NCBI RefSeq assembly: GCF_013372265.1 | Contig: NZ_CP054051.1 | Coordinates: 1,252,587 to 1,316,586, forward strand | Reading direction: 5' to 3' | DNA: 64,000 nucleotides | DNA from: Aliarcobacter cibarius | GTDB taxonomy: Bacteria > Campylobacterota > Campylobacteria > Campylobacterales > Arcobacteraceae | Part shown: positions 1-64,000 of the stretch, one piece after another | Numbering within the stretch: position 1 is the stretch's first letter | How the letters are laid out: the number at the start of each line of letters is the position of its first letter | Made by a program: the position numbers and the translations under genes | The notes under the pieces: model-generated | The model's input: only the letters and a program-made list of their open reading frames with translations | What the model was told of the DNA's origin: nothing | Database searches by the model: none

Positions 1-2
1 AA

Positions 3-872
3 TTTAAAAAAGATAATATTAAAATTCATTATATAAAAACTGCTGAACCACATAAGAAAGATGGAGTGCCGCACTTTCATTTATTGGTTTATTGTCCTTT
101 TAATAAAGTAGAACTTTTAAAAGAATATTATAAAAGATACTTCCCTGCTCCCCAAAATATAAGAAAATTAAAAAAAGGCTCAAATGATTTAAAAGGTTTT
201 CAAACTGATTTACATTCACCTTTAGGATATATATTAAAGTATGTTTTAAAATCTTTTAGAGATGTTAAAAATGAAGCCGAAATAGATTACCTTCAAGCTT
301 GGTATATAAAAAACAGAATATTAAGAATAGTTACTTCTCATTCTACGATTCCAATGTGGGTTTATAGAAAATTACTTCCACTTGAAAAAGATCTATATAA
401 TTTAAATTTTACTTATAAGGAAAATCCTACGCTTTCCGAATGGTCAAAGGAAGATGATTATATTTCAATCACTAATGAACATGGAAGAACCTTGCAATAT
501 AATCAAGGTCAATATAAACTATTCTATCAGTACGGAAAAATTATAAAAGAATTTGGAGAAAAAAAAGAATTTCAAAAACCTATATTTAAAAAGATAGAAT
601 TAAAGTATAAGAAAAAAATTAAACAACCTAAAATTATTATTGAAGGTGAATTCTATAAACAAATTGATAATCACCTGGTTAAATTAAATTATACTAAACC
701 TATCAATTACAGAACTAACTTAGAGCTCTACCAGGAATATAAAAAACTTAATACAAATATTGATTCAGTCAATTTAAAATATTATGCACTAATTAAAAAT
801 GAACTGATAAATCGTCAATTCATAGATGAAGATTTAATTTCAGCAAATTTATATAACACAGATATATATTAA
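3..872 (+). CDS. Rolling-circle replication initiator, HUH type (phage gpA-like), 5' truncated by window edge
   Basis: The reading frame is open from the first bases of the window, so the N-terminus lies outside. The first standard start inside is a GTG at 66, but the codons before it (ending KKDGVPHFHLLVY) belong to the protein. PHFHLLVY is a His-hydrophobic-His metal-binding HUH motif. About 50 residues later, GYILKYVLK carries two Tyr four residues apart, the arrangement of the catalytic tyrosines in phage gpA (P2/PF05840-like) initiators. The following AWYIKNRILRI...VYRKL segment also resembles that family. Such proteins nick one strand at an origin and start rolling-circle replication. 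This suggests an integrated phage, satellite or plasmid remnant. The family is fairly sure; the element type is not. Confidence 0.72.
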   Translation, partial: FKKDNIKIHYIKTAEPHKKDGVPHFHLLVYCPFNKVELLKEYYKRYFPAPQNIRKLKKGSNDLKGFQTDLHSPLGYILKYVLKSFRDVKNEAEIDYLQAWYIKNRILRIVTSHSTIPMWVYRKLLPLEKDLYNLNFTYKENPTLSEWSKEDDYISITNEHGRTLQYNQGQYKLFYQYGKIIKEFGEKKEFQKPIFKKIELKYKKKIKQPKIIIEGEFYKQIDNHLVKLNYTKPINYRTNLELYQEYKKLNTNIDSVNLKYYALIKNELINRQFIDEDLISANLYNTDIY

Positions 873-926
873 ATAATGATAATTTAAACCGCCTATTAGG
901 ATTTATTTTTTTTTTGCTTTTTTTGG

Positions 927-951
927 TTCTTTTTTTGGCGAAAAAAAAGAA
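927..951. terminator. A/T-stem hairpin after the replication gene
   Basis: A run TTCT7 is followed by the loop GGCG and then A8GAA, giving a stem of about ten A-U pairs with T or A tracts on both sides. It lies 55 bp after the replication gene stop and could terminate transcription from either strand. The weak all-A/U stem makes this only a moderate call. Confidence 0.45.
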
Positions 952-1226
952 TATATCTCAACCGTAAAGAATGCCCTTAAAACTATGTTTTAGTGATAAA
1001 ATTTCTAAAGAAACCCGTTAAAAGCTATGCTTAGGGTTTTTTTCGAATTTTAATCACTGAATAACTGTAAAATAAACTTAAATTTTTAAAATTTTATAAA
1101 TGTAATGTTAAAAATTTAAAAATTTCTGTTTAGTTTCAGTTAAATAGTTTCTCTAACAAATGCTAATGCAACTGTTTACAAGTTGCTAAAATATCTTTAA
1201 ATATTAAATTAAAAGCAGCTGCATAA

Positions 1227-1268
1227 AGTAAACTCAGAAGCCCCGCGTAGCGGGGCAATGAGTTTACT
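1227..1268. repeat. Long two-part inverted repeat with GC-rich core
   Basis: AGTAAACTCA (1227-1236) pairs exactly with TGAGTTTACT (1259-1268). Inside it, GCCCCGC (1240-1246) pairs exactly with GCGGGGC (1250-1256) around a GTA loop. The two stems are separated only by GAA and AA bulges. A GC-rich cruciform in such AT-rich DNA, downstream of an HUH replication gene, could be a nick origin, a packaging or recombination signal, or a strong terminator. No nick site was identified. Confidence 0.6.
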
Positions 1269-1333
1269 CTTGTCTAATTATCAAAAGTTGTTCGACAATT
1301 ATTAAAAAACCTAATTTACTTTATTTCAATATT

Positions 1334-1684
1334 TTACTTTATAATTTTATAATTATATACAGAACATTCAATATATTCAGAATAGCTTTTATCGTTGCAA
1401 TATCCACTTATTATATTTTTCTCTTTATACATTTTTGTATCAAGTCTTAAATATATTAATCCTTTTTCATGATCTTTTAGTGTGTATTGATAATAATCTC
1501 TATAGTCTTTTATATTTATTATTGTTCCATTAAATTTAATATCATTTCTTTTTGAAGTTTCTTTTTCATTAAATTTTCTTAATTCATTTTCAATACTTTG
1601 ATTAAATTTATACTCTTTTTCTTTATAAATTACTTCTCCATTTGCAAAACTTATACTTATTAAAAATAATAATGCTTTTTTCAT
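1334..1684 (-). CDS. Small secreted protein of unknown function
   Basis: The 116-residue product begins MKKALLFLISISFANG, a typical short signal peptide with a likely cleavage near residue 15-16. A good ribosome site, GGGGAG, lies about 8 bases before the ATG. The mature part is basic and polar, rich in Lys, Tyr and Asn, with two Cys near the C-terminus (in GYCNDK and IECSVY) that could form a periplasmic disulfide. I do not recognise a family. It lies between the replication-gene region and ribBA and could be cargo of the former element or an ordinary orphan. Confidence 0.6.
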   Translation of the reverse strand: MKKALLFLISISFANGEVIYKEKEYKFNQSIENELRKFNEKETSKRNDIKFNGTIINIKDYRDYYQYTLKDHEKGLIYLRLDTKMYKEKNIISGYCNDKSYSEYIECSVYNYKIIK

Positions 1685-1839
1685 AATAATAACTCCCCTA
1701 TTTTTTATTTTAAATTTATTTTTACAAGTAATTTAAAATTATTTATTGCTATTTTTGTTACCTATTTACACATATTTATTAAAAAAATAAAAAAAATAAC
1801 TACTGTTAATTAAAGTTTTCAATACTAAATATAATATAA

Positions 1840-1868
1840 AAATAGCTAGGATTTAAAACTAGCTATTT
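1840..1868 (-). terminator. Terminator of the ribBA operon
   Basis: AAATAGCTAG (1840-1849) and CTAGCTATTT (1859-1868) form a perfect 10-bp stem with a 9-base loop, just past the ribBA stop. On the minus strand it is followed by a T-rich run, as expected of an intrinsic terminator. Confidence 0.8.
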
Positions 1869-1873
1869 CCAAC

Positions 1874-2905
1874 TTATGATTCTATTTGTATTTCTTCAAC
1901 TATTTCTAAACCAAATCCATTTAAACCAACAAATGAATGTTTTCCACCACTTGTCATTAATTTCACTTTCTTAATGTTTAAAGAACTTATTATTTGAGCA
2001 CCAATTCCATAGTTTTTCTCAATTTCTTGGTTTTTGTTTTCATTGTTTAAAAATATTAAAACTCCATCTTTACTTTGTAAAAAGTTAATTGTTTTTAACA
2101 TTGAGTGAAGTTTGTCATCATTTATGAAGATTTTGATATCTGGTCTTATTGTATGAAATTTTACATGAGTTAAATCTTTTAACTCTCCAAATATAATTGC
2201 AGTATGAATATTTTCTAAATGATCTCTAAACTCTTTTTTTATTGCATTTTGTCCAAAAAACTTAATCTGTGCACTAGAAATTTCAGTTACTAGTTTTTCA
2301 TGAGATAATCTATATTCAACTAAATCAGATATATAAATTTGTTTTAAGTTATGTTTTGCTGCAAATATATCTAAATCATCTCTTCTTGCCATAGTTCCAT
2401 CTTCTTTTAAGATTTCACAAATAACAGCTTCACCTTTTAATCCTGCAAGCTTACATAAATCTACACTTCCTTCTGTATGCCCTGTTCTAACTAATACACC
2501 ACCATCTTTTGCAATAAGTGGAAAAATATGGCCAGGTCGAACTAATTCAACAGCTTTAGCTATAGGATTTGCTAGGATTTTTATAGTATTGTCTCTTTCA
2601 ATAGCACTAATTCCAGTAGCAGCATTTGCATCATCAACAGAAACTGTAAATGCAGTTTCATAAGCTGAAGTATTTGAACTAACCATAGGGTATAATTCAA
2701 GTCTTTTTGCTGTTTCATTTGGAACACTTACACAAACTAAACCTTTAGCATGCGTAACCATAAAATTAACGTGTTCAGGAGTACTTAATGCTGCTGAGTA
2801 AACTAAATCACCCTCGTTTTCTCTATCTTCATCATCAAGCATGATTACCATATTACCTTTTTTTATCTCTTCAATTGCTTCTTTTACTCTTGTTATTGCA
2901 TTCAT
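1874..2905 (-). CDS. ribBA: RibBA: 3,4-dihydroxy-2-butanone-4-phosphate synthase with degenerate GTP cyclohydrolase II half
   Basis: Riboflavin synthesis. Residues 1 to about 200 are a complete RibB domain, with the acidic DDEDRENEGD loop near residue 24-33 and the RTGHTEGSVDL segment. They convert ribulose 5-phosphate to the four-carbon precursor. The remaining 140 residues align in position with GTP cyclohydrolase II but lack the three-Cys zinc site (C-x2-GD...C-x-C) and the catalytic region, so RibA activity must come from another gene. This shortened RibBA is usual in Campylobacterota. It is the last gene of a minus-strand run with lptB, tsaE and trpD and ends at a clear terminator. Confidence 0.93.
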   Translation of the reverse strand: MNAITRVKEAIEEIKKGNMVIMLDDEDRENEGDLVYSAALSTPEHVNFMVTHAKGLVCVSVPNETAKRLELYPMVSSNTSAYETAFTVSVDDANAATGISAIERDNTIKILANPIAKAVELVRPGHIFPLIAKDGGVLVRTGHTEGSVDLCKLAGLKGEAVICEILKEDGTMARRDDLDIFAAKHNLKQIYISDLVEYRLSHEKLVTEISSAQIKFFGQNAIKKEFRDHLENIHTAIIFGELKDLTHVKFHTIRPDIKIFINDDKLHSMLKTINFLQSKDGVLIFLNNENKNQEIEKNYGIGAQIISSLNIKKVKLMTSGGKHSFVGLNGFGLEIVEEIQIES

Positions 2906-2935
2906 ATTTCAATCTTTCATAATTTATTATATATT

Positions 2936-3661
2936 TTAATTAAATTTAAAATCATCACCTAAGTAATGTTCTTTTACTCTTGGATCATTTTTTATTTCTT
3001 CAGATGTCCCACTTGCAAGTAAACTACCACTTTTCATAACATAAGCACGATTACAAATTTGTAAAGTTTCTCTTACATTGTGGTCGGTTATTAAAACACC
3101 TATTCCTATTTTTGTTAATTCACTTATTAAATCTTGAATATCTTTAACAGCAATTGGGTCAACTCCTGCAAAAGGTTCATCAAGAAGTAAAAATTTTGGT
3201 TTTGAAACCAAAGCTCTTGCAATCTCTGTTCTTCTTCTTTCTCCACCAGATAAAGATATCCCTTTTCTTTGTCTAATTGGTTCAATATCGAGTAATTCTA
3301 AAAGTTCTTCTACTCGTCTATTTTGTTCTTCTTTATCTTTAAAAACAATTTCAGCTGCTAAAAGAAGATTGTCTTCCACGCTTAAGTCTTTAAAAATTGA
3401 AGATTCTTGAGGTAAATACCCTATTCCTTTTAATGCTCTTTTATGTAAAGGCAAAGATGTTATATCTTCATTATCAAAAAAAACTTGTCCACTACTTGGT
3501 TTTACTAGTCCACAAACTGTATAAAATGTTGTTGTTTTTCCTGCTCCATTTGGTCCTAGAAGCCCAACTATTTCACCTGAATTAACTTCTAGAGAAATTC
3601 CATGTAAAATTTCAGTTTTTTTAATACTTTTTTTTATTTCTACAATTTTTAACTTATGCAT
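2936..3661 (-). CDS. lptB: LptB, LPS export ABC transporter ATP-binding protein
   Basis: Cytoplasmic ATPase that powers lipopolysaccharide extraction by LptB2FG. Visible are Walker A GPNGAGKTT, the LptB-type signature LSGGERRR, Walker B FLLLDEPFAGVD and the switch His in TDHNVRET. The length, 241 residues, is typical. I place the start at MHKLKIVEIK. This ATG overlaps the tsaE stop by 8 bases, whereas the upstream in-frame ATG at 3685 would lie deep inside tsaE and add eight residues not expected for the family. Confidence 0.94.
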   Translation of the reverse strand: MHKLKIVEIKKSIKKTEILHGISLEVNSGEIVGLLGPNGAGKTTTFYTVCGLVKPSSGQVFFDNEDITSLPLHKRALKGIGYLPQESSIFKDLSVEDNLLLAAEIVFKDKEEQNRRVEELLELLDIEPIRQRKGISLSGGERRRTEIARALVSKPKFLLLDEPFAGVDPIAVKDIQDLISELTKIGIGVLITDHNVRETLQICNRAYVMKSGSLLASGTSEEIKNDPRVKEHYLGDDFKFN

Positions 3662-4070
3662 CGATTTTATATAACCTTTTATCATCTTTTTTTAAAATAT
3701 CTAACACTATTACATCAAATCCATAATCATTTAAAATATTTTCTAATTTACCACTACCCCACTCTACAAAGTGTATACCACTTTTTTCAAACTCTTCAAG
3801 CATACCCAATGAAATAAATTCTTCTAGTGTTTTATTATATAAATCATAGTGAAAAATTTCATTACCATACACTACTTGAAGAGAAAAAGTAGGAGAATTC
3901 ACTACATCATCTAATCCAATTGCTTTTACGAAATGTTTTACTAAAGTTGTTTTCCCACTAGCTAAATCACCTCTTAGAATAACAATACAATCACGATTTT
4001 CTAGAAGTTCTTTAAGATAAGAGATTATAACTTCAATCTCATCTTCACCTAGTAAAAACTCTTTACACAT
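3654..4070 (-). CDS. tsaE: TsaE, tRNA t6A synthesis ATPase
   Basis: Small P-loop ATPase of the TsaBDE complex, which makes threonylcarbamoyl-adenosine at tRNA position 37. The P-loop GDLASGKTT is near residue 34-42. NSPTFSL and the later VEWGSG segment are the usual TsaE landmarks. The ATG at 4070 overlaps the trpD stop as TAATG, so translation is probably coupled. A TTG two codons upstream is possible but less likely. The length, about 138 residues, is normal. Confidence 0.92.
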   Translation of the reverse strand: MCKEFLLGEDEIEVIISYLKELLENRDCIVILRGDLASGKTTLVKHFVKAIGLDDVVNSPTFSLQVVYGNEIFHYDLYNKTLEEFISLGMLEEFEKSGIHFVEWGSGKLENILNDYGFDVIVLDILKKDDKRLYKIDA

Positions 4071-5056
4071 TAACAACTAAGCCTTTGAGAGTATTTTATA
4101 ATCTCTTCTAACTTTTTATTTGCAAGACCACTATCTATTGCTTCTCTTGCTATTTCAATCCCCTCTTTTAAGTCTCTAGCTTTACCATCAACCAAAAGAG
4201 CTGCAGCTGCATTTATTAAAACAATGTCAAGTTTTGCACCTTTTTCTTTACCAGATAATATATCTCTTGTTATTTGAGCATTAACTTCTGGTCCTGCTCC
4301 AACAATCTCATCTTTAGGTGCTAATTTTAGACCATAATTTTCAGGGTTTATTTCAACATCTACTTGTTTTCCATTATCTAATAAAGTAGCATATGTAATA
4401 CTTGAAATTGATATCTCATCCATACCATCAGCCGATGATAATACCATTGCTTTTTTACAATCTAGCATATCTAAAGCAGTTGCAATTTTATTAACAAAAT
4501 CTTTATGGAAAACTCCAATAACTTGTTTTTTTACACCAGCTGGACTACATAAAGGTCCAATAATATTCATAATAGTTCTATGATCAATAGTTTTTCTAAC
4601 AGGTGTGATATATTTCATAGCTGGATGATGGTTAGCTGCAAACATAAAACCAAATCCCGTTTCTTCTAGCATTTTTGCAGTATCTTCTAAGCTTAAATTT
4701 AAGTTTATACCTAATGCTTCTAGCATATCAGCACTTCCACTTTTACTAGTAACACTTCTATTACCATGTTTTGCAACAAAAGATCCTACACTTGCAAGAA
4801 GTATTGAAACTGTTGATGATATATTAAAACTATAACTTTTATCTCCACCAGTTCCTACAATATCTATACACTTCTCTTTTAATTCTTCACTTATAGGAAG
4901 AGGAATCATATAATCTCTCATAGAACTAGCAGCACCAGCAAATTCAGATGCAGTTTCTCCTCTATTATATAACTCTAAGAAATAATCTCTTATCTCTTCT
5001 TGACTTAATTTGTTTTCAAAAATATCATCAAATTTTTGCTTTGTCTCTAAAAACAT
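4070..5056 (-). CDS. trpD: TrpD, anthranilate phosphoribosyltransferase
   Basis: Transfers phosphoribose from PRPP to anthranilate, the second dedicated step of tryptophan synthesis. At 328 residues it is a standalone TrpD without a glutamine amidotransferase domain. The PRPP loop VGTGGDKSYSFNIS is near residues 66-79, followed by KHGNRSVTSKSGSAD and the Mg-binding DGMDE. It stands outside any trp operon, between an S4-domain gene (0-bp gap) and tsaE, both on the same strand. Confidence 0.94.
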   Translation of the reverse strand: MFLETKQKFDDIFENKLSQEEIRDYFLELYNRGETASEFAGAASSMRDYMIPLPISEELKEKCIDIVGTGGDKSYSFNISSTVSILLASVGSFVAKHGNRSVTSKSGSADMLEALGINLNLSLEDTAKMLEETGFGFMFAANHHPAMKYITPVRKTIDHRTIMNIIGPLCSPAGVKKQVIGVFHKDFVNKIATALDMLDCKKAMVLSSADGMDEISISSITYATLLDNGKQVDVEINPENYGLKLAPKDEIVGAGPEVNAQITRDILSGKEKGAKLDIVLINAAAALLVDGKARDLKEGIEIAREAIDSGLANKKLEEIIKYSQRLSC

Positions 5057-5305
5057 TTAGTTTAACCTCTCTATATACTCATCCATTTTTGATTTTGGTG
5101 TTGATTTAGTAGTTGGAATTTGAATAATTTTAAACTTTTCACTTTTTTCAAGATATTTTATTTCTATAATATCCCCTACTTTTACCTCTTTTGCTTTTTT
5201 AACTGGAATATCGTTTAAAAATACAACTTTATGCTCCAACATATCTTCAGCAACAGCTCTTCTTTTTGTAATATTTACGGCGTTTAAAAATTTATCTATT
5301 CTCAT
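5057..5305 (-). CDS. S4-domain RNA-binding protein (RqcP/Hsp15-like)
   Basis: An 82-residue protein that is essentially one S4 RNA-binding domain: MRIDKFLNAVNITKRR..A, then VFLNDIPVKKAKEVKVGDIIEI. By size and layout it resembles RqcP/Hsp15 proteins, which bind 50S-nascent chain complexes during ribosome rescue. The exact member cannot be fixed by eye. It abuts trpD with no gap and is probably the first gene of the trpD-tsaE-lptB-ribBA run. Confidence 0.8.
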   Translation of the reverse strand: MRIDKFLNAVNITKRRAVAEDMLEHKVVFLNDIPVKKAKEVKVGDIIEIKYLEKSEKFKIIQIPTTKSTPKSKMDEYIERLN

Positions 5306-5402
5306 AAGATTGATTATAACGAAAAATTTCTAAAAGTGCTTAAAATTCTTTATAGTAAAACTTAGGTAAAATCCACAGTAATTTACTAAAATAGGATATA
5401 AA

Positions 5403-6638
5403 ATGAGTAAAAAAGATATTAAAAAAGTAGTTTTGGCTTATAGTGGAGGACTTGATACTTCTATTATTTTAAAATGGCTTCAAGATGAATATAATGCTGA
5501 AGTTATCACTTTTACAGCTGATTTAGGACAAGGTGAAGAGGTTGAGCCTGCTAGAGCAAAAGCGATAGCTTGTGGTATTAAACCAGAAAATGTATATATT
5601 TTAGATGTGAAAGAAGAGTTTGTAAGAGATTATGTTTTTCCTATGTTTAGAGCAAATGCAATTTATGAGGGAGAGTATCTTTTAGGAACAAGTATAGCAA
5701 GACCATTAATCGCAAAAAAATTAGTTGAAATTGCAAATGAAAAAGGTGCAGAAGCAGTATCTCATGGAGCAACAGGAAAAGGAAATGACCAAGTTAGATT
5801 TGAACTTGGAGCGTTAGCTTTAAATCCAGAATTAAAAGTAATTGCACCATGGAGAGAGTGGGAATTGAATTCTAGAGAGAGCTTACTTGAATATGCTAGA
5901 AAACATGGAATTGAAATAGCACAAAAACATGTTGATGAAAATGGAAATCCAAAAATTAGCCCATATTCAATGGATGCAAATTTATTACATATCTCTTATG
6001 AAGGACTTCATTTAGAAAATCCAGCAAATGAGCCTGAAGAATCAATGTGGTTATGGACAACATCTCCAGAGAAAGCTCCAGATCAAGCTGAAATTATTGA
6101 AATCGAATACAAAAATGGAGATCCAATTGCATTAAATGGTGAGAAATTATCTCCTGCGAATCTTTTATTAGCTTTAAATAAACTTGGAAATAAACATGGT
6201 ATTGGAAGAGTTGATATTGTTGAAAATAGATATGTTGGAATGAAAGCTAGAGGTTGTTATGAGACTCCAGGTGGAACTATTATGTTAAAAGCTCATAGAG
6301 CTATTGAATCTTTAACTCTTGATAGAGAAGCTGCTCACTTAAAAGATGAATTAATGCCAAGATATGCAAAATTAATTTATCAAGGATACTGGTTCTCTCC
6401 AGAAAGAGAAATGCTTCAAGCAGCAATTGATGCAACTCAGAAAAATGTAGAAGGTAAAGTAAGATTAAAACTTTACAAAGGTAATGTTATGGTTATTGGA
6501 AGAGAATCATCAAAATCTTTATATGATGATGCATATTCAACTTTTGAGAAAGATGAAGTTTATAATCAAAAAGATGCTGAAGGATTTATTAGATTAAATG
6601 CTTTAAGACTTGTAATTGCAGGTAAAAAACAAAGATAA
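5403..6638 (+). CDS. argG: ArgG, argininosuccinate synthase
   Basis: Joins citrulline and aspartate with ATP, the penultimate step of arginine synthesis. The ATP pyrophosphatase loop AYSGGLDTS is at residues 12-20. [13 protein letters not shown] and [16 protein letters not shown] are typical. The length, 411 residues, is full for type I ArgG. An AGGAT ribosome site precedes the ATG. It is monocistronic, divergent from the S4-domain gene, and ends at the hairpin shared with dltA. Confidence 0.97.
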
Positions 6639-6649
6639 AATTCTTAAAT

Positions 6650-6676
6650 AAATTAGACAGAATTTCTGTCTAATTT
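6650..6676. terminator. Bidirectional terminator between argG and dltA
   Basis: AAATTAGACAG (6650-6660) and CTGTCTAATTT (6666-6676) form an 11-bp perfect stem with a 5-base loop between convergent genes. A/T tracts flank both sides. The right arm overlaps the dltA stop codon. Confidence 0.8.
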
Positions 6677-8111
6677 ATAAACTCTTATAAAGATTAATCA
6701 ACTCATTTTTATCAATTTTATGGTTTGCATTGTAAGGAAAATTATCAATTTTTACAATATCTGAAGGTATCATATAATACGGAAGATTTTTTGAGATACT
6801 ATCTTTTAATTCTTCAATATTTATGTTATTTTTTGAAATTATAAAAGATACCAATTTTACAACTTCAGCTCCTCTTTTTAAAGCAATAGTTATAGCGTCT
6901 TCGATTAATTTGTTAGTTAAAATTTCTTTATCTATTTCCCCTAGTTCTATTCTATATCCGTGAAGTTTTATTAACTCATCTTTTCTATTTGCAAAAAATA
7001 GTAAACCATTTTCAAAATATCCAAAATCTCCTGTTTTGAAGCTTCTTTTTTCGTATTTTTTTTCAAATTTTTGACTATTTAATTCTTCGTTTTTAAAATA
7101 ACCAATTGATACATTGTCTCCTATAATTTCCATTTCTCCAATATTTTGTTCATCAATATTTAATAAATTTATTATAGTTCCTTCTTTTACATAACCAACT
7201 GGAAGACTTTTTGAGTATTTTTCTATAATTTCAGATGTAATTTCAACTAAAGTTGTAGCAACAGTAGCCTCTGTTGGACCGTATGTATTTAAAACTTTAG
7301 AGTCTGGAAAATTATTTTTTATTCTTTTTACAGTATTTGCTGGTAAGACTTCTCCACAAAATAGAAAAGTTTTTAAATCTTTTAAATTATTTTGATTAAA
7401 TACTTCAGAGAGTAAAAGTTTACTTATAAAAGATGGTGTTGAAACCCAAGAATCACAAGAATATTTTTTTAATCTTTCAAAATACTCAAGATGATTTTCT
7501 ATAGTATCTTTACTATTTAAAACAATAGTTGCACCTAAGCTTAAAAATCCAATCACCTCGTAAACAGATAAATCAAAACTAAAAGGTGCTTGATTCATAA
7601 AAACAGATTTATTTGAGAATCCAAAATCATTTGAAAGCCATTTTTGGAAATCCAAAATAGAATTTTGTGTTATTTGAACACCTTTTGGCTCTCCTGTACT
7701 TCCTGAAGTGAATATTATGTAAACTATTGGATCAGATAATTGATATGTTGTAGATATATTATTTTCATCAAAATGGATTTCATTTTCTATAGAATTTATT
7801 ATTATTGAAGATTTTACTATATCAACTATTTTATCAACTCTTGATTTTGGATAAATTGTATCAATAGGAATATAAGGATATCCCATGTTCATACAAGCAA
7901 CTATGCTTACAATGAAATCAGATTCTTTATGACCATAAATAATAATTGGATGACCTTTTGGAAGATTGTATTTTAAAATTTTATTTTTTAAAATTTCAAC
8001 TTTATCTTTAAATTCTTTCCATGTTAAATCTTCATTACTTCCACAAACAGCTAAATTATCAAAATCTTTTTCACACTCAACAAAATCCATTAGTTCTAAA
8101 TCAAATCTCAT
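6675..8111 (-). CDS. dltA: DltA, D-alanine--D-alanyl carrier protein ligase
   Basis: Adenylates D-alanine and loads it on the phosphopantetheine arm of DltC. This is a 478-residue adenylation-domain protein. A3 FTSGSTGEPKG is at 134-144, the NQAPFSFDLSVYE segment near 173-185 is characteristic of DltA, A5 NTYGPTEAT is at 275-283, and the A10 lysine is in NHKIDK near residue 465. It is last in the operon, and its ATG overlaps the dltB stop (ATGA). Other amino-acid adenylating enzymes are possible in principle, but the presence of dltB, C, D and X settles the assignment. Confidence 0.93.
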   Translation of the reverse strand: MRFDLELMDFVECEKDFDNLAVCGSNEDLTWKEFKDKVEILKNKILKYNLPKGHPIIIYGHKESDFIVSIVACMNMGYPYIPIDTIYPKSRVDKIVDIVKSSIIINSIENEIHFDENNISTTYQLSDPIVYIIFTSGSTGEPKGVQITQNSILDFQKWLSNDFGFSNKSVFMNQAPFSFDLSVYEVIGFLSLGATIVLNSKDTIENHLEYFERLKKYSCDSWVSTPSFISKLLLSEVFNQNNLKDLKTFLFCGEVLPANTVKRIKNNFPDSKVLNTYGPTEATVATTLVEITSEIIEKYSKSLPVGYVKEGTIINLLNIDEQNIGEMEIIGDNVSIGYFKNEELNSQKFEKKYEKRSFKTGDFGYFENGLLFFANRKDELIKLHGYRIELGEIDKEILTNKLIEDAITIALKRGAEVVKLVSFIISKNNINIEELKDSISKNLPYYMIPSDIVKIDNFPYNANHKIDKNELINLYKSL

Positions 8112-9247
8112 AAAGGAACCCTCCCACTAAAAAAATATAAAGCAAAAACTGCACCGTTTATCATTAAAAATCTTTTAATATTTACACTTAAAATTGGAGG
8201 AAATATTGAAAAATAATCAAAGCCACCTTTTTTTATATACAAAACATATGAGTTATGAATACTTGAATAAATGCCAAACAGAAAACCACTTAAAATAAAA
8301 TACCAAGTTAAACCATTCCACATACCCATAAGTAAAAATGTAGAAGTTATAGCAATGTTTTGTATAAGTAATTTTCTACCTTTTAAATAAGCAAAATTAT
8401 GAAGATATTTATAAAGTGGTTTAAAGAAATAGTCATTTAACCAGCTTCCAAGTGTAATATGAAATCTTCTCCAAAAATCTTGAGGATTAGGTGCTAAATA
8501 AGGATGATTAAAATTCATTGGAATAAAAATTCCCATCATAATACTAAGACCAACAGCCATTGCACTGTAGCCAGCAAAATCAAAGAATAGATAAACCGTA
8601 TAAGAATAAGCACTATTTACCATATCCAAAATATTAGTACTATTTTCATCAATTTTACTTAACCAGAACATTGTTACAAGCTCTGCAAAAATGAATTTAA
8701 ATAAAACACCAATAACTAAAATTTCCCAACCTTTTAATAAATTTGAAAAATTAAGATTTTCATAACCTTTTTGTAAATCTTCTTGAAATCTATATGATCT
8801 ATCTATTGGACCTGCAAGTAAAGTTGTTGGAAATAGTAAAAAAGATGTAAATTCAAAGAAAGACAATTTTCCATAATTTTGACTATCAACAATGGCTTGA
8901 ATAGTTCTAAATGTTATATAAGAAATACCTATTATTTTAAACATAGGATTTGCCATATCTATTTTATGTATAATCATTGGAAAAGCAATAACAATCATAG
9001 CGAAAAAAGTTTCTTGAAATTTGTTTGTAACAAATAACCAATATATAACATATGTATAAAGTAATATTAAAAAAAGTTCATAACTTTCAGGAATAGCAAA
9101 AAATATATAAGCTATAATCCCTATAAAAATTACCATTTTATAAGATATAACATTTTTTAATATATTTTTAAAAATATGTAAAAAAGCTATAAATGCAAAG
9201 CATATTAAAAAAAATCCAAGACCAGAAAATGGAAAGATATCTTCCAT
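8108..9247 (-). CDS. dltB: DltB, membrane-bound O-acyltransferase of D-alanylation, with unusual Asn at the second catalytic position
   Basis: Polytopic MBOAT protein of 379 residues, expected to pass D-alanine from DltC across the membrane. The re-entrant motif DFWRRFHITLGSWLNDYFF keeps its His (residue 263). The family motif MGxWHG reads MGMWNG here (residues 307-312), so the usually invariant active-site His is Asn311 (codon AAT). The start ATG overlaps the dltX stop as TAATG. The product ends soon after the last membrane segment and is slightly short for the family. Confidence 0.92.
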   Translation of the reverse strand: MEDIFPFSGLGFFLICFAFIAFLHIFKNILKNVISYKMVIFIGIIAYIFFAIPESYELFLILLYTYVIYWLFVTNKFQETFFAMIVIAFPMIIHKIDMANPMFKIIGISYITFRTIQAIVDSQNYGKLSFFEFTSFLLFPTTLLAGPIDRSYRFQEDLQKGYENLNFSNLLKGWEILVIGVLFKFIFAELVTMFWLSKIDENSTNILDMVNSAYSYTVYLFFDFAGYSAMAVGLSIMMGIFIPMNFNHPYLAPNPQDFWRRFHITLGSWLNDYFFKPLYKYLHNFAYLKGRKLLIQNIAITSTFLLMGMWNGLTWYFILSGFLFGIYSSIHNSYVLYIKKGGFDYFSIFPPILSVNIKRFLMINGAVFALYFFSGRVPL

Positions 9248-9387
9248 TAAAACTCCTCATAAACAAATTCTACTTCAGAATCTGTATCTTTACCATTTAA
9301 ATCGCTTATATTTTTTTCTATTAAAATAAAAGCAAAACCAATAATTAAAAGTAGATAGACGAAAAAATATTTCAAAAAATATTTCAA
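9247..9387 (-). CDS. dltX: DltX, small membrane component of D-alanylation
   Basis: A 46-residue reading frame between dltD and dltB, starting at a TTG with AAGGAAA seven bases before it. It is 10 bases after the dltD stop, and its TAA overlaps the dltB ATG. It reads MKYFLKYFFVYLLLIIGFAFILIEKN, a short basic head and one membrane span (residues 9-23), then a polar tail ending EFVYEEF. That ending matches the C-terminal FxYxxF motif of Gram-positive DltX, whose Tyr is thought to carry D-alanine between DltB and the acceptor. Size, topology, position and motif all agree, so despite the short length I regard it as a real gene. Confidence 0.87.
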   Translation of the reverse strand: MKYFLKYFFVYLLLIIGFAFILIEKNISDLNGKDTDSEVEFVYEEF

Positions 9388-9397
9388 AAAGATTTCC

Positions 9398-10513
9398 TTA
9401 TTTGTTAAAATGTTCAATGATCTTTTGGTTAACTTTTAGCCAACCTAATTCTCCTAAATGAACCATATCATGTAGGTTTCCTAATTCATAACTCTTTTTA
9501 TCGTAACTCCACATATTATAGAATTCATAGTTGTAACTTTCTACTTTGTCTTGTATGTTCTTGATTAAAATTTCCATTTGTTCTCTATTCTTTCCATAGG
9601 TATAAGGATGTAAATCTTGCATTATAAAAAGTGGTTTTATTTTGTAATTTTTTAGAGTTTCTAAAAGAGTTAAGAAATGTGTAAATTCTTCATTCTCTTC
9701 CAATGTTTTAGTCATTTCAATAGAGAAAGGAAAATAGTTTTTATTTATATTTGGTTCAATTACTCTTGTGTAGTAATCATTATTTATTCCAAAGTTATTA
9801 TTTGTCGATGGTAGTTCATATTTATGAGCTTCATCTTTTAGTTTTTCAAAATCAATATTTATATTTTGATATTCAAATTTATCATTAGTTTCATATTTTG
9901 AATCAAGATAGCTTATAATAGCTTTTTTAATATATCTATTAATAATATTTTTCTTATATTCATTTATATTATCACTATATACGTAGCTAGGTTCTTTTAT
10001 TAAACTTAGATTTTTTTGTACATAATTATTTATTTGCATTTTGATTTTTTCATCTATATTACTTGAAAAATATAGCCTATCCATCATTCCCACATACATA
10101 TACTCTAAAAATTTTGGAATTTTTGTACCATTATGATTTCCCGTGAACCAACTTGGAGAAATTAGAATTACAACTCTTGCATTGTTTTCAACTTTTTTAC
10201 TATTTAGTGCAGCCAATTGAGATAAAATAGCAAATTCTTGTTGTCCTTCATTACCTTGAACTCTAAGAGGAATTTGTAAATTATTAAAAAAATTTTGTGG
10301 AGTAAATTTTTGATTTTTAAAATCAAGTTCAGAAGATCCAAAAACTACAATCTTACCACTTTCTAAATCATTTTTTAGACTATGAGTTTTCTTTAAAGAT
10401 TCTAAAGACTCAAAATAGTGATTAAAAATATTATTTTTATTAAAATAAAAAATTATTATTACAGTAAAACAAGCAGTTAAAAAAGCAAGAAGGTTTAAAA
10501 ATAACCTACTCAC
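9398..10513 (-). CDS. dltD: DltD, D-alanyl transfer protein
   Basis: A 371-residue protein with one N-terminal membrane anchor (residues 4-24) and an extracytoplasmic SGNH-like domain. FGSSEL (58-63) contains the catalytic Ser. The Asp-His pair lies in LHDMVHLGELGW near the C-terminus. DltD performs the last transfer of D-alanine to the envelope acceptor, which is lipoteichoic acid in Gram-positives and unknown here. Its ATG overlaps the dltC stop (ATGA), and dltX follows by 10 bases. Confidence 0.92.
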   Translation of the reverse strand: MSRLFLNLLAFLTACFTVIIIFYFNKNNIFNHYFESLESLKKTHSLKNDLESGKIVVFGSSELDFKNQKFTPQNFFNNLQIPLRVQGNEGQQEFAILSQLAALNSKKVENNARVVILISPSWFTGNHNGTKIPKFLEYMYVGMMDRLYFSSNIDEKIKMQINNYVQKNLSLIKEPSYVYSDNINEYKKNIINRYIKKAIISYLDSKYETNDKFEYQNINIDFEKLKDEAHKYELPSTNNNFGINNDYYTRVIEPNINKNYFPFSIEMTKTLEENEEFTHFLTLLETLKNYKIKPLFIMQDLHPYTYGKNREQMEILIKNIQDKVESYNYEFYNMWSYDKKSYELGNLHDMVHLGELGWLKVNQKIIEHFNK

Positions 10514-10740
10514 TCTATTCTACTTTTAATATAATTTGCTAGTTTTTCAATACTATCAAAATTACTTACAATTATATCTCTTGTATCAATCTTAATATTA
10601 AATTCTTCTTCAAGCATCATAGCAAGATCAACAGTACCCATACTATCAATTAAATTTGATGTATAAAGGGGTTCATCATTTTCAAGCTTTTTAAAAGCCA
10701 ACTCTTCCACTAACGGTTTAATTCTATTTATTATATCCAT
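10510..10740 (-). CDS. dltC: DltC, D-alanyl carrier protein
   Basis: A 76-residue acyl-carrier-type protein. The phosphopantetheine attachment Ser is residue 33 in IDSMGTVDL. The acidic helix after it (MMLEEEFNIKI) is typical. It accepts D-alanine from DltA and presents it to DltB. It is first in the operon, with AGGAAAAG before the ATG and a TATAAT box upstream. The order here, C-D-X-B-A, differs from the Gram-positive X-A-B-C-D. Confidence 0.94.
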   Translation of the reverse strand: MDIINRIKPLVEELAFKKLENDEPLYTSNLIDSMGTVDLAMMLEEEFNIKIDTRDIIVSNFDSIEKLANYIKSRIE

Positions 10741-10766
10741 AATCTTTTCCTGAAAATAAAAATGAC

Positions 10767-10772
10767 ATTATA
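10767..10772 (-). promoter_or_regulatory. Probable -10 box for the dlt operon
   Basis: On the minus strand a perfect TATAAT lies 27 bases before the dltC ATG, with T-rich DNA upstream, as in Campylobacterota sigma-70 promoters that lack a strict -35. The 150-bp gap to the divergent carbonic anhydrase gene leaves room for both promoters. Confidence 0.6.
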
Positions 10773-10892
10773 TAAGATTTTTTTGATTATTTATACAAAA
10801 ATTTTAGTAAATTTTGTAACTTTTTTGTAATATGATTGCTATGCTTTTGCTACTTTAAAGTATTAGAATCTAAACTTTTAAAGGAGTAAGTT

Positions 10893-11393
10893 ATGATTTT
10901 GAAATTTAAAGAGTTTTATCCAGTTATTCATTCATCTGCTTGGATTGCTCCAAGTGCAGATTTAATAGGTAATATAGAAATTGGTGAAAATTCATCAGTT
11001 TGGTTTGGATGTGTTATTCGTTCAGATGTAAATGAAGTAAGGATTGGTAAAAATACAAATATTCAAGATCTAAGTATGATTCATACTGATACAAATACAA
11101 AAACAATTATTGGAGATAATGTAACAATCGGTCATAAAGTAATGCTTCATGGTTGTAAAATTGAAGATAATTGTTTAATTGGTATGAGTGCAACTATTTT
11201 AGATAATGCTGTAATTGGTCAAGGAAGTATTGTTGGAGCTAATTCATTAGTTACTTCAGGTAAAGTTTTTCCACCAAGAAGTTTGATTATGGGAAGTCCT
11301 GCTAAGGTTGTGAAAGAACTAACAGCAGAAGATGAGGAAAAATTTATAGCCCATGCACAACACTATGTTGAGTATAAAAATGAGTATAGATAG
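10893..11393 (+). CDS. Gamma-carbonic anhydrase family protein
   Basis: A 166-residue left-handed beta-helix protein built of hexapeptide repeats such as IGNIEIGENSSVWF and IGDNVTIG. The three zinc-ligand histidines of the family are present: His64 (SMIHT), and His81 and His86 (IGHKVMLHGC). It is likely a cytoplasmic trimer of the YrdA/CaiE-type branch, in which carbonic anhydrase activity is often weak or unproven. AGGAG lies before the ATG. Its last 50 bases overlap the 3' end of nikO on the other strand. Confidence 0.88.
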   Translation: MILKFKEFYPVIHSSAWIAPSADLIGNIEIGENSSVWFGCVIRSDVNEVRIGKNTNIQDLSMIHTDTNTKTIIGDNVTIGHKVMLHGCKIEDNCLIGMSATILDNAVIGQGSIVGANSLVTSGKVFPPRSLIMGSPAKVVKELTAEDEEKFIAHAQHYVEYKNEYR

Positions 11394-12042
11394 GCTCGTT
11401 TTTTAACGTTTTATCTTCTAATTTATATATTTTTGAAACTAATTTTTGTATGAAAGATTTATGATGAGAAACAATTATCATAGATTTTTCTATGCTATTT
11501 AAAATACTTAAGACTTTTTTCTCACTCTCTTCATCTAGAGCATTTGTTGGTTCATCTAAAAGTAAGATTTTTGGTTCTTTTACTAAAATTGCAGCAAGAG
11601 CTACAATTTTTTGTTCACCACCACTTAGTTCATAAATCACTCTATTTTCTAAATGTATAATATTTAATATTTTTAAGATATTTACACTCTTAGAATAAGC
11701 CTCTTTTTTATCAACTCCTAAAGTTAATAATGAAAACATAATATCTTCTATTACAGTTATGCAAAGAAAAAAATTACTTACGTCTTGAGGTAAATAACCT
11801 ATTTCATCTCTATATTTTTCAAAATCTTTTTTATTTTTTATTTGGTTGTGGAAAAGAGTTATTTCTCCATTTGTTGGTTCTTCTAATCCTGCAATTATTT
11901 TTATCAAAGTTGATTTACCAACTCCATTTTGTCCAATAATTGCCATTTTTTCTTTATGTCCTAAATTTAAATTTATATTTTTAAATAAGTAGTTATTATT
12001 TTTTTTATAAGAAATATTTTTTAAATTCATTGAACAACTCAT
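11344..12042 (-). CDS. nikO: NikO/CbiO, ATP-binding protein of ECF nickel transporter
   Basis: ABC ATPase of 232 residues: Walker A GQNGVGKST (37-45), signature ELSGGEQKIV, Walker B ILLLDEPTNALD and switch His in VSHHKSF. With NikQ it energises metal uptake through NikM. The ATG overlaps the nikQ stop (ATGA). It is the last gene of nikK-M-L-Q-O. Nickel rather than cobalt is inferred from NikK/NikL and the nearby [NiFe] hydrogenase genes. Confidence 0.9.
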   Translation of the reverse strand: MSCSMNLKNISYKKNNNYLFKNINLNLGHKEKMAIIGQNGVGKSTLIKIIAGLEEPTNGEITLFHNQIKNKKDFEKYRDEIGYLPQDVSNFFLCITVIEDIMFSLLTLGVDKKEAYSKSVNILKILNIIHLENRVIYELSGGEQKIVALAAILVKEPKILLLDEPTNALDEESEKKVLSILNSIEKSMIIVSHHKSFIQKLVSKIYKLEDKTLKNEPIYTHFYTQHSVVHGL

Positions 12043-12683
12043 AAAACTACCTTTAGTAAAAATATAAAATTTAAAATAAAAATTAATATAAAATCAAATT
12101 TTTTAATTTCATTGCTGTAGCTTAGAAATATCTCATTTTTAAAGCCTCTTAATAAAAAATTCTCTTTTAATTGTTCGGATTTAGTAATAGTTTTTAAAAA
12201 AAGTATTCCAAAAATATTACCATAAGTTTTATATGTAAATATATCTGTTTTCGCTTTGAAATTTCTTGCTTTTAGTGATGTTCTAATATTTTTTAACTCT
12301 AAATTTAATTCAAATATTAGTTTAACACTAAAATACAAAGAAGATACAAATTTTTTTGGAAATCTAAGTATCATAAATCCTTTTACTATATCAAAACCAT
12401 TTGAAGAAAAAAATAACAAAAGGTTAAATAAAATAATCATATTTACTTTTAAAAATAAATTTAACGCCTCCATAAAATTTGTTTCAAAATAGAAAAAAAC
12501 AGATAAAAATAGTATGAAAAAGTTTAAAAATATTAGTTTTTTTAAAATTATAAAAATATTATCTAGATTTAAAAATATTAAAAAAATTATAGGAACAATA
12601 TAAAAAACTTCTAAGTTTGAAAAACTTAAAAGTAAGCTAAAAATAAAAGCACTACTAAGTGCAATGGCTGGATTTAAATTCAA
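12039..12683 (-). CDS. nikQ: NikQ/CbiQ, transmembrane T-component of ECF nickel transporter
   Basis: A 214-residue membrane protein with about five hydrophobic segments and a cytoplasmic region that includes SLKARNFKAK, the basic coupling segment typical of CbiQ-type T components, followed by LLRGF. It couples ATP hydrolysis by NikO to the substrate-binding NikM. It overlaps both nikL (upstream) and nikO (downstream) by four bases. The sequence is divergent, so the call rests partly on context. Confidence 0.82.
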   Translation of the reverse strand: MNLNPAIALSSAFIFSLLLSFSNLEVFYIVPIIFLIFLNLDNIFIILKKLIFLNFFILFLSVFFYFETNFMEALNLFLKVNMIILFNLLLFFSSNGFDIVKGFMILRFPKKFVSSLYFSVKLIFELNLELKNIRTSLKARNFKAKTDIFTYKTYGNIFGILFLKTITKSEQLKENFLLRGFKNEIFLSYSNEIKKFDFILIFILNFIFLLKVVL

Positions 12684-13162
12684 TTTTTTACTTTTTTTAT
12701 AAATATAAAAATCAAAACAATTAAAACTAATCCAAAAATTACTTTGAAAATTTCAAAGTAGTTTAATTGTTCTTCTAAAACTTTAACTTGATTTTTGAGA
12801 GCCCTATTCTCTTCTATTAATCCTTCTATTTCTTTATTGATTTTTGCTATTTGTATAGTTTTTTCTTCATCTTTTTGTTCTTGAAATCTTATTTTTTTAT
12901 TTACTGTATGCCCATTTCCAGCATCTACAATAACTTTTAAATCATTTATTGATGTTTTGTAGTTATATTCTCCTTTTTCATCTAAAATACCTTCAAAAAG
13001 TAATTTTTCATTTGATTCTATTTTAAATTTACAATTAACACATGCTTTAGCATTCGCAAAATAGGATTTAATATAAAGATTATCATCTTTTAAATCCAAA
13101 AATAAATTCACTTTATGAGCAAATAGTAATATTGGTAAAAAAAGTATTAATAAAAATTTCAT
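12680..13162 (-). CDS. nikL: NikL-like membrane-anchored accessory protein of nickel transporter
   Basis: A 160-residue protein with a signal peptide (about 1-15, ending LLFAH), a compact extracytoplasmic domain with the pair ACVNC (Cys41, Cys44), a coiled-coil region (about 95-130) and a C-terminal membrane span (about 137-157). Size, topology and position between NikM and NikQ match the NikL/CbiN-like component of NikKMLQO systems. The mature chain probably begins at or next to His16, which could take part in Ni binding; that is inference. Confidence 0.75.
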   Translation of the reverse strand: MKFLLILFLPILLFAHKVNLFLDLKDDNLYIKSYFANAKACVNCKFKIESNEKLLFEGILDEKGEYNYKTSINDLKVIVDAGNGHTVNKKIRFQEQKDEEKTIQIAKINKEIEGLIEENRALKNQVKVLEEQLNYFEIFKVIFGLVLIVLIFIFIKKVKN

Positions 13163-13761
13163 ATATTTAATTCCTTTAATAAATTTGGCATAGCTTTTTT
13201 AATATATAAAAATAAAAAAAGTGTAACTAACCCTTCTAAAATCATTGTAGGAATGTTTATTACAAATATTGAATATGCAACGTTTTCATATTCATTTTTT
13301 GAAAATATTAAAAGAAAAAATAGGATAATTGAAGATATTAATATCCCACTAAAACCTACAAGAAAAAATTTAATTTTTTCATTTAATTTTTGTAAAATTC
13401 TTAGATTAAAAAGTAAAAATACTAAATATGAAGACACACCCATAATTAAAATATTTGCACCTATAGAACTAACTCCTCCAAATCCTAATAATAAAGCTTG
13501 TAAGATAAGTGCTAAAGAGATTGAAAATATACTAATACTTCCTAAAAATATACCTATAAAACCCAATAACATTAAATGAATTTGTGTTGGTCCAAAAGGA
13601 ATATGTATAAAAGAAGCCACAAAAAATAGTGCACTAAAAGCTGAAGCTAATGCTATTTTATCGTTTGACAAATTTTTAAATGAATAAAATAAAAAACCAA
13701 AAGCTACAACAGTTGATACTATTGTAACTTCTAAAGTTAAAATACCATCACTTATATGCAT
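13159..13761 (-). CDS. nikM: NikM/CbiM, substrate-binding S-component of ECF nickel transporter
   Basis: A 200-residue polytopic protein that starts MHISDG, the conserved N-terminus of the CbiM/NikM family, in which the amino terminus and His2 bind the metal. A second conserved stretch, HIPFGPTQIHLML (His53, His62), supplies further ligands. This start is therefore certain. It is overlapped by nikL and preceded by nikK with only one base between. Confidence 0.93.
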   Translation of the reverse strand: MHISDGILTLEVTIVSTVVAFGFLFYSFKNLSNDKIALASAFSALFFVASFIHIPFGPTQIHLMLLGFIGIFLGSISIFSISLALILQALLLGFGGVSSIGANILIMGVSSYLVFLLFNLRILQKLNEKIKFFLVGFSGILISSIILFFLLIFSKNEYENVAYSIFVINIPTMILEGLVTLFLFLYIKKAMPNLLKELNI

Positions 13762-13762
13762 T

Positions 13763-14488
13763 TTAGTAAGCTTTTAACCAAAGTAATGCACCATTTTCAA
13801 TAGGATATTTTTTACCATTTAACTCTTTTTCACCCTCTTCAATTAGTGCAGCAAATCCCCACCAACCCTTATGATTTAAGACAAAAGAAAAAATTCCATT
13901 TTTATCGGTTTTAACACTTTGAGTTATATGTGAATTTGTTGGAGCCTTTAAACCAAACTCATTATAAAGTTCAACTTCAACTTCAATATTAGCTTCGGGT
14001 TTTCCATCTTTTAAAACTGCTGCTTGAAAAATGTTTCCGGCATAAATAGCAAATGGTTTTGTAAGAGGAACTATTTCATATTTTAAACCAATTGGCTTAT
14101 CCCAACCCTCTTCTATTCCAAAAGCACTAACTACCACTTTTGGTACATGACTTATAAATAATCCTTCAGATTCTTCAAAATATGGTTCGGGTTGTACAAA
14201 AAATTTATAAATTCCAGGTTTTTCTATTAAATATGAACTTTCCCATGCTTTGTTATTAAATTTTTTTGTCTCTTTTAGTTCTAGGGAATTTTTATTATTA
14301 TTTACAAAAATACCTTTTGGTTTTTCCATATTCATTCCACTTTGCTCAAATGGATGTATAAACATTGCATCTAATTTTATTTTTGAATCTTTTTTATCTT
14401 CTATATTGTCATTTGATGGAATAAGTGTCAAAAAATGTGCATTTGCAAAAAGTGCCATTAAAGTTAAAGTTGAAATAATTTTTTTCAT
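13763..14488 (-). CDS. nikK: NikK, periplasmic DUF4198 component of nickel transporter
   Basis: A 241-residue exported protein with a signal peptide ending MALFANA and a DUF4198-type beta-sandwich (HFLTLIPSNDN near the mature start, GNIFQAAVLKDGKP and KGWWGFAAL further on). In NikKMLQO systems this protein is thought to capture or hand over Ni2+ in the periplasm. It is the first gene of the transporter operon, with AGGATATT before its ATG. Confidence 0.85.
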   Translation of the reverse strand: MKKIISTLTLMALFANAHFLTLIPSNDNIEDKKDSKIKLDAMFIHPFEQSGMNMEKPKGIFVNNNKNSLELKETKKFNNKAWESSYLIEKPGIYKFFVQPEPYFEESEGLFISHVPKVVVSAFGIEEGWDKPIGLKYEIVPLTKPFAIYAGNIFQAAVLKDGKPEANIEVEVELYNEFGLKAPTNSHITQSVKTDKNGIFSFVLNHKGWWGFAALIEEGEKELNGKKYPIENGALLWLKAY

Positions 14489-14514
14489 ATTAGAATATCC
14501 TACTTTTTTTGCAA

Positions 14515-14520
14515 ATTATA
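14515..14520 (-). promoter_or_regulatory. Probable -10 box for the nik operon
   Basis: A TATAAT on the minus strand lies about 27 bases before the nikK ATG in A/T-rich DNA. I saw no NikR-type inverted repeat around it, so nickel control is not shown by the sequence. Confidence 0.45.
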
Positions 14521-14644
14521 ATTATCTTTAGTTTATGTAAAATAAAATTTATAAATTCTTATATATTTTTAGAACAAAAAAATAAATAGATAAAATTAAC
14601 AACTTTTAAGTATAATAATGTTTTTAATTATTTAAGGAACAAAA

Positions 14645-14770
14645 GTGTTATTTCTCAACAATAATTTATGGTTAATTTCCATAAGACAATCATTTTTAAA
14701 TCTATTACCATATTTTTTGATTATTGGTATTAGTATTTTATCTTATCAGCTATTGGATCTTTTGGCTTAA
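14645..14770 (+). pseudogene. 5' fragment of a PTS_EIIC/EAL-type membrane gene cut by an IS element
   Basis: A GTG with AAGGAAC before it opens a frame reading MLFLNNNLWLISIRQSF, then a hydrophobic span (LLPYFLIIGISIL). The frame runs into the left end of the IS at 14761 and stops there. The pattern resembles the first helix of PTS_EIIC (CelB-like) domains that in related bacteria head EAL-domain proteins. The EAL-like tail found on the other side of the IS supports one broken gene. The central part, several hundred codons, is gone. Confidence 0.55.
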
Positions 14771-15830
14771 TTAAAAAAAATGGGGTCTGAATTATTCTTT
14801 TTTCTTATAGCTAACTAAGTAATCATCAACAATCTTTAACTTCAAACTTTTACTCAAACCTCTATGTATTTTTATTAATATTTTCAATGGAGAAAATACT
14901 CCACCCTCAATTAAATTTGTTGTATTTGAAAGATTTAATTTCTTATAATTTTTATAGGTAAAAAGATATGGTAAATTATTTCTAATACTACGATAAGCAG
15001 CTACAAGTTTTTTATGAGTATATGAACTTTTTTGACTATCAGGATGAATAGTAATTTCATCTAAAAAAGATTTATATTTTATATACCAAATATCCAATGC
15101 TTTTGTAAATCTATTCTCATCACTATATTTTAATCTAGTCATAATTTTCTTTAACTCTTGGCTAGCTTCTAGTTTTGGATGTAATGTTATATATCTTTGA
15201 ATAATACGTTTCTGATGGAAATGACACATTTGTACTGGATAATCTTTAAATACGCTGTTAACACCTCTCTTACCATATATTGTTACAGATAAAATTGTAT
15301 ATCCTAGATTCAATAATTCAACAAGTAAGTATTTATAATCATCTACTCTTTCTGTTTGTATATGTTTCCAAATTAATATCTCATGAGTGATACTATCCAT
15401 AAAAACTAAAGTACCCAACTTATCTTTTCTCTTACCATAGAAAGTTGCATCACATATTAAATTTACTGCTCTTGGATTATGTACCTTTGCAATAGGAAGA
15501 TATTCTTTAATTTTATAATGAACCCATTGGATAGATTTATTGTATTTAGTAGCTAAATCTTGTAAAGTTTGTCTATGATAAACATACTCTTTGAAAAGAG
15601 AATTTTCTAGTTTTTCAGGTCTTCTTTTTGATTGAAATTTTTTACCACAATTATTACATTGATAACGTTGAATTTCATTTCTTTTACCAATCTTTTTTGT
15701 GTTTTTTGATAAGCATTTTGGACATATTTTACTATTTTTTTACAGACATCTGTAGATAATCCTTTTTAAACAACCATAGTATCGAAGCTAGCTTAACTTT
15801 TCAGACCCCATTTTTTTTAATTAAGCCAAA
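14761..15830. mobile_element. IS element, 1070 bp, with 31-bp perfect inverted repeats (IS256-like with zinc ribbon)
   Basis: The left end 14761-14791 and right end 15800-15830 are perfect reverse complements over 31 bp. The outer part of each is TTTGGCTTAATT and the inner part GGGGTCTGAA. One transposase gene fills the space on the minus strand, with its stop directly against the left repeat. No target duplication is visible: the left flank is GATCTTTT and the right flank AAATATTT if the ends start at GGCTT. This fits an IS-linked deletion of the host gene. The family call is from memory of Zn-ribbon IS256-like transposases in this phylum. Confidence 0.85.
14792..15749 (-). pseudogene. Frameshifted zinc-ribbon DDE transposase
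   Basis: The natural start is an ATG at 15749 with AAAAGGA before it. It reads MSVKK and stops at once, because a run of seven A (15735-15741) is one base too long. With six A the frame reads MSVKNSKICPKC and continues unbroken for 318 residues: zinc ribbon (CPKC...CNNC), helix-turn-helix (TLQDLATKYNKS), DDE core with NLICDATF and MCHFHQKR, and a tail NTTNLIEGG. The second acidic residue, expected in a DGxxG context, appears as TIYGKRG. The copy is probably inactive unless A-tract slippage restores the frame. The open part after the shift starts only at an internal TTG (15418). Confidence 0.75.
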
Positions 15831-15904
15831 TATTTTTACAACTGATTGTGATAAAACTAATATTTATTCATCCCTGAGACTAAAAAATTAGTAGAAAATA
15901 AAAT

Positions 15905-16017
15905 AATTTAGGCTTTTTCAGGGCTGACTAGATATTGTTCAGGGGTTCTATTTTTCTAAAGCTTTACCTTCTTCTGAACTGCAAAAATATGAAAAAGAGT
16001 TAGAAAAATCATTCTAA
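15905..16017 (+). pseudogene. 3' fragment of an EAL-domain (cyclic-di-GMP phosphodiesterase) gene
   Basis: Right of the IS, a frame at 15928-16017 reads DIVQGFYFSKALPSSEL followed by a charged tail and a stop. QGFYFSKAL matches the conserved end of EAL domains (QGYYFSKPL). Just upstream, NLG codons (15905-15913) are separated from it by about 17 scrambled bases and a stop, so decay has gone on. It lies on the same strand as the 14645 fragment and is taken as the end of the same broken gene. It overlaps the hypA stop by 9 bases. Confidence 0.6.
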
Positions 16018-16350
16018 CTCTAAACTCATAAGATACATATCTTCGCCATCTGTTATTCTTATGTCCACACTTTCACATTTTGGACAAGAAAATTCATGTT
16101 TTTCCAAAGTTGATTTAGTGTTACATTTATGACAAAATATCTCTATCTTTTGTATATTTATCAAAAAATTCGCATCATGACAAATTGTCTGTTCTTTGAA
16201 AGTATCAAAAGCTGTTTTTAATAAATCAGGTTCAACTCCACTTAAAACTCCAATTTTTACAATTACTTTTGTAACTTTTTTTGCATCATTTTGACGTGCG
16301 TGTTCTTCGCAGCTTTCTAATAAAGATTGAACAATTGAGTATTCATGCAT
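16009..16350 (-). CDS. hypA: HypA, hydrogenase nickel insertion protein
   Basis: A 113-residue metallochaperone that delivers Ni to the hydrogenase large subunit together with HypB. I start it at MHEYSIVQSL, because the amino terminus and His2 are the Ni site and AGGAGAATACTT precedes this ATG. An upstream in-frame start would add twelve residues and destroy the site. The zinc site is CHKC...CPKC. It is last in the hypB-C-D-x-MazG-E-A run, 10 bases after hypE. Confidence 0.94.
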   Translation of the reverse strand: MHEYSIVQSLLESCEEHARQNDAKKVTKVIVKIGVLSGVEPDLLKTAFDTFKEQTICHDANFLINIQKIEIFCHKCNTKSTLEKHEFSCPKCESVDIRITDGEDMYLMSLELE

Positions 16351-16360
16351 AAGTATTCTC

Positions 16361-17359
16361 CTAACAAATCCTTGGAAGTAATTCACCTGTTGGGGTATCT
16401 AAAAATCTTTTTGTTCCCCAAGAACTATTTAAAATAACTTTTTGTGGATATTGATCTGTTACTTTACCAATAATTGAAGCATTCAAAGCTTCAGGAAACT
16501 TATGTAAAATTTCTATTGCTCTAAAAGCAAACTTTTTATGAATTGCTAAAACAAATGTTCCTTCATTTGCTAGATTTGTTGCTTCAAAACCTAACATTTC
16601 ACAAATCCCTTTTACCTCATCGCTTACTGGAATCTTTTCTTCATCAACTTCTATACAAATATTTGATTGTTTTGCCCATTCATTTAAAACAGCACTTACC
16701 CCACCTCTAGTAGCATCTCTAAGTGCAGTTATTTTAATACCATTATCGATTAAAGCTTTTACTTGAGGAAATAAAGAGTTACAATCACTTTTTAAATTAG
16801 AATGAATATCTATTCCTTCCCGTGCTGTAAATATAGTAGCTCCATGAGCTCCAATATCACGATTTACAAGTATTAGGTCATTTTCTGTGATATTATTTGA
16901 ACTAATACCACTATATATTACTTCTCCAATACCAGTAGTATTTATAAAGATTTTATCAACAGTACCTTTTGGCACTACTTTTGTATCACCACTTACAATT
17001 GTTGCTTCATTCTTTTTTAACTCTTTTTTCATTGAGTTTACAATAGTTTTAAGTTGTTCTACTTCAAATCCCTCTTCTATAATAACTGAACAAGTAAGAT
17101 ATTTTGGTTTTGCTCCCATCATTGCTAGATCATTACAAGTTCCACAAATAGCAAGTTTTCCTATGTTAGCATCATTAAAAAAAATAGGACTTACTGTAAA
17201 AGAGTCTGTACTAAATGCTAACTTTCCATTTTCTATAATTGCAGCATCTTCACTTTTTTCTAAAATATCATTTTTAAAAGCTTCATAAAATACTTCTTTT
17301 ATCAATTCATTATTTTCTTGACCACCGTTTCCATGTGCTAGTGTTATTGTTTTAGTCAT
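16361..17359 (-). CDS. hypE: HypE, carbamoyl dehydratase for hydrogenase cyanide ligands
   Basis: A 332-residue PurM-like ATPase that turns the carbamoyl group received from HypF into a thiocyanate on its C-terminal Cys. The chain ends PRIC, giving the required terminal cysteine. AHGNGGQ at the start and FSTDSFTVSP are typical. The ATG follows the MazG stop directly (TAAATG), so coupling is likely. Confidence 0.96.
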   Translation of the reverse strand: MTKTITLAHGNGGQENNELIKEVFYEAFKNDILEKSEDAAIIENGKLAFSTDSFTVSPIFFNDANIGKLAICGTCNDLAMMGAKPKYLTCSVIIEEGFEVEQLKTIVNSMKKELKKNEATIVSGDTKVVPKGTVDKIFINTTGIGEVIYSGISSNNITENDLILVNRDIGAHGATIFTAREGIDIHSNLKSDCNSLFPQVKALIDNGIKITALRDATRGGVSAVLNEWAKQSNICIEVDEEKIPVSDEVKGICEMLGFEATNLANEGTFVLAIHKKFAFRAIEILHKFPEALNASIIGKVTDQYPQKVILNSSWGTKRFLDTPTGELLPRIC

Positions 17360-17716
17360 TTATCTATTTTCTCTACTTTTACTATATTTTTTACTTCCAC
17401 CAAAAGATGTTTCTACTGGATATTTAGCTTCATTTTTTGTCATTTTATTTAATATGGCATCTTCTAGATCAATATCAAGCTTCATACAAATCCTAATAAG
17501 ATAAATAGCTATATCAGCAACCTCTTCTTTTGTATGTTTTTTTACATCCTCTGGTAAGTTCATAGACTCTTCAAAGTTTAACCATTGGAAAATCTCATTT
17601 AATTCTCCAACTTCTCCATTTAATGCCATAACTAAATTTTTAGGATTATGAAAACTTTCCCAGTTCCTATCATTACTGAATTTTTGTATTCTTTGTTTTA
17701 TTTTTTCTATATTCAT
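17360..17716 (-). CDS. MazG-like nucleotide pyrophosphohydrolase
   Basis: A 118-residue all-alpha NTP pyrophosphatase, closest in outline to the RS21-C6/dCTPase branch. Visible are NLVMALNGEVGELNEIFQW, then EEVADIAIYLIRI, supplying the E-x2-E and E-x2-D metal ligands. The probable role is to clear non-canonical or excess dNTPs. It sits between a dehydrogenase and hypE in the hyp operon, with 9-base and 0-base gaps, although no role in hydrogenase maturation is known. Confidence 0.87.
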   Translation of the reverse strand: MNIEKIKQRIQKFSNDRNWESFHNPKNLVMALNGEVGELNEIFQWLNFEESMNLPEDVKKHTKEEVADIAIYLIRICMKLDIDLEDAILNKMTKNEAKYPVETSFGGSKKYSKSRENR

Positions 17717-17725
17717 AAGAAACCT

Positions 17726-18574
17726 TTATTCATAGTATTTACAAATAGCTTGAGTTCCTAAATTACCATCACCATTTTTTTCAAGTGTTTGGTACATATG
17801 TAATACATTTTTTAATACTTCTAAGTTTGGCATCTCTTCTGAAGCTATTTTTAAATCTTTTACCATATGTTTTATATAAAAACCAGGTTCAAAATCTCTT
17901 TTATACATCTTTGGAGCATTATTTGTCATATGAAAACTCTGTGCTGCTCCATTACTAATACTATTTAACATTGTTGGTATATCAAGCCCTACTTTTTTAC
18001 CATAAGCAATTGCTTCACTAACTCCTGCCATAACGCCAGCTATTGCTATTTGATTTGCCATTTTTGTGTGCTGACCACTTCCTGCTTTTCCTTCATATAT
18101 AACTGTTTTACCTAAACTATCAAAAATATTTTTACAAGCTTCAAAATCTTTTTGTTCGCCTCCTACCATAATAGAAAGTGTTCCATTTTTAGCTCCAATA
18201 TCTCCACCTGAAACTGGAGCATCTAAAGCTTTTAGATTTTTCTCTTTAGCCTCTTCATAAATTTTAATTGAAAGAGTTGGTGTAGTAGTTGTCATATCTA
18301 TTAAGTAAGTATCTTTTGAAGCAGAGTTTATTATACCATTTGGTGAAAAATATACATCTTCAACGTCTTTTGGATAACCAACTATTGAGATAACTGCATT
18401 TTTATTTTCTACACACTTTTTAATAGTTTCACAAAAAATAGCTCCTTCTTTTATTGTATCTTCAACCTTTTGTTTATTTCTTGCATAAATACTTACTTCA
18501 AAACCATTTTTTAAAAGATTTGAAACCATATATTTCCCCATAACTCCAACACCAATAAATGCTATTTTTTTCAT
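17726..18574 (-). CDS. NAD(P)-dependent beta-hydroxyacid dehydrogenase (3-hydroxyisobutyrate dehydrogenase family)
   Basis: A 282-residue protein with an N-terminal Rossmann motif GVGVMGKYM (7-15), the substrate loop DAPVSGGDIGAKNGTLSIM, and the catalytic Lys in GSGQHTKMANQ. The family includes tartronate semialdehyde reductase, 3-hydroxyisobutyrate dehydrogenase and succinic semialdehyde reductase; the substrate cannot be told. It is embedded in the hyp operon between hypD and the MazG gene. Confidence 0.85.
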   Translation of the reverse strand: MKKIAFIGVGVMGKYMVSNLLKNGFEVSIYARNKQKVEDTIKEGAIFCETIKKCVENKNAVISIVGYPKDVEDVYFSPNGIINSASKDTYLIDMTTTTPTLSIKIYEEAKEKNLKALDAPVSGGDIGAKNGTLSIMVGGEQKDFEACKNIFDSLGKTVIYEGKAGSGQHTKMANQIAIAGVMAGVSEAIAYGKKVGLDIPTMLNSISNGAAQSFHMTNNAPKMYKRDFEPGFYIKHMVKDLKIASEEMPNLEVLKNVLHMYQTLEKNGDGNLGTQAICKYYE

Positions 18575-18601
18575 AAGTTATCCTTTAAATAATTCATATT
18601 T

Positions 18602-19723
18602 TTATAATAAATTCCCATATTTATAATAAGCACTACAAGCACCCTCTGAGCTCACCATACAAGAACCAATAGGATTTGTCGGAGTACATATGTTTCCAAA
18701 GATTTTACAATCAGTTGGTTTTGCTACACCTTTTAGAATATCAGGACATTTGCAAGCTTTGTTTTCTTTCACTTCATGTATTGGTAGAATATCTTTATAT
18801 ACTATTTTTGCATTGTAGATATTAAATTCATCTTTTAGTTCATAACCACTATTTTCTACTTCTCCTATACCTCTAAATTTAAAAGGAACTTTTTTGAAGT
18901 ATTTGTTTATAAGTTTTTGAGCTTTTATGTTTCCTTCATAAGAAACAAGTCTTTTATATTCTATTTCTAAATCAGCTCTTTTCTCTTTGAACTGTTTTAC
19001 AATCATAGAAATACTTTGCATAACATCAACTGGTTCAAATCCACTTACAACTACTGGCTTATTATAATTTTTTGGAAACTCTTCATAAATTTTGCTTCCG
19101 CTTATAACGCTAACATGTGATGGGCCTAAAAAAGCATCTATTTTACAATTTTCATCTTCTAGCAAAACTTTCATAACTTCTGGAACTGTAATATGGTTTA
19201 TATGAAATAAAATATTTTTTATATCATTTTTTATAACTTGTTCAAGTAAAGCACAAGTCATTGGAGTTGTAGTTTCAAATCCTATTGCAAAAAATACTAC
19301 TGTTTTATCTTTATTATCACTAGCAATTTTTAAACAATCAAGTGGAGAGTAGACAAATCTTACATCGGCTCCTTCGCTTCTTACTTTTTGTAAACTTCCC
19401 TTGCTTCCCGGAACTTTTATCATATCCCCAAGTGTTACAAGAATTAAATCTTTTTGTAAACTTAGCTCATAAGCACTATCTATTCTATCTTTTGGCATAA
19501 CACAAACCGGACAACCAGGTCCATGAATGAAATTTATCTTTTTGTTTAAAAGTTGAGGTATTCCATATTTCATAATAGTGTGAGTATGTCCACCACAAAC
19601 TTCCATTATATTTATAGTTTTATGATAATCTTTTAAATCCTCACCTATTAATTTTTGATAAGCTTTTATAACTTTTGCATCACGAAACCCATCATATAAA
19701 TCTTTTAATTGTAACTCTTTCAT
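18602..19723 (-). CDS. hypD: HypD, hydrogenase Fe(CN)2CO assembly scaffold
   Basis: A 373-residue iron-sulfur protein that holds the iron centre with HypC while cyanide ligands are added. Conserved motifs seen: EVCGGHTHTIMKYG, IHGPGCPVCVMP, ATTTPMT-type segment IGFETTTPMT, and the C-terminal Cys cluster ending GACSAYYKYG. It lies 12 bases after hypC. Confidence 0.96.
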   Translation of the reverse strand: MKELQLKDLYDGFRDAKVIKAYQKLIGEDLKDYHKTINIMEVCGGHTHTIMKYGIPQLLNKKINFIHGPGCPVCVMPKDRIDSAYELSLQKDLILVTLGDMIKVPGSKGSLQKVRSEGADVRFVYSPLDCLKIASDNKDKTVVFFAIGFETTTPMTCALLEQVIKNDIKNILFHINHITVPEVMKVLLEDENCKIDAFLGPSHVSVISGSKIYEEFPKNYNKPVVVSGFEPVDVMQSISMIVKQFKEKRADLEIEYKRLVSYEGNIKAQKLINKYFKKVPFKFRGIGEVENSGYELKDEFNIYNAKIVYKDILPIHEVKENKACKCPDILKGVAKPTDCKIFGNICTPTNPIGSCMVSSEGACSAYYKYGNLL

Positions 19724-19735
19724 AATATTTTACTT

Positions 19736-20017
19736 TTAGTTATTTTGATAATTGTCAGACTCTTGGATCATCTCAAGCCTATCTTTTTCTTCCATTTTGT
19801 CAATTATCTCTTGATAAACTTTTAAAGATTCTAAAGCATCAACTTCATCTATTTTATTCATAGCAAAACCAATATGAATCAAAACATAATCTCCAATATC
19901 AACCTCTTTATCTATCAAATCTAAACTAGCACTTCTTTCTACTCCCATAGTATCAACTATACAAGTATTCGTCTCTTTATCTATACTTTTTATTTTTGAT
20001 GGTATTGATAAGCACAT
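19736..20017 (-). CDS. hypC: HypC, hydrogenase assembly chaperone
   Basis: A 93-residue HypC/HupF family protein beginning MCLSIPSKI. Cys2, exposed after Met removal, binds the iron precursor. GDYVLIHIGFAMNKID is typical. It shuttles the Fe(CN)2CO unit between HypD and the HydB precursor. The gap to hypB is four bases. Confidence 0.96.
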   Translation of the reverse strand: MCLSIPSKIKSIDKETNTCIVDTMGVERSASLDLIDKEVDIGDYVLIHIGFAMNKIDEVDALESLKVYQEIIDKMEEKDRLEMIQESDNYQNN

Positions 20018-20021
20018 ATAG

Positions 20022-20828
20022 TTATCTCATCTTTCTTTTAAAATTTATCCAATCTATAACAGCTTTTAGTGAATTCTCATCTTTTATAGAAACTTCTAAA
20101 ATATCTACATTTGGTTTTAATTTTCTAGCTATTTGCTTCTCTTTTTCAATATCGTATTCAAAATATGGTAATAAATCTATTTTAGTAAATAAAATTAAAT
20201 CAGCACTTCTAAACATAACTGGATATTTTGCAATTTTATCTTCACCTTCTGGAACTGAAACCAAAACAATATTTAAATGAGTTCCTACATCATAAGATGC
20301 TGGACAAACTAGATTTCCAACATTCTCAACAAAACAGACATCAATATCAGCTAATTTAATATCATGTAAAGCCTTATGTACCATAAAAGCATCCAAATGA
20401 CATGCACTTCCCGTTTGAATCTGTACAGCATTTATCCCTTTTGCTTTTAGTCTATCAGCATCTTTTGATGTTTCTAAATCGCCTTCAATAACAGCAAATC
20501 TAAAATCACAATTTTCTGCTAATTTTTCTAAAAGAGTAGTTTTCCCACTTCCTGGACTTGACATTAAATTTATTCCTAAAACTTTATGTTGGTCAAAATG
20601 AGCTCTATTATGTGCTGCTTCATGATCATTTTTATCTAAAATTTTTTGAATTACTGAAATAGTTTTTGAGTCATTTAATAAAGGATTTGTTTTTATATTT
20701 TCATCTGTAGTTTTAAAAATAGCTCTATTTTCATGATGATGGTGATGACTATGTCCATGGTCGTGATTATGGTTATGAGTGTGGTGGTGTTCCATTCCAG
20801 CTATCGTACATCCGCAATCTTTACACAT
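20022..20828 (-). CDS. hypB: HypB, nickel-binding GTPase for hydrogenase maturation
   Basis: GTPase that drives Ni insertion with HypA. I start it at MCKDCGC, which gives 268 residues, carries the N-terminal high-affinity Ni motif CxxCGC and has AAAGGAAAG before it. The ATG at 20900 adds 24 unlikely residues. A His-rich stretch (about residues 13-32, about fourteen His) suggests nickel storage. The P-loop is SSPGSGKTTLLEKL. It is the first gene of the hyp operon and is divergent from the transposase-like gene at 20938. Confidence 0.95.
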   Translation of the reverse strand: MCKDCGCTIAGMEHHHTHNHNHDHGHSHHHHHENRAIFKTTDENIKTNPLLNDSKTISVIQKILDKNDHEAAHNRAHFDQHKVLGINLMSSPGSGKTTLLEKLAENCDFRFAVIEGDLETSKDADRLKAKGINAVQIQTGSACHLDAFMVHKALHDIKLADIDVCFVENVGNLVCPASYDVGTHLNIVLVSVPEGEDKIAKYPVMFRSADLILFTKIDLLPYFEYDIEKEKQIARKLKPNVDILEVSIKDENSLKAVIDWINFKRKMR

Positions 20829-20937
20829 ATTATTCTTTCCTTTTAGTTTTTTACAGTTTAGCCCATTTCTTTTTAAAATTCTTTGATGTATATTAAACAC
20901 ATATATATTTTTAGAACCAATTTGCTAAAATCTATTT

Positions 20938-21579
20938 ATGATATGCCAAAATTGTAAAAGTGTAGAGTTTTATACTCTTGCAAATGATTATATAAAATGT
21001 AAAAAGTGTGCTAAGAAGTTCTCTTTAAAGAAAATTGAGAAAGATATTCTGATAATTCAAAAATTCTGTGAAAATAAAACTGCTTTTGAAATTTCAAATG
21101 AATTAAAACTAAATTATAAAACTGTAAAAGATAGATTTGATCTCTTAAGACAAAAAATTGCAGTTTATTCTGAAGATATTTACAATTCATTGATTAAAGA
21201 CAATACAGAATATGAAGAGTTTTACTATTTAAAAGAGAGAGAAAAAGTGAAGAAAAAAAAGAGTCTTAGCGAAGCTATAAATATTATTGGTTTTTATTCA
21301 AATCAAAAAGTTTACACTCTTTTGATGCCTAAAATAGGTAATCGAGCATTTGACGTAGAGGATGGATTTATTCAATATTTAAGTTGGTATAAAATTCATT
21401 CTCAAAATGCACATCAAACAAAACTAAATAGATTTTGGAAGTTTTTGGAGAAAAATTTAAAAAAGCACAAGGGAGTCGATGAAGATAATTTTTTTTACTA
21501 TTTAAAAGAGTATGAATTTAAGTTTAACTATAAAAAATCTGAACAGCTAGAGATTTTAAAATCTCTTAGCTTTTTATAA
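20938..21579 (+). CDS. Transposase-derived zinc-ribbon/HTH protein, possibly domesticated (IS1595-like)
   Basis: A 213-residue protein with an N-terminal zinc ribbon (CQNC...CKKC), a helix-turn-helix (FEISNELKLNYKTVKDRF) and a C-terminal block NRFWKFLEKNLKKHKGV...YEFKFN that resembles the end of IS1595/ISXO2-type transposases. The central region is too short and lacks an obvious complete DDE triad. I see no inverted repeats around it. It sits alone and divergent between hypB and the hydA-hypF operon. It may be a DNA-binding protein drawn from a transposase, perhaps a local regulator; that is inference. Confidence 0.6.
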   Translation: MICQNCKSVEFYTLANDYIKCKKCAKKFSLKKIEKDILIIQKFCENKTAFEISNELKLNYKTVKDRFDLLRQKIAVYSEDIYNSLIKDNTEYEEFYYLKEREKVKKKKSLSEAINIIGFYSNQKVYTLLMPKIGNRAFDVEDGFIQYLSWYKIHSQNAHQTKLNRFWKFLEKNLKKHKGVDEDNFFYYLKEYEFKFNYKKSEQLEILKSLSFL

Positions 21580-21582
21580 AAA

Positions 21583-21900
21583 TTAGAAATCAAAATCAAA
21601 GATTTCAGATAAAAATCCCTCTTTTTTCTTTTTATAAGGAGTTTGGTGTTTATTATCGTAAGAGTTATATTGTTGATGGTTATTATGTTTATTATATGAA
21701 TTTCTATTATCATTTTTAAAATAGTTTGAATGGTTATTTGATTGTTGATTACTTGGTTGATAATTTGAATTTTTTTCAATAATTTTATCCAACTCTCCTC
21801 TATCAAGCCAAACTCCTCTACATGATGGACAATAATCAATTTCAACGCCTTGTCTTTCACTCATTAATAAATCTACATCTTTACAAACAGGACATTTCAT
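21583..21900 (-). CDS. zf-TFIIB domain protein with low-complexity tail
   Basis: A 105-residue protein. Residues 1-45 form a TFIIB-type zinc ribbon (CPVC...CPSCRGVWLDRGELDKI). The next 50 residues are a low-complexity stretch rich in Asn, His, Gln and Tyr, and the chain ends in an aromatic/acidic tail EIFDFDF. The function is unknown in this widespread family. It follows hypF by about 17 bases on the same strand and could be the last gene of the hydrogenase operon. Confidence 0.8.
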   Translation of the reverse strand: MKCPVCKDVDLLMSERQGVEIDYCPSCRGVWLDRGELDKIIEKNSNYQPSNQQSNNHSNYFKNDNRNSYNKHNNHQQYNSYDNKHQTPYKKKKEGFLSEIFDFDF

Positions 21901-21917
21901 TATAATACCTCTTTTAT

Positions 21918-24158
21918 TTAATTTTGTAATTGAAAATATACTTGACCTAAACTTATAGATTCATCATTTGGGCTATATTTCTCTCCTAAATAAATTTTTC
22001 TATTCATTTTATGAAACTCTTTTAATAAAATTTCTACTAAAGTTTTATTTTGAAATACTCCTCCACATAAAATTATTGGCATTTCTTTATGTCTATTTGA
22101 AATATCAAGAACAATATTAGCAACTGTATTTATAAATTTTGAAGCAACTATTTTTTTATCTTTTTCTTTTAAAATCTCTTTTATCATTTTTGAAAAATCA
22201 ATAGAGTTATTGATAATCTCATAAGAGTAGAGTTCTTTTATATTTTTATCATATAAATTTTCGATATAAAGACCCGTTTGTCCTTCATACTCTTGTATGT
22301 GTAAAATATTAGCAAGTGAGCAAACTGCATCAAATAATCTTCCAAAAGAGCTAGAAAGAGGTGAATTTAAATTCTTTTGCCAAAGTGTATATAGAGTTTT
22401 TATCTCTGATTTTTCAAAAGAGTTTAAAAAATCTAAAGGTAAATTTAAAATCTCTTCTAGTGTAAAATTATCAAAAAGTAAAGATAAAGCAACTCTTTTT
22501 GGCTCTTTTATAGCAAACTCACCTCCTAAAAGTTTAAAATATTTTAAGTGATAAGCTCTTTTATAATCTTTTTTATTTGCAATAAATACTTCACCTCCCC
22601 AAATATTTTTATCATCTCCATATCCTGTACCATCAAAAACAAATGCTAAAACATCTTCATTTATAGATTTTTCTGCTAAAACTGCTAGAACATGTGCGTA
22701 GTGATGTTGTATTTGAACTAATTTTAAATTTGGATTTCTATCTTTTAATTCAAAAGCAAATTTTGTACTCTCATATTTTGGATGTTTATCGCAAACTATA
22801 ATTTCAGGTATAAAATCATAAAAAGAGAGAAAATTTTCTACTGTTTTTTTATAGTTTTCTATAGAAGAAATTGAATCTAAATCTCCTAAATATAGACTTG
22901 TAATAATTTTATTATCAAAAGCAATACTAAAAGTTGATTTTTGATTTGCTCCTAAACTTAAGATTTTTTTATTAAATTTAGTATCAATTTTTAAGCTACT
23001 TGGAGCATATCCTCTACTGTTTCTAAGTTTTATAATTTTTTCATTCACAACTTGTATTATTGAATCATCACAACTATTTAATATTTCTCTATTGTAATCA
23101 AGTACAAAATCTACTAAATTATTTAATTTTAAGAAAATATCCTCTTTTGTTGTAATAATTGATTCACCTTTTAAATTTGCACTAGTTGCTATGATAGGAT
23201 TAGGTAAATTTATAAATAAAAGATAATGTAAAGCACTATTTGGTAAAAAGCAGCCAATTTTTTTTATATTTGGTGCAACAAAATTTGATAGATTTTGATT
23301 ATATTTTTTTTCTAATAATACTATAGGTCTTTCTTTTGAAGTTAGAATATTTTCTTCTAAATTAGAATAAACCGCATAATTTTTTAAATTGTTTATATCC
23401 TTAAACATTATAGCAAACGGTTTTATAGCTCTTTTTTTAAACTCTCTTAATTTAATTATACTCTTATCATTTGTTGCATCACAAACAATATGAAATCCTC
23501 CCATACTTTTTATAGCTAAGATTTTTCCATCATTTATATACGATGAGGCTAAATTTATGGCATCTATTTTTGATGCAATTAGAGTTTGTTTACTATCATA
23601 TAGAAAAGTTGTTGGTCCACATTCTTCGCAAGATATTGCTTGTGCATGATATCTTCTATTTGTTGGATTTTCAAACTCGTTTTGGCACTTTTTACAAAGA
23701 GGAAAATCCTTTAAAGATGTATTCTTTCTATCATAAGGAATAGTTTTAATTATAGAGTATCTAGGCCCACAGTTTGTACAGTTTGTTAAAGAGTAGTTAT
23801 ATCTAAAATTATTTTTATCAAAAATATCATCTATACAATCTTTACAAATAGCTATATCAGAGGGAATTGTAGTTGTTTTATTATCAAAACTATTACTATT
23901 TTCTATTTTGAATTCAAAAAATTGTTTATTTGAATTTTCTACTTTGATATCTTCAATAACTGCAAGAGGTGGAGGATTATTTTTTAACTCTTTTAAAAAA
24001 ATAGAAATATCATTAGTTTTTCCAGATACTTCTATATTTACTCCTAGACTATCATTATTTACATAGCCGTAAAGATTGTATTTAATTGCTAGATTATATA
24101 CAAAAGGGCGAAATCCAACCCCTTGTACTGTCCCATAAACTCTTATTTTTTTACTTAT
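21918..24158 (-). CDS. hypF: HypF, carbamoyltransferase for hydrogenase maturation, with no standard start codon
   Basis: Makes the carbamoyl-AMP that becomes the CN ligands of the NiFe site. A continuous frame encodes the acylphosphatase domain (VQGVGFRPFVYN), two zinc fingers (CKDC...CTNC, CKKC...CEEC), a YrdC-like domain and a Kae1-like domain (QHHYAH, DGTGYGDD). This gives 746 residues from 24158. No ATG, GTG or TTG exists in this frame between the upstream stop (24195-24197) and an internal ATG at 23504, which would delete the first two domains. The codon at 24156-24158 is ATA and overlaps the hydE stop as ATAA, exactly where a coupled ATG would be expected. Confidence 0.85.
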   Translation of the reverse strand: MSKKIRVYGTVQGVGFRPFVYNLAIKYNLYGYVNNDSLGVNIEVSGKTNDISIFLKELKNNPPPLAVIEDIKVENSNKQFFEFKIENSNSFDNKTTTIPSDIAICKDCIDDIFDKNNFRYNYSLTNCTNCGPRYSIIKTIPYDRKNTSLKDFPLCKKCQNEFENPTNRRYHAQAISCEECGPTTFLYDSKQTLIASKIDAINLASSYINDGKILAIKSMGGFHIVCDATNDKSIIKLREFKKRAIKPFAIMFKDINNLKNYAVYSNLEENILTSKERPIVLLEKKYNQNLSNFVAPNIKKIGCFLPNSALHYLLFINLPNPIIATSANLKGESIITTKEDIFLKLNNLVDFVLDYNREILNSCDDSIIQVVNEKIIKLRNSRGYAPSSLKIDTKFNKKILSLGANQKSTFSIAFDNKIITSLYLGDLDSISSIENYKKTVENFLSFYDFIPEIIVCDKHPKYESTKFAFELKDRNPNLKLVQIQHHYAHVLAVLAEKSINEDVLAFVFDGTGYGDDKNIWGGEVFIANKKDYKRAYHLKYFKLLGGEFAIKEPKRVALSLLFDNFTLEEILNLPLDFLNSFEKSEIKTLYTLWQKNLNSPLSSSFGRLFDAVCSLANILHIQEYEGQTGLYIENLYDKNIKELYSYEIINNSIDFSKMIKEILKEKDKKIVASKFINTVANIVLDISNRHKEMPIILCGGVFQNKTLVEILLKEFHKMNRKIYLGEKYSPNDESISLGQVYFQLQN

Positions 24159-25657
24159 ATGTAATCCATTGCATACTCTGTTGGTAAAATTAGATTATAT
24201 TTTTTGTTAAGTTCTTTATAAACTTTATGAAAAACTTGCCTATTTGAAAATATATCTCCACATAAAACGATATCTTTTGAGTTTGTTTTTCTTGCTATTT
24301 CTCTTAAATAATCTATTATAAATTCAGCTAAAAACTCATAAAAAGAGAAGCTAAGTGTTTCATTATCAACATCTGCCATTTTATATGACATTATAGATTG
24401 AATGATTTTTCTATAATCTAAATAATTTTTGTTGTCAATTTTGATTAATTTCATATCAACTTGAAGAGCATTTGTATATTCACTATTTAGTGCTAACTCT
24501 TCAAAATCTTTAATTGATTGTATATTTAAAAGTTTTACAATAGCTTCTATGATAGTTGAAAAACCATTGTTATTTGTAAGTTTTATATCTTTTGTATAAG
24601 GATATTTTTTTGAAAAATTATCAACCAATCTTCTACAATTTTCATCAAGAGATGAGATATCTTCTAAAATTTGATTCATATTTGATGCAATATCAGGAAT
24701 ATATATTACTCTTTTTTCTTCTTCATTTAAAACTTTTATATCCACAAAACTATTCTTAGAATTTAATGAAAAATACACTCCAATAGAGTTTATATCTAAA
24801 AGATTATGTTCATGTAAAACTGCATTATAAATATTTGAAAAAGAGTTTAAATATTCACTACTTGAATTAAAAATAATATTTCTTCTGTAATCATACTTTG
24901 GATATAAAGTTTTATCATCACTAATAATAAGATTTAGCCCTTCAAAACTAAAAGCTTTTAGCTCATCTTTTTTAGTTATATACAAAATATAATTAATATT
25001 TTGTTCTTTCAATGCTTTTGATAGTTCAACCTCTTTTGATGAGTTTACAAGTCTTGTAAAAATATATCCACTATTTGAAATGTTTTCATTTATATCTTTT
25101 AATTTTAATTTAACCAAAGGTCTTTCTATTGAACATAAAAGATTTATTTTAGATTCTTCTATTATAAAAAGATCTGTTAAAATTTGACTATTTGTAACTA
25201 TTAATTTAACTTCATAATTTTCTTTTTCAAAGTTTTCTTTTAAATCTTTATTTGGTAAAAAGAGTTCTAAATCTTCAAATTTAACAACCAATGATTTATT
25301 TAAATTTACGATTTGATTTAAAAAATCAAAATTTGAATTTTGTAGAATATCTTTAACTCTTATATTTGTCAAAATCTCAAAATTTTCTTTTAAATTCTTA
25401 TCTTCTAATTCTTTGATATCTTCATTAAAATCTTCAATTATATAAGATTTCTTTAAAAACATAGAGTAAGGAAGATTTCTTTCTAAATTCAAAAAGAATT
25501 TTTCTATATTTTCTAATTCATCATCTATAAATATTAAAATAAATCCAAAATATTGTTTTGTATTTGCATTTATATTTGAGCTATTTATTAAATCATCTAT
25601 TAATCTTTTAAAATAAAAAGAAGTTGAGTTATATTCTATTTTATAGATTAACTTCAT
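24155..25657 (-). CDS. hydE: HydE-like HypF paralogue of the hydrogenase operon (degenerate Kae1-like domain)
   Basis: A 500-residue protein following the maturation protease gene, in the place of hydE in hydABCDE operons of Wolinella-type bacteria. Its C-terminal half echoes HypF: NNNGFSTIIEAIVKLLNI corresponds to the HypF FGRLFDAVCSLANI segment, and IVLCGDIFSNRQV to IILCGGVFQNKTL. It has no acylphosphatase domain, zinc fingers or the DGTGYG metal/nucleotide motif, so catalysis of the HypF type is unlikely. A role in maturation is inferred from synteny. I start it at MKLIYKIEY (GAGGAT upstream), which overlaps hydD by 17 bases. Confidence 0.78.
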   Translation of the reverse strand: MKLIYKIEYNSTSFYFKRLIDDLINSSNINANTKQYFGFILIFIDDELENIEKFFLNLERNLPYSMFLKKSYIIEDFNEDIKELEDKNLKENFEILTNIRVKDILQNSNFDFLNQIVNLNKSLVVKFEDLELFLPNKDLKENFEKENYEVKLIVTNSQILTDLFIIEESKINLLCSIERPLVKLKLKDINENISNSGYIFTRLVNSSKEVELSKALKEQNINYILYITKKDELKAFSFEGLNLIISDDKTLYPKYDYRRNIIFNSSSEYLNSFSNIYNAVLHEHNLLDINSIGVYFSLNSKNSFVDIKVLNEEEKRVIYIPDIASNMNQILEDISSLDENCRRLVDNFSKKYPYTKDIKLTNNNGFSTIIEAIVKLLNIQSIKDFEELALNSEYTNALQVDMKLIKIDNKNYLDYRKIIQSIMSYKMADVDNETLSFSFYEFLAEFIIDYLREIARKTNSKDIVLCGDIFSNRQVFHKVYKELNKKYNLILPTEYAMDYI

Positions 25658-26228
25658 GAGTAAAATCCTCTTCATTTGGAATTCTAGCTAGATGAGAGCC
25701 ATTATAACTTCCAATTAAACTTTTTACAATATCTTCCACATCTATATCTGATTTTTTTCTAAGTTTAAAACCTAAACTTTCTATCTCTTTTATAGAAGTT
25801 TCTATAAAAAGTGGAAATTTTTCTTCCATTATTTTTGTAAGTCCTATTTCAACACTTTCTATATCTTGTGGAACTATTCCAATTATTGTAACATTTGCAT
25901 GAGAATCTAAAACTGAAACAATTTCAAGCATCTCAACAATTTCTACTTCATGAGCTGTTTTTCTATATTTACCAAGTCCTAATAAAACATCGCTAGGAAG
26001 TCTATATATACTTCCAGCTTCATCATCAATAGACACAGTATCTAAAATAATGACATTTTTATACTCTTGAAAATATGCCATTAATTTAAATCCCAATGTT
26101 CCACCATCAATAATCTCTAAATCTTCATCAAAATCATAATTTTGTTTTATATACTCACTAGCGTAAATCCCAATACCCTCATCTTTAAAGAGCATATTTC
26201 CAACACCTATAATAATTGTATTTTTCAT
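25641..26228 (-). CDS. hydD: HydD/HyaD-type hydrogenase maturation endopeptidase
   Basis: A 195-residue protease that trims the C-terminus of HydB once Ni is in place. The N-terminal GVGNMLFKDEGIG is diagnostic. The Ni-sensing ligands of HybD map to Glu17, Asp63 (ILDTV) and His93 (TAHEVE). It follows hydC after a strong hairpin and shows no clear ribosome site, suggesting translation coupled to or dependent on upstream message. The tail is longer than in E. coli HybD. Confidence 0.92.
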   Translation of the reverse strand: MKNTIIIGVGNMLFKDEGIGIYASEYIKQNYDFDEDLEIIDGGTLGFKLMAYFQEYKNVIILDTVSIDDEAGSIYRLPSDVLLGLGKYRKTAHEVEIVEMLEIVSVLDSHANVTIIGIVPQDIESVEIGLTKIMEEKFPLFIETSIKEIESLGFKLRKKSDIDVEDIVKSLIGSYNGSHLARIPNEEDFTHEVNL

Positions 26229-26242
26229 ATAAATATTTAAAA

Positions 26243-26268
26243 GTTTTAGAAGCTTTTGCTTCTAAAAC
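26243..26268 (-). terminator. Perfect 11-bp hairpin between hydC and hydD
   Basis: GTTTTAGAAGC (26243-26253) pairs exactly with GCTTCTAAAAC (26258-26268) around TTTT. On the minus strand the stem is followed by CTTTTAAATATTT. It lies just after the hydC stop and 15 bases before the hydD ATG. It may be a leaky terminator or a 3' stabiliser that sets structural genes above maturation genes. Confidence 0.65.
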
Positions 26269-26970
26269 CTACTTCTCCTCTTCTTTTACAAACTTACTTC
26301 CACCAAATACAATAGCAATATCACCCTCTTTCCAGAAGATTGTTCTCCAAATTTGATAATAAATATGGAACATTACCCAAATAAGTATAAAGTACATAGT
26401 GTAATGATGAGCAATTCTAACTCCCATATTTCCACCAAAAACATATAAAGTCCAATCTGTAACTAGATGAAGCATTGCTGGCCACCAAGCTCCAATAGAG
26501 CTATTTCCTGAACCTAAACCATGAACATATAGTTGAAGTCCTGAAAAAAGCATAAATACTAGCAACAGATGAAATATTGTAAAAAACACTATATTAAAAC
26601 TATCACTATGTCTTGAGTCAAATTTTTTTCTTCTATTAAGTGTAATTAGATTTAAGAACACTTCAAAAAATTCAACAATATTTTGTTTATTAGGAATTAG
26701 CTTTTTATAAGGCTTTTCAAATCTTGAAAAGAAATATAAATATGCAACTAAAATAGCTGTTACATCAAATATAATAGCAACTATAAAATGTGCCCATCTA
26801 TTCCATGCCATAATATATTTATCAACCGCAGGATCAGCTATGAATGTTTGATAATATGGATGGCCAATATATAAGCCTGTAATTACAGCTACTATCATAC
26901 TAAGAAATGTAACCCAGTGAACTATTCTCATAGTTCCTGTCATTCTTTTTATTTCTATATTTTTTGACAT
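26269..26970 (-). CDS. hydC: HydC, cytochrome b subunit of [NiFe] hydrogenase
   Basis: A 233-residue integral membrane diheme cytochrome b (HyaC/HydC family) with four hydrophobic spans. Candidate heme-ligand histidines occur in RIVHWVTF near the start and in MGVRIAHHYTMYF and VMFHIYYQ near the end. It anchors HydAB to the periplasmic side of the membrane and passes electrons to menaquinone. It is the third gene of the operon, 10 bases after hydB. Confidence 0.94.
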   Translation of the reverse strand: MSKNIEIKRMTGTMRIVHWVTFLSMIVAVITGLYIGHPYYQTFIADPAVDKYIMAWNRWAHFIVAIIFDVTAILVAYLYFFSRFEKPYKKLIPNKQNIVEFFEVFLNLITLNRRKKFDSRHSDSFNIVFFTIFHLLLVFMLFSGLQLYVHGLGSGNSSIGAWWPAMLHLVTDWTLYVFGGNMGVRIAHHYTMYFILIWVMFHIYYQIWRTIFWKEGDIAIVFGGSKFVKEEEK

Positions 26971-26980
26971 AGCATCTTCC

Positions 26981-28705
26981 TTATACTGGATTTACTTTAT
27001 AAACACCAAGCTCTTTACCATTTGTATCAATTAGGTGAACCGCACAAGCAATACAAGGGTCAAAACTATGAATAGTTCTTAAAATTTCTAAAGGTTGCTC
27101 AACATTTGCTACTTTTGTACCAATTAAAGCTGATTCATAAGCACCCATTCTTCCTTTATAATCTCTAGGAGCTGCATTCCAAGTTGAAGGAACAACAGTT
27201 TGATAATTTACAACTTTTCCATCTTTTATTTTTACCCAGTGGCCTAATGCTCCTCTTGGAGCTTCTTCTAATCCAAATCCTTTTGCATCTTTCGCAACTG
27301 TACTAAAATCAAACTCTGTCCATGTTGATAGATCACCTTTTGCAACGTTTGAAGCTAATTCATCTACCCATTCGAGCATAATATCTGCCATAAGCTCACT
27401 TTCTATTGCTCTAGCTGCTGTTCTTCCCACTGTTGAGAATAAAACTGTTGCTGGAAGATTTGCATTTGTTAAGAAATTTGTAACGTATTTTTTAATTCTT
27501 TCATCGTTACTTACAAATCCTACAATCATTCTAGCAAGAGGACCCACTTCCATTCTTTCATCATTGTATAATGGAGATTTAATCCAAGAGTATTTATTTT
27601 TAGTATCTAAATAAGCAATATTATTCTCTTTTTTACCAAATCCTGTATAATTTGGTTTTGTAACTCCATCAAATGGATGTAGGTTTGTATTTCCTTCATA
27701 CCAAGCATGTGTTACATCTTCAGTGATTTTTGTCTCATCTAGTTCATAAACTTTAGTTAAATCTCTATTTTTTACTATACCAGCTGGGAATAATTTTTTT
27801 GATTTATAAAATGGTAAGTCATCTAGATTAAATCCACCATACGTCATATAGTTTCCTAATCCACCACCTGTTCCATTTAGTGCTTCTTCTCCATACATTG
27901 TTCCAGCCATATAAACATCTGGCAAATAAGCTTCTTTTATAAACTTTCTACCTCTTTTAAGAATTTGTTTAAATTCAGCAATTCTTGCAGGATTTTTAAT
28001 ATCTTGAACACAAGTAACTCCACCTACTACAAAAGATTGTGGATGAGGATTTTTACCACCAAAAATAGCCATCATTTTTGCTAAATCTCTTTGTAACTCT
28101 AGTGCATCAAGATAATGTGAAAGACCTATTAAATTTTGTTCAGGCGTTAATTTAAACCCTTCGCTACCCCAATAAGCATTTCCAAAAATACCAAGTCTTC
28201 CTTGTTTTATATATTTTTGAACTCTCTCTTTTACTTGAATATATACATCTTCATTTGCATTCCATGCTCTTTGTCCTGAAAGTGCAGCCCATTTTTGAGC
28301 TTCAGTAACAGTAGCTTTTGGGTCTGCTTCAAGTGCTTTTGTAATATCAACCCAATCAAGTGCATGTAAATGATAGAAATGAACAACGTGGTCATGAAGA
28401 TATAAAGCACCTTGAATAAGATTTCTAACCAATCTTGCATTTTTAGGAATAGTTACATTAAATGCATTTTCCACAGCTTCAATACTTCTTTGATAATGAG
28501 TTCCTGTACAAACTCCACAAATTCTCATAGCAAGAAGTCCACAATCTCTTGGATCTCTTCCTTTTAAAATTTCTTCAATTCCTCTAAACATTGTAGAAGA
28601 TGAGTAGGCATCTGTAATAACATTGTTTTCATCTATAATTGCTTCAATTCTAAGATGTCCTTCAATCCTTGTAATTGGATCTACTACTAAATGTTTTTTC
28701 GTCAT
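26981..28705 (-). CDS. hydB: HydB, large subunit of [NiFe] uptake hydrogenase
   Basis: Catalytic subunit of 574 residues. The four Ni/Fe cysteines are in RICGVCTGTH (Cys63, Cys66) and DPCIACAVH (Cys551, Cys554). HydD is expected to cut after His557, releasing a 17-residue tail that ends VNPV. The length and motifs suit a membrane-bound periplasmic group 1 enzyme, probably of the 1b type found in Campylobacterota. Its ATG overlaps the hydA stop (TAATG). Confidence 0.97.
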   Translation of the reverse strand: MTKKHLVVDPITRIEGHLRIEAIIDENNVITDAYSSSTMFRGIEEILKGRDPRDCGLLAMRICGVCTGTHYQRSIEAVENAFNVTIPKNARLVRNLIQGALYLHDHVVHFYHLHALDWVDITKALEADPKATVTEAQKWAALSGQRAWNANEDVYIQVKERVQKYIKQGRLGIFGNAYWGSEGFKLTPEQNLIGLSHYLDALELQRDLAKMMAIFGGKNPHPQSFVVGGVTCVQDIKNPARIAEFKQILKRGRKFIKEAYLPDVYMAGTMYGEEALNGTGGGLGNYMTYGGFNLDDLPFYKSKKLFPAGIVKNRDLTKVYELDETKITEDVTHAWYEGNTNLHPFDGVTKPNYTGFGKKENNIAYLDTKNKYSWIKSPLYNDERMEVGPLARMIVGFVSNDERIKKYVTNFLTNANLPATVLFSTVGRTAARAIESELMADIMLEWVDELASNVAKGDLSTWTEFDFSTVAKDAKGFGLEEAPRGALGHWVKIKDGKVVNYQTVVPSTWNAAPRDYKGRMGAYESALIGTKVANVEQPLEILRTIHSFDPCIACAVHLIDTNGKELGVYKVNPV

Positions 28706-29940
28706 TATTTCTCCTCATTTTCATTTGATTTCTTACCAGCAACTACACTTGCAATTGCATGAACTCCAATACCAACAGCAGTTGCTGTTAAAAGACCTAA
28801 ACCAAATTCATCAACTGTTTTTTCAACTCCACCTGTAGGTGCTTTAATTCTTGCAGTTGCCATCGATCTTTCATAAGCATATTTGTCCCAAAAATCTGGT
28901 TCACTACATCCAATACATCCACGTCCAACACCAACTGGCCAGTTTGCACCATCGTTATATCTAATTATTGAACAGTTGTTAAATGTCATCGGTCCTTTAC
29001 AACCAACTTTATATAAACACCAGTTATTTTTAGCACCTTCATCTCCCCATTCTTCAACAAATTCTCCTGCATCAAAATGGGCTCTTCTTTCACAGTTATC
29101 ATGAATTCTATACCCAAATGCAAATTTTGGTCTTAAAAGTGAATCAAGCTCAGGAACCTGACCTGTTAAAACGTAATGTAAAATTACACCAACCATATTT
29201 GCTGGATTTGCAGGACAAGCTGGAATATTAACAATTGGTTTCCCTTTTACTAAATCCATTACTCCTACGGCACCTGTTGGATTTGGGGCAGCAGCTGGAA
29301 CTCCACCAAATGTAGCGCATGTTCCAACAGCAACAATAGCAGCAGCATCTTTTGACATTCTCATTAAATGGTCATGGAAAGTTTCACCCATTGCTCCAAT
29401 AGTTCCATATTGACCATTCATAGCCATAGGAATTGCACCTTCAACAAAAAGAAGATATTTTCCTTTAAAATGATGAACAGCTTCTTCTAACTGTTTATCT
29501 GCATCAAATCCCGCAGCTGCTTGAAGAGTTTCATGGAACTCTAAACTTAAAACATCAAATAGCAAATCATCAACTGTTGGAGCAGAACTTCTTAATAGTG
29601 CTTCTGAATTCCCTGCACAATCTTGTAATTCTATCCAAACAACAGGAACTCTATTCATAAGTTCCGTTGCTTCTGCAACAAGAGGAGCAAACATAGGAGG
29701 AAGCATAAGTGTAGCAGTAGTTGCACTAACCCACTTCATAAAATCTCTTCTATTTATTCCTTCACTCTCTATAACTTCCATCATATCAATGTTTTTAAGA
29801 GGTTCTTGTTCTCTTAAAGATTTAAGTCTTGCTTTTGATTTTTCAAATAAAGAGTTATAAAATTCATCACCTTTATTTGTATCAACTCTAGTTGATTTTT
29901 GAGTAAAAACTTCTCTTACCCTTTCCATATTATCAGTCAT
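28705..29940 (-). CDS. hydA: HydA, small subunit of [NiFe] uptake hydrogenase with Tat signal
   Basis: Iron-sulfur electron-transfer subunit of 411 residues. A twin-arginine motif NRRDFMKW (63-70) followed by a hydrophobic stretch marks export of the folded HydAB pair. The 60-odd residues before it are an unusually long leader. Cluster cysteines are seen in LQDCAGNSE, VGTCATFGG, IPACPANP and GRGCIGCSEPDFW. A C-terminal hydrophobic helix (GLLTATAVGIGVHAIASVV) likely anchors it. It is the first gene of the operon, with the strong ribosome site AGGAGGAGG. Confidence 0.96.
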   Translation of the reverse strand: MTDNMERVREVFTQKSTRVDTNKGDEFYNSLFEKSKARLKSLREQEPLKNIDMMEVIESEGINRRDFMKWVSATTATLMLPPMFAPLVAEATELMNRVPVVWIELQDCAGNSEALLRSSAPTVDDLLFDVLSLEFHETLQAAAGFDADKQLEEAVHHFKGKYLLFVEGAIPMAMNGQYGTIGAMGETFHDHLMRMSKDAAAIVAVGTCATFGGVPAAAPNPTGAVGVMDLVKGKPIVNIPACPANPANMVGVILHYVLTGQVPELDSLLRPKFAFGYRIHDNCERRAHFDAGEFVEEWGDEGAKNNWCLYKVGCKGPMTFNNCSIIRYNDGANWPVGVGRGCIGCSEPDFWDKYAYERSMATARIKAPTGGVEKTVDEFGLGLLTATAVGIGVHAIASVVAGKKSNENEEK

Positions 29941-30196
29941 ATTTCCTCCTCCTACTTAAAAGTAAATATTCTTTAACAAAATATTGTAAGAAAACTTATA
30001 AAATTATAAAAACAATAACATAAAAACTGATTTATTTGGGTCTTGTGATAAAAAGGTAAAAAAAAATTTACGTTTTTTTGGTGGTTTTGGAATTATAATT
30101 GTTCAAAAAGTATATAAGCGTAAGAAAATTTTAGTTTTTATTAATTGTGTTACTAATTTACACTAAAATTTATAATTGATAAAAATTATTTTTTAG
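29941..30196. other. Intergenic region upstream of hydA
   Basis: This roughly 250-bp A/T-rich region separates hydA from the dUTPase gene on the same strand and must hold the hydrogenase promoter. I could not single out a promoter: no sigma-54 GG...GC pair and no clear inverted-repeat operator. The ribosome site next to hydA is the only sure element. Confidence 0.4.
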
Positions 30197-30226
30197 AAAA
30201 TAATAGTAGAAAACTACTATTATTTT
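30197..30226 (-). terminator. Terminator of the histidine kinase-dUTPase transcript
   Basis: AAAATAATAGTAG (30197-30209) and CTACTATTATTTT (30214-30226) form a perfect 13-bp stem with an AAAA loop. It overlaps the stop codon of the dUTPase gene. On the minus strand the stem runs into a T-rich stretch. Confidence 0.75.
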
Positions 30227-31146
30227 GCTAGAGAGTATTCAATTTTAAGATTATTATATAGTTCTTCAAAACTTATATTTTCAATTTTTTCTAAAAGAGA
30301 AACCATTACAACATTATCTTCTATGTGATTCCACATTTTTTTGTAAGAACCCTCTTTATATCCATTGTCTTGTCTAAATTGATTTAAACAATTTTTACCA
30401 ATATAAAGTTTTTGTAACCAAGTAAATGAAAGACCTGAAATTTTACAGCATCTAAAAAATTGGTCTATAAATCTTTCTATACCACTAAATGAAGGCATAT
30501 TCCCTGTATCAATTGCTAAAGCAATATATGATAATTTTTCAGCTTCTTTAACCATAGCTTTTACATCAATATCTTGAGAAGCTTCATATATACAATGTGT
30601 ATTTACTAAAGATACTGCTTTAGGAACATTTGTTTCTTGAAGAATATAACTCATTAAGAAATGCCAAATATCAACCAATTCAACATGAATATTATTCATA
30701 TCTGGGTCTGAATTTATATTTTTCCAATGTTTCCAAGGAGTAGATTCTATTAGCTCAGAAACTTCCATATGTATACATCTTAACCAATTTATTTCTTTAC
30801 CAAATTTATTTACGCCTAATTCCCAGTTTTTACCATTTGTTGAATCATTCAATTTTTTTTGTAATAAAAACATCTCTTCTAATTTATGTGGAAAAGATGA
30901 AGCTTCTTCAAGTAATGTAGCAAGTGGTAAACACTCTTCTACTATACTTTGTAAACCCCAATTTGTAGGTAAAACCTCTTTTTCACCTTTTAAAATATGT
31001 AATAACAAAGAGATTGTATAAGGAACTTCATTTTTTGTTTCCCAAGATAAAATATCATCAGAAGTAACTCCTGCGTATTTTATAAAATCCTCAATTGTTA
31101 AAAAACCTAAATTTTTAATACTCTCTTTAAAATCTTTATAAATCAA
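30220..31146 (-). CDS. dut: Dimeric all-alpha dUTPase with N-terminal HTH-like extension
   Basis: Hydrolyses dUTP to dUMP. Residues from about 88 match the dimeric MazG-fold dUTPase of Campylobacter: LLQKKLNDSTNGKNWELG, then IHMEVSELIESTPWKHWKN (Glu128, Glu131) and VELVDIWHF (Glu156, Asp159), the Mg ligands. The first 85 residues are extra: FIKYAGVTSDDILSWETKNEV looks like an XRE-type helix-turn-helix. Campylobacter dUTPase is about 230 residues, so the 308 here reflect this fusion. It sits downstream of a sensor kinase with a 1-base gap. Confidence 0.82.
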   Translation of the reverse strand: MIYKDFKESIKNLGFLTIEDFIKYAGVTSDDILSWETKNEVPYTISLLLHILKGEKEVLPTNWGLQSIVEECLPLATLLEEASSFPHKLEEMFLLQKKLNDSTNGKNWELGVNKFGKEINWLRCIHMEVSELIESTPWKHWKNINSDPDMNNIHVELVDIWHFLMSYILQETNVPKAVSLVNTHCIYEASQDIDVKAMVKEAEKLSYIALAIDTGNMPSFSGIERFIDQFFRCCKISGLSFTWLQKLYIGKNCLNQFRQDNGYKEGSYKKMWNHIEDNVVMVSLLEKIENISFEELYNNLKIEYSLAK

Positions 31147-31147
31147 A

Positions 31148-32638
31148 TTATTCTCCTATTTTTAATGGTAATTCTATAATGAATTTTGCTCCAATTTCAC
31201 TATTTAAAGCATATATTTTTCCAGAACTATGTTGTTCTATGATAGTTTTACTCATATACAAACCTAATCCTGTTCCATTTTTGTTATTTTTTGTTGAAAA
31301 ATATGGATTGAATATTTTATGTAAAATTTTACTATCTATTCCTCCACCATTATCCTCAAATTCAACAAAAAGTTTTCCATTTTTTTCATAAGTATTTATG
31401 AAAATTTCTCTTTTTTCTATATTTTTTTCAAGCATGATATCACAAGAATTTTTAATTAAATTAATAAACACTTGTACCATTTCATTTAAAAAAACCTCAA
31501 TATTTGAATGAGAATTATTTTTTAAATTTATTTTTATAGAATTTAATTTTAGTAAATAAGATAAAAAATCTATGGATTTATTCAAAATATGTTCAATATT
31601 TGTCTCTACTTTTTTCTTATTTGGTTTAAAATAATCTCTAAAATCATCTATAGTCTTAGACATGTAATCTAATTGTAAATTTATTGCATTTGTTACATCT
31701 TCTAAAACTTCATCAGTAATTTCACCTTTTAACATTTTTGTCATAGAAAGTTTCTGATTTAGTATTGATATTGCTTGTAAAGGTTGTCTCCATTGATGAG
31801 CAATAATACTTATCATCTCTCCCATAGCAGCAGATTTAGATTGTTCTATTAAGATTTTTTGTTTATTTTTTAATTCTACACTAGATGTAATATCTTCATT
31901 TATAGAGTCATAACTTATAATATTTGAATTTGAATCAAAATTTGGAAGAATTGTTGATTTTAACCAAAAAACATCACCATTTTTTTTGATACTTTTTAAA
32001 GTTCCGCTCCACATTTCTCCAGATTTTAATCTCTCTTTTAACTCTTCAAGTTTTTCTTTTTGATAATTTGGATAATTCAAAATATCAAAATTTTTACCTA
32101 TTAATTCAAATGCTTCATATCCAGTTAGCTTACAAAAAGCAGATGAAACACTAGTAATTTTACCTTCTTTATCGCATCTGCTCATTAAAACATATTTATC
32201 TACAATATCAACAGATTTATTTAATGCACTTTCAATTTGTTCTATAGATTTAGAGTATAAGTCTAAAAGTTCTGAAAGAATAGATTTGAAATAAAAATCA
32301 ACTCGTTTTTCTAAAAAAGAGGATTTGATTTTTTCATTTGTTGCAAAATCTATTAAAGCATCTTTAAATGCTAGAAACATTAAAAAGAACTCATTAATTT
32401 TAATATGGTGTTTTTTTAAATATTTCACAAAATCAATTATTGAATGGTCATTTTCGTTTTTTCCATCATTTTTTATAACTAAAATATAATATTCAACAAG
32501 CGCAAAAGCATATCTTCTTATAAATAAATTTTCATCTAATGAATATTTTTTTATTAAATCTAAAACTGTAGAAGATGAAACCCAAAGTCTAATTAGTGAA
32601 ATTTTATTTTTTTCTATATGTGTTAAAAAATCTTCCAT
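31148..32638 (-). CDS. PAS-domain sensor histidine kinase (soluble)
   Basis: A 496-residue kinase without membrane spans. It has an alpha-helical sensor region of about 145 residues, a PAS domain (about 150-250, SSAFCKLTGYEAFELIG, FWLKSTILP), an H-box with phospho-acceptor His281 (IIAHQWRQPLQAI), N-box FINLIKNSCD, and G-boxes EDNGGGID and GTGLGLYMSK. No response regulator lies beside it, so it is an orphan with an unknown partner. A ribosome site AAGGAG for it lies inside the end of the preceding 58-residue gene. Confidence 0.92.
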   Translation of the reverse strand: MEDFLTHIEKNKISLIRLWVSSSTVLDLIKKYSLDENLFIRRYAFALVEYYILVIKNDGKNENDHSIIDFVKYLKKHHIKINEFFLMFLAFKDALIDFATNEKIKSSFLEKRVDFYFKSILSELLDLYSKSIEQIESALNKSVDIVDKYVLMSRCDKEGKITSVSSAFCKLTGYEAFELIGKNFDILNYPNYQKEKLEELKERLKSGEMWSGTLKSIKKNGDVFWLKSTILPNFDSNSNIISYDSINEDITSSVELKNKQKILIEQSKSAAMGEMISIIAHQWRQPLQAISILNQKLSMTKMLKGEITDEVLEDVTNAINLQLDYMSKTIDDFRDYFKPNKKKVETNIEHILNKSIDFLSYLLKLNSIKINLKNNSHSNIEVFLNEMVQVFINLIKNSCDIMLEKNIEKREIFINTYEKNGKLFVEFEDNGGGIDSKILHKIFNPYFSTKNNKNGTGLGLYMSKTIIEQHSSGKIYALNSEIGAKFIIELPLKIGE

Positions 32639-32639
32639 T

Positions 32640-32816
32640 TCACTCCTTAGAAAATTTTGGTGTATAAAATTTACAATCTTCTTGACTACTTTTTTTTACA
32701 ATAACTGATGGAAGTTGAGCAGATTTAAAACCATAAGCTTTGCAACCATGACCTCTTCCAATTTCCCAAGTTACATAGTAATGTATGCATTTTTGACAAA
32801 TAATCTTTTTTTGCAT
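32640..32816 (-). CDS. Conserved-looking 58-residue cysteine-rich protein
   Basis: A small frame between recR and the kinase gene. It reads MQKKIICQKCIHYYVTW, then GHGCKAYGF and EDCKFYTP. Four Cys (residues 7, 10, 25 and near 49) with a CxxC pair could bind zinc or an FeS cluster. The stop TGA and the kinase ATG are one base apart, and the kinase ribosome site AAGGAG forms its last two codons, so the two are translated together. I do not know its function. Clean ends and the motif pattern make it a credible gene despite its size. Confidence 0.75.
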   Translation of the reverse strand: MQKKIICQKCIHYYVTWEIGRGHGCKAYGFKSAQLPSVIVKKSSQEDCKFYTPKFSKE

Positions 32817-32821
32817 AATTA

Positions 32822-33394
32822 TTAAATCTCTACCCTACTTTGTATAGCTTTTGACAGGGATAATATATCAACATTTTCCAAACTAACTCCAGTAGGAACA
32901 CCTTGGGCTATTTTTGTAAACTGAAGATCATAATTTTTTAATTTACTCTCAATAAACAATATAAATGCATCGTTTGCAATAGATGGTGTTATAGCAAATA
33001 ATATACTTTTTACACCATTGTTTATTATAAAATTTTCAAGAAGATTTATTTTATCTTGTTCTAATTCATCAATTACAAAATATCTTCCATCAAATGTTTT
33101 TGAATCTTCAATAATAAAAATATCTTTGGCGCTTTGAACAATACAAAGTTTTTCTCCAACTCTACTTTCATCTAGGCAAAACTCACAAATTTCATGCTCA
33201 CTCATAGAACCACATCTTTTACATTTAGTAATATTTTTGAGAGCATTCTCGATACTATGGGCAAGTTTTATACCACAGTAATTATCATTCATTACAATAT
33301 GATATGCAAGCCTCAGTGCTGATTTTTTACCTACAGTAGGAAGCGATTCAAAAGCTTCAACTAATTCATAAAATTTTTCTAGTCCTCTATTCAT
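32822..33394 (-). CDS. recR: RecR, recombination mediator
   Basis: A 190-residue protein of RecFOR gap repair. It has an N-terminal helix-hairpin-helix region (LVEAFESLPTVGKKSALRLAYH), a four-Cys zinc finger (CKRCGSMSEHEICEFC) and a Toprim domain (CIVQSAKDIFIIE). The Campylobacterota form is a little shorter than E. coli RecR. Five bases separate it from the start of the 58-residue gene downstream. Confidence 0.95.
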   Translation of the reverse strand: MNRGLEKFYELVEAFESLPTVGKKSALRLAYHIVMNDNYCGIKLAHSIENALKNITKCKRCGSMSEHEICEFCLDESRVGEKLCIVQSAKDIFIIEDSKTFDGRYFVIDELEQDKINLLENFIINNGVKSILFAITPSIANDAFILFIESKLKNYDLQFTKIAQGVPTGVSLENVDILSLSKAIQSRVEI

Positions 33395-33497
33395 TTTGGG
33401 ATTATATCTAAATAAAAATTAATCGATTAATTTATAATTATTATTTTTTTTGATAACATACGGCTTTTAAAAATTATTATTTTATGGAGAATTAGTT

Positions 33498-34610
33498 TTG
33501 GTTGAAATTGACTATTATGAATTATTAGAAATAGAGAGAAATGCTGATAAAACTGTTATAAAAAAGGCATATAGAAAACTAGCTATGCAATATCATCCAG
33601 ATAAAAACCCAGGGAATAGTGAAGCTGAAGAAAAATTTAAAGCGATAAATGAAGCCTATCAAGTTTTAAGTGATGATGAAAAAAGAGCTATCTATGATAG
33701 ATACGGAAAAGCTGGTCTTGAAGGACATGGTCAAAGAGGCGCAGGAGGATTTGGCGGTTTTGATGATCTAGGTTCTATTTTTGAAGAGATGTTTGGATTT
33801 GGAAGAAGCCAAAGAAGAGAAAGAAAGACATATAACTACAATTTAGATATGGTTTTTGATTTAACTTTAGAATTTAATGAAGCTGTATTTGGATGTAAAA
33901 AAGATATTAGTTATAAATATAAAACTTCTTGTAAACCTTGTAGTGGAACAGGTGCTAAAGATGGTAAGTTGGAAAACTGTAGAACTTGTGCTGGACAAGG
34001 TCAAGTTCATTCAAGACAAGGATTCATGACTTTTGCTCAAACTTGTCCTACTTGTGCTGGAAGTGGAAAAGCTAAAGTAAACGCTTGTAAATCATGCAAT
34101 GGTTTAGGATATGAAGAGCAAAGTGATAATTTCAAAGTTGATATTCCAGAAGGAATAAATGATGGAATGAGAATGAGAGTTTCAAATAAAGGAAATATCG
34201 CTCCAAATGGTCAAAGAGGAGATTTATATCTTCAAATAAAAGTAAAAGAAGATAGTCATTTTGTAAGACACGATGATGATATCTATTTTGAAGCTCCTAT
34301 TTTCTTCACACAAGTAGCTTTAGGTGCAAAAATAAAAGTTCCATCTTTAAGAGGTGAACTTGAGCTTGAAATTCCAAAAGGTGCTAAAGATAAACAACAA
34401 TTTACTTTTAGAAATGAGGGAGTTAAATCAGCTCAAGGATATGGAAAAGGCGATTTAATAGTTCAAATAAAAATTGAATATCCAAAAAGCTTAAATGAAG
34501 AACAAAAAGAGTTACTTCACAAACTTCAAGAAAGCTTCGGAGTTGAAAGTACTCCTCATGAAACAAAATTTGAAGGAATGTTTGACAAAGTTAAAAAATG
34601 GTTTTCATAA
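33498..34610 (+). CDS. dnaJ: DnaJ, Hsp40 co-chaperone
   Basis: Stimulates DnaK ATPase and delivers unfolded proteins. The 370-residue product has a J domain with the HPD motif (YHPDKN), a Gly/Phe linker ([10 protein letters not shown]), four zinc-finger repeats CxxCxGxG ([32 protein letters not shown]) and the two C-terminal beta domains. The start appears to be TTG, after a GGAG ribosome site. It begins a short plus-strand pair with the orphan gene at 34641. Confidence 0.97.
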
Positions 34611-34640
34611 ATTTATAAAAAGAACAATTGGGGGAATAAA

Positions 34641-35231
34641 ATGAAATTTGAGTATGTAGGATATAAACCAATAATAAATCAGCATGGTGTATCTTTTAAA
34701 CAAGGTAAGGATGATAAATATATTTATTTACCATTTATTTATGAAATTTTAGATGCAGTTAATAGCGACTATGATACAAATAAAAATCACTCATACTCAA
34801 TTAAAATTGATAATTCAAATATAGATAAATTATATAAACAACTTTTATCTTTAAATCCAGATTTAGAAAATAAAATAAATTTAGAATTGGAAGAATATAA
34901 AAAGCATATACAAAACAAATACAATGAGATTGAAAATAGACATAATATGAATGAAATTGAAAAATATGTTTACATCAATAATCTTAAATCAATGGAAATG
35001 TATAGAATAAATAGAGCAAAAAACAAAATCTTTTATTATGCAGCTGTGTATGCAATAGCTAATTTAATTAAAATTAAAAAAATAAAAAAGTTAGAAATAC
35101 CTTTTAATGAGAAGTTTTGGCATACCTTAAAAACTTTACAAGGTGTTTTATCTGCTGAAAGAGTAAGTTGTAATTTAGTTACATATGAAAAAGATAATTC
35201 TATAAATCTTATATTCACTACAAATCTATAA
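34641..35231 (+). CDS. Uncharacterised 196-residue protein downstream of dnaJ
   Basis: A soluble, Lys/Asn/Tyr-rich protein with no signal peptide or membrane span. A central region of about 60 residues (from YKQLLSLNPDLENK to AKNKIFYYA) is predicted by eye to be helical. The ribosome site GGGGG lies before the ATG, and dnaJ ends 30 bases upstream, so co-transcription is likely. I recognise no family. Its stop codon lies inside a perfect hairpin shared with the convergent gene. Confidence 0.7.
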   Translation: MKFEYVGYKPIINQHGVSFKQGKDDKYIYLPFIYEILDAVNSDYDTNKNHSYSIKIDNSNIDKLYKQLLSLNPDLENKINLELEEYKKHIQNKYNEIENRHNMNEIEKYVYINNLKSMEMYRINRAKNKIFYYAAVYAIANLIKIKKIKKLEIPFNEKFWHTLKTLQGVLSAERVSCNLVTYEKDNSINLIFTTNL

Positions 35232-35255
35232 TCAAAATTGTTTGATTATAGATTT
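35222..35255. terminator. Bidirectional terminator between two convergent orphan genes
   Basis: AAATCTATAATCAAA (35222-35236) and TTTGATTATAGATTT (35241-35255) form a 15-bp perfect stem with an ATTG loop. Both stop codons fall within it, and the two genes abut at 35231/35232. Confidence 0.8.
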
Positions 35256-35873
35256 ATTAATTTCTTCAAGTTCTTTGTAGTTTTTTATAATTTCATCATA
35301 CTCTTTTGAATAATTATCATATAAAAAAGAGTATTTGTTATTTTTTTCCTTATATTTATCGTAACCTTTTTTATAATTAGAAGATAAAGAGTCTAAAAAA
35401 TCAAAAGAGTTTACTTTTAACAAAATATCATCTAAATCATTTTTACTAATATTATTTTTATTTCCATTTATGGAATAAGATAGAGACATATGTAACAAAT
35501 CAAACAATGAAGTATTATCAAATTTTGCTTTTAAATAATTGTTTTTATCACTAAATTTACTACTTAAATAATCATATCCAGAACTTATAGGTTTTTTTAA
35601 AATAGAGTTAAAAAGAGTCTTACTTAATATTTCATCTTTTGAAAAAAATGTAGCCATTTTAAGATTTTTTGCTAATATTTTTTCATCTTCATCTGTATAT
35701 TTTTCTTCTATCTCTTCTATACTTAAAGTTTTAATATCTTCATAAGTTAAAGATATATTTGTAGTATTCTTAATACTATTTATAGTATTAAGAAATTCAT
35801 CATTTTTCTTCTTTATTTCAGTTGATTTTACATCAAAATCTCTATTTGATATGGCTAAATTGGGAGTTATCAT
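35232..35873 (-). CDS. Uncharacterised 213-residue helical protein
   Basis: Begins MITPNLAISNRDFDVKSTEI. It is soluble, charged and probably helical throughout, with a coiled-coil-like C-terminus (YDEIIKNYKELEEINKSI). The short ordered start and Asn/Ser-rich body recall secreted or flagellum-associated proteins, but no clear motif supports that. It is transcribed alone, 27 bases downstream of the DUF455 gene on the same strand. Confidence 0.65.
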   Translation of the reverse strand: MITPNLAISNRDFDVKSTEIKKKNDEFLNTINSIKNTTNISLTYEDIKTLSIEEIEEKYTDEDEKILAKNLKMATFFSKDEILSKTLFNSILKKPISSGYDYLSSKFSDKNNYLKAKFDNTSLFDLLHMSLSYSINGNKNNISKNDLDDILLKVNSFDFLDSLSSNYKKGYDKYKEKNNKYSFLYDNYSKEYDEIIKNYKELEEINKSIIKQF

Positions 35874-35900
35874 ATTAATATCCTAGTAAAATAAAATCAA

Positions 35901-36719
35901 TTAGTAACAATCGTCTTTTTTTGATAAAAATTTAAGTTCATCACACGAAAAACCAGCTTCTTTTCTAGCAATAAAATTTAAATCCATTTTTCTTCGTGTA
36001 CTACCTGGAAAAATTCTTTCAATAGCTTTATAATATGTATTTATTGGGTCAAGATTTAACCTTTTACATTCATATTTAAACCAAAAATCACCTTTTCGAA
36101 CATGTTCAACTTCTTCGTCTAAAATAATCTCTAGAGCTTTTATAAATTTCACATTAAATTCATCTTTATTTGAATTTAGTTTTTGCATTATTTTCGGATT
36201 TTGATCGAGTCCATTTGCTTCTAAATATCTAGGAACACAAGCCATCCTACTTAGAAAATCGGGAGTTTGTTGCATAGCTTCAAAAAGATTTTTATGAACA
36301 TCAAATTCTCCATAAAAGCCACCTAATTCTTTTAGTAGTCTTTCTAACATTAGAAAATGTCTAATTTCATCATTTGCCACTTCTAACCAATCTTTATAAT
36401 ATTCAATTGGCATATTTTGGTATCTCAAAGCTGCATCTAGTGCTAAATCAATTGCACTGTATTCAATGTGTAAAATTGTATGAACTAAATATTTTTTTCC
36501 TTCAATTGATTTGAAATTTTTAATTGGTGGTAAAGCAGTTGGTTTTATAGTATTAAGAAAACTTGAATATGATGGATTATTTAATACTGGTGCTTGATAA
36601 TTATTATCAAAACTTATATCATTTTTTAAAAAACATTCGTAAAATTCATTGAACATTCTAAATTTATTTTCTGCTACATTCTCAATCAAAATAGCTTCAA
36701 GAGTAGAAAAATAATCCAT
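35901..36719 (-). CDS. DUF455 ferritin-like protein
   Basis: A 272-residue protein of the DUF455 family, a four-helix ferritin-like fold. Candidate di-metal ligands are Glu86 (LHIEYSAID), Glu118 and His121 (NDEIRHF), and Glu202/Glu205/His206 (DEEVEHV). These suggest a di-iron or Fe/Mn carboxylate oxidase or hydroxylase. The physiological substrate is unknown. It is divergent from the MBL hydrolase gene. Confidence 0.85.
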   Translation of the reverse strand: MDYFSTLEAILIENVAENKFRMFNEFYECFLKNDISFDNNYQAPVLNNPSYSSFLNTIKPTALPPIKNFKSIEGKKYLVHTILHIEYSAIDLALDAALRYQNMPIEYYKDWLEVANDEIRHFLMLERLLKELGGFYGEFDVHKNLFEAMQQTPDFLSRMACVPRYLEANGLDQNPKIMQKLNSNKDEFNVKFIKALEIILDEEVEHVRKGDFWFKYECKRLNLDPINTYYKAIERIFPGSTRRKMDLNFIARKEAGFSCDELKFLSKKDDCY

Positions 36720-36773
36720 AAATTAACCTTTTTTTGATATAATCAGTCAAATTCTAGCAAAGTAAGGTTTAAA

Positions 36774-37373
36774 ATGAATATAAAAGTTCATCCTATGGGT
36801 GATTATGGGACTAATTGTTATATTGTTACTATTGACGATAAAGATTTTATAATTGATCCAGGAGTTGGTGCTACTGCTTGGATTAAACAAAATGTTGAAA
36901 ATCCTGTTGCTGTGTTAAATACTCATGGGCATTTTGATCATATTTGGTCTAATCAAGAGGTAAAGGAACTTTTTAATATAAAACTTTATGTACCAAAAGA
37001 TGATGAATTTATGTTGACTTTAAATCCTTATAATCTAGGAATGCCTCCATCTTATGCAGATATTTTGGTAAATTCTGATGAAGAACTTGAAATTGCTGGT
37101 GTTAAAGTAAAATTTCATCATTTTCCAGGACATACTCCAGGATGTAGTGTAATAGAGATAAATAAAACACTTTTTAGTGGAGACTTTATATTTAGTGGAA
37201 CTATTGGAAGGTTTGATTTTCCTATGTCAAATGAAAAAGATATGAAAAAAAGTCTTCAAAAAATATTAAAATGGGAAGATAATTATCATATCTATCCAGG
37301 TCATGGTTCGAAAACAACCTTAAATAATGAGATTCAAACTATTAAGCAGTGGGAAAAATATATAAAGGCTTGA
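36774..37373 (+). CDS. MBL-fold metal-dependent hydrolase (glyoxalase II-like)
   Basis: A 199-residue metallo-beta-lactamase fold protein with THGHFDHIW (His51, His53, Asp55, His56), HFPGHTPGC, the FSGDFIF aspartate and a late IYPGHGS histidine, a complete two-metal site. Its size fits the small hydroxyacylglutathione-hydrolase-like enzymes; the substrate is unknown. The next gene begins five bases after its stop. Confidence 0.9.
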   Translation: MNIKVHPMGDYGTNCYIVTIDDKDFIIDPGVGATAWIKQNVENPVAVLNTHGHFDHIWSNQEVKELFNIKLYVPKDDEFMLTLNPYNLGMPPSYADILVNSDEELEIAGVKVKFHHFPGHTPGCSVIEINKTLFSGDFIFSGTIGRFDFPMSNEKDMKKSLQKILKWEDNYHIYPGHGSKTTLNNEIQTIKQWEKYIKA

Positions 37374-37378
37374 AATAT

Positions 37379-38281
37379 ATGCAGTATTCTTGTGAATTAA
37401 TAATAAATGAAAATGATAAGTTGAAAGTTTCAGACTTAGACAAAAGTGCTTTAAATATTTTTGAATATTTAAAACTACATCACAACATAAATGCTATAAA
37501 AATAGATATTTCTAAAAAAGATATAAAAGAAAACATTTTTTCTTTATTTGATTTAGATACAAATTATATTGAATTTTCTATGGAATTTTCACAAAATATT
37601 GACACTAAAATTATATTTATTTTTTTACTAAGAGATGAAAACGAAAAAGAATTAGTTTTACAAGATTTTGATAAGATAAAAATGTCTTTAAATCTTTTTT
37701 CACAATCTTTATATAATAAATATATGGAAAAGACAATAAATGATTTATCTTTAATTGATCCAGTTACTAGTTCGTACAATCGTACTTATTTAAATAATTA
37801 TGTTTCAAATTTATTAAGTCTTTCAAATAGGGAACAAAAAAAAGTAGCTTTTATAAAAATTGGAATAGATCACTTTAAAGCTGTACTTGATGAATTTGAT
37901 TATGAAGTTGGTGATAAAGTTTTAAAAGCTTTGGCAAATTCATTGAAAAGTAGTGTGAGAGAATCTGATATTGTAATAAAAATTTCAAATGATGAATTTT
38001 TAGTAATTTTATTAAATGTTATTTCTGATACAAATGCTGTTATGATTGCTGAAAAATTAATAAGTAATTTTAGTAAAGAAAGTGTAATTGTAAATGAATC
38101 AAATAAACAAACTTTAATGAAAACAATTTGTGGAGGAATATCAATTTTTCCAGATAATGCAACAACAATAGAGGAAATAATAAAAAAATCTGATATTGCG
38201 CTCTATGAAGCTAGAAATAGAGGTAGAGGGAAAGTTTTTTTATTTAATGATGAAGAAACAAATAAAATAGATTTATTTTAG
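37379..38281 (+). CDS. Degenerate GGDEF-domain protein (SNDEF)
   Basis: A 300-residue cytoplasmic protein. I use the ATG at 37379 (MQYSCEL), since the longer frame starts inside the upstream gene and AAAGG precedes this ATG. The N-terminal half is an unrecognised sensor-like region. The C-terminal 160 residues are a diguanylate-cyclase fold (DPVTSSYNRTYL, FIKIGIDHFKAVLDEF), but the signature reads SNDEF instead of GGDEF. An RESD I-site sits five residues before it. It probably binds c-di-GMP or GTP rather than making c-di-GMP. Confidence 0.83.
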   Translation: MQYSCELIINENDKLKVSDLDKSALNIFEYLKLHHNINAIKIDISKKDIKENIFSLFDLDTNYIEFSMEFSQNIDTKIIFIFLLRDENEKELVLQDFDKIKMSLNLFSQSLYNKYMEKTINDLSLIDPVTSSYNRTYLNNYVSNLLSLSNREQKKVAFIKIGIDHFKAVLDEFDYEVGDKVLKALANSLKSSVRESDIVIKISNDEFLVILLNVISDTNAVMIAEKLISNFSKESVIVNESNKQTLMKTICGGISIFPDNATTIEEIIKKSDIALYEARNRGRGKVFLFNDEETNKIDLF

Positions 38282-38288
38282 GAAATAT

Positions 38289-39284
38289 ATGAAACATAAA
38301 ATGATGGAATTAATAAAATCTTCTGCTACGAATGAATTCGCATACAAAGCATTAGAAAGTATATTTTCTCTTCAAGAACAACTAACATATTCTACAAATC
38401 TAAAACAACTCGCTGAAGATATTTTTAATTGGTTAAGTTATGAATTTAAAATTACAAATGTTGAATTTAGTTTATTTGACATAAATAAAAATAGTAAAGA
38501 TAAAATTTTTTCAAAAGGTGAAGAATTCTTTTTAGATGATGAATTATCTCATTTTTTCATTATAAATACACATATTAGTCTAAATGCCACTATCTCTTTT
38601 TGTGCAAATTCTAAATTGCATCACAAAATGATAGAGGATAATTATGAAACAATACAAGCTTCATTTTTTCAGATTAGTCCAATTATCCAAAGTTTAATTT
38701 TAAAGAAAAATTTTATTGAATCATCATCTCTTGATTCTGTTACAAATGTTTATAATAGAACTTATTTAATTCAAAATTTAACAAATCATTTGAGATTATC
38801 AAACAAAAATCAAGAAGAGATATATTTTTTAATGGTTGGAATTGATAGATTTAAAGCTGTAATTGATGAATTTGATTATGATATTGCAGATAAAGTTTTA
38901 GTTGAATTAGCAAGAGTTATTCACTCAAATATTGATAGTTTTGATTTAGTAGGAAGATTAGGTACAGATGAATTTTTGGTATCAATTTTAAATAATTCTA
39001 GTGAAAAACAAATAGAAGAACTTGCTCTAAAAATAATAGAAGATTTTGCAAATACTGATATAGTTGTAAATGATGCGAATAATCAAACATTGAAAAAAAC
39101 AATATGTATAGGAATGGATAAATTTGTTTTAAATTCAGAAAAAACAATAAATGAGTCAATAAAACATTCTGATATAGCGCTATATGAAGCAAAAAATAAA
39201 GGCAGATCTCAGTTCCTAAAATATAGTGATTTAACTGCTGCAGATGGTGTTGAAATTTTTGATGAATCTATAGAATTTTTTTAA
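38289..39284 (+). CDS. GGDEF-domain paralogue (GTDEF)
   Basis: A 331-residue tandem paralogue of the preceding gene, seven bases downstream. Shared blocks are SVTNVYNRTYL, RFKAVIDEFDYDIADKVL, and DIALYEAKNKGR. The signature is GTDEF, and the RxxD I-site of its neighbour is absent. The N-terminal half differs more. Activity is uncertain, since a Gly to Thr change in the A-site loop may reduce but need not abolish cyclase function. Confidence 0.83.
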   Translation: MKHKMMELIKSSATNEFAYKALESIFSLQEQLTYSTNLKQLAEDIFNWLSYEFKITNVEFSLFDINKNSKDKIFSKGEEFFLDDELSHFFIINTHISLNATISFCANSKLHHKMIEDNYETIQASFFQISPIIQSLILKKNFIESSSLDSVTNVYNRTYLIQNLTNHLRLSNKNQEEIYFLMVGIDRFKAVIDEFDYDIADKVLVELARVIHSNIDSFDLVGRLGTDEFLVSILNNSSEKQIEELALKIIEDFANTDIVVNDANNQTLKKTICIGMDKFVLNSEKTINESIKHSDIALYEAKNKGRSQFLKYSDLTAADGVEIFDESIEFF

Positions 39285-39341
39285 TAATATTTTAAACTCA
39301 TAAGTAATAGAATGATTAAACAATTATGAAAGGAGTTTAAA

Positions 39342-40172
39342 ATGCAAATAAATTCTAATAACTCTCTATTAAATCAAAATGTATATTTAAATGCAAATCA
39401 AGCACTGACTAGAATTGCTACGGGAATTGAATTAAATCGTTCAAGTGATAATGCTTCTAGTTTAGCAATAGCAAATAATTTATTGTCTCAATCAAGTGGT
39501 TATTCTCAAGCCATTGAAAATACAAACTCAGCAGTTGCAGCAACACAGATTACTTCTGGTGCAACAAATGAACAATCAAAGATTTTAGATAACATTAAAG
39601 AAAAACTTCTACAAGCTTCTACTGATACAACAAGTAAAGAAGGAAGAGATGCTATTTTAAAAGATATAAAATCTCAACTTGAACAATTTGATAAAATTGC
39701 AAGTAGTACAAATTATAATGGTCAAAGTTTACTTCAAAAAAGTGCTACGGATAATTCTGCTTCGAATATTCAACAGTATCAATCAGGATTAAAAGGTGAA
39801 AATCTCATTGAAACACCAGCAGTTCAGTCAAATACTACTGGATTGGGGCTTTCAAATTTAGTAAATCAAGATTCTTCTACTTTTACATCCGAAGTAGCAA
39901 GAAATTTTTTAGAGACAGTTGACAAAGCCAATAATGGGTTGAATACTATTAGAAGTGAAATGGGTTCTATTCAAAATCAACTTGAAAGTTCTGGAAGAAA
40001 TTTATTAACTCAAAGAACAAATACTCAAAATGCAGCTTCAATGTTTGATACAGATTATGCTAAAGAATCATCAAATTTTTCAAAACAAAATATATTAGCT
40101 AAAATTGGTGCTTTTGGACAAGCTCAATCAAGCTATATAAACCAACAAATAGTTTCTAGACTTATTGGTTAA
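39342..40172 (+). CDS. Flagellin, short D0/D1-only form
   Basis: A 276-residue flagellin. The N-terminal helices (LTRIATGIELNRSSDNASSLAIAN) and C-terminal helices (NAASMFDTDYAKESSNFSKQNIL, with the tail IVSRLIG) are standard D0/D1. The middle is only about 80 residues, so there is no surface D2/D3 domain. AAGGAG lies before the ATG. It may be a minor filament protein or the main one in a genus with small flagellins. No sigma-28 or sigma-54 promoter was clear upstream. Confidence 0.9.
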   Translation: MQINSNNSLLNQNVYLNANQALTRIATGIELNRSSDNASSLAIANNLLSQSSGYSQAIENTNSAVAATQITSGATNEQSKILDNIKEKLLQASTDTTSKEGRDAILKDIKSQLEQFDKIASSTNYNGQSLLQKSATDNSASNIQQYQSGLKGENLIETPAVQSNTTGLGLSNLVNQDSSTFTSEVARNFLETVDKANNGLNTIRSEMGSIQNQLESSGRNLLTQRTNTQNAASMFDTDYAKESSNFSKQNILAKIGAFGQAQSSYINQQIVSRLIG

Positions 40173-40179
40173 CTACTAG

Positions 40180-40202
40180 GGGTTTAAAGTTTTTTTAAAC
40201 CC
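40180..40202 (+). terminator. Terminator after flagellin
   Basis: GGGTTTAAA (40180-40188) and TTTAAACCC (40194-40202) make a 9-bp perfect stem, eight bases after the flagellin stop. The T run sits in the loop rather than after the stem, so termination strength is uncertain. Confidence 0.6.
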
Positions 40203-40345
40203 TCTACAATTTAAATCAAAATATTTATTTTTTTCCTAAAAAACATCTAAATAACTTCGTTATAATAGAACTATTAATACAATTATTCAACAATTTTTAG
40301 GTAGAATTACACAATTTTTAATTACACAGTAGGAGTTATATTTAA

Positions 40346-41722
40346 ATGAGTGCATCTATATTTAGAGAGTACGATATCAGAGGAATTTTTCAAAAAGAAT
40401 TAAATGAAGATATTGTAAAAAAAATTGGGTATTATTTGGCAAAATCTTTATTAAAAAGAGTTCCTAATGCTGTTTACATGGCAGTTGGTTATGACGCAAG
40501 ACTTCATTCACCAACTTTAAAAGGTTGGTTAAGTTCAGGAATAAATAAAGCTGGATTAAAAGTACTTGATATGGGATTAGTTCCAACTCCTGCAAATTAT
40601 TTTGCAAACTTTAATGAAATTGATGGTTTTAAATGTGATGGTTCTGTAATGATTACAGGTTCTCATAATCCTCCAGAATATAATGGATTTAAAATTACAT
40701 TAAATAAAGATCCATTTTTTGGTGAAGATATTTATGCTTTAGGAAGAGAGATTCTTGCTGATAACTCAACTATTGAAGATAATGAAGAAACAATAAAAAT
40801 AGATTGTAAAAATAGATATATTGATTATATTGTAAATCATTTTTCTCATTTAAAATTAACAAATAAAGAGTTTGTTTTTGATTGTGGAAATGGTGTTGCT
40901 GGTGTTGTTTTAGGTGAAATTCTAACAAAATTAAATATTAAACACAAAATTTTATTTGAAGAGCCAGATGGAAATTTCCCAAATCATCATCCAGATCCGA
41001 GTGATGAACATACATTAGAAGATATCAAAAAAGAACTTGCTAGTGGAAAATTTGATTTTGGATTTGCTTATGATGGAGATGCAGATAGAATTGCTCTACT
41101 TTCTCCAAAATATAACTTTAAAGGAGATATATTAGCCATATTCTTCTCTAAACATATTAAAAATCCAACAGTTATTGGTGAAGTTAAATGTTCGCAAGTT
41201 ATGTATGATACTATAAACTCTTATGGTAAAGCTATCATGTATAAAACAGGTCACTCAAACCTAAAAGTTAAAATAAAAGAGACAAATGCATCTTTTGCAG
41301 CTGAAGTATCAGGTCACTTATTTTTTAATGATAGATATTTTGGTTATGATGATGCAATTTATGCAACATTCAGAGCTTTAGAGTTGATTGATCAAGGTTT
41401 TGATTTTGATAAAGAGTATGAAGCATTACCAAAAGTATATTCAACTCCTGAAATAAATATAACTGTAACAGAAGAGACAAAGTTTAAAATTATTGAAGAT
41501 TTAAAAGTAGCTTTACAAAATCCATCTTCAGATTTTCCAAAAATTAAAGATATCATAACAGTTGATGGTGTAAGAGTTATTTTTGAAAAAGGTTGGGGAT
41601 TAGTAAGAGCTAGTAATACAACTCCAAAATTAGTAACAAGATTTGAAGCAGATACAAAAGAAAATGCAAAAATATATGAAGATGCATTAATAAAATTATT
41701 TAACAACTTAAAAGGAAACTAA
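40346..41722 (+). CDS. Phosphomannomutase/phosphoglucomutase
   Basis: A 458-residue alpha-D-phosphohexomutase. It has the phosphoserine loop MITGSHNPPEYNGFK, the Mg loop AYDGDADRIAL, the sugar-binding loop (AEVSGHLFF) and the C-terminal phosphate site (VRASNTTPKLVTRFE). It interconverts mannose or glucose 6- and 1-phosphates for LPS and nucleotide sugars. It is first of a tight set with galU (one-base gap) and pgi. Confidence 0.93.
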   Translation: MSASIFREYDIRGIFQKELNEDIVKKIGYYLAKSLLKRVPNAVYMAVGYDARLHSPTLKGWLSSGINKAGLKVLDMGLVPTPANYFANFNEIDGFKCDGSVMITGSHNPPEYNGFKITLNKDPFFGEDIYALGREILADNSTIEDNEETIKIDCKNRYIDYIVNHFSHLKLTNKEFVFDCGNGVAGVVLGEILTKLNIKHKILFEEPDGNFPNHHPDPSDEHTLEDIKKELASGKFDFGFAYDGDADRIALLSPKYNFKGDILAIFFSKHIKNPTVIGEVKCSQVMYDTINSYGKAIMYKTGHSNLKVKIKETNASFAAEVSGHLFFNDRYFGYDDAIYATFRALELIDQGFDFDKEYEALPKVYSTPEINITVTEETKFKIIEDLKVALQNPSSDFPKIKDIITVDGVRVIFEKGWGLVRASNTTPKLVTRFEADTKENAKIYEDALIKLFNNLKGN

Positions 41723-41723
41723 G

Positions 41724-42593
41724 ATGACAAATCCAATCAAAAAATGTTTATTCCCAGCTGCTGGTTATGGTACAAGATTTTTACCTGCAACAAAAGCGAC
41801 ACCAAAAGAGATGCTACCTGTATTAACTAAACCTTTAATTCAATATGGGGTTGAAGAAGCACTTGCTGCTGGTATCGAAAATATGGCAATAGTTACGGGA
41901 AGAGGAAAAAGAGCAATTGAAGATCACTTTGATATCTCTTATGAGCTTGAACACCAAATTAAAGGAACAAGTAAAGAGCACTATTTAACAGAAATTAGAA
42001 GTGTTATTACAAAATGTACTTTTTCATATACTAGACAAATAGAGATGAAAGGTTTAGGACATGCAATTTTATGTGGTGAAAATTTAATTGGTGACCAACC
42101 TTTTGCTGTTCTATTAGCAGATGACTTGTGTGATTCATCTTCAAAAGGTGTTTTATCTCAGATGGTTGATTTATACAAAAAATACCACTGTTCTATTGTT
42201 GCAATTGAAGAGATTCCAAAAGAAGATACAAATAAATATGGAGTTATTGCAGGAAATGAGATAGAACCAGGTATCTTTATGGTAAAAGACATGGTTGAAA
42301 AACCTGAACCTGAAGTAGCACCTTCAAATTTAGCAATCATTGGAAGATATATTTTAACACCAGATATTTTTGATATCATCAGAGAAACAAAACCAGGAAA
42401 AGGTGGAGAAATTCAAATTACAGATGCATTACTTACTCAAGCAAGAAAAGGTATGGTTTTAGCATATAAATTTGAAGGACAAAGATTTGACTGTGGAAGT
42501 ATTGATGGATTTGTAAAAGCAACAAATTACTTTTATGATAAATCAATAAAAGATGACAAAAAACAAGAAAAAAAAGATAACGGTAAAAAATAA
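41724..42593 (+). CDS. galU: GalU, UTP--glucose-1-phosphate uridylyltransferase
   Basis: Makes UDP-glucose. The 289-residue product has the nucleotide-binding start FPAAGYGTRFLPATKATPKE, LLADDLCD and the VEKPEPEVAPSNLAIIGRY segment typical of bacterial GalU. The C-terminal tail is Lys-rich. The stop overlaps the pgi start (TAATG). Together with the mutase upstream it supplies activated glucose for envelope polysaccharide. Confidence 0.96.
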   Translation: MTNPIKKCLFPAAGYGTRFLPATKATPKEMLPVLTKPLIQYGVEEALAAGIENMAIVTGRGKRAIEDHFDISYELEHQIKGTSKEHYLTEIRSVITKCTFSYTRQIEMKGLGHAILCGENLIGDQPFAVLLADDLCDSSSKGVLSQMVDLYKKYHCSIVAIEEIPKEDTNKYGVIAGNEIEPGIFMVKDMVEKPEPEVAPSNLAIIGRYILTPDIFDIIRETKPGKGGEIQITDALLTQARKGMVLAYKFEGQRFDCGSIDGFVKATNYFYDKSIKDDKKQEKKDNGKK

Positions 42594-43825
42594 TGAAAAA
42601 CAATCTTTATTATCCTTTTGTATCTCTAAGTGATGAAGATATTTTTACAGAAATAAAAAAAGAGAGAGAAGATATTGGATATTACTCTTTACCATATGTT
42701 GACACTTCAGTTATAAAATCAAGACTTGATAATCTTGATTTTAAACAAAAACAAATAGCAATTATTGGTATTGGTGGAAGTACTTTAGGAACTTATGCAA
42801 TCTATAATTTTCTAAAATATAACAAACAAAGAAATAAAACTCTAAAAAAAGAGCTTTTTTTCTTTGAAAGTACAGATCCAATAAATTTAAATGGAACAAT
42901 AGCTCAATTAAATCTTGAAGATACTTTATTTATAGTTATTTCAAAATCAGGAACAACTATTGAAACTATCTCTATTTTTAAATATTTAAGTTCTATTGTA
43001 AAAATGAATAGTCAAAATCTTTTAGTTATTACTGAAGATGATAGTAAATTAAACTCTTTTGCTGCTGCAAATGGAATTTCTACATTTGAAATACCAAAAA
43101 ATGTTGGTGGAAGATTCTCTGTACTATCAAATGTAGGATTAGTGCCTTTATATTTAGCTGGTTTTGATATTGATGAACTTTTAAAAGGTGCTAGAAAAAT
43201 ATCAACTTCATTTTTTGAACAAAATGAGTTATATAATCAACTTCTTAAAAAAGCAAGAACTTATTATGAATATAAAGATGTTTATAATATAAATGCAATT
43301 TTCTCTTACTCTCAACTTCTTGAAGGTTTCAATAAATGGTATATTCAACTTTGGGGTGAAAGTTTAGGAAAAATTGATGCAAATAATACAAATCAAGGTT
43401 TAACTCCTATTGGACTTTTAGGACCAGTTGATCAACACTCATTTTTACAATTAATTGTTGAAGGAAAAAGAGATAAAACTGTAACATTTATTAAAATTAA
43501 AGATTTTAAAGATGATACAAAAATTGCTCCAATAACTCTTGAAGGACTAGAAGATTTAGACTATATAAATGGACTGAATTTTAAAGAATTGATTAACCTT
43601 CAAGCAGATGCAACAATAGCATCAGTAAAAGAGTATAAAAAAGATATTCCTATAGATTTAATAGAGATAGAAGAAATCAGTGAATTTGAAATAGGCAAAT
43701 TGTTATTTTACTATGAATTATTAACTTCTATTGTAGGAAAATTCCTAAGAATAAATACTTATGATCAACCAGGTGTTGAAGGTGGAAAGATTATTCTAAA
43801 AGAGATGTTGAAAAAGAAAAACTAG
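42593..43825 (+). CDS. pgi: Pgi, glucose-6-phosphate isomerase
   Basis: A 410-residue isomerase, the short form common in Campylobacterota. It shows IIGIGGSTLGTYAIY, the SIS-fold ISKSGTTIETISI and GGRFSVLSNVG, with QGLTPIGLLGPVDQHSFLQL near the active site and EGGKIILKEML at the end. It acts in gluconeogenesis, linking fructose 6-phosphate with the mutase and galU upstream. Confidence 0.94.
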   Translation: MKNNLYYPFVSLSDEDIFTEIKKEREDIGYYSLPYVDTSVIKSRLDNLDFKQKQIAIIGIGGSTLGTYAIYNFLKYNKQRNKTLKKELFFFESTDPINLNGTIAQLNLEDTLFIVISKSGTTIETISIFKYLSSIVKMNSQNLLVITEDDSKLNSFAAANGISTFEIPKNVGGRFSVLSNVGLVPLYLAGFDIDELLKGARKISTSFFEQNELYNQLLKKARTYYEYKDVYNINAIFSYSQLLEGFNKWYIQLWGESLGKIDANNTNQGLTPIGLLGPVDQHSFLQLIVEGKRDKTVTFIKIKDFKDDTKIAPITLEGLEDLDYINGLNFKELINLQADATIASVKEYKKDIPIDLIEIEEISEFEIGKLLFYYELLTSIVGKFLRINTYDQPGVEGGKIILKEMLKKKN

Positions 43826-43829
43826 AATA

Positions 43830-44741
43830 ATGGAACAGATTTTTTCTAGTTTAATTCCAATTTTTTCGCTTATTGTGATGGGATACTTATTTAAAAAAAT
43901 AAGTTTTCCTTCCAATGATTTTTGGCCTATGGCTGATAAGCTTACATATTATATTTTAATGCCTGCTCTTTTAATTTTTACACTTTCAAAAGCAAAACTT
44001 GATTCAAATAGTGTAGATTTAGTTTTAGTTTCTATTTTTGCAATATTTCTTACAATGTTTTTTTTAATTATTTTTAATAAAATTAGCCCTACTTTAAATA
44101 ACTCTTTTACATCAGTTGTTCAAGGTGGAATTAGATTTAATACCTATGTTTTTTTAGCTTTAAGTAGTTCTTTGTTTGGAGAAAAAGGTCTAATTTTTTC
44201 AGCTATTATAATAACTTTTGCGATTCCCATTTTAAATATTTTTTGTATTACAATTTTTGCTATTTATTCAGAAAATAGTAAAATTAGTTTTTCATATATT
44301 TTAAAATCTATTTTTAAAAATCCTTTAATAATCTCTTGTATTATTGGTGCTATGATAAATATTTCAACTATACAAATTCCAGTAAGTATAGAAAATCTTT
44401 TAAAAATTTTAAGTGGTGCAGCTTTACCTTTAGGATTAATTTCTATAGGTTATAATCTGGTTATAAAAGAGATAAATAGCGGTAAAAAAGATATTATATT
44501 AAGTTCTTTTGCTAAATTTTTACTTCTTCCTTTTTTTATTTATTTCATAGGTAAAATGTTTGAATTAGAAGAAGTTATGATTTCAATACTTGTTCTTTTT
44601 GCAATAATGCCAACGGCACCAACTTCGTTTATTTTAGCACGTCAGTTAAATGGTAACTTATCACTTATGACAAGTATTATTACTGTACAAACAATTTTAG
44701 CAGTCCCTATTCTAATATTTTATATAAAATATTTAATTTAA
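43830..44741 (+). CDS. AEC-family auxin efflux-like permease
   Basis: A 303-residue membrane protein with about ten hydrophobic spans and the PIN/AEC family pattern: YILMPALLIFTLSK early and SGAALPLGLISIGYNL in the second half, then MPTAPTSFILARQLNG. Family members move organic acids or sulfur compounds; the substrate is unknown here. It follows pgi by four bases. Its 3' end overlaps the convergent TSUP gene by four bases. Confidence 0.87.
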   Translation: MEQIFSSLIPIFSLIVMGYLFKKISFPSNDFWPMADKLTYYILMPALLIFTLSKAKLDSNSVDLVLVSIFAIFLTMFFLIIFNKISPTLNNSFTSVVQGGIRFNTYVFLALSSSLFGEKGLIFSAIIITFAIPILNIFCITIFAIYSENSKISFSYILKSIFKNPLIISCIIGAMINISTIQIPVSIENLLKILSGAALPLGLISIGYNLVIKEINSGKKDIILSSFAKFLLLPFFIYFIGKMFELEEVMISILVLFAIMPTAPTSFILARQLNGNLSLMTSIITVQTILAVPILIFYIKYLI

Positions 44742-45463
44742 AAAATATTTTTTATAATTACTTGAAAAATTAAATTTATTGCTAAAAATGTAAGCATAAT
44801 TTTTAAGATAATTGCAAATTTTTTACCATCAATTCTATTTCTTAGTTTTGTACCAACATAACTTCCTAAAATAGCCCCAAAAATCATACAAACAATGATT
44901 CCAATATAATCAAAGAATAAAAATCCAAAATATATAAATACTACAATCTTCAAAAAATGTGTGATGCTCATAAGAAGAGCTCCTGTTGCAACAACTTTAT
45001 CTTTGTTTTTAAAATCTTTGAATAAAAGTGTCATTGTAAGAGGACCAGTCGCTCCAACTACCATTGATAAACCTGTTTGAAAAAAACCTGCAATGTAATA
45101 ATTTTCATATTTTTTTATCTTTTCATTAAATTTTTCACTCCATAAAGATAATAAAATATAAATACCTATAAATAAAGGTACATAATCAAGAGAAATTAAA
45201 GATAAAATTCCTGCAAAAAAAACTATACCCAAAATAGAACCTAATAAAAATTTTGGAACAACACTAAATTCAATATCTTTATAACCAAAATAGGCACGAC
45301 TTAAATTACTTGAAACTTGAGTAAGACCATGAATTGGTATTAATGCATTTGTTGCTAAAAATGATGGTAAAATTGCAATTAACATCATACCTCCACCTAT
45401 TCCAACAATCGCAGCTACAACAGATGTAAAAAAAGTAAGAAATCCTAAAAAGAGCTCTTCCAT
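44738..45463 (-). CDS. TSUP (TauE/SafE) family transporter
   Basis: A 241-residue polytopic protein. Each half contains the family glycine pattern: VVAAIVGIGGGMMLIAIL near the start and GLSMVVGATGPLTMTLLF in the middle. TSUP proteins export sulfite or import or export organosulfur anions; specificity is not evident. It is monocistronic and convergent with the AEC permease gene. Confidence 0.88.
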   Translation of the reverse strand: MEELFLGFLTFFTSVVAAIVGIGGGMMLIAILPSFLATNALIPIHGLTQVSSNLSRAYFGYKDIEFSVVPKFLLGSILGIVFFAGILSLISLDYVPLFIGIYILLSLWSEKFNEKIKKYENYYIAGFFQTGLSMVVGATGPLTMTLLFKDFKNKDKVVATGALLMSITHFLKIVVFIYFGFLFFDYIGIIVCMIFGAILGSYVGTKLRNRIDGKKFAIILKIMLTFLAINLIFQVIIKNIF

Positions 45464-45556
45464 AAAAATCCTAAACTAAAATTAAAGAAAAATACCAAAT
45501 AAAGCCTTTATTATTAAAGTTTAAATATAATTTATTTTTAAAAAAAAGGAATAATT

Positions 45557-45802
45557 ATGAAAAAAATACTAATCGTAACATTTATTTTTACAAATTTTTT
45601 ATTTGCAAACTATAACTATACAAGTGAGAATAGTGGCAAAATAGATATGCATGGTGGAAAAGGTGAAAATTTATTAAATAAAAATAATTCACTATCAAAT
45701 AAAAATTTAAACAATATTGGAATTGTAAAACCAACGCCTCCAAAAGCTCCTGAAAAATTAATAAAAGAAGAGAAAAAAGAGAATAAGGAAAATAAAAAAT
45801 GA
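45557..45802 (+). CDS. Small secreted Lys-rich protein with MHGGKGE motif
   Basis: An 81-residue product with a clear signal peptide (MKKILIVTFIFTNFLFAN) and a short polar mature part. GKIDMHGGKGENLL is followed by Asn-rich, Pro-rich and finally Lys/Glu-rich tail segments. AAAGGAATAATT precedes the ATG. The stop overlaps the xth start (ATGA). I do not recognise a function; similar short periplasmic proteins with a DMHGG-type motif occur in Arcobacter relatives as far as I recall. Confidence 0.68.
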   Translation: MKKILIVTFIFTNFLFANYNYTSENSGKIDMHGGKGENLLNKNNSLSNKNLNNIGIVKPTPPKAPEKLIKEEKKENKENKK

Positions 45803-46584
45803 GAAGATATAAATTTATATCTTGGAATGTAAATGGAGTAAGGGCCGTTGATAAAAAAAACGCTTTAAAATGGGTTGATGATTTTAATATTGATATTTTA
45901 GCTATTCAAGAAACTAAATCACAAAACACACAAATTCCTAAAACTATATTTCAAAAAGAGTTTGCTCATATTATAGCAAGTGAATCAAAAATAAAAGGAA
46001 GAAGTGGAACAGCACTTTTTACTGATATAAAACCGCATTTTGAATGTATTTGTCCTAGTGTAGATATTTTAGATGAAGGAAGAATAAATGAAATTCATTT
46101 TACTTTAGGAGATAAAGATATAGCATTTTTTAATATTTATTTCCCAAATGGACAAAGTTCTCAAGAAAGATTAAATTATAAAATGGAGTTTTATGATAGA
46201 TTTTTAGAACATTGTAAAAATCTAAAAATACAAAACAAATCAATAATTGTTTGTGGAGATGTAAATACGGCTCATACTGAAATTGATATTGCTCGTCCTA
46301 AAGCAAATGAAAATACTAGTGGATTTTTAAAAATGGAAAGGGATTGGATTACAAAATTCTTGGATCATGGATTTATTGATAGTTTTAGATTAATAAATGG
46401 TGATATAAAAGACAAATATTCTTGGTGGAGTTATAGAGCAAATGCAAGAGAAAATAATGTTGGCTGGAGAATAGACTATTTTTATATAAGTGATGATTTA
46501 AAAGATTTTGTAAAAGATGCTTATATTTTAGCTGATATTCATGGAAGTGATCACTGTCCTATTGCTCTAGAAATAGAAATTTAA
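45799..46584 (+). CDS. xth: Exodeoxyribonuclease III (AP endonuclease)
   Basis: A 261-residue enzyme of the EEP nuclease fold for base-excision repair. It has SWNVNGVRAVDKK, the metal Glu in AIQETKSQ, the GDVNTAHTEIDIARP segment and the catalytic end GSDHCPIALE. The length is normal. It is translationally coupled to the small secreted-protein gene before it, and a palindromic terminator follows. Confidence 0.95.
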   Translation: MRRYKFISWNVNGVRAVDKKNALKWVDDFNIDILAIQETKSQNTQIPKTIFQKEFAHIIASESKIKGRSGTALFTDIKPHFECICPSVDILDEGRINEIHFTLGDKDIAFFNIYFPNGQSSQERLNYKMEFYDRFLEHCKNLKIQNKSIIVCGDVNTAHTEIDIARPKANENTSGFLKMERDWITKFLDHGFIDSFRLINGDIKDKYSWWSYRANARENNVGWRIDYFYISDDLKDFVKDAYILADIHGSDHCPIALEIEI

Positions 46585-46591
46585 GTAAAAA

Positions 46592-46613
46592 TAATAGTGG
46601 AATTCCACTATTA
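46592..46613. terminator. Palindromic terminator between xth and cmoB
   Basis: A perfect 22-bp palindrome (TAATAGTGGAA and its complement) lies between convergent genes and covers the cmoB stop. A short A/T tract follows on each side. Confidence 0.65.
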
Positions 46614-47525
46614 CAAAATTTTTCTAGCTTTTATATAAACTCTTTTAGGTGCTGGATATCCTTCAACAGTTTTTGAATTATCATTTGGGTCTAGAAAGTT
46701 TTCTAAACTCTCATCAAAAGACCAAAATGTCGCTCTTTGCTCATCTGTTGTTGTCACAACAGTAGCTAAAACTTCAATATTTTCAAAACCTGCTCTAATT
46801 AGCCAGTTTTTTAAAGCTGGAATTGTTGGTATAAAATAGATATTTGGAATTTTAGAGTATCTTTGATTTGGAGTTAAACAAATTTCATCTTCACCATCTA
46901 TCATAAAAGTATCAATAATAATTTCACCTTTACTATTTAATCCTCGTGCTAACGATTTTAAAGTTCCAACAGGATCAGCTCTATGATATAAAACTCCAAG
47001 CATAAATATAAAATCAAATTTATGATTATAAAACTCTAAATGTTCAACACCTAACATTTCATAAACAATATCAGATTTAACAAAGTGATTTACAAATTCA
47101 AATTGATGAAGAGTCAAAGGTGAAGGGTCAAATCCTACTAATCTTTTTGGTTTATCTTCAAGCATTCTAAACATGTAATAACCATTGTTACATCCAATAT
47201 CTGCAACAATTTTATTTTTTAAATTAAAATGTGGTCTTAACAAATTATATTTTAAATTACTTTGCCATTCACTATCAATTTCTAAATCAAAAATCTTAAA
47301 AGGTCCCTTTCTCCAAGGAATAAGAGTTCTTGCAGTTTCAACTATGATTTCATATTCATCTTGTGTTAAATCTTCTTTTTTTCCAACACTAAACCAGTCA
47401 CCATAATCTATAAACAAATCGTTTTTTTCAATTTTTTGTGCATTTTGAAGCTTTTTATACCAAGGTTCAACATTTTTCCAAGATCTGCACTCATCTTTTT
47501 TCTTTTTAAGTTCTTCTAAATTCAT
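46611..47525 (-). CDS. cmoB: CmoB, tRNA U34 carboxymethyltransferase
   Basis: Transfers the carboxymethyl group of carboxy-SAM to 5-hydroxyuridine at tRNA position 34. The SAM-binding fold shows VADIGCNNGYYMFRM and GFDPSPLTLHQFE. RKGPFKIFDLEIDSEWQSNLK is a family marker. MLGVLYHRADPVGTLKSL follows. I prefer the start MNLEELKKK. In-frame ATGs at 47549 and 47582 add an odd hydrophobic head, and none has a convincing ribosome site. Confidence 0.9.
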   Translation of the reverse strand: MNLEELKKKKDECRSWKNVEPWYKKLQNAQKIEKNDLFIDYGDWFSVGKKEDLTQDEYEIIVETARTLIPWRKGPFKIFDLEIDSEWQSNLKYNLLRPHFNLKNKIVADIGCNNGYYMFRMLEDKPKRLVGFDPSPLTLHQFEFVNHFVKSDIVYEMLGVEHLEFYNHKFDFIFMLGVLYHRADPVGTLKSLARGLNSKGEIIIDTFMIDGEDEICLTPNQRYSKIPNIYFIPTIPALKNWLIRAGFENIEVLATVVTTTDEQRATFWSFDESLENFLDPNDNSKTVEGYPAPKRVYIKARKIL

Positions 47526-47681
47526 AGATGCAATTATAGAAGAAATCATCTTAATTCGAAGGTTATAGTACCTATATCTCATGATTTTTAAATAAGATAT
47601 GCTAGAATACGCACCCTTATTAACTAAATGTTAACAAGAAAGCTATAAAATCCCTTGAAAAAACTTATATAAAGGACTATT

Positions 47682-50432
47682 TTGAATTTTAAAAGTATTT
47701 TGTTCTCTTTTAAAACAACTCTTGTATTATTAGCTATTTTAGCTATTGGGGCTGGAGTTGCTACGTTTATAGAAAATGATTTCGGAACTTCTTCCGCAAG
47801 AGTTTTAGTCTATAACAACATTTGGTATGAAATTGTAATGGTTTTAACAACTATTAATCTTATTGGAATAATTTATAAATTTAAAATGTGGAAAAATTTA
47901 CCAAGATTTTTATTCCATTTTTCATTTGTAGTAATTTTAATAGGAGCAATAATAACAAGATATGTAGGTTATGAAGGTATTATGCAAATACCAGAAGGAG
48001 TAACTACAAATAAAATGATATCATTGGAGCCTTATTTACAAGTAACTGTAAAAGATGGTGATAAAATAGTTTCTCACAATGAATATCAAAAAGAGTTTAC
48101 CTCTTTAGTTCCTTCATTAAATAATTTTTCTTATACAAATAAGTTCGATAATAACAGCTTAACAATCTCTTATAAAGATTTTATGTTTGCAAAAAAAGAA
48201 AAAGCAATGATGGGTCTTTTAACTGTTGATGTAACATTTAATGATAAAAAAGAGAGTGTTAGATTACCTGGATTAAGAGGTCAATTAGGAGTTCCAAAAG
48301 AACTTAAGTTTGATAATTATACTGTTTTATTAGAGTATGGTTCAAGATATTTAGATTTACCTTTTTCTATTAGATTAAATGAATTCCAATTAGAAAGATA
48401 TCCTGGTAGTATGAGTCCTTCATCATATGCATCTGAAATTACAGTAATAAAAGATGATAAAACTTATGATTACAGAATTTTTATGAATAGAACTTTAGGT
48501 GAAGGTAACTTCTTATTTTTCCAAAGTTCATATTTCCCTGATGAGACTGGAACTATATTATCTGTAAATAATGACCCAGGTAAATGGCCTACATATCTTG
48601 GATATTTTCTATTAACTCTTGGATTATTTTTAAATTTCTTTGACAAAAAATCAAGATTTAGAAAATTAACAAACTATGTTAGCAACAAAAATTTAGCTAT
48701 GTTTATTTTAACAATTGCTTTACTTTCAAATTCAAACTTAAATGCAAATGAACAAAAAGTAACTGAACCATCTGTTAATAAAGTTGAGCAAACAGTTCAA
48801 TATTTAAATAAATTAAAAGATGAATCAAAAGTAACAGCTGATAAATTTGGGCACTTAGTAGTTCAAAGTAATGGTGGAAGAATGAAACCTCTTGCAACAT
48901 TAAATAGAGAAATTGTTCAAAAACTAAGTGGAAAATCTACTTTTTTAGGAATGGATGCAAATCAAATTATTTTAGGAATGTTATCAAATCCTGATGTTTG
49001 GAAAGATGTAAAAATTATAAAAATCCAAACTCCAAAATTAAAAAAATTCTTAAATATTCCAGCTGAAGAAAAATATATATCTTTCTCTGAAGCTTTCAAT
49101 GAAAAAGGTGAGTATCTTTTAGCTGCTGAAACAGAAAAAGCTCTTCAAACAAAACCTATTGAAAGAGGAACTTATGAAAAAGACATTATTAAAACTGATG
49201 AAAAGCTAAATATTATTTATTCAGTATTTAATGGTGCCTTATTAAATATTTTCCCAAAAGTTTATGATCAAAAAAGCGCTGATGATAACTTTAAATGGTA
49301 CTCTCCATTAGAAGCTATGCAAAGTTTTACAGGACAAAATCAAGCAGCAATTCAAAGTGTAATAAAAGGTCTTATGACTGCTTTAGCTGAAAATAACTGG
49401 GAAGCTGCAAATAATTTTATAGATATGACTTCTTTATATCAAGATAAAGTAGGAACAGATATAAAACCTTCTAAAGAAAAAGTAAATGCAGAGATAATTT
49501 TCAATAAATTAGATATTTTCTTTAATCTTACATTAGCTTATGTACTTTTAGGATTTATTATGGTTGTTTTAGCATTTGTTATAATCTTTAAACAAGATTT
49601 CAAACCAGCAAAAACAACAAAATTAATATTTATTGTTTTATCTTTACTATTTATGATTCAAACATTTGGTATGGGATATAGATGGTATCTTTCAGGACAT
49701 GCTCCATGGAGTGATATCTATGAAACTTTAATTTATATATCATGGTCAGCTGTTTTTGCAGGAGTTATCTTCTTTAGAAACTCTTTACTTGCACTTGGTG
49801 CTGCAACAATAATTGCTGGAATTTTTATGTTTACAGCACATTTAACAGATGTTGATCCACAAATTACAAATTTAGTTCCTGTTCTTAAATCTTATTGGTT
49901 AACTATTCATGTTTCAATACTTACAGCATCTTATGGATTCTTTGGACTTAGTGCAATATTAGGTTTCTTAACTTTGATTATGTTTATCTTTAGAAAAAAT
50001 AGAGCACATTTAGATGATATTATTAAACATGTTAGTGCAGTAAATGAAATTTCATTAATAATTGGATTAGCATTTATTACTATAGGTAACTTCCTTGGTG
50101 GAGTTTGGGCAAATGAATCTTGGGGAAGATACTGGGGATGGGATCCAAAAGAGACATGGGCTTATGTTTCAATAGTAGTTTACGCTTTAGTGTTACACTT
50201 AAGATTTGTAAAATCTCTAAATACTCCTTATGTATTGGCAACAGCTTCTTTATTGGCATTTAGCTCAATTATGATGACTTATTTAGGAGTAAACTTCTAT
50301 CTATCTGGAATGCACTCTTATGCAACAGGAGATCCTGTACCAATTCCAACATGGGCATATGTTACAGTTGCAACTGCGTTTGCGGCTATAATTCTTGCTT
50401 ATAGGAATCGAGATTTAAAAGAAGTTGTTTAA
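47682..50432 (+). CDS. ccsBA: CcsBA, ResB-CcsA fusion for cytochrome c maturation (system II)
   Basis: A 916-residue membrane protein that exports heme and attaches it to CxxCH apocytochromes in the periplasm. The N-terminal third is ResB (TTLVLLAILAIGAGVATFIE, membrane spans and a periplasmic loop). The C-terminal part from about 620 is CcsA with the heme-handling WWD stretch NESWGRYWGWDPKETWAYVS and flanking His residues. The start is TTG with AAAGGAC upstream. The fusion is the normal form in Campylobacterota. Confidence 0.94.
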   Translation: MNFKSILFSFKTTLVLLAILAIGAGVATFIENDFGTSSARVLVYNNIWYEIVMVLTTINLIGIIYKFKMWKNLPRFLFHFSFVVILIGAIITRYVGYEGIMQIPEGVTTNKMISLEPYLQVTVKDGDKIVSHNEYQKEFTSLVPSLNNFSYTNKFDNNSLTISYKDFMFAKKEKAMMGLLTVDVTFNDKKESVRLPGLRGQLGVPKELKFDNYTVLLEYGSRYLDLPFSIRLNEFQLERYPGSMSPSSYASEITVIKDDKTYDYRIFMNRTLGEGNFLFFQSSYFPDETGTILSVNNDPGKWPTYLGYFLLTLGLFLNFFDKKSRFRKLTNYVSNKNLAMFILTIALLSNSNLNANEQKVTEPSVNKVEQTVQYLNKLKDESKVTADKFGHLVVQSNGGRMKPLATLNREIVQKLSGKSTFLGMDANQIILGMLSNPDVWKDVKIIKIQTPKLKKFLNIPAEEKYISFSEAFNEKGEYLLAAETEKALQTKPIERGTYEKDIIKTDEKLNIIYSVFNGALLNIFPKVYDQKSADDNFKWYSPLEAMQSFTGQNQAAIQSVIKGLMTALAENNWEAANNFIDMTSLYQDKVGTDIKPSKEKVNAEIIFNKLDIFFNLTLAYVLLGFIMVVLAFVIIFKQDFKPAKTTKLIFIVLSLLFMIQTFGMGYRWYLSGHAPWSDIYETLIYISWSAVFAGVIFFRNSLLALGAATIIAGIFMFTAHLTDVDPQITNLVPVLKSYWLTIHVSILTASYGFFGLSAILGFLTLIMFIFRKNRAHLDDIIKHVSAVNEISLIIGLAFITIGNFLGGVWANESWGRYWGWDPKETWAYVSIVVYALVLHLRFVKSLNTPYVLATASLLAFSSIMMTYLGVNFYLSGMHSYATGDPVPIPTWAYVTVATAFAAIILAYRNRDLKEVV

Positions 50433-50434
50433 TT

Positions 50435-50462
50435 AAAGGGCTTGATTTTCAGGCCCTTTTTT
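50435..50462 (+). terminator. Intrinsic terminator after ccsBA
   Basis: AAAGGGC (50435-50441) pairs with GCCCTTT (50453-50459). The run of Ts from 50457 to 50462 is the classic U-tract, three bases past the ccsBA stop. Confidence 0.8.
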
Positions 50463-50491
50463 AATTTATAATTATTTTCAAAAGGATAACT

Positions 50492-51781
50492 ATGCCAACA
50501 ATTTTAGATATATTTAAAGATATCACAAAACTTCAAAGATGTTCAGGAAATCACTCAGAATTTATAGCTTATATGCAAAATTTAAGTCAAAAACTAGGTT
50601 ATATCTGTTTAGTTGATGATGTTCATAATATTTTATGTAAAAAAGAAAATAGTAATGCAAAAATAGTATTTCAATCACATTATGACATTGTTTGTTTAAA
50701 AGAAAATTGTGTACCAGAAATTATTGAAGATGAATATAGTTTAAGTGCAAAAGATTCGACTTTAGGGGCAGATAATGGAATCGGTTGTTCTTATATGATT
50801 GCTTTAATGTATGAGAGATTTGATGGTGAATTTTTATTTACAAGCGATGAAGAGATAGGATTAATTGGAGCAAATGGTTTAAATCTTCCTATAAATGCTA
50901 ATTTTATGTTAAATCTTGATAGTGAAGAAGAAGGTGAAATTTGTATAGGCTGTGCAGGTGGAGTTGATATAAAAGCTATATTTAATAACAAAAAAATTGT
51001 TCCAAATATTGATAATTTAGATTTATATGAAATTTCTATTTCAAGTTTACCAGGTGGTCATAGCGGTGTTGATATTGATAAAAATATACCAAATGCTATA
51101 AAACTTTTAATACAAAGTATAAAAGGGTGCGATGGTAAAATACTGGATATTAGTGGTGGTGAAAGAATAAACTCTATTCCTGCGAATGCAAAAGCTATAA
51201 TTGCTACTAAAAAACAACCTAAAAAATTAATTGATAATATGAAAATAGAAAAAATAGATACTAAAAGTGAACATCTATCAATCTATGATGATACTCTTTT
51301 AAATTATCTATACTCTTTTAAAAATGGTGTAAGAGAACTAAATAAAGAATTAAATGTAGTTCAAGATTCAATAAATCTTGCATTAATTAAAACAAATATA
51401 GATGAAATTGTTATTGAATTTAGTGCCAGATCTATGAATAATGAAAATTTAAAAAATTTAAAAGATAGTACAAAATCAGATTTAGAAAAAATTGGTTGTA
51501 ATGTAAATACTTATGGAAAATATCCTGCTTGGAATCCAGATATCAATAGTTTTACAGATACTATTTTAAATATTTATAAAAATATAAATAGTAAAGCTTC
51601 TCTAAGAGCAATTCATGCTGGTTTAGAATGTGCAATTTTTAAAGAAAAATTCCCAAATTTGAAAATAGCTTCTATTGGACCTACAATAAAATATCCCCAT
51701 TCAAAAAAAGAGATTGTATATAAAGATTCAATAAATAATGTTTTTGAAATAGTTAAAATAATTGCATATAATCTAAAATAA
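50492..51781 (+). CDS. pepD: PepD-like aminoacyl-histidine dipeptidase (M20 family)
   Basis: A 429-residue zinc dipeptidase. Metal ligands are visible in FQSHYDIVC (His), STLGADNGIG (Asp), TSDEEIG (Glu-Glu), LDSEEEGE and the late AIHAGLECAIF (His/Glu). It hydrolyses Xaa-His and related dipeptides in the cytoplasm. It is a single gene after the ccsBA terminator. Confidence 0.9.
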   Translation: MPTILDIFKDITKLQRCSGNHSEFIAYMQNLSQKLGYICLVDDVHNILCKKENSNAKIVFQSHYDIVCLKENCVPEIIEDEYSLSAKDSTLGADNGIGCSYMIALMYERFDGEFLFTSDEEIGLIGANGLNLPINANFMLNLDSEEEGEICIGCAGGVDIKAIFNNKKIVPNIDNLDLYEISISSLPGGHSGVDIDKNIPNAIKLLIQSIKGCDGKILDISGGERINSIPANAKAIIATKKQPKKLIDNMKIEKIDTKSEHLSIYDDTLLNYLYSFKNGVRELNKELNVVQDSINLALIKTNIDEIVIEFSARSMNNENLKNLKDSTKSDLEKIGCNVNTYGKYPAWNPDINSFTDTILNIYKNINSKASLRAIHAGLECAIFKEKFPNLKIASIGPTIKYPHSKKEIVYKDSINNVFEIVKIIAYNLK

Positions 51782-51849
51782 TTAAAAATATTTTTTAAGC
51801 TTTTAATTTTAAAATGATATAATTAATATCATTTTAAAAGGGGCTTATT

Positions 51850-54800
51850 ATGGGAATTCTAAAAAAACTTTTATATACGTTTGTATCATTAATTTTTTTG
51901 TATATCTTATTTGGATTTTTTGTTCTCCCCCTTATTTTAAAAGATCAAATTACAAAAAATTTAGATGAAAATCTTAATGCAAAAGCAACTATTGAAAAAA
52001 TAGAGTTTAATCCTTTAACTTTTGATTTAAAAGTTCATAACTTTAAACTTGTTTCTTTAGAAAATCAAGAACTTATAAAAGCTAAAGAGCTTGAAATCAG
52101 ACTTGGAATACTAAAATCTATTGACCAAAAACATTTTAGAATAGAATATATTTTACTTGATGAACTTTTTGTAAATTTAATTCAATCAAAAGATGGAAAT
52201 ATAAATTTGGCACAACTTTTAAAAGAGAGTAATCAAAAAGAAGAGCCAAAAGTAGAAGATAACACATCAAAAGAACTTGCTTTTTTAGTTGCAAAATTAG
52301 ATTTAAAAAATACAAACTTTAATTTTACAAGTAATATAAATCAAGAACCTTATATTTTAAATTTAAAAGATATAAACTACACAATTTATGATTTAGGTAC
52401 ATATAAAAATTTTCTATCATCAAATAATCTAAGTTTTACAATAAATAAAACTACCGATGTAAGTATAAGAGGTGCATTTAATATAAATCCATTTAAAGCC
52501 TATGGAAAAGTTGAAATTAGTGATTTAAAAGTTAAAGATATTTTAGATTTTGATAAGAGTTTTTTCAATTTTTCAGTTAATGATGAAGCAAATATTAATC
52601 TTATATTAAATTATAATGTTGATGCTTCAAAAGAATTTTTATTAAATTTAAATAGCGAACTTTTAGAAATAAATAGTCTAGATTTAATTCAATCAAACAA
52701 TAAAATTGCAAATTTTAAAAAACTTGATATAAAGAAATTTGATTTTGATTTAAAAGAACAAAATATCAATTTTGATGAAATAAATATCAATAATTTAAAT
52801 GCAAATATGGTTATGGATAAAAATGGAATTAATTTTGCAAATTTAATAAATTCAAAAAAAGAAGAACAAAATAGCGAAATAGTTACAAATACTGGAATTT
52901 CAAAACCTTGGAAAATAAATATAAAAAACATAAATCTAGATGCAAATTATAACTTTGATAATATTTCATTAAATAGCAAAATTGATGTTAAATCAATAGT
53001 TTTAAATGCGAATGATTTAAAAATAGTTGATTCTAGTGTATATTTAAATAAAGCAGATTTAAAAACACCAAATATTACTTATATTGATAAACAAAATAAT
53101 TTAGATATGAAATCAAATAATACAAATCTTAGTTTAAATAATCTAAGTGTAGTAAATGGTGATTTGAAAATAGAAAATATTAATCTTATTAAAGATAATT
53201 TTGATTTTAAAGAAAAAAAATTAAATATAGATATTAATACGAAAAAATTAGATAGCTCATTTAAAAATCTTGAAATTGCAAAAAACATATCTTTTGAATC
53301 AAATGATCTAAAATTAAATAGTTTAAATTTTAAAGATAATAAAAATAAATTAAAAATTGATAGTTCTAATTTAAATGTATTGATAAGTAATTTTTTAATA
53401 GATGAAAAAAATAGTATAAATCTAAAAAACATTGTATTAAAGAATTTAAAACTTCATTTTGAAGATTTAACAAATAAATTATCAGTTGATACAAAAAATA
53501 TAAATATAAATTCTAAAGATTTATTAATTACTAAAGACTCAAATATTACTTTAGGAAATTTGAAATTAGCTAAACCAACAATAAATCTTTTAGACAACAA
53601 AAATAATCTAAAAGTTGATGCTAAAAATTTATCTTTAGATGTAAATAAATTTAAATTTAATAAAGGAAATATATCTTTCAATTCAATCAAGTTGGTAGAA
53701 CCAAATTTAGGTATTTTAAATACTCAAACAAACCTAAAAATTGATACAAAAAATATAAATTTAAATTTAAAAAAATTGGTATCTAAAGAGAATTTTTTTA
53801 GAATAGAAAAAACAGATCTTGTAAATCCTTATATTTCTATAACTTTACCAAAAAATGAAAATGTAACTAATAATGAAGATAAAAAAGAAGAAAAAGTAGT
53901 TTCTCAAACAACTGAAAATAATAAAGATATAAATTCTAATGAAAATAAATTTAGATTAAATCTAGGTCCAGTAAATATAAAAAATCTTACTCTTGATTTT
54001 GAAGATAAAAATCTTCCAATTCCATTTAAAACAACTGTTTCAAAATTAAATGGTGAAATTTCTGAGATAAAAAATAAAGAGCAAAGTGTGTCTCAGCTTG
54101 AAATAAAAGGTGAAGTTGACCAATATGGAGTGGCAAAAATAACTGGTTTGGTAAATCCAAATAGTTTAAAAATATTAACAGATGTAAATATGAAATTCCA
54201 AAATATAGCTATGAAAAGTTTTACTCCTTATACAGCAAAATTTGTTGGTAGAACTATAAAAGATGGTAAATTAGAATTAGATTTAAATTATAATATTAGT
54301 GATTCTAATTTAAAAGCTAAAAACAGTATTATAATTAAAAAATTAGAATTAGGAGAAAAAGTAGAGAGTCCAGATGCTATATCATTACCTCTTGATTTAG
54401 CTATTACTTTATTAGAGAATAGTTCAAATGTTATTGATATAAATCTTCCTGTTTCTGGAAATGTTGATGATCCTCAGTTTTCTATTGGTTCTATTGTTTG
54501 GAAGGCTTTTGTAAACTTAATTACAAAGGCTATAACATCACCATTCTCATTGATTGGAAGCTTATTTAATTTTAGTGAGGATGAGATAAAAAGTGTAAAT
54601 TTTGAGTTAAAAGAGAGTGAAGTAACTCCAATACAAAAAGAAACTTTGGATAAAATTGCTCTAATTTTAAGTAAAAAAGAAGAGATAGCAATTAAATTTG
54701 CTCCTTCATTTAATGAAAAAGAAGAAAAAGAGAAATTTGCAAATCAAAGAGCTCAAAATATTAAAGATTATTTAATCAAAGAAAAAAGTATAAATCCAAA

Positions 54801-54873
54801 ACAGATAATTATATTAAATGAGATAAAAAAATCATCTCAAAATATTGATTTAAATATTGAACAAATTAAATAA
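51850..54873 (+). CDS. DUF748/AsmA-like protein with internal ~42-residue repeats
   Basis: A 1007-residue protein with one N-terminal membrane helix (about 5-28) and a huge periplasmic part. The N-terminal 150 residues and the region from 650 to 900 are typical of DUF748 proteins of the AsmA/TamB-like group, thought to help lipid movement to the outer membrane. Between about 385 and 660 the chain repeats a 41-43-residue beta-rich unit containing NLKIDTKNINLN-type blocks about seven times. The last 80 residues resemble an OmpA-like end (FANQRAQNIKDYLI). Asn, Lys and Leu dominate. Confidence 0.85.
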   Translation: MGILKKLLYTFVSLIFLYILFGFFVLPLILKDQITKNLDENLNAKATIEKIEFNPLTFDLKVHNFKLVSLENQELIKAKELEIRLGILKSIDQKHFRIEYILLDELFVNLIQSKDGNINLAQLLKESNQKEEPKVEDNTSKELAFLVAKLDLKNTNFNFTSNINQEPYILNLKDINYTIYDLGTYKNFLSSNNLSFTINKTTDVSIRGAFNINPFKAYGKVEISDLKVKDILDFDKSFFNFSVNDEANINLILNYNVDASKEFLLNLNSELLEINSLDLIQSNNKIANFKKLDIKKFDFDLKEQNINFDEININNLNANMVMDKNGINFANLINSKKEEQNSEIVTNTGISKPWKINIKNINLDANYNFDNISLNSKIDVKSIVLNANDLKIVDSSVYLNKADLKTPNITYIDKQNNLDMKSNNTNLSLNNLSVVNGDLKIENINLIKDNFDFKEKKLNIDINTKKLDSSFKNLEIAKNISFESNDLKLNSLNFKDNKNKLKIDSSNLNVLISNFLIDEKNSINLKNIVLKNLKLHFEDLTNKLSVDTKNININSKDLLITKDSNITLGNLKLAKPTINLLDNKNNLKVDAKNLSLDVNKFKFNKGNISFNSIKLVEPNLGILNTQTNLKIDTKNINLNLKKLVSKENFFRIEKTDLVNPYISITLPKNENVTNNEDKKEEKVVSQTTENNKDINSNENKFRLNLGPVNIKNLTLDFEDKNLPIPFKTTVSKLNGEISEIKNKEQSVSQLEIKGEVDQYGVAKITGLVNPNSLKILTDVNMKFQNIAMKSFTPYTAKFVGRTIKDGKLELDLNYNISDSNLKAKNSIIIKKLELGEKVESPDAISLPLDLAITLLENSSNVIDINLPVSGNVDDPQFSIGSIVWKAFVNLITKAITSPFSLIGSLFNFSEDEIKSVNFELKESEVTPIQKETLDKIALILSKKEEIAIKFAPSFNEKEEKEKFANQRAQNIKDYLIKEKSINPKQIIILNEIKKSSQNIDLNIEQIK

Positions 54874-54905
54874 AATTAAGAGAGATTACAAACTCTCTTA
54901 ATTTT
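54872..54905. terminator. Bidirectional terminator between the DUF748 gene and mutS2
   Basis: AAAATTAAGAGAG (54872-54884) and CTCTCTTAATTTT (54893-54905) give a 13-bp perfect stem with an 8-base loop between convergent genes, with A/T tracts at the base on both strands. Confidence 0.8.
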
Positions 54906-57111
54906 AAAGTTTTACAACTTTTGCTCCAAATCCACCACTACTTGGATGAGCGTCTTCAAAACCTTTTACTTTTGGATGCTTTTTTAAAAATTCTTTAGTA
55001 GCTTGTGCTAATTTTCCAGCTCCTATTCCATGGTAAACTAAAACTTCTTCAAATCCAGCAAGTAAAGCATCACTTAAAAATTTATCTAGATTTTCCATAG
55101 CTTCTTCAACTCTTTGCCCATGAAGATCAAGTTTTATATCCCCACTTTGTGGTTTTGTTATATTTACACTAACCTTTTTCTTTGGCTTTGGAGGAGGATT
55201 TCCACTTCTTCTTAAATCTGTTAAAAGAACTTGCATTTTAAATCCTTCATCATTTTGTATAAATGCCTTAGAACCTTTTATTGATAAAATATTTCCTTTT
55301 GTATTTCTATATTTTACTCTGTCCCCTACTTTTAACTCTAATGCCAAAGTTTCATCTTCAACTTTTTCAACTTCTATTTGACTTGCAAGTTTGTGCGATA
55401 TATTTAAATGTCTGTGAGAATCTTCAATAAGTTTTGTTTTTATAGCTTTTTTTGCTTCTTCTCTTGCATCTTTATACTCTTTGTGAAGTTTCGATTTCTC
55501 TTTTAAAATATGAGTATCTAATTCTTCTTTTTGCTCTTTTAAGTTATTTGATAATCTTTGATAATTCTCAATTTCACTATTCAATTTTGCAATTTTTTGT
55601 TTATATTCTCTTTCAAGTTCACTACTTCTTTCAATAAGCTCATTTAACTTATCTTTATCTTCCCCATAAACTTCTTTTGCTCTTTGAACAACTCCTTTTG
55701 GAATTTTATATCTTAATGCAGTTTCAAAAGCATAAGATTTTCCAATTGTTCCTTGTAAGAATTCATATGTTGGTCTTTGATTTTCTTCATCATATAGTGC
55801 TGCAATTAATTCAACATCTGGATTAGAAGCCATAAGAGCTGCTAACCTTTTATGGTGAGTTGTAATTATTATTTTAATATCATTTTTTATTAAATCTTCA
55901 ATAATAACTTTAAAAAGACTTGCTGCTTCATCAGAATCTGTTCCTAATTCTATTTCATCTACTCCAACTATTGCATTTTTAAGTTCAAAAAATTTTGAGA
56001 ACTCAAGCATTCTTCCTGCAAATGTTGAAATATCATTTTTTACACTTTGGGGATCATCTAAAACAGCATTTATTGATTTAAAATTACTAACTTTTGTACT
56101 TTTATTCGTATTATATGGAAGTAAATATTTTGATAAAAAAATTGCACTTAAAATTGATTTTAACATCATAGTTTTACCACCAGCATTAACTCCAGTTAAC
56201 ATAATAACTTTCTTTGAAAAGTCAACAGTTATTGGTTTTGCATTTGTTAATGCAGGATGAGAAAAATCTACTAATTTATTTATTCCATCTTTTGAAGGAA
56301 GAATAAAATTTTTATCTCCTATTTGGGCAAAAAATATTCTAGCTTGATAATGATCAAATTTATCAAACTCTTTATTTATAAATTTTAAAAATAGAAGATT
56401 TTTCTCAAAAATAGAACAAACTTCTTTACAAATTTTATATAAAACTTCTTCTTGCTTATTCTCTAAATCACTTCTTTTTTGTTTTAATTCACTAATACTA
56501 TGAGGTACAACATAGAAAAAACCTGTATTTGATCTATCAATAACACTACCATTTAATGCATGATTAAAACCGCCTCTTACTAATAAACACTCTTCTTGAT
56601 TTATATAATGAACTTGCATATCTACTAAATAAGGTTTTAACTTTGAAGAATTTACAAGTTTATAAAGGCTTTGTTTTGTCTCTTCTTTATTTCTACTTAT
56701 TGATTCTTTAATATTGTCATAATCTTCACTTATTCCAGATTTTAACTTTGAATTTTCATCAAAATAATCACAAATTTTTATAATATCATTTGGAATTACT
56801 ATTTTTTCCATCCATTCAAGAAGTTTACCTTCAAAGTTGAATCTTTTAAGATATAAAAAATAATTTATTATTTTTACGAATTCATAGATTTCATATACTT
56901 TCAAAACCCCTTGTTTTTGTATATGCATTAGCTGTGAATCAAGATTTATTGTATTTTTTGGAGGATTAAAATTATAATTTGAAAGTTCACTAATTATTTT
57001 ATAATGTATATTTATATCACCTTCAAGAATTATAGATTTCTCTCTCGAAAAAAGCTTAGAAAAGCTTGTTATATAGTCATTTAAGTCTAGTTTTTTAATT
57101 AATTTTTCCAT
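54904..57111 (-). CDS. mutS2: MutS2, recombination suppressor / ribosome-rescue ATPase with Smr domain
   Basis: A 735-residue MutS2. It has an ABC-type ATPase with Walker A TGVNAGGKTMM, Walker B VGVDEIELGTDSDEAA and ITTHHKRLA, a long coiled coil (about 490-580) and a C-terminal Smr nuclease domain (KLDLHGQRVEEAM, VYHGIGAGKLA, HPSSGGFGAKV). There is no mismatch-recognition domain. It is transcribed alone. Confidence 0.95.
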   Translation of the reverse strand: MEKLIKKLDLNDYITSFSKLFSREKSIILEGDINIHYKIISELSNYNFNPPKNTINLDSQLMHIQKQGVLKVYEIYEFVKIINYFLYLKRFNFEGKLLEWMEKIVIPNDIIKICDYFDENSKLKSGISEDYDNIKESISRNKEETKQSLYKLVNSSKLKPYLVDMQVHYINQEECLLVRGGFNHALNGSVIDRSNTGFFYVVPHSISELKQKRSDLENKQEEVLYKICKEVCSIFEKNLLFLKFINKEFDKFDHYQARIFFAQIGDKNFILPSKDGINKLVDFSHPALTNAKPITVDFSKKVIMLTGVNAGGKTMMLKSILSAIFLSKYLLPYNTNKSTKVSNFKSINAVLDDPQSVKNDISTFAGRMLEFSKFFELKNAIVGVDEIELGTDSDEAASLFKVIIEDLIKNDIKIIITTHHKRLAALMASNPDVELIAALYDEENQRPTYEFLQGTIGKSYAFETALRYKIPKGVVQRAKEVYGEDKDKLNELIERSSELEREYKQKIAKLNSEIENYQRLSNNLKEQKEELDTHILKEKSKLHKEYKDAREEAKKAIKTKLIEDSHRHLNISHKLASQIEVEKVEDETLALELKVGDRVKYRNTKGNILSIKGSKAFIQNDEGFKMQVLLTDLRRSGNPPPKPKKKVSVNITKPQSGDIKLDLHGQRVEEAMENLDKFLSDALLAGFEEVLVYHGIGAGKLAQATKEFLKKHPKVKGFEDAHPSSGGFGAKVVKL

Positions 57112-57226
57112 GAGGTGGATTATATCTTAAAGGGCTTGATATTTTTATGAAAATAGTGAATTAGTTAAAATCACTATTTATATACTATTTTATAGTACAA
57201 TTTATAAAATAAAATGGAGGTTGTTT

Positions 57227-57634
57227 ATGTTAAACAAAAAAGTAGTTGTTTCATTTGTAACGGTTTGTTTGTTAGGCTCATCTCTTTATGCAAAGCAAAA
57301 TGATGAAGAAAGAGGTAATAAGGATAAACAAGATAAATATCATAATCACTATGATAAAAATCAAGATTATTATGATGATAAAAAAGTAAAATATGAAAAA
57401 CAAAAAGATATTCCTCAAGGTCTTCAAAAGAAATTAGAAAATGGTGGAACTCTTCCTCCAGGTTGGGAGAAAAAAATTGCAAAAGGACAAGTTGTAGATT
57501 CTAGTATTTTAAGTAACGGAATAATTGTTACAGGAAAATATCCAAGAATAAAAAATACTGAAGTTTATCAAGTTGAAAATAAGATTTTCAGAATTTATGG
57601 AGATACAAGGGAAATTTTAGATATTTTAAAATAG
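57227..57634 (+). CDS. Secreted basic His/Asp/Tyr-rich protein (RcnB/CigR-like outline)
   Basis: A 135-residue exported protein. I use the ATG at 57227 (MLNKKVVVSF), which has GGAGG eight bases upstream, rather than the TTG two codons earlier. After the signal peptide (ending SSLYAK) comes a charged segment rich in His, Asp, Tyr and Lys (KYHNHYDKNQDYYDDKK). Next is the block IPQGLQKKLENGGTLPPGWEKK, which recalls CigR/RcnB-type periplasmic proteins. Metal binding is possible but unproven. Confidence 0.75.
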   Translation: MLNKKVVVSFVTVCLLGSSLYAKQNDEERGNKDKQDKYHNHYDKNQDYYDDKKVKYEKQKDIPQGLQKKLENGGTLPPGWEKKIAKGQVVDSSILSNGIIVTGKYPRIKNTEVYQVENKIFRIYGDTREILDILK

Positions 57635-57635
57635 T

Positions 57636-57664
57636 AAAAGTTGGTATATTTCATACCAACTTTT
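57636..57664. terminator. Terminator after the secreted protein gene
   Basis: AAAAGTTGGTAT (57636-57647) and ATACCAACTTTT (57653-57664) form a perfect 12-bp stem with a 5-base loop. It ends in a T tract on the plus strand and an A tract on the other side, and so may also serve mog. Confidence 0.8.
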
Positions 57665-57676
57665 AAATTCAAAAGC

Positions 57677-58204
57677 TTACTTTTTTGGTCTAAATGCTTT
57701 AATTACTTCTTCGTTTGTTTCTAAAAATGGACCTTCAATTAGATCTATACAGTATGGAATAGCAGGAAAAACTGCATCAAGGCACTCTCTTATTGATTTT
57801 GGCTTTCCTGGAAGATTTACTATTAAACTAGTTCCTCTAAGACCTGCAGTTTGTCTTGATAAAATTGCAGTTGGAACATATTGTAAACTCACACTTCTCA
57901 TAAGTTCACCAAATCCTGGCATCATTCTATCACAAACTGCTTCTGTAGCTTCTGGGGTTACATCTCTAATAGCTGGTCCAGTTCCTCCTGTTGTCACAAC
58001 TAAACAGCATTCTTCATTATCAATTAAATCTTTTAATGTATTTTCAATAGTATCTCTATCATCACTAATACATCTATAAACACTCTCCCAAGGAGATTTT
58101 AAATAATCATTTAATGTATCAATTATAGCTTTGCCTGACAAATCTTCATAAATTCCAGCACTAGCTCTATCACTTGTTGTTACAATACCAATTTTTGCTA
58201 TCAT
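57677..58204 (-). CDS. mog: Molybdopterin adenylyltransferase
   Basis: A 175-residue MogA/MoaB-fold protein that adenylates molybdopterin before Mo insertion. It has the TTGGTGPAIRDVTPEA motif and the LPGKPKSIRECLDAVFPAIP end. It is last of the aroB-mscS-mtaB-AAA-bioV-mog run, overlapping bioV by four bases. Confidence 0.92.
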   Translation of the reverse strand: MIAKIGIVTTSDRASAGIYEDLSGKAIIDTLNDYLKSPWESVYRCISDDRDTIENTLKDLIDNEECCLVVTTGGTGPAIRDVTPEATEAVCDRMMPGFGELMRSVSLQYVPTAILSRQTAGLRGTSLIVNLPGKPKSIRECLDAVFPAIPYCIDLIEGPFLETNEEVIKAFRPKK

Positions 58205-58716
58205 AATAAATGTCCTTTATCCTTAAAATAATAAACTGTGGCAAAATCTTTAAAAAATTCTTTTGCCTCATTTGAATCAATTATTAAATCTTTTTCACCA
58301 AGAAAAACTTCTATTTTTATACCTTTTGAAACTAATTTTTTTAGTTCCTCTTTATTCCAAATAAAATTTAGAAGTTCTTTTAATTCTTCTATACTTCCTT
58401 TTGAAAAATACTTTTCTACATCTTTATAAAAAGGAGATTTTACATTTTCTAAAAAGTTTTTTATATATTGTTCTTCATCTTTTTTAAAAAACATTAACTG
58501 CATTTTTTTGAATTTCTCATCTTTATTTTGAAAAAATGCTGGAGATAAAAGTTGTAATTTATCAATTCTAGTTTCACAATTTATTGCTTTTTCAAAAGCT
58601 TTTATAGCACCGTATGAAAAACCACTAATAGTAAAATCATTTCTCTCTAAATATTCATCGAACAATTTTGATTCATTTTTAAAACAAAAACCACTAAAAA
58701 AATTTTCAGAAGTCAT
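58201..58716 (-). CDS. bioV: BioV-like pimeloyl-ACP methyl ester esterase
   Basis: A 171-residue small alpha/beta-hydrolase. The nucleophile elbow is SGFSYGAIKAFE (GxSxG). A Glu/Asp in FLGEKDLIID and a terminal His in DKGHLL complete a possible triad. Size and position match BioV of Helicobacter, which releases pimeloyl-ACP for biotin synthesis in place of BioH. It overlaps the AAA gene by 11 bases. Confidence 0.8.
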   Translation of the reverse strand: MTSENFFSGFCFKNESKLFDEYLERNDFTISGFSYGAIKAFEKAINCETRIDKLQLLSPAFFQNKDEKFKKMQLMFFKKDEEQYIKNFLENVKSPFYKDVEKYFSKGSIEELKELLNFIWNKEELKKLVSKGIKIEVFLGEKDLIIDSNEAKEFFKDFATVYYFKDKGHLL

Positions 58717-60172
58717 CTTTATTTATAACCTCATTTTTAATCATAATTTCTTTTAGTCTATCAATTTCAGAAATATTTTGCATAAATTCAAGTTTTAAAC
58801 TCTCCTTTACACTAAATATAATTTCATCAATACTAGCCGCCATTTTATATTTGTTCACCATTTCTATTGCAATATCTTCTGCTCTTTTTATAGCATCTTC
58901 ACCTATTGCAAATTTTTCTTTTTTAATCAATTCAAGACCAACACTTCCAGCTAATTCTCTTTTTATATTTTCTAGCATTTCATTATAAGATAGAAATACA
59001 TTATTTATTTTATTTACGCCTTCATCTAAAAGATTTACTTTTGATTTTGAAATATAAGCTTTACAGGTTTGATAAATTGCTAAAATTTCTTTTTGATCAC
59101 TATCTAAAATTTTTAATTGTTTTTTACCAAATTCCAGTTTATTTTTTGCAATTTCAATATCACTTTCATCTAATATATTTTTTCCACTTTTTATCATATA
59201 TAAAAGCGACTCATTTACAAGTGTTGATAAACTTGCTGAGTTAAATCCTGCTGTACTTAAAGCTAATTTTTCTATATTAATTTCATAATTAACATCTTTC
59301 AAATATAATTCTAAAATTTTTTTTCTATCATCAATATTTGGTAATCCAACATGTAATCTTCTATCAAATCTTCCAGCTCTTAAAAGAGCATCATCAAGAA
59401 TTTCAATTTTGTTTGTTGCAGCCATTACAATAACTCCACTATCACCTTCAAATCCATCCATTTGAGTTAAAAGTTCATTTAAAGTTGATTCTCTTTCATC
59501 ATTTGATTTTCCACTTCTACTTTTTCCAATAGCATCAATTTCATCTATGAAAATTATTGAAGGAGCACTTAATTTTGCACTATTGAAAAGTTCTCTTACT
59601 TTTTTTGCACCCATACCAACATAAATATGAACAAAACTAGCACCACTTTGATAAAAAAATGGAACCTGTGCTTCACCAGCAACAGCTCTTGCGATAAGTG
59701 TTTTACCAACACCTGGAGGTCCTACTAAAAGAACACCTTTTGGAAGTTTAACTTTAAATTTTTGGAATTTAGAAGGATTATTTAAAAATTCTACAATTTC
59801 CTCTAACTCTTCTTTTATCTCTTTAATTCCAGCAACATCTTTAAAAGTTATATTTGACTTTACAGGAGAAATTGTTGAATCTAAATCTTTTTTTGAGCTT
59901 TTTGCAGATGTCGTTTTTGATAATTCATCATCAAAAGTATTAAAACCCTCTTTATTAATAAACTTTCTTATTTTTTCTTGTTTTAACTTTAAAATAAAAG
60001 CTAAAATTAAAAGAATAAATAAAAAACCTATTCCTAAGTAATAAGTAGTTCCTTCTATTACAGTTTTGCTTTTATAGATTGTGTAAACAAACAAAATAAC
60101 TAGAATTAAAGCTGAAATAATCATCAGCTTAAAATTTTTATCAATATTTCTACTATTTAAATCTTGCTTCAT
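58706..60172 (-). CDS. FtsH-like membrane AAA protein lacking the HExxH protease motif
   Basis: A 488-residue protein with two N-terminal membrane spans (about 16-31 and 46-61) and a full FtsH-type AAA module: GPPGVGKT (151-158), FIDEIDAIG, AGRFDRR with both arginine fingers. The region after it still follows the FtsH M41 fold to MVNKYKM, but the zinc motif expected as AYHEAGH reads IYQTCKA (366-372). It therefore cannot be a zinc protease and may act as an unfoldase or partner. A true ftsH should lie elsewhere in the genome. It overlaps mtaB by 20 bases. Confidence 0.88.
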   Translation of the reverse strand: MKQDLNSRNIDKNFKLMIISALILVILFVYTIYKSKTVIEGTTYYLGIGFLFILLILAFILKLKQEKIRKFINKEGFNTFDDELSKTTSAKSSKKDLDSTISPVKSNITFKDVAGIKEIKEELEEIVEFLNNPSKFQKFKVKLPKGVLLVGPPGVGKTLIARAVAGEAQVPFFYQSGASFVHIYVGMGAKKVRELFNSAKLSAPSIIFIDEIDAIGKSRSGKSNDERESTLNELLTQMDGFEGDSGVIVMAATNKIEILDDALLRAGRFDRRLHVGLPNIDDRKKILELYLKDVNYEINIEKLALSTAGFNSASLSTLVNESLLYMIKSGKNILDESDIEIAKNKLEFGKKQLKILDSDQKEILAIYQTCKAYISKSKVNLLDEGVNKINNVFLSYNEMLENIKRELAGSVGLELIKKEKFAIGEDAIKRAEDIAIEMVNKYKMAASIDEIIFSVKESLKLEFMQNISEIDRLKEIMIKNEVINKDDF

Positions 60173-61421
60173 TTTTTGTTGTTCCTATTTTATAATCATC
60201 TAAAATTAACCAATCTCCAACTAAATCTTCATCTGAGCTTATTTCAACTTGATTAAAAAATTGATCAAAACCTAAATATTTTCCATTTTTTTCTTGTTCA
60301 ACCAATACTTCAAGAGAAACTTGATTGTTTTTTCTAAATTCATAATTTTTTTGTTTGATTATTTCTACAAGCTCTATATACCTATCTTTTGCTATGTCAC
60401 CTTTTATAATATCTTTCATAGTTGCACTTGGTGTTCCATCTCTTTTTGAATATGTAAAAGCATGTATGTGTGTTAAAGGAAAGTTATGTAGATTTTTCAT
60501 AGCTTCTTCCCATATTTCAGGAGTTTCTCCAGGATGACCTACAATAAAATCTGTACCTAAAGCATAACCATTTGAACTTAAAAATTCAAAAAGTTCTAAA
60601 TCACTTAAAACTTTATTTCTTCTATTCATGATTTTTAACATCTCTTTTGATGTATGTTGTAATGCAATATGAAGATGTTTTGCCATAAAAGGTTCATTTA
60701 TCAGTTCTTTAAATTCATCATCAATTTGAATAGGTTCTATACTTCCCATTCTTATTCTTTTTACACCTTTTATTAAAGCCATTTTTTTTAAAAGTTTTGC
60801 CAAAGAAGTATGCATTTTTTTACCATAACTTCCTACATTTGTACCTGTTAAAATAAATTCACTAAATCCATTTTCTGCAAGAGTTTCTACTTGATTTAAA
60901 ATTACATTTTCTTCATAACTTCTAGCATCACCCCTAACATAAGGAATAATACAATATGAGCATCTAAAGTCACAACCTTCTTGAATTTTTATAAATGCCC
61001 TACTTTTACCAACAAACTCTTCAACAACTGTTTTATCAAGTGATTTTAAATCACCTAATTTAAAAAATTTATCATCTATTTTTAAAAGCTCATTTATATT
61101 TTCTTTTTCACTTGAACCAAAAAGTCCATCAATTTTATCTTCTGTAAATAATTTTTCACCTTTTGTTCTAGTTCCACAACCTGTAAAAATCACCTTTGGA
61201 TTATTTGAAAGTTTTTTTAAACCATTTATGTAGCTTCTTGCTGTTGTATCAGCACTATTTGTTACAGTACAAGAATTAATTATTACAATAGATGCTTCTT
61301 TTTCATTTTGAGTTACTTCAAAATCTTTTAGATTACTAATCATAACTTGAGTATCAAAAATATTTGTTCTACAACCAAAAGTTTTAAAAAATACTTTTGG
61401 TTTTTCTGTACTAAAATTCAT
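60153..61421 (-). CDS. mtaB: MtaB, tRNA t6A37 methylthiotransferase
   Basis: Radical-SAM enzyme that converts t6A37 to ms2t6A37. The 422-residue product has N-terminal cluster cysteines Cys17, Cys51 and Cys82 (TFGCRTN, NSCTVTN, GCGTRTK) and the radical-SAM motif CDFRCSYC (Cys150, 154, 157). A short C-terminal TRAM-like end follows. It modifies the same base that TsaE (earlier in this window) helps to make. It overlaps mscS by one base. Confidence 0.93.
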   Translation of the reverse strand: MNFSTEKPKVFFKTFGCRTNIFDTQVMISNLKDFEVTQNEKEASIVIINSCTVTNSADTTARSYINGLKKLSNNPKVIFTGCGTRTKGEKLFTEDKIDGLFGSSEKENINELLKIDDKFFKLGDLKSLDKTVVEEFVGKSRAFIKIQEGCDFRCSYCIIPYVRGDARSYEENVILNQVETLAENGFSEFILTGTNVGSYGKKMHTSLAKLLKKMALIKGVKRIRMGSIEPIQIDDEFKELINEPFMAKHLHIALQHTSKEMLKIMNRRNKVLSDLELFEFLSSNGYALGTDFIVGHPGETPEIWEEAMKNLHNFPLTHIHAFTYSKRDGTPSATMKDIIKGDIAKDRYIELVEIIKQKNYEFRKNNQVSLEVLVEQEKNGKYLGFDQFFNQVEISSDEDLVGDWLILDDYKIGTTKNEARFK

Positions 61422-63109
61422 TAAAAAATTTCCTGTCTTTTTGTAATAATATCTTCAATATCATCTATATCTTCTTTCATCATTTTTCTTGAAGGTCCAT
61501 AAGCATTTGAAGTTTTATTTATATTTATTTGTTGCGTTGGATAAGCTATGTGAATATCATCTTCTTTCATTAAAGCTTCAACTATTTCAGCACAAATTGT
61601 ACTTCTTAAAACTAAAGCTGCAAATGAATTTGTAAGATACCAACCTGATACAACAACACCATATTTTTCAATTAAAGTAAATACTCTTGGTTCAACACCA
61701 GTTGCTCTTAATTGATATTTATTTCTCATTTTTGATAACTGTTTTCTTGTAATATCACTATAACCTTTAGAATAATGTTTTAGAATATCCCTAATTATTT
61801 TTTGTGCCTTCTTAAAGTTTGAATCAAAAGTTAAAGTGATATCAATTCCATCCCAAACAGTTTTTAACTCAGAGTGACTATAATTTGCAATAAGTTCAGA
61901 GAAAATATAGTTATTTGGAACAAAAAATATTCTTCCTGCTCTTCTATTTTTTAAGTAACTAACCATAGTTACGTCTTCTTTTATTGTAATTTTAAATAAT
62001 GATATATCTAAAACATCTCCAACAGTTTCAACATCACCTTTTGTAACTCTTATCCTATCTCCAACTTGAATAGATCCTGAAGTAACTATAACCATCCAAC
62101 CAAATAAAGACATAAACCAATCTTTTAAAGCAATAGCAATACCAGCAGAAGCAAATCCAAGAATTGTTACTAGATATGAAACATTATCAATATATGAGAA
62201 AAGAAGAACCATTAGAATCAAAAATACTAGAGTAAAATTGATAATTTTATTTACCATATAGTAGTTTTCATTTTGTGAAAAATATTTTTTCAAAGCTAAT
62301 TTAACTAAAAATGAAACAGCTAACATAATAATTATTATTACAAAAATAGCAAGCATTTTTTGAACTTGTTGTGTGATTTGATTTTTCATATCTAAAATTA
62401 CTTGTTCAATTTTTTTACTGTAAACTTCTTGAGTTGTACTTACTATGTCTAATACTATTTCAAAATCTTTTTTCTGCTTTTCAAGATATGTAATTTTTTC
62501 TTTATATTCAGGTTTTGGATCAAGTTCATATAATTTCATGTAATTAATCAATTCTTCTTCTAATTTATCAGTTAAAGAACTTATATCAATTTCAACATTT
62601 GCAAATTGTTTTTTATTAGTTTCCAATTTTTTTACATTTGATAAAGCATTTATTATTCCAAATGGATTTGTAATATTTTCAACTTTTTCTATTTCTGGAG
62701 GATTCATTAATGAACCAATAGCCGAACCTTTATATTCTGCTATTAACTCTAGTTCATTTTCTTTTACTCTTATTTTATTTGAAAGTTGAAAACTCTCTTC
62801 TTCACTTAAATTATTTTTTCTTTTTAAACTATCTTTTAAATTATCAAGTTCTGCAGATATTTTTCCATAAGATAGATAATTTGAATATCTTTTTAATAAA
62901 ATATTATCTTTCAAAGAGAGTTCAATTTTACTAATTTTTTCATTTAAGATATTTGCTTCCACCATATTTTCTATTTCAATATCACTTTCTGCTAAACTAG
63001 TATCTTCTTTAGTGGTTTGTTCTACATTTTTTTCAGTAGTTTTTTCAACTTTATTAGCAGCATTTAAAAATAAAAAACTAGCAAGTATTAAGAGTAAAAT
63101 TTTTTTCAA
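61421..63109 (-). CDS. MscS-family mechanosensitive channel with large periplasmic N-terminus
   Basis: A 562-residue protein with a signal peptide (to about 18), a long helical, partly coiled periplasmic domain (about 30-240), then membrane spans near 250-335. The last includes the pore-type segment ILGFASAGIAIALKDWFMSLFGW. The MscS beta domain follows (GDRIRVTKGDVETVGDVLDI and FVPNNYIFSELIANYS). It releases solutes on osmotic downshock. It begins one base before the mtaB gene ends its upstream spacer and directly follows aroB. Confidence 0.92.
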   Translation of the reverse strand: MKKILLLILASFLFLNAANKVEKTTEKNVEQTTKEDTSLAESDIEIENMVEANILNEKISKIELSLKDNILLKRYSNYLSYGKISAELDNLKDSLKRKNNLSEEESFQLSNKIRVKENELELIAEYKGSAIGSLMNPPEIEKVENITNPFGIINALSNVKKLETNKKQFANVEIDISSLTDKLEEELINYMKLYELDPKPEYKEKITYLEKQKKDFEIVLDIVSTTQEVYSKKIEQVILDMKNQITQQVQKMLAIFVIIIIMLAVSFLVKLALKKYFSQNENYYMVNKIINFTLVFLILMVLLFSYIDNVSYLVTILGFASAGIAIALKDWFMSLFGWMVIVTSGSIQVGDRIRVTKGDVETVGDVLDISLFKITIKEDVTMVSYLKNRRAGRIFFVPNNYIFSELIANYSHSELKTVWDGIDITLTFDSNFKKAQKIIRDILKHYSKGYSDITRKQLSKMRNKYQLRATGVEPRVFTLIEKYGVVVSGWYLTNSFAALVLRSTICAEIVEALMKEDDIHIAYPTQQININKTSNAYGPSRKMMKEDIDDIEDIITKRQEIF

Positions 63110-64000
63110 TTAAAATCCTTTTAAAATTTCACAGACATCATCTTTTTTTATTTCATCAGTAATTTTACAATCACCAATTCCAACAGGTAAAATAAATTTA
63201 ATTTTACTATTACTAGATTTTTTATCTAAAAAGAAATGTTCATAAAAGTCTTCAACATCTTCTATTTTATAAGTTGTTGGAATATCATATTTTTTTAGTA
63301 AATTTTCTACCCTTTGCTCTTGCTCTTTTGTCATTAATCCTAATTTAACAGCTAAAGCGTTTGCCATGCACATTCCAATTCCAACAGCTTCACCATGAAG
63401 ATAAGTTTTATAGTTTGTAAGATTTTCTATAACATGTCCAAAAGTATGCCCATAATTTAAAGCAGCCCTTAATCCTTGTTCTTTTTCATCAATACTTACT
63501 ACATAAGCTTTAGTTTCAACTGATTTTTGTATTGCAATATCTATATTTTTTTCATCTCTTAAATCATTTTTTTCAAGCCAATCAAAAAAATCACTATTAA
63601 AACAAACAGCCATTTTTATAACTTCTGCAACCCCTGCACCAAATTCTCTTTTTGGTAAAGTCTTTAAAAAATTCGAATCAATATAAACAGCTTTTGGTTG
63701 ATGAAAACTTCCTACTAAATTTTTACCAAATTTATTGTTTATTCCTGTTTTTCCACCAACACTTGCGTCAACTTGAGATAAAAGAGTAGTTGGAATTTGA
63801 ATAAAATCTATACCTCTTTGATATATTGAAGCAGCAAAACCAGTCATATCACCAATAACTCCTCCACCAAAAGCTACTAAAAGAGATTTTCTATCAAGTT
63901 TTGCTTCAAAGCAAGATTCTAAAATCATCTCTAAAGTTTTCATATTTTTATACTCTTCTCCATCAGGAATAGTACAAAAACTAAGTTCTTTAGCAGTTAT
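63110..64000 (-). CDS. aroB: AroB, 3-dehydroquinate synthase (N-terminus beyond window)
   Basis: Second step of the shikimate pathway. The frame stays open to the end of the window. The residues before the internal ATG at 63943 read [13 protein letters not shown], a normal AroB segment, so the start lies outside. Visible motifs: [19 protein letters not shown], the NAD/zinc region [30 protein letters not shown] with metal His residues, and HGEAVGIGM. It is first of the operon running to mog. Confidence 0.95.

Follow-up and report, generated by a model that had tools for sequence, protein, structure and literature searches.

A dltX gene in the dlt operon of Aliarcobacter cibarius, next to a DltB with asparagine at the kinked-helix histidine position

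The dlt operon and the frame between dltD and dltB

Five dlt genes lie head to tail and tightly packed on the minus strand of the window, the whole 64,000-nucleotide stretch of Aliarcobacter cibarius DNA analysed here. The gene starts in this and the other dlt operons are inferred ones.

10510..10740, minus strand: dltC, D-alanyl carrier protein with the phosphopantetheine serine in DSMG (PF00550, E 2.5e-6), conserved in 17 loci
9398..10513, minus strand: dltD, SGNH-type D-alanyl transferase (PF04914, E 6.3e-49, 167.6 bits; relatives 6pfx and 3bma)
9247..9387, minus strand: dltX-like gene, 46 aa, TTG start, predicted single span, C-terminal FVYEEF with Tyr43 as candidate acyl-accepting residue
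8108..9247, minus strand: dltB, MBOAT (PF03062, E 4.1e-13; TIGR04091, E 1.5e-65), with His263, Asn311 and Ser320
8315..8317, minus strand: codon of DltB Asn311 (in MGMWNGLTW), position derived from the dltB start (9247)
6675..8111, minus strand: dltA, D-alanine adenylating enzyme (TIGR01734, E 3.2e-123), with Asp180, Leu181, Tyr184 and Cys252

The catalytic motifs are kept in DltC (the serine), DltD (GSSEL and DxVH) and DltA (the D-Ala pocket residues Asp, Leu and Cys). In DltD, GSSEL stands at residue 59 and DMVHLGELG at residue 349, and the N-terminus forms a membrane anchor. DltB scores 49.7 bits against PF03062 (cut-off 27) and, over its full length, 221.9 bits against TIGR04091, which is below the curated equivalog cut-off of 375; the DltD score is also below its curated equivalog cut-off. 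A scan of the operon region did not find a terminator-like site, and promoter-like sites occurred there only at shuffle frequency. Elsewhere in the window, genes for an ABC ATPase and for CbiQ-like and CbiM-like proteins make up a nickel/cobalt uptake cluster of ECF type close to hypA and hypE (11344-13761), and an IS66-type transposase-like fragment that stays below the Pfam cut-off lies at 14792-15418.

An earlier note on this DNA had reported a 46-residue, TTG-started frame between dltD and dltB with a good ribosome site, a TAATG overlap with dltB, one membrane span and an FVYEEF end, in a Gram-negative bacterium, and all of this is borne out. The frame runs on the minus strand from the TTG at 9387 to 9247 and reads MKYFLKYFFVYLLLIIGFAFILIEKNISDLNGKDTDSEVEFVYEEF, followed by a stop, and the plus strand at 9247-9387 is interrupted by stops. 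The TTG lies 10 nt downstream of the end of dltD and is preceded on its 5' side by the Shine-Dalgarno sequence AAGGA, and the TAA stop overlaps the dltB ATG as TAATG. A further TTG upstream, from which the ORF-finder listing gives the frame 56 codons, is not conserved in the genus. Hydropathy peaks at 2.5 over a 19-residue stretch starting at residue 5, and the charge is +2 at the N-terminus and -6 in the C-terminal tail, a profile that fits a predicted single N-in/C-out span. Endings of the FxYxxF type occur in 2 of the 685 open frames of at least 30 codons in the window, against 0.5 per window expected from an order-1 simulation, and the C-terminal motif by itself is poor evidence for a dltX gene. 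A search of the frame against Pfam and NCBIfam gave no match, even at E = 10.

DltX in the genus and in other Gram-negative bacteria

The evidence that decides for a gene is conservation rather than the motif. The earlier note had proposed looking for the frame beside dltB in related dlt loci, and all 19 genus dlt loci that extend this far contain it, each time with exactly 46 codons, a TTG or ATG start and a C-terminus that reads FVYEEF or FVYEAF. These 19 loci encode 17 distinct proteins in which 18 of the 46 columns are invariant, including F41, V42, Y43, E44 and F46. Compared with the window copy, the genus copies show dN of 0.14-0.29 and dS of 0.58-2.0, with pairwise dN/dS mostly about 0.1-0.4. 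A profile of the frame matches 19 of the 31 genus genomes, all of which possess dltD, and gives no match in the dlt-less genomes of the genus. DltD itself is present in 20 of the 31, and in the sole dltD-positive genome lacking a dltX match (G404) the contig with dltD is cut off. Conservation across the genus loci identifies the frame as a real protein-coding gene, and its assignment as a DltX-type gene is upheld. The order C-D-X-B-A is kept in all 17 of the longer genus loci, and their genomic contexts differ. Among 397 sampled Campylobacterota genomes DltD is matched in 15, of which 13 belong to the genus of the window; the other two matches are weak and were rejected as other MBOAT-SGNH pairs, in which the motif is fused to the MBOAT.

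The profile search with which the earlier note had proposed to confirm the frame does not recover it: the Pfam DltX model PF12459 gives no match to the 46-residue sequence, which stays below the cut-off, and across all genus genomes it gives only sub-threshold matches, none of them at the dltX frame. PF12459 also fails on the other Gram-negative DltX proteins tested, in keeping with the description of this DltX as hidden, and a DltX-like frame of C. difficile likewise falls below its cut-off. Profile-profile alignment gives a probability of 97.9% between genus DltX and other Gram-negative DltX, and of 96.7-96.8% between Gram-negative DltX (including the genus) and Gram-positive DltX; the genus-only profile reaches only 67.8% against the latter, a modest resemblance. 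Comparison of the DltX profile with the PDB returned only chance matches to Derlin.

Gram-positive DltX (PF12459, in dltXABCD operons) resembles the protein described here in size, in its single span, in its C-terminal FxYxxF and in its operon with dltA, dltB, dltC and dltD. It differs in that its gene precedes dltA, whereas dltX of the window lies between dltD and dltB; genus DltX also has a longer acidic linker, and its motif is F-V-Y-E-(E/A)-F rather than mostly F-I-Y-N-E-F. In Gram-positive bacteria, the tyrosine of the FXYXXF motif accepts D-Ala and hands it to DltD, and PatA forms the corresponding acetyl-Tyr in a fused motif (PMC12148441). The PatA/AlgI O-acetylation systems thus likewise combine an MBOAT with an SGNH partner and an acyl-Tyr in a C-terminal FxYxxF, but they have the motif fused to the MBOAT, use acetyl-CoA as donor and keep the histidine in WHG.

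Gram-negative D-alanylation as such is not new: dlt genes have been described in Dickeya, Pectobacterium and Photorhabdus (PMC3544676, PMC5541007), and D-alanylation is known from the dra locus of Bordetella pertussis (PMC4448142, PMC9858536). Among the best 80 of 458 confirmed loci from a DltB-alignment scan of species genomes are operons of Aliarcobacter, a Sulfurovum MAG, about two dozen Bacteroidota, a Chlorobiota MAG, Bordetella and its relatives, and Firmicutes. Within these 80 loci, the Gram-negative operons are arranged C-D-X-B-A, apart from one D-C-X-B-A operon and one with two dltD genes, and those of Firmicutes are mostly X-A-B-C-D. A DltX-type frame directly precedes dltB in 30 of the Gram-negative loci in this set, namely in the Sulfurovum, Bacteroidota, Chlorobiota and Bordetella operons that include this stretch; beyond the genus these proteins end in F(V/I/Q)Y(Q/A)(Q/K/A)F. 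In the operon of the Sulfurovum MAG (L052 255-2875), a tandem dltD pair precedes dltX. The order C-D-X-B-A had been described as rearranged relative to Firmicutes; it does differ from X-A-B-C-D, but it is not peculiar to this bacterium, as D-X-B is the general Gram-negative arrangement, found in Bacteroidota, Chlorobiota, Bordetella, Campylobacterota and on enterobacterial plasmids.

The Gram-negative operon is patchy in its distribution. In the genus Bordetella it occurs in 8 of 15 genomes, with the dltX frame in all eight; in random samples, each including its seed genome, it was present in 1 of 369 Bordetella-class genomes and in 2-3 of 296 from Bacteroidota. Bordetella-genus genomes share with the window the gene set and its order, the DltX-like frame and a DltB with WNG; their DltX is shorter (41 aa, ending FQYQQF), and their DltB has only about 33-36% identity with that of the window. 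In several Bordetella genomes (L171-L177), DltD is matched a second time, close to a further DltX-like frame with FQYQQF, and one copy has an internal stop. The dltBAC genes and dltD of Dickeya, Pectobacterium and Photorhabdus, like those of the window, are D-alanylation genes of Gram-negative bacteria, but in D. dadantii dltD is listed separately from dltBAC, unlike in the window. One and the same dlt operon, lying amid insertion sequences, is found on plasmids of Klebsiella electrica and Enterobacter cloacae (L180 and L181, 4652-8704 in each), with the order D-X-B-A-C in place of the C-D-X-B-A of the window. The E. cloacae plasmid with the operon is conjugative, and on a K. pneumoniae plasmid the operon copy is split across the record start (L183 1-2243). 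The plasmid DltX has 40 residues, ends FEYQKF and is labelled "hypothetical protein" by RefSeq in the annotated operons checked. The plasmid operon is absent from the E. coli collection, and a tblastn search of plasmids with DltD gave no match.

Asparagine at the MBOAT histidine position of DltB

Aligned with DltB of S. thermophilus (6bug alignment), the DltB of the window has His263 in the place of His289, Asn311 in the place of His336 and Ser320 in the place of Tyr345. At the His336 position, asparagine is present in all 53 Gram-negative DltB rows (some genomes are represented twice) and histidine in all 44 Gram-positive rows. The exchange of Tyr345 for serine and of one arginine for proline divides the Gram-negative from the Gram-positive rows just as completely, and the equivalent of His289 and the remaining MBOAT core are invariant. 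About 20 residues past Asn311, the pair His331-Asn332 (approximately 8252-8257, minus strand) is present in almost every Gram-negative DltB and in none of the Gram-positive ones, and it is possible that a compensating residue lies here. The predicted structure of the window DltB (pLDDT 90.4) superimposes on solved DltB structures (8jem, 6bug) with a TM-score of 0.86, and the model is that of a normal MBOAT fold.

DltB proteins with asparagine form one clade (support 99/96), which requires one change on the tree, and the asparagine would be the derived state if the root is right, the PatA-like outgroup having histidine. A Verrucomicrobia MBOAT (L120) with histidine and no DltX nearby falls among Firmicutes with weak support. 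The plasmid and Bordetella-genus copies of DltB also read WNG. As a control, 33 other MBOATs from Gram-negative dlt genomes and from the genus, including the PatA-like MBOAT of the window genome, were compared; all 33 keep WHG, and in nearly all of them the MBOAT itself ends in a fused FxYxxF.

His336 has been described as an invariant active-site residue (PMC11035591). Activity is lost in PatA H315A (PMC12148441), function is abolished in Gup1 H447L (PMC5831804), and mutation of the equivalent histidine has been reported to abolish DltB function also (PMC12148441, PMC5831804). A review from 2016 named HHATL, which has leucine, as the sole exception found to the MBOAT histidine (PMC5831804). 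Mammalian HHATL is like Gram-negative DltB in having lost this residue naturally; it differs in that its leucine form is possibly inactive (PMC5831804), whereas the bacterial clade carries asparagine in an operon whose relatives show phenotypes. In ACAT, DGAT and PORCN, the horizontal helix carries the asparagine and the kinked helix the histidine (PMC11035591), and by alignment the placement in Gram-negative DltB is the reverse. In the literature covered by a search that was not exhaustive, no earlier report of the asparagine substitution in DltB was found. As every sampled Gram-negative DltB is without the histidine, either the chemistry runs differently in these proteins or the textbook role of the residue is wrong.

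The earlier note had described the operon as a full D-alanyl transfer machine. The gene set is indeed complete, with dltA, dltB, dltC, dltD and dltX all present, but since its DltB lacks the supposedly catalytic histidine, completeness alone does not show standard chemistry.

A proposed D-alanyl shuttle, its cargo and its acceptor

We consider it probable that the locus encodes a DltX in a C-D-X-B-A operon of Gram-negative type, which would act as a D-alanyl shuttle with a DltB that works in the absence of the kinked-helix histidine. The chemistry, direction, cargo and acceptor that we infer are as follows. DltA would adenylate D-alanine and load it onto DltC; DltB would transfer the D-alanyl group through the inner membrane onto Tyr43 of the FVYEEF motif in DltX, and DltX would hand it over to the serine of DltD. 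An anionic polymer of the envelope, most likely a glycan of LPS/LOS type or another one facing the periplasm, would then be esterified by DltD, which would make the surface less negatively charged. In the whole lineage the DltB transfer would take place with asparagine (Asn311 in the window) where the kinked-helix histidine is otherwise found; His263, which sits at the horizontal-helix tip, would be the base, and Asn311 and Ser320 would position the tyrosine and the thioester.

Published phenotypes of related loci suggest that DltB of the asparagine type is still active: a dltB mutant of D. dadantii shows 99% mortality under polymyxin (PMC3544676), and the dra locus of B. pertussis is reported to put D-Ala into an outer membrane component (PMC4448142, PMC9858536). 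The link to these two bacteria is by way of gene content, gene order and close relatives. The retained equivalent of His289 is probably the residue through which such a DltB works. Whether the MBOAT histidine is dispensable altogether, with an active clade that has asparagine and serine instead and a histidine of the horizontal helix as base, we regard as an even bet.

An unlikely alternative is that the operon is intact but the asparagine DltB serves as a scaffold or channel, with DltX being charged in some other way or DltD using another donor. The MBOATs tested were inactivated by a change of the histidine, as in PatA H315A (PMC12148441) and Gup1 H447L (PMC5831804), the active-site Tyr345 is gone as well, being serine here, and the resistance of the D. 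dadantii dltD mutant, which equals that of the wild type, unlike that of the dltB mutant, allows for a Gram-negative pathway that differs from the Gram-positive one (PMC5541007). Against this, the strong phenotype in D. dadantii belongs to the dltB mutant, the MBOAT core is otherwise invariant, the His289 equivalent included, and in the Gram-negative operons examined the tyrosine of DltX is kept beside the asparagine DltB, which makes little sense if charging does not depend on DltB. A working DltB is favoured because, with an inactive one, no enzyme would be left to charge the conserved tyrosine of DltX.

The cargo could also be something else than D-alanine, either a different amino acid such as glycine or an acyl group, with the shuttle chemistry unchanged. 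In an alignment with DltA of B. cereus (3fcc/3e7w), the window DltA keeps Asp180, Leu181 and Cys252 and has Tyr184 in the place of methionine; the roles of these pocket residues, including that of the cysteine in excluding L-Ala, have been described (PMC8972799). This change from the methionine of Gram-positive DltA to tyrosine, present in the genus and in Bordetella, would fit a different cargo, as would the exchange in part of the Bacteroidota (L054, L057-L060, L065, L067, L069, L071 and L078) of the cysteine that selects between D- and L-alanine for methionine, isoleucine or alanine, with differences in neighbouring pocket residues. In those Bacteroidota the cargo may be a different amino acid. 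For the operon of the window, however, this reading is quite unlikely: genus DltA retains Asp, Leu and the L-Ala-excluding Cys, and Bordetella has the same Asp-Leu-Tyr-Cys pocket as the genus and a dra locus reported to incorporate D-alanine (PMC4448142). Finally, the chance that dltX is an accidental open frame or a leader peptide between dltD and dltB is close to nil, for although it is short, TTG-started and without a family match, and a chance FxYxxF ending is to be expected in about one of every two windows, its length, start position, motif and purifying selection are kept in 19 loci, and equivalent frames are present in several other lineages.

For the acceptor in the proposed D-alanyl shuttle, a teichoic-type glycerophosphotransferase (PF04464) was not found in the window genome, and across the genus this family shows no association with dlt. 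Around the Bacteroidota operons there is no constant partner gene, yet one has PagL as a neighbour and another a glycosyltransferase and an aminotransferase, which hints at LPS or a polysaccharide as acceptor.

With DltX, Gram-negative D-alanylation would gain its missing shuttle protein, one that curated models do not recognise. The lineage with asparagine DltB would amount to a natural experiment on MBOAT catalysis, and its members include the Bordetella dra and soft-rot dlt systems, for which D-alanine or antimicrobial-peptide phenotypes have been reported. The inhibitor m-AMSA contacts His289, His336 and Tyr345 of DltB (PMC11035591), and the identity of the base histidine would matter for MBOATs as a whole and for DltB inhibitors of this kind.
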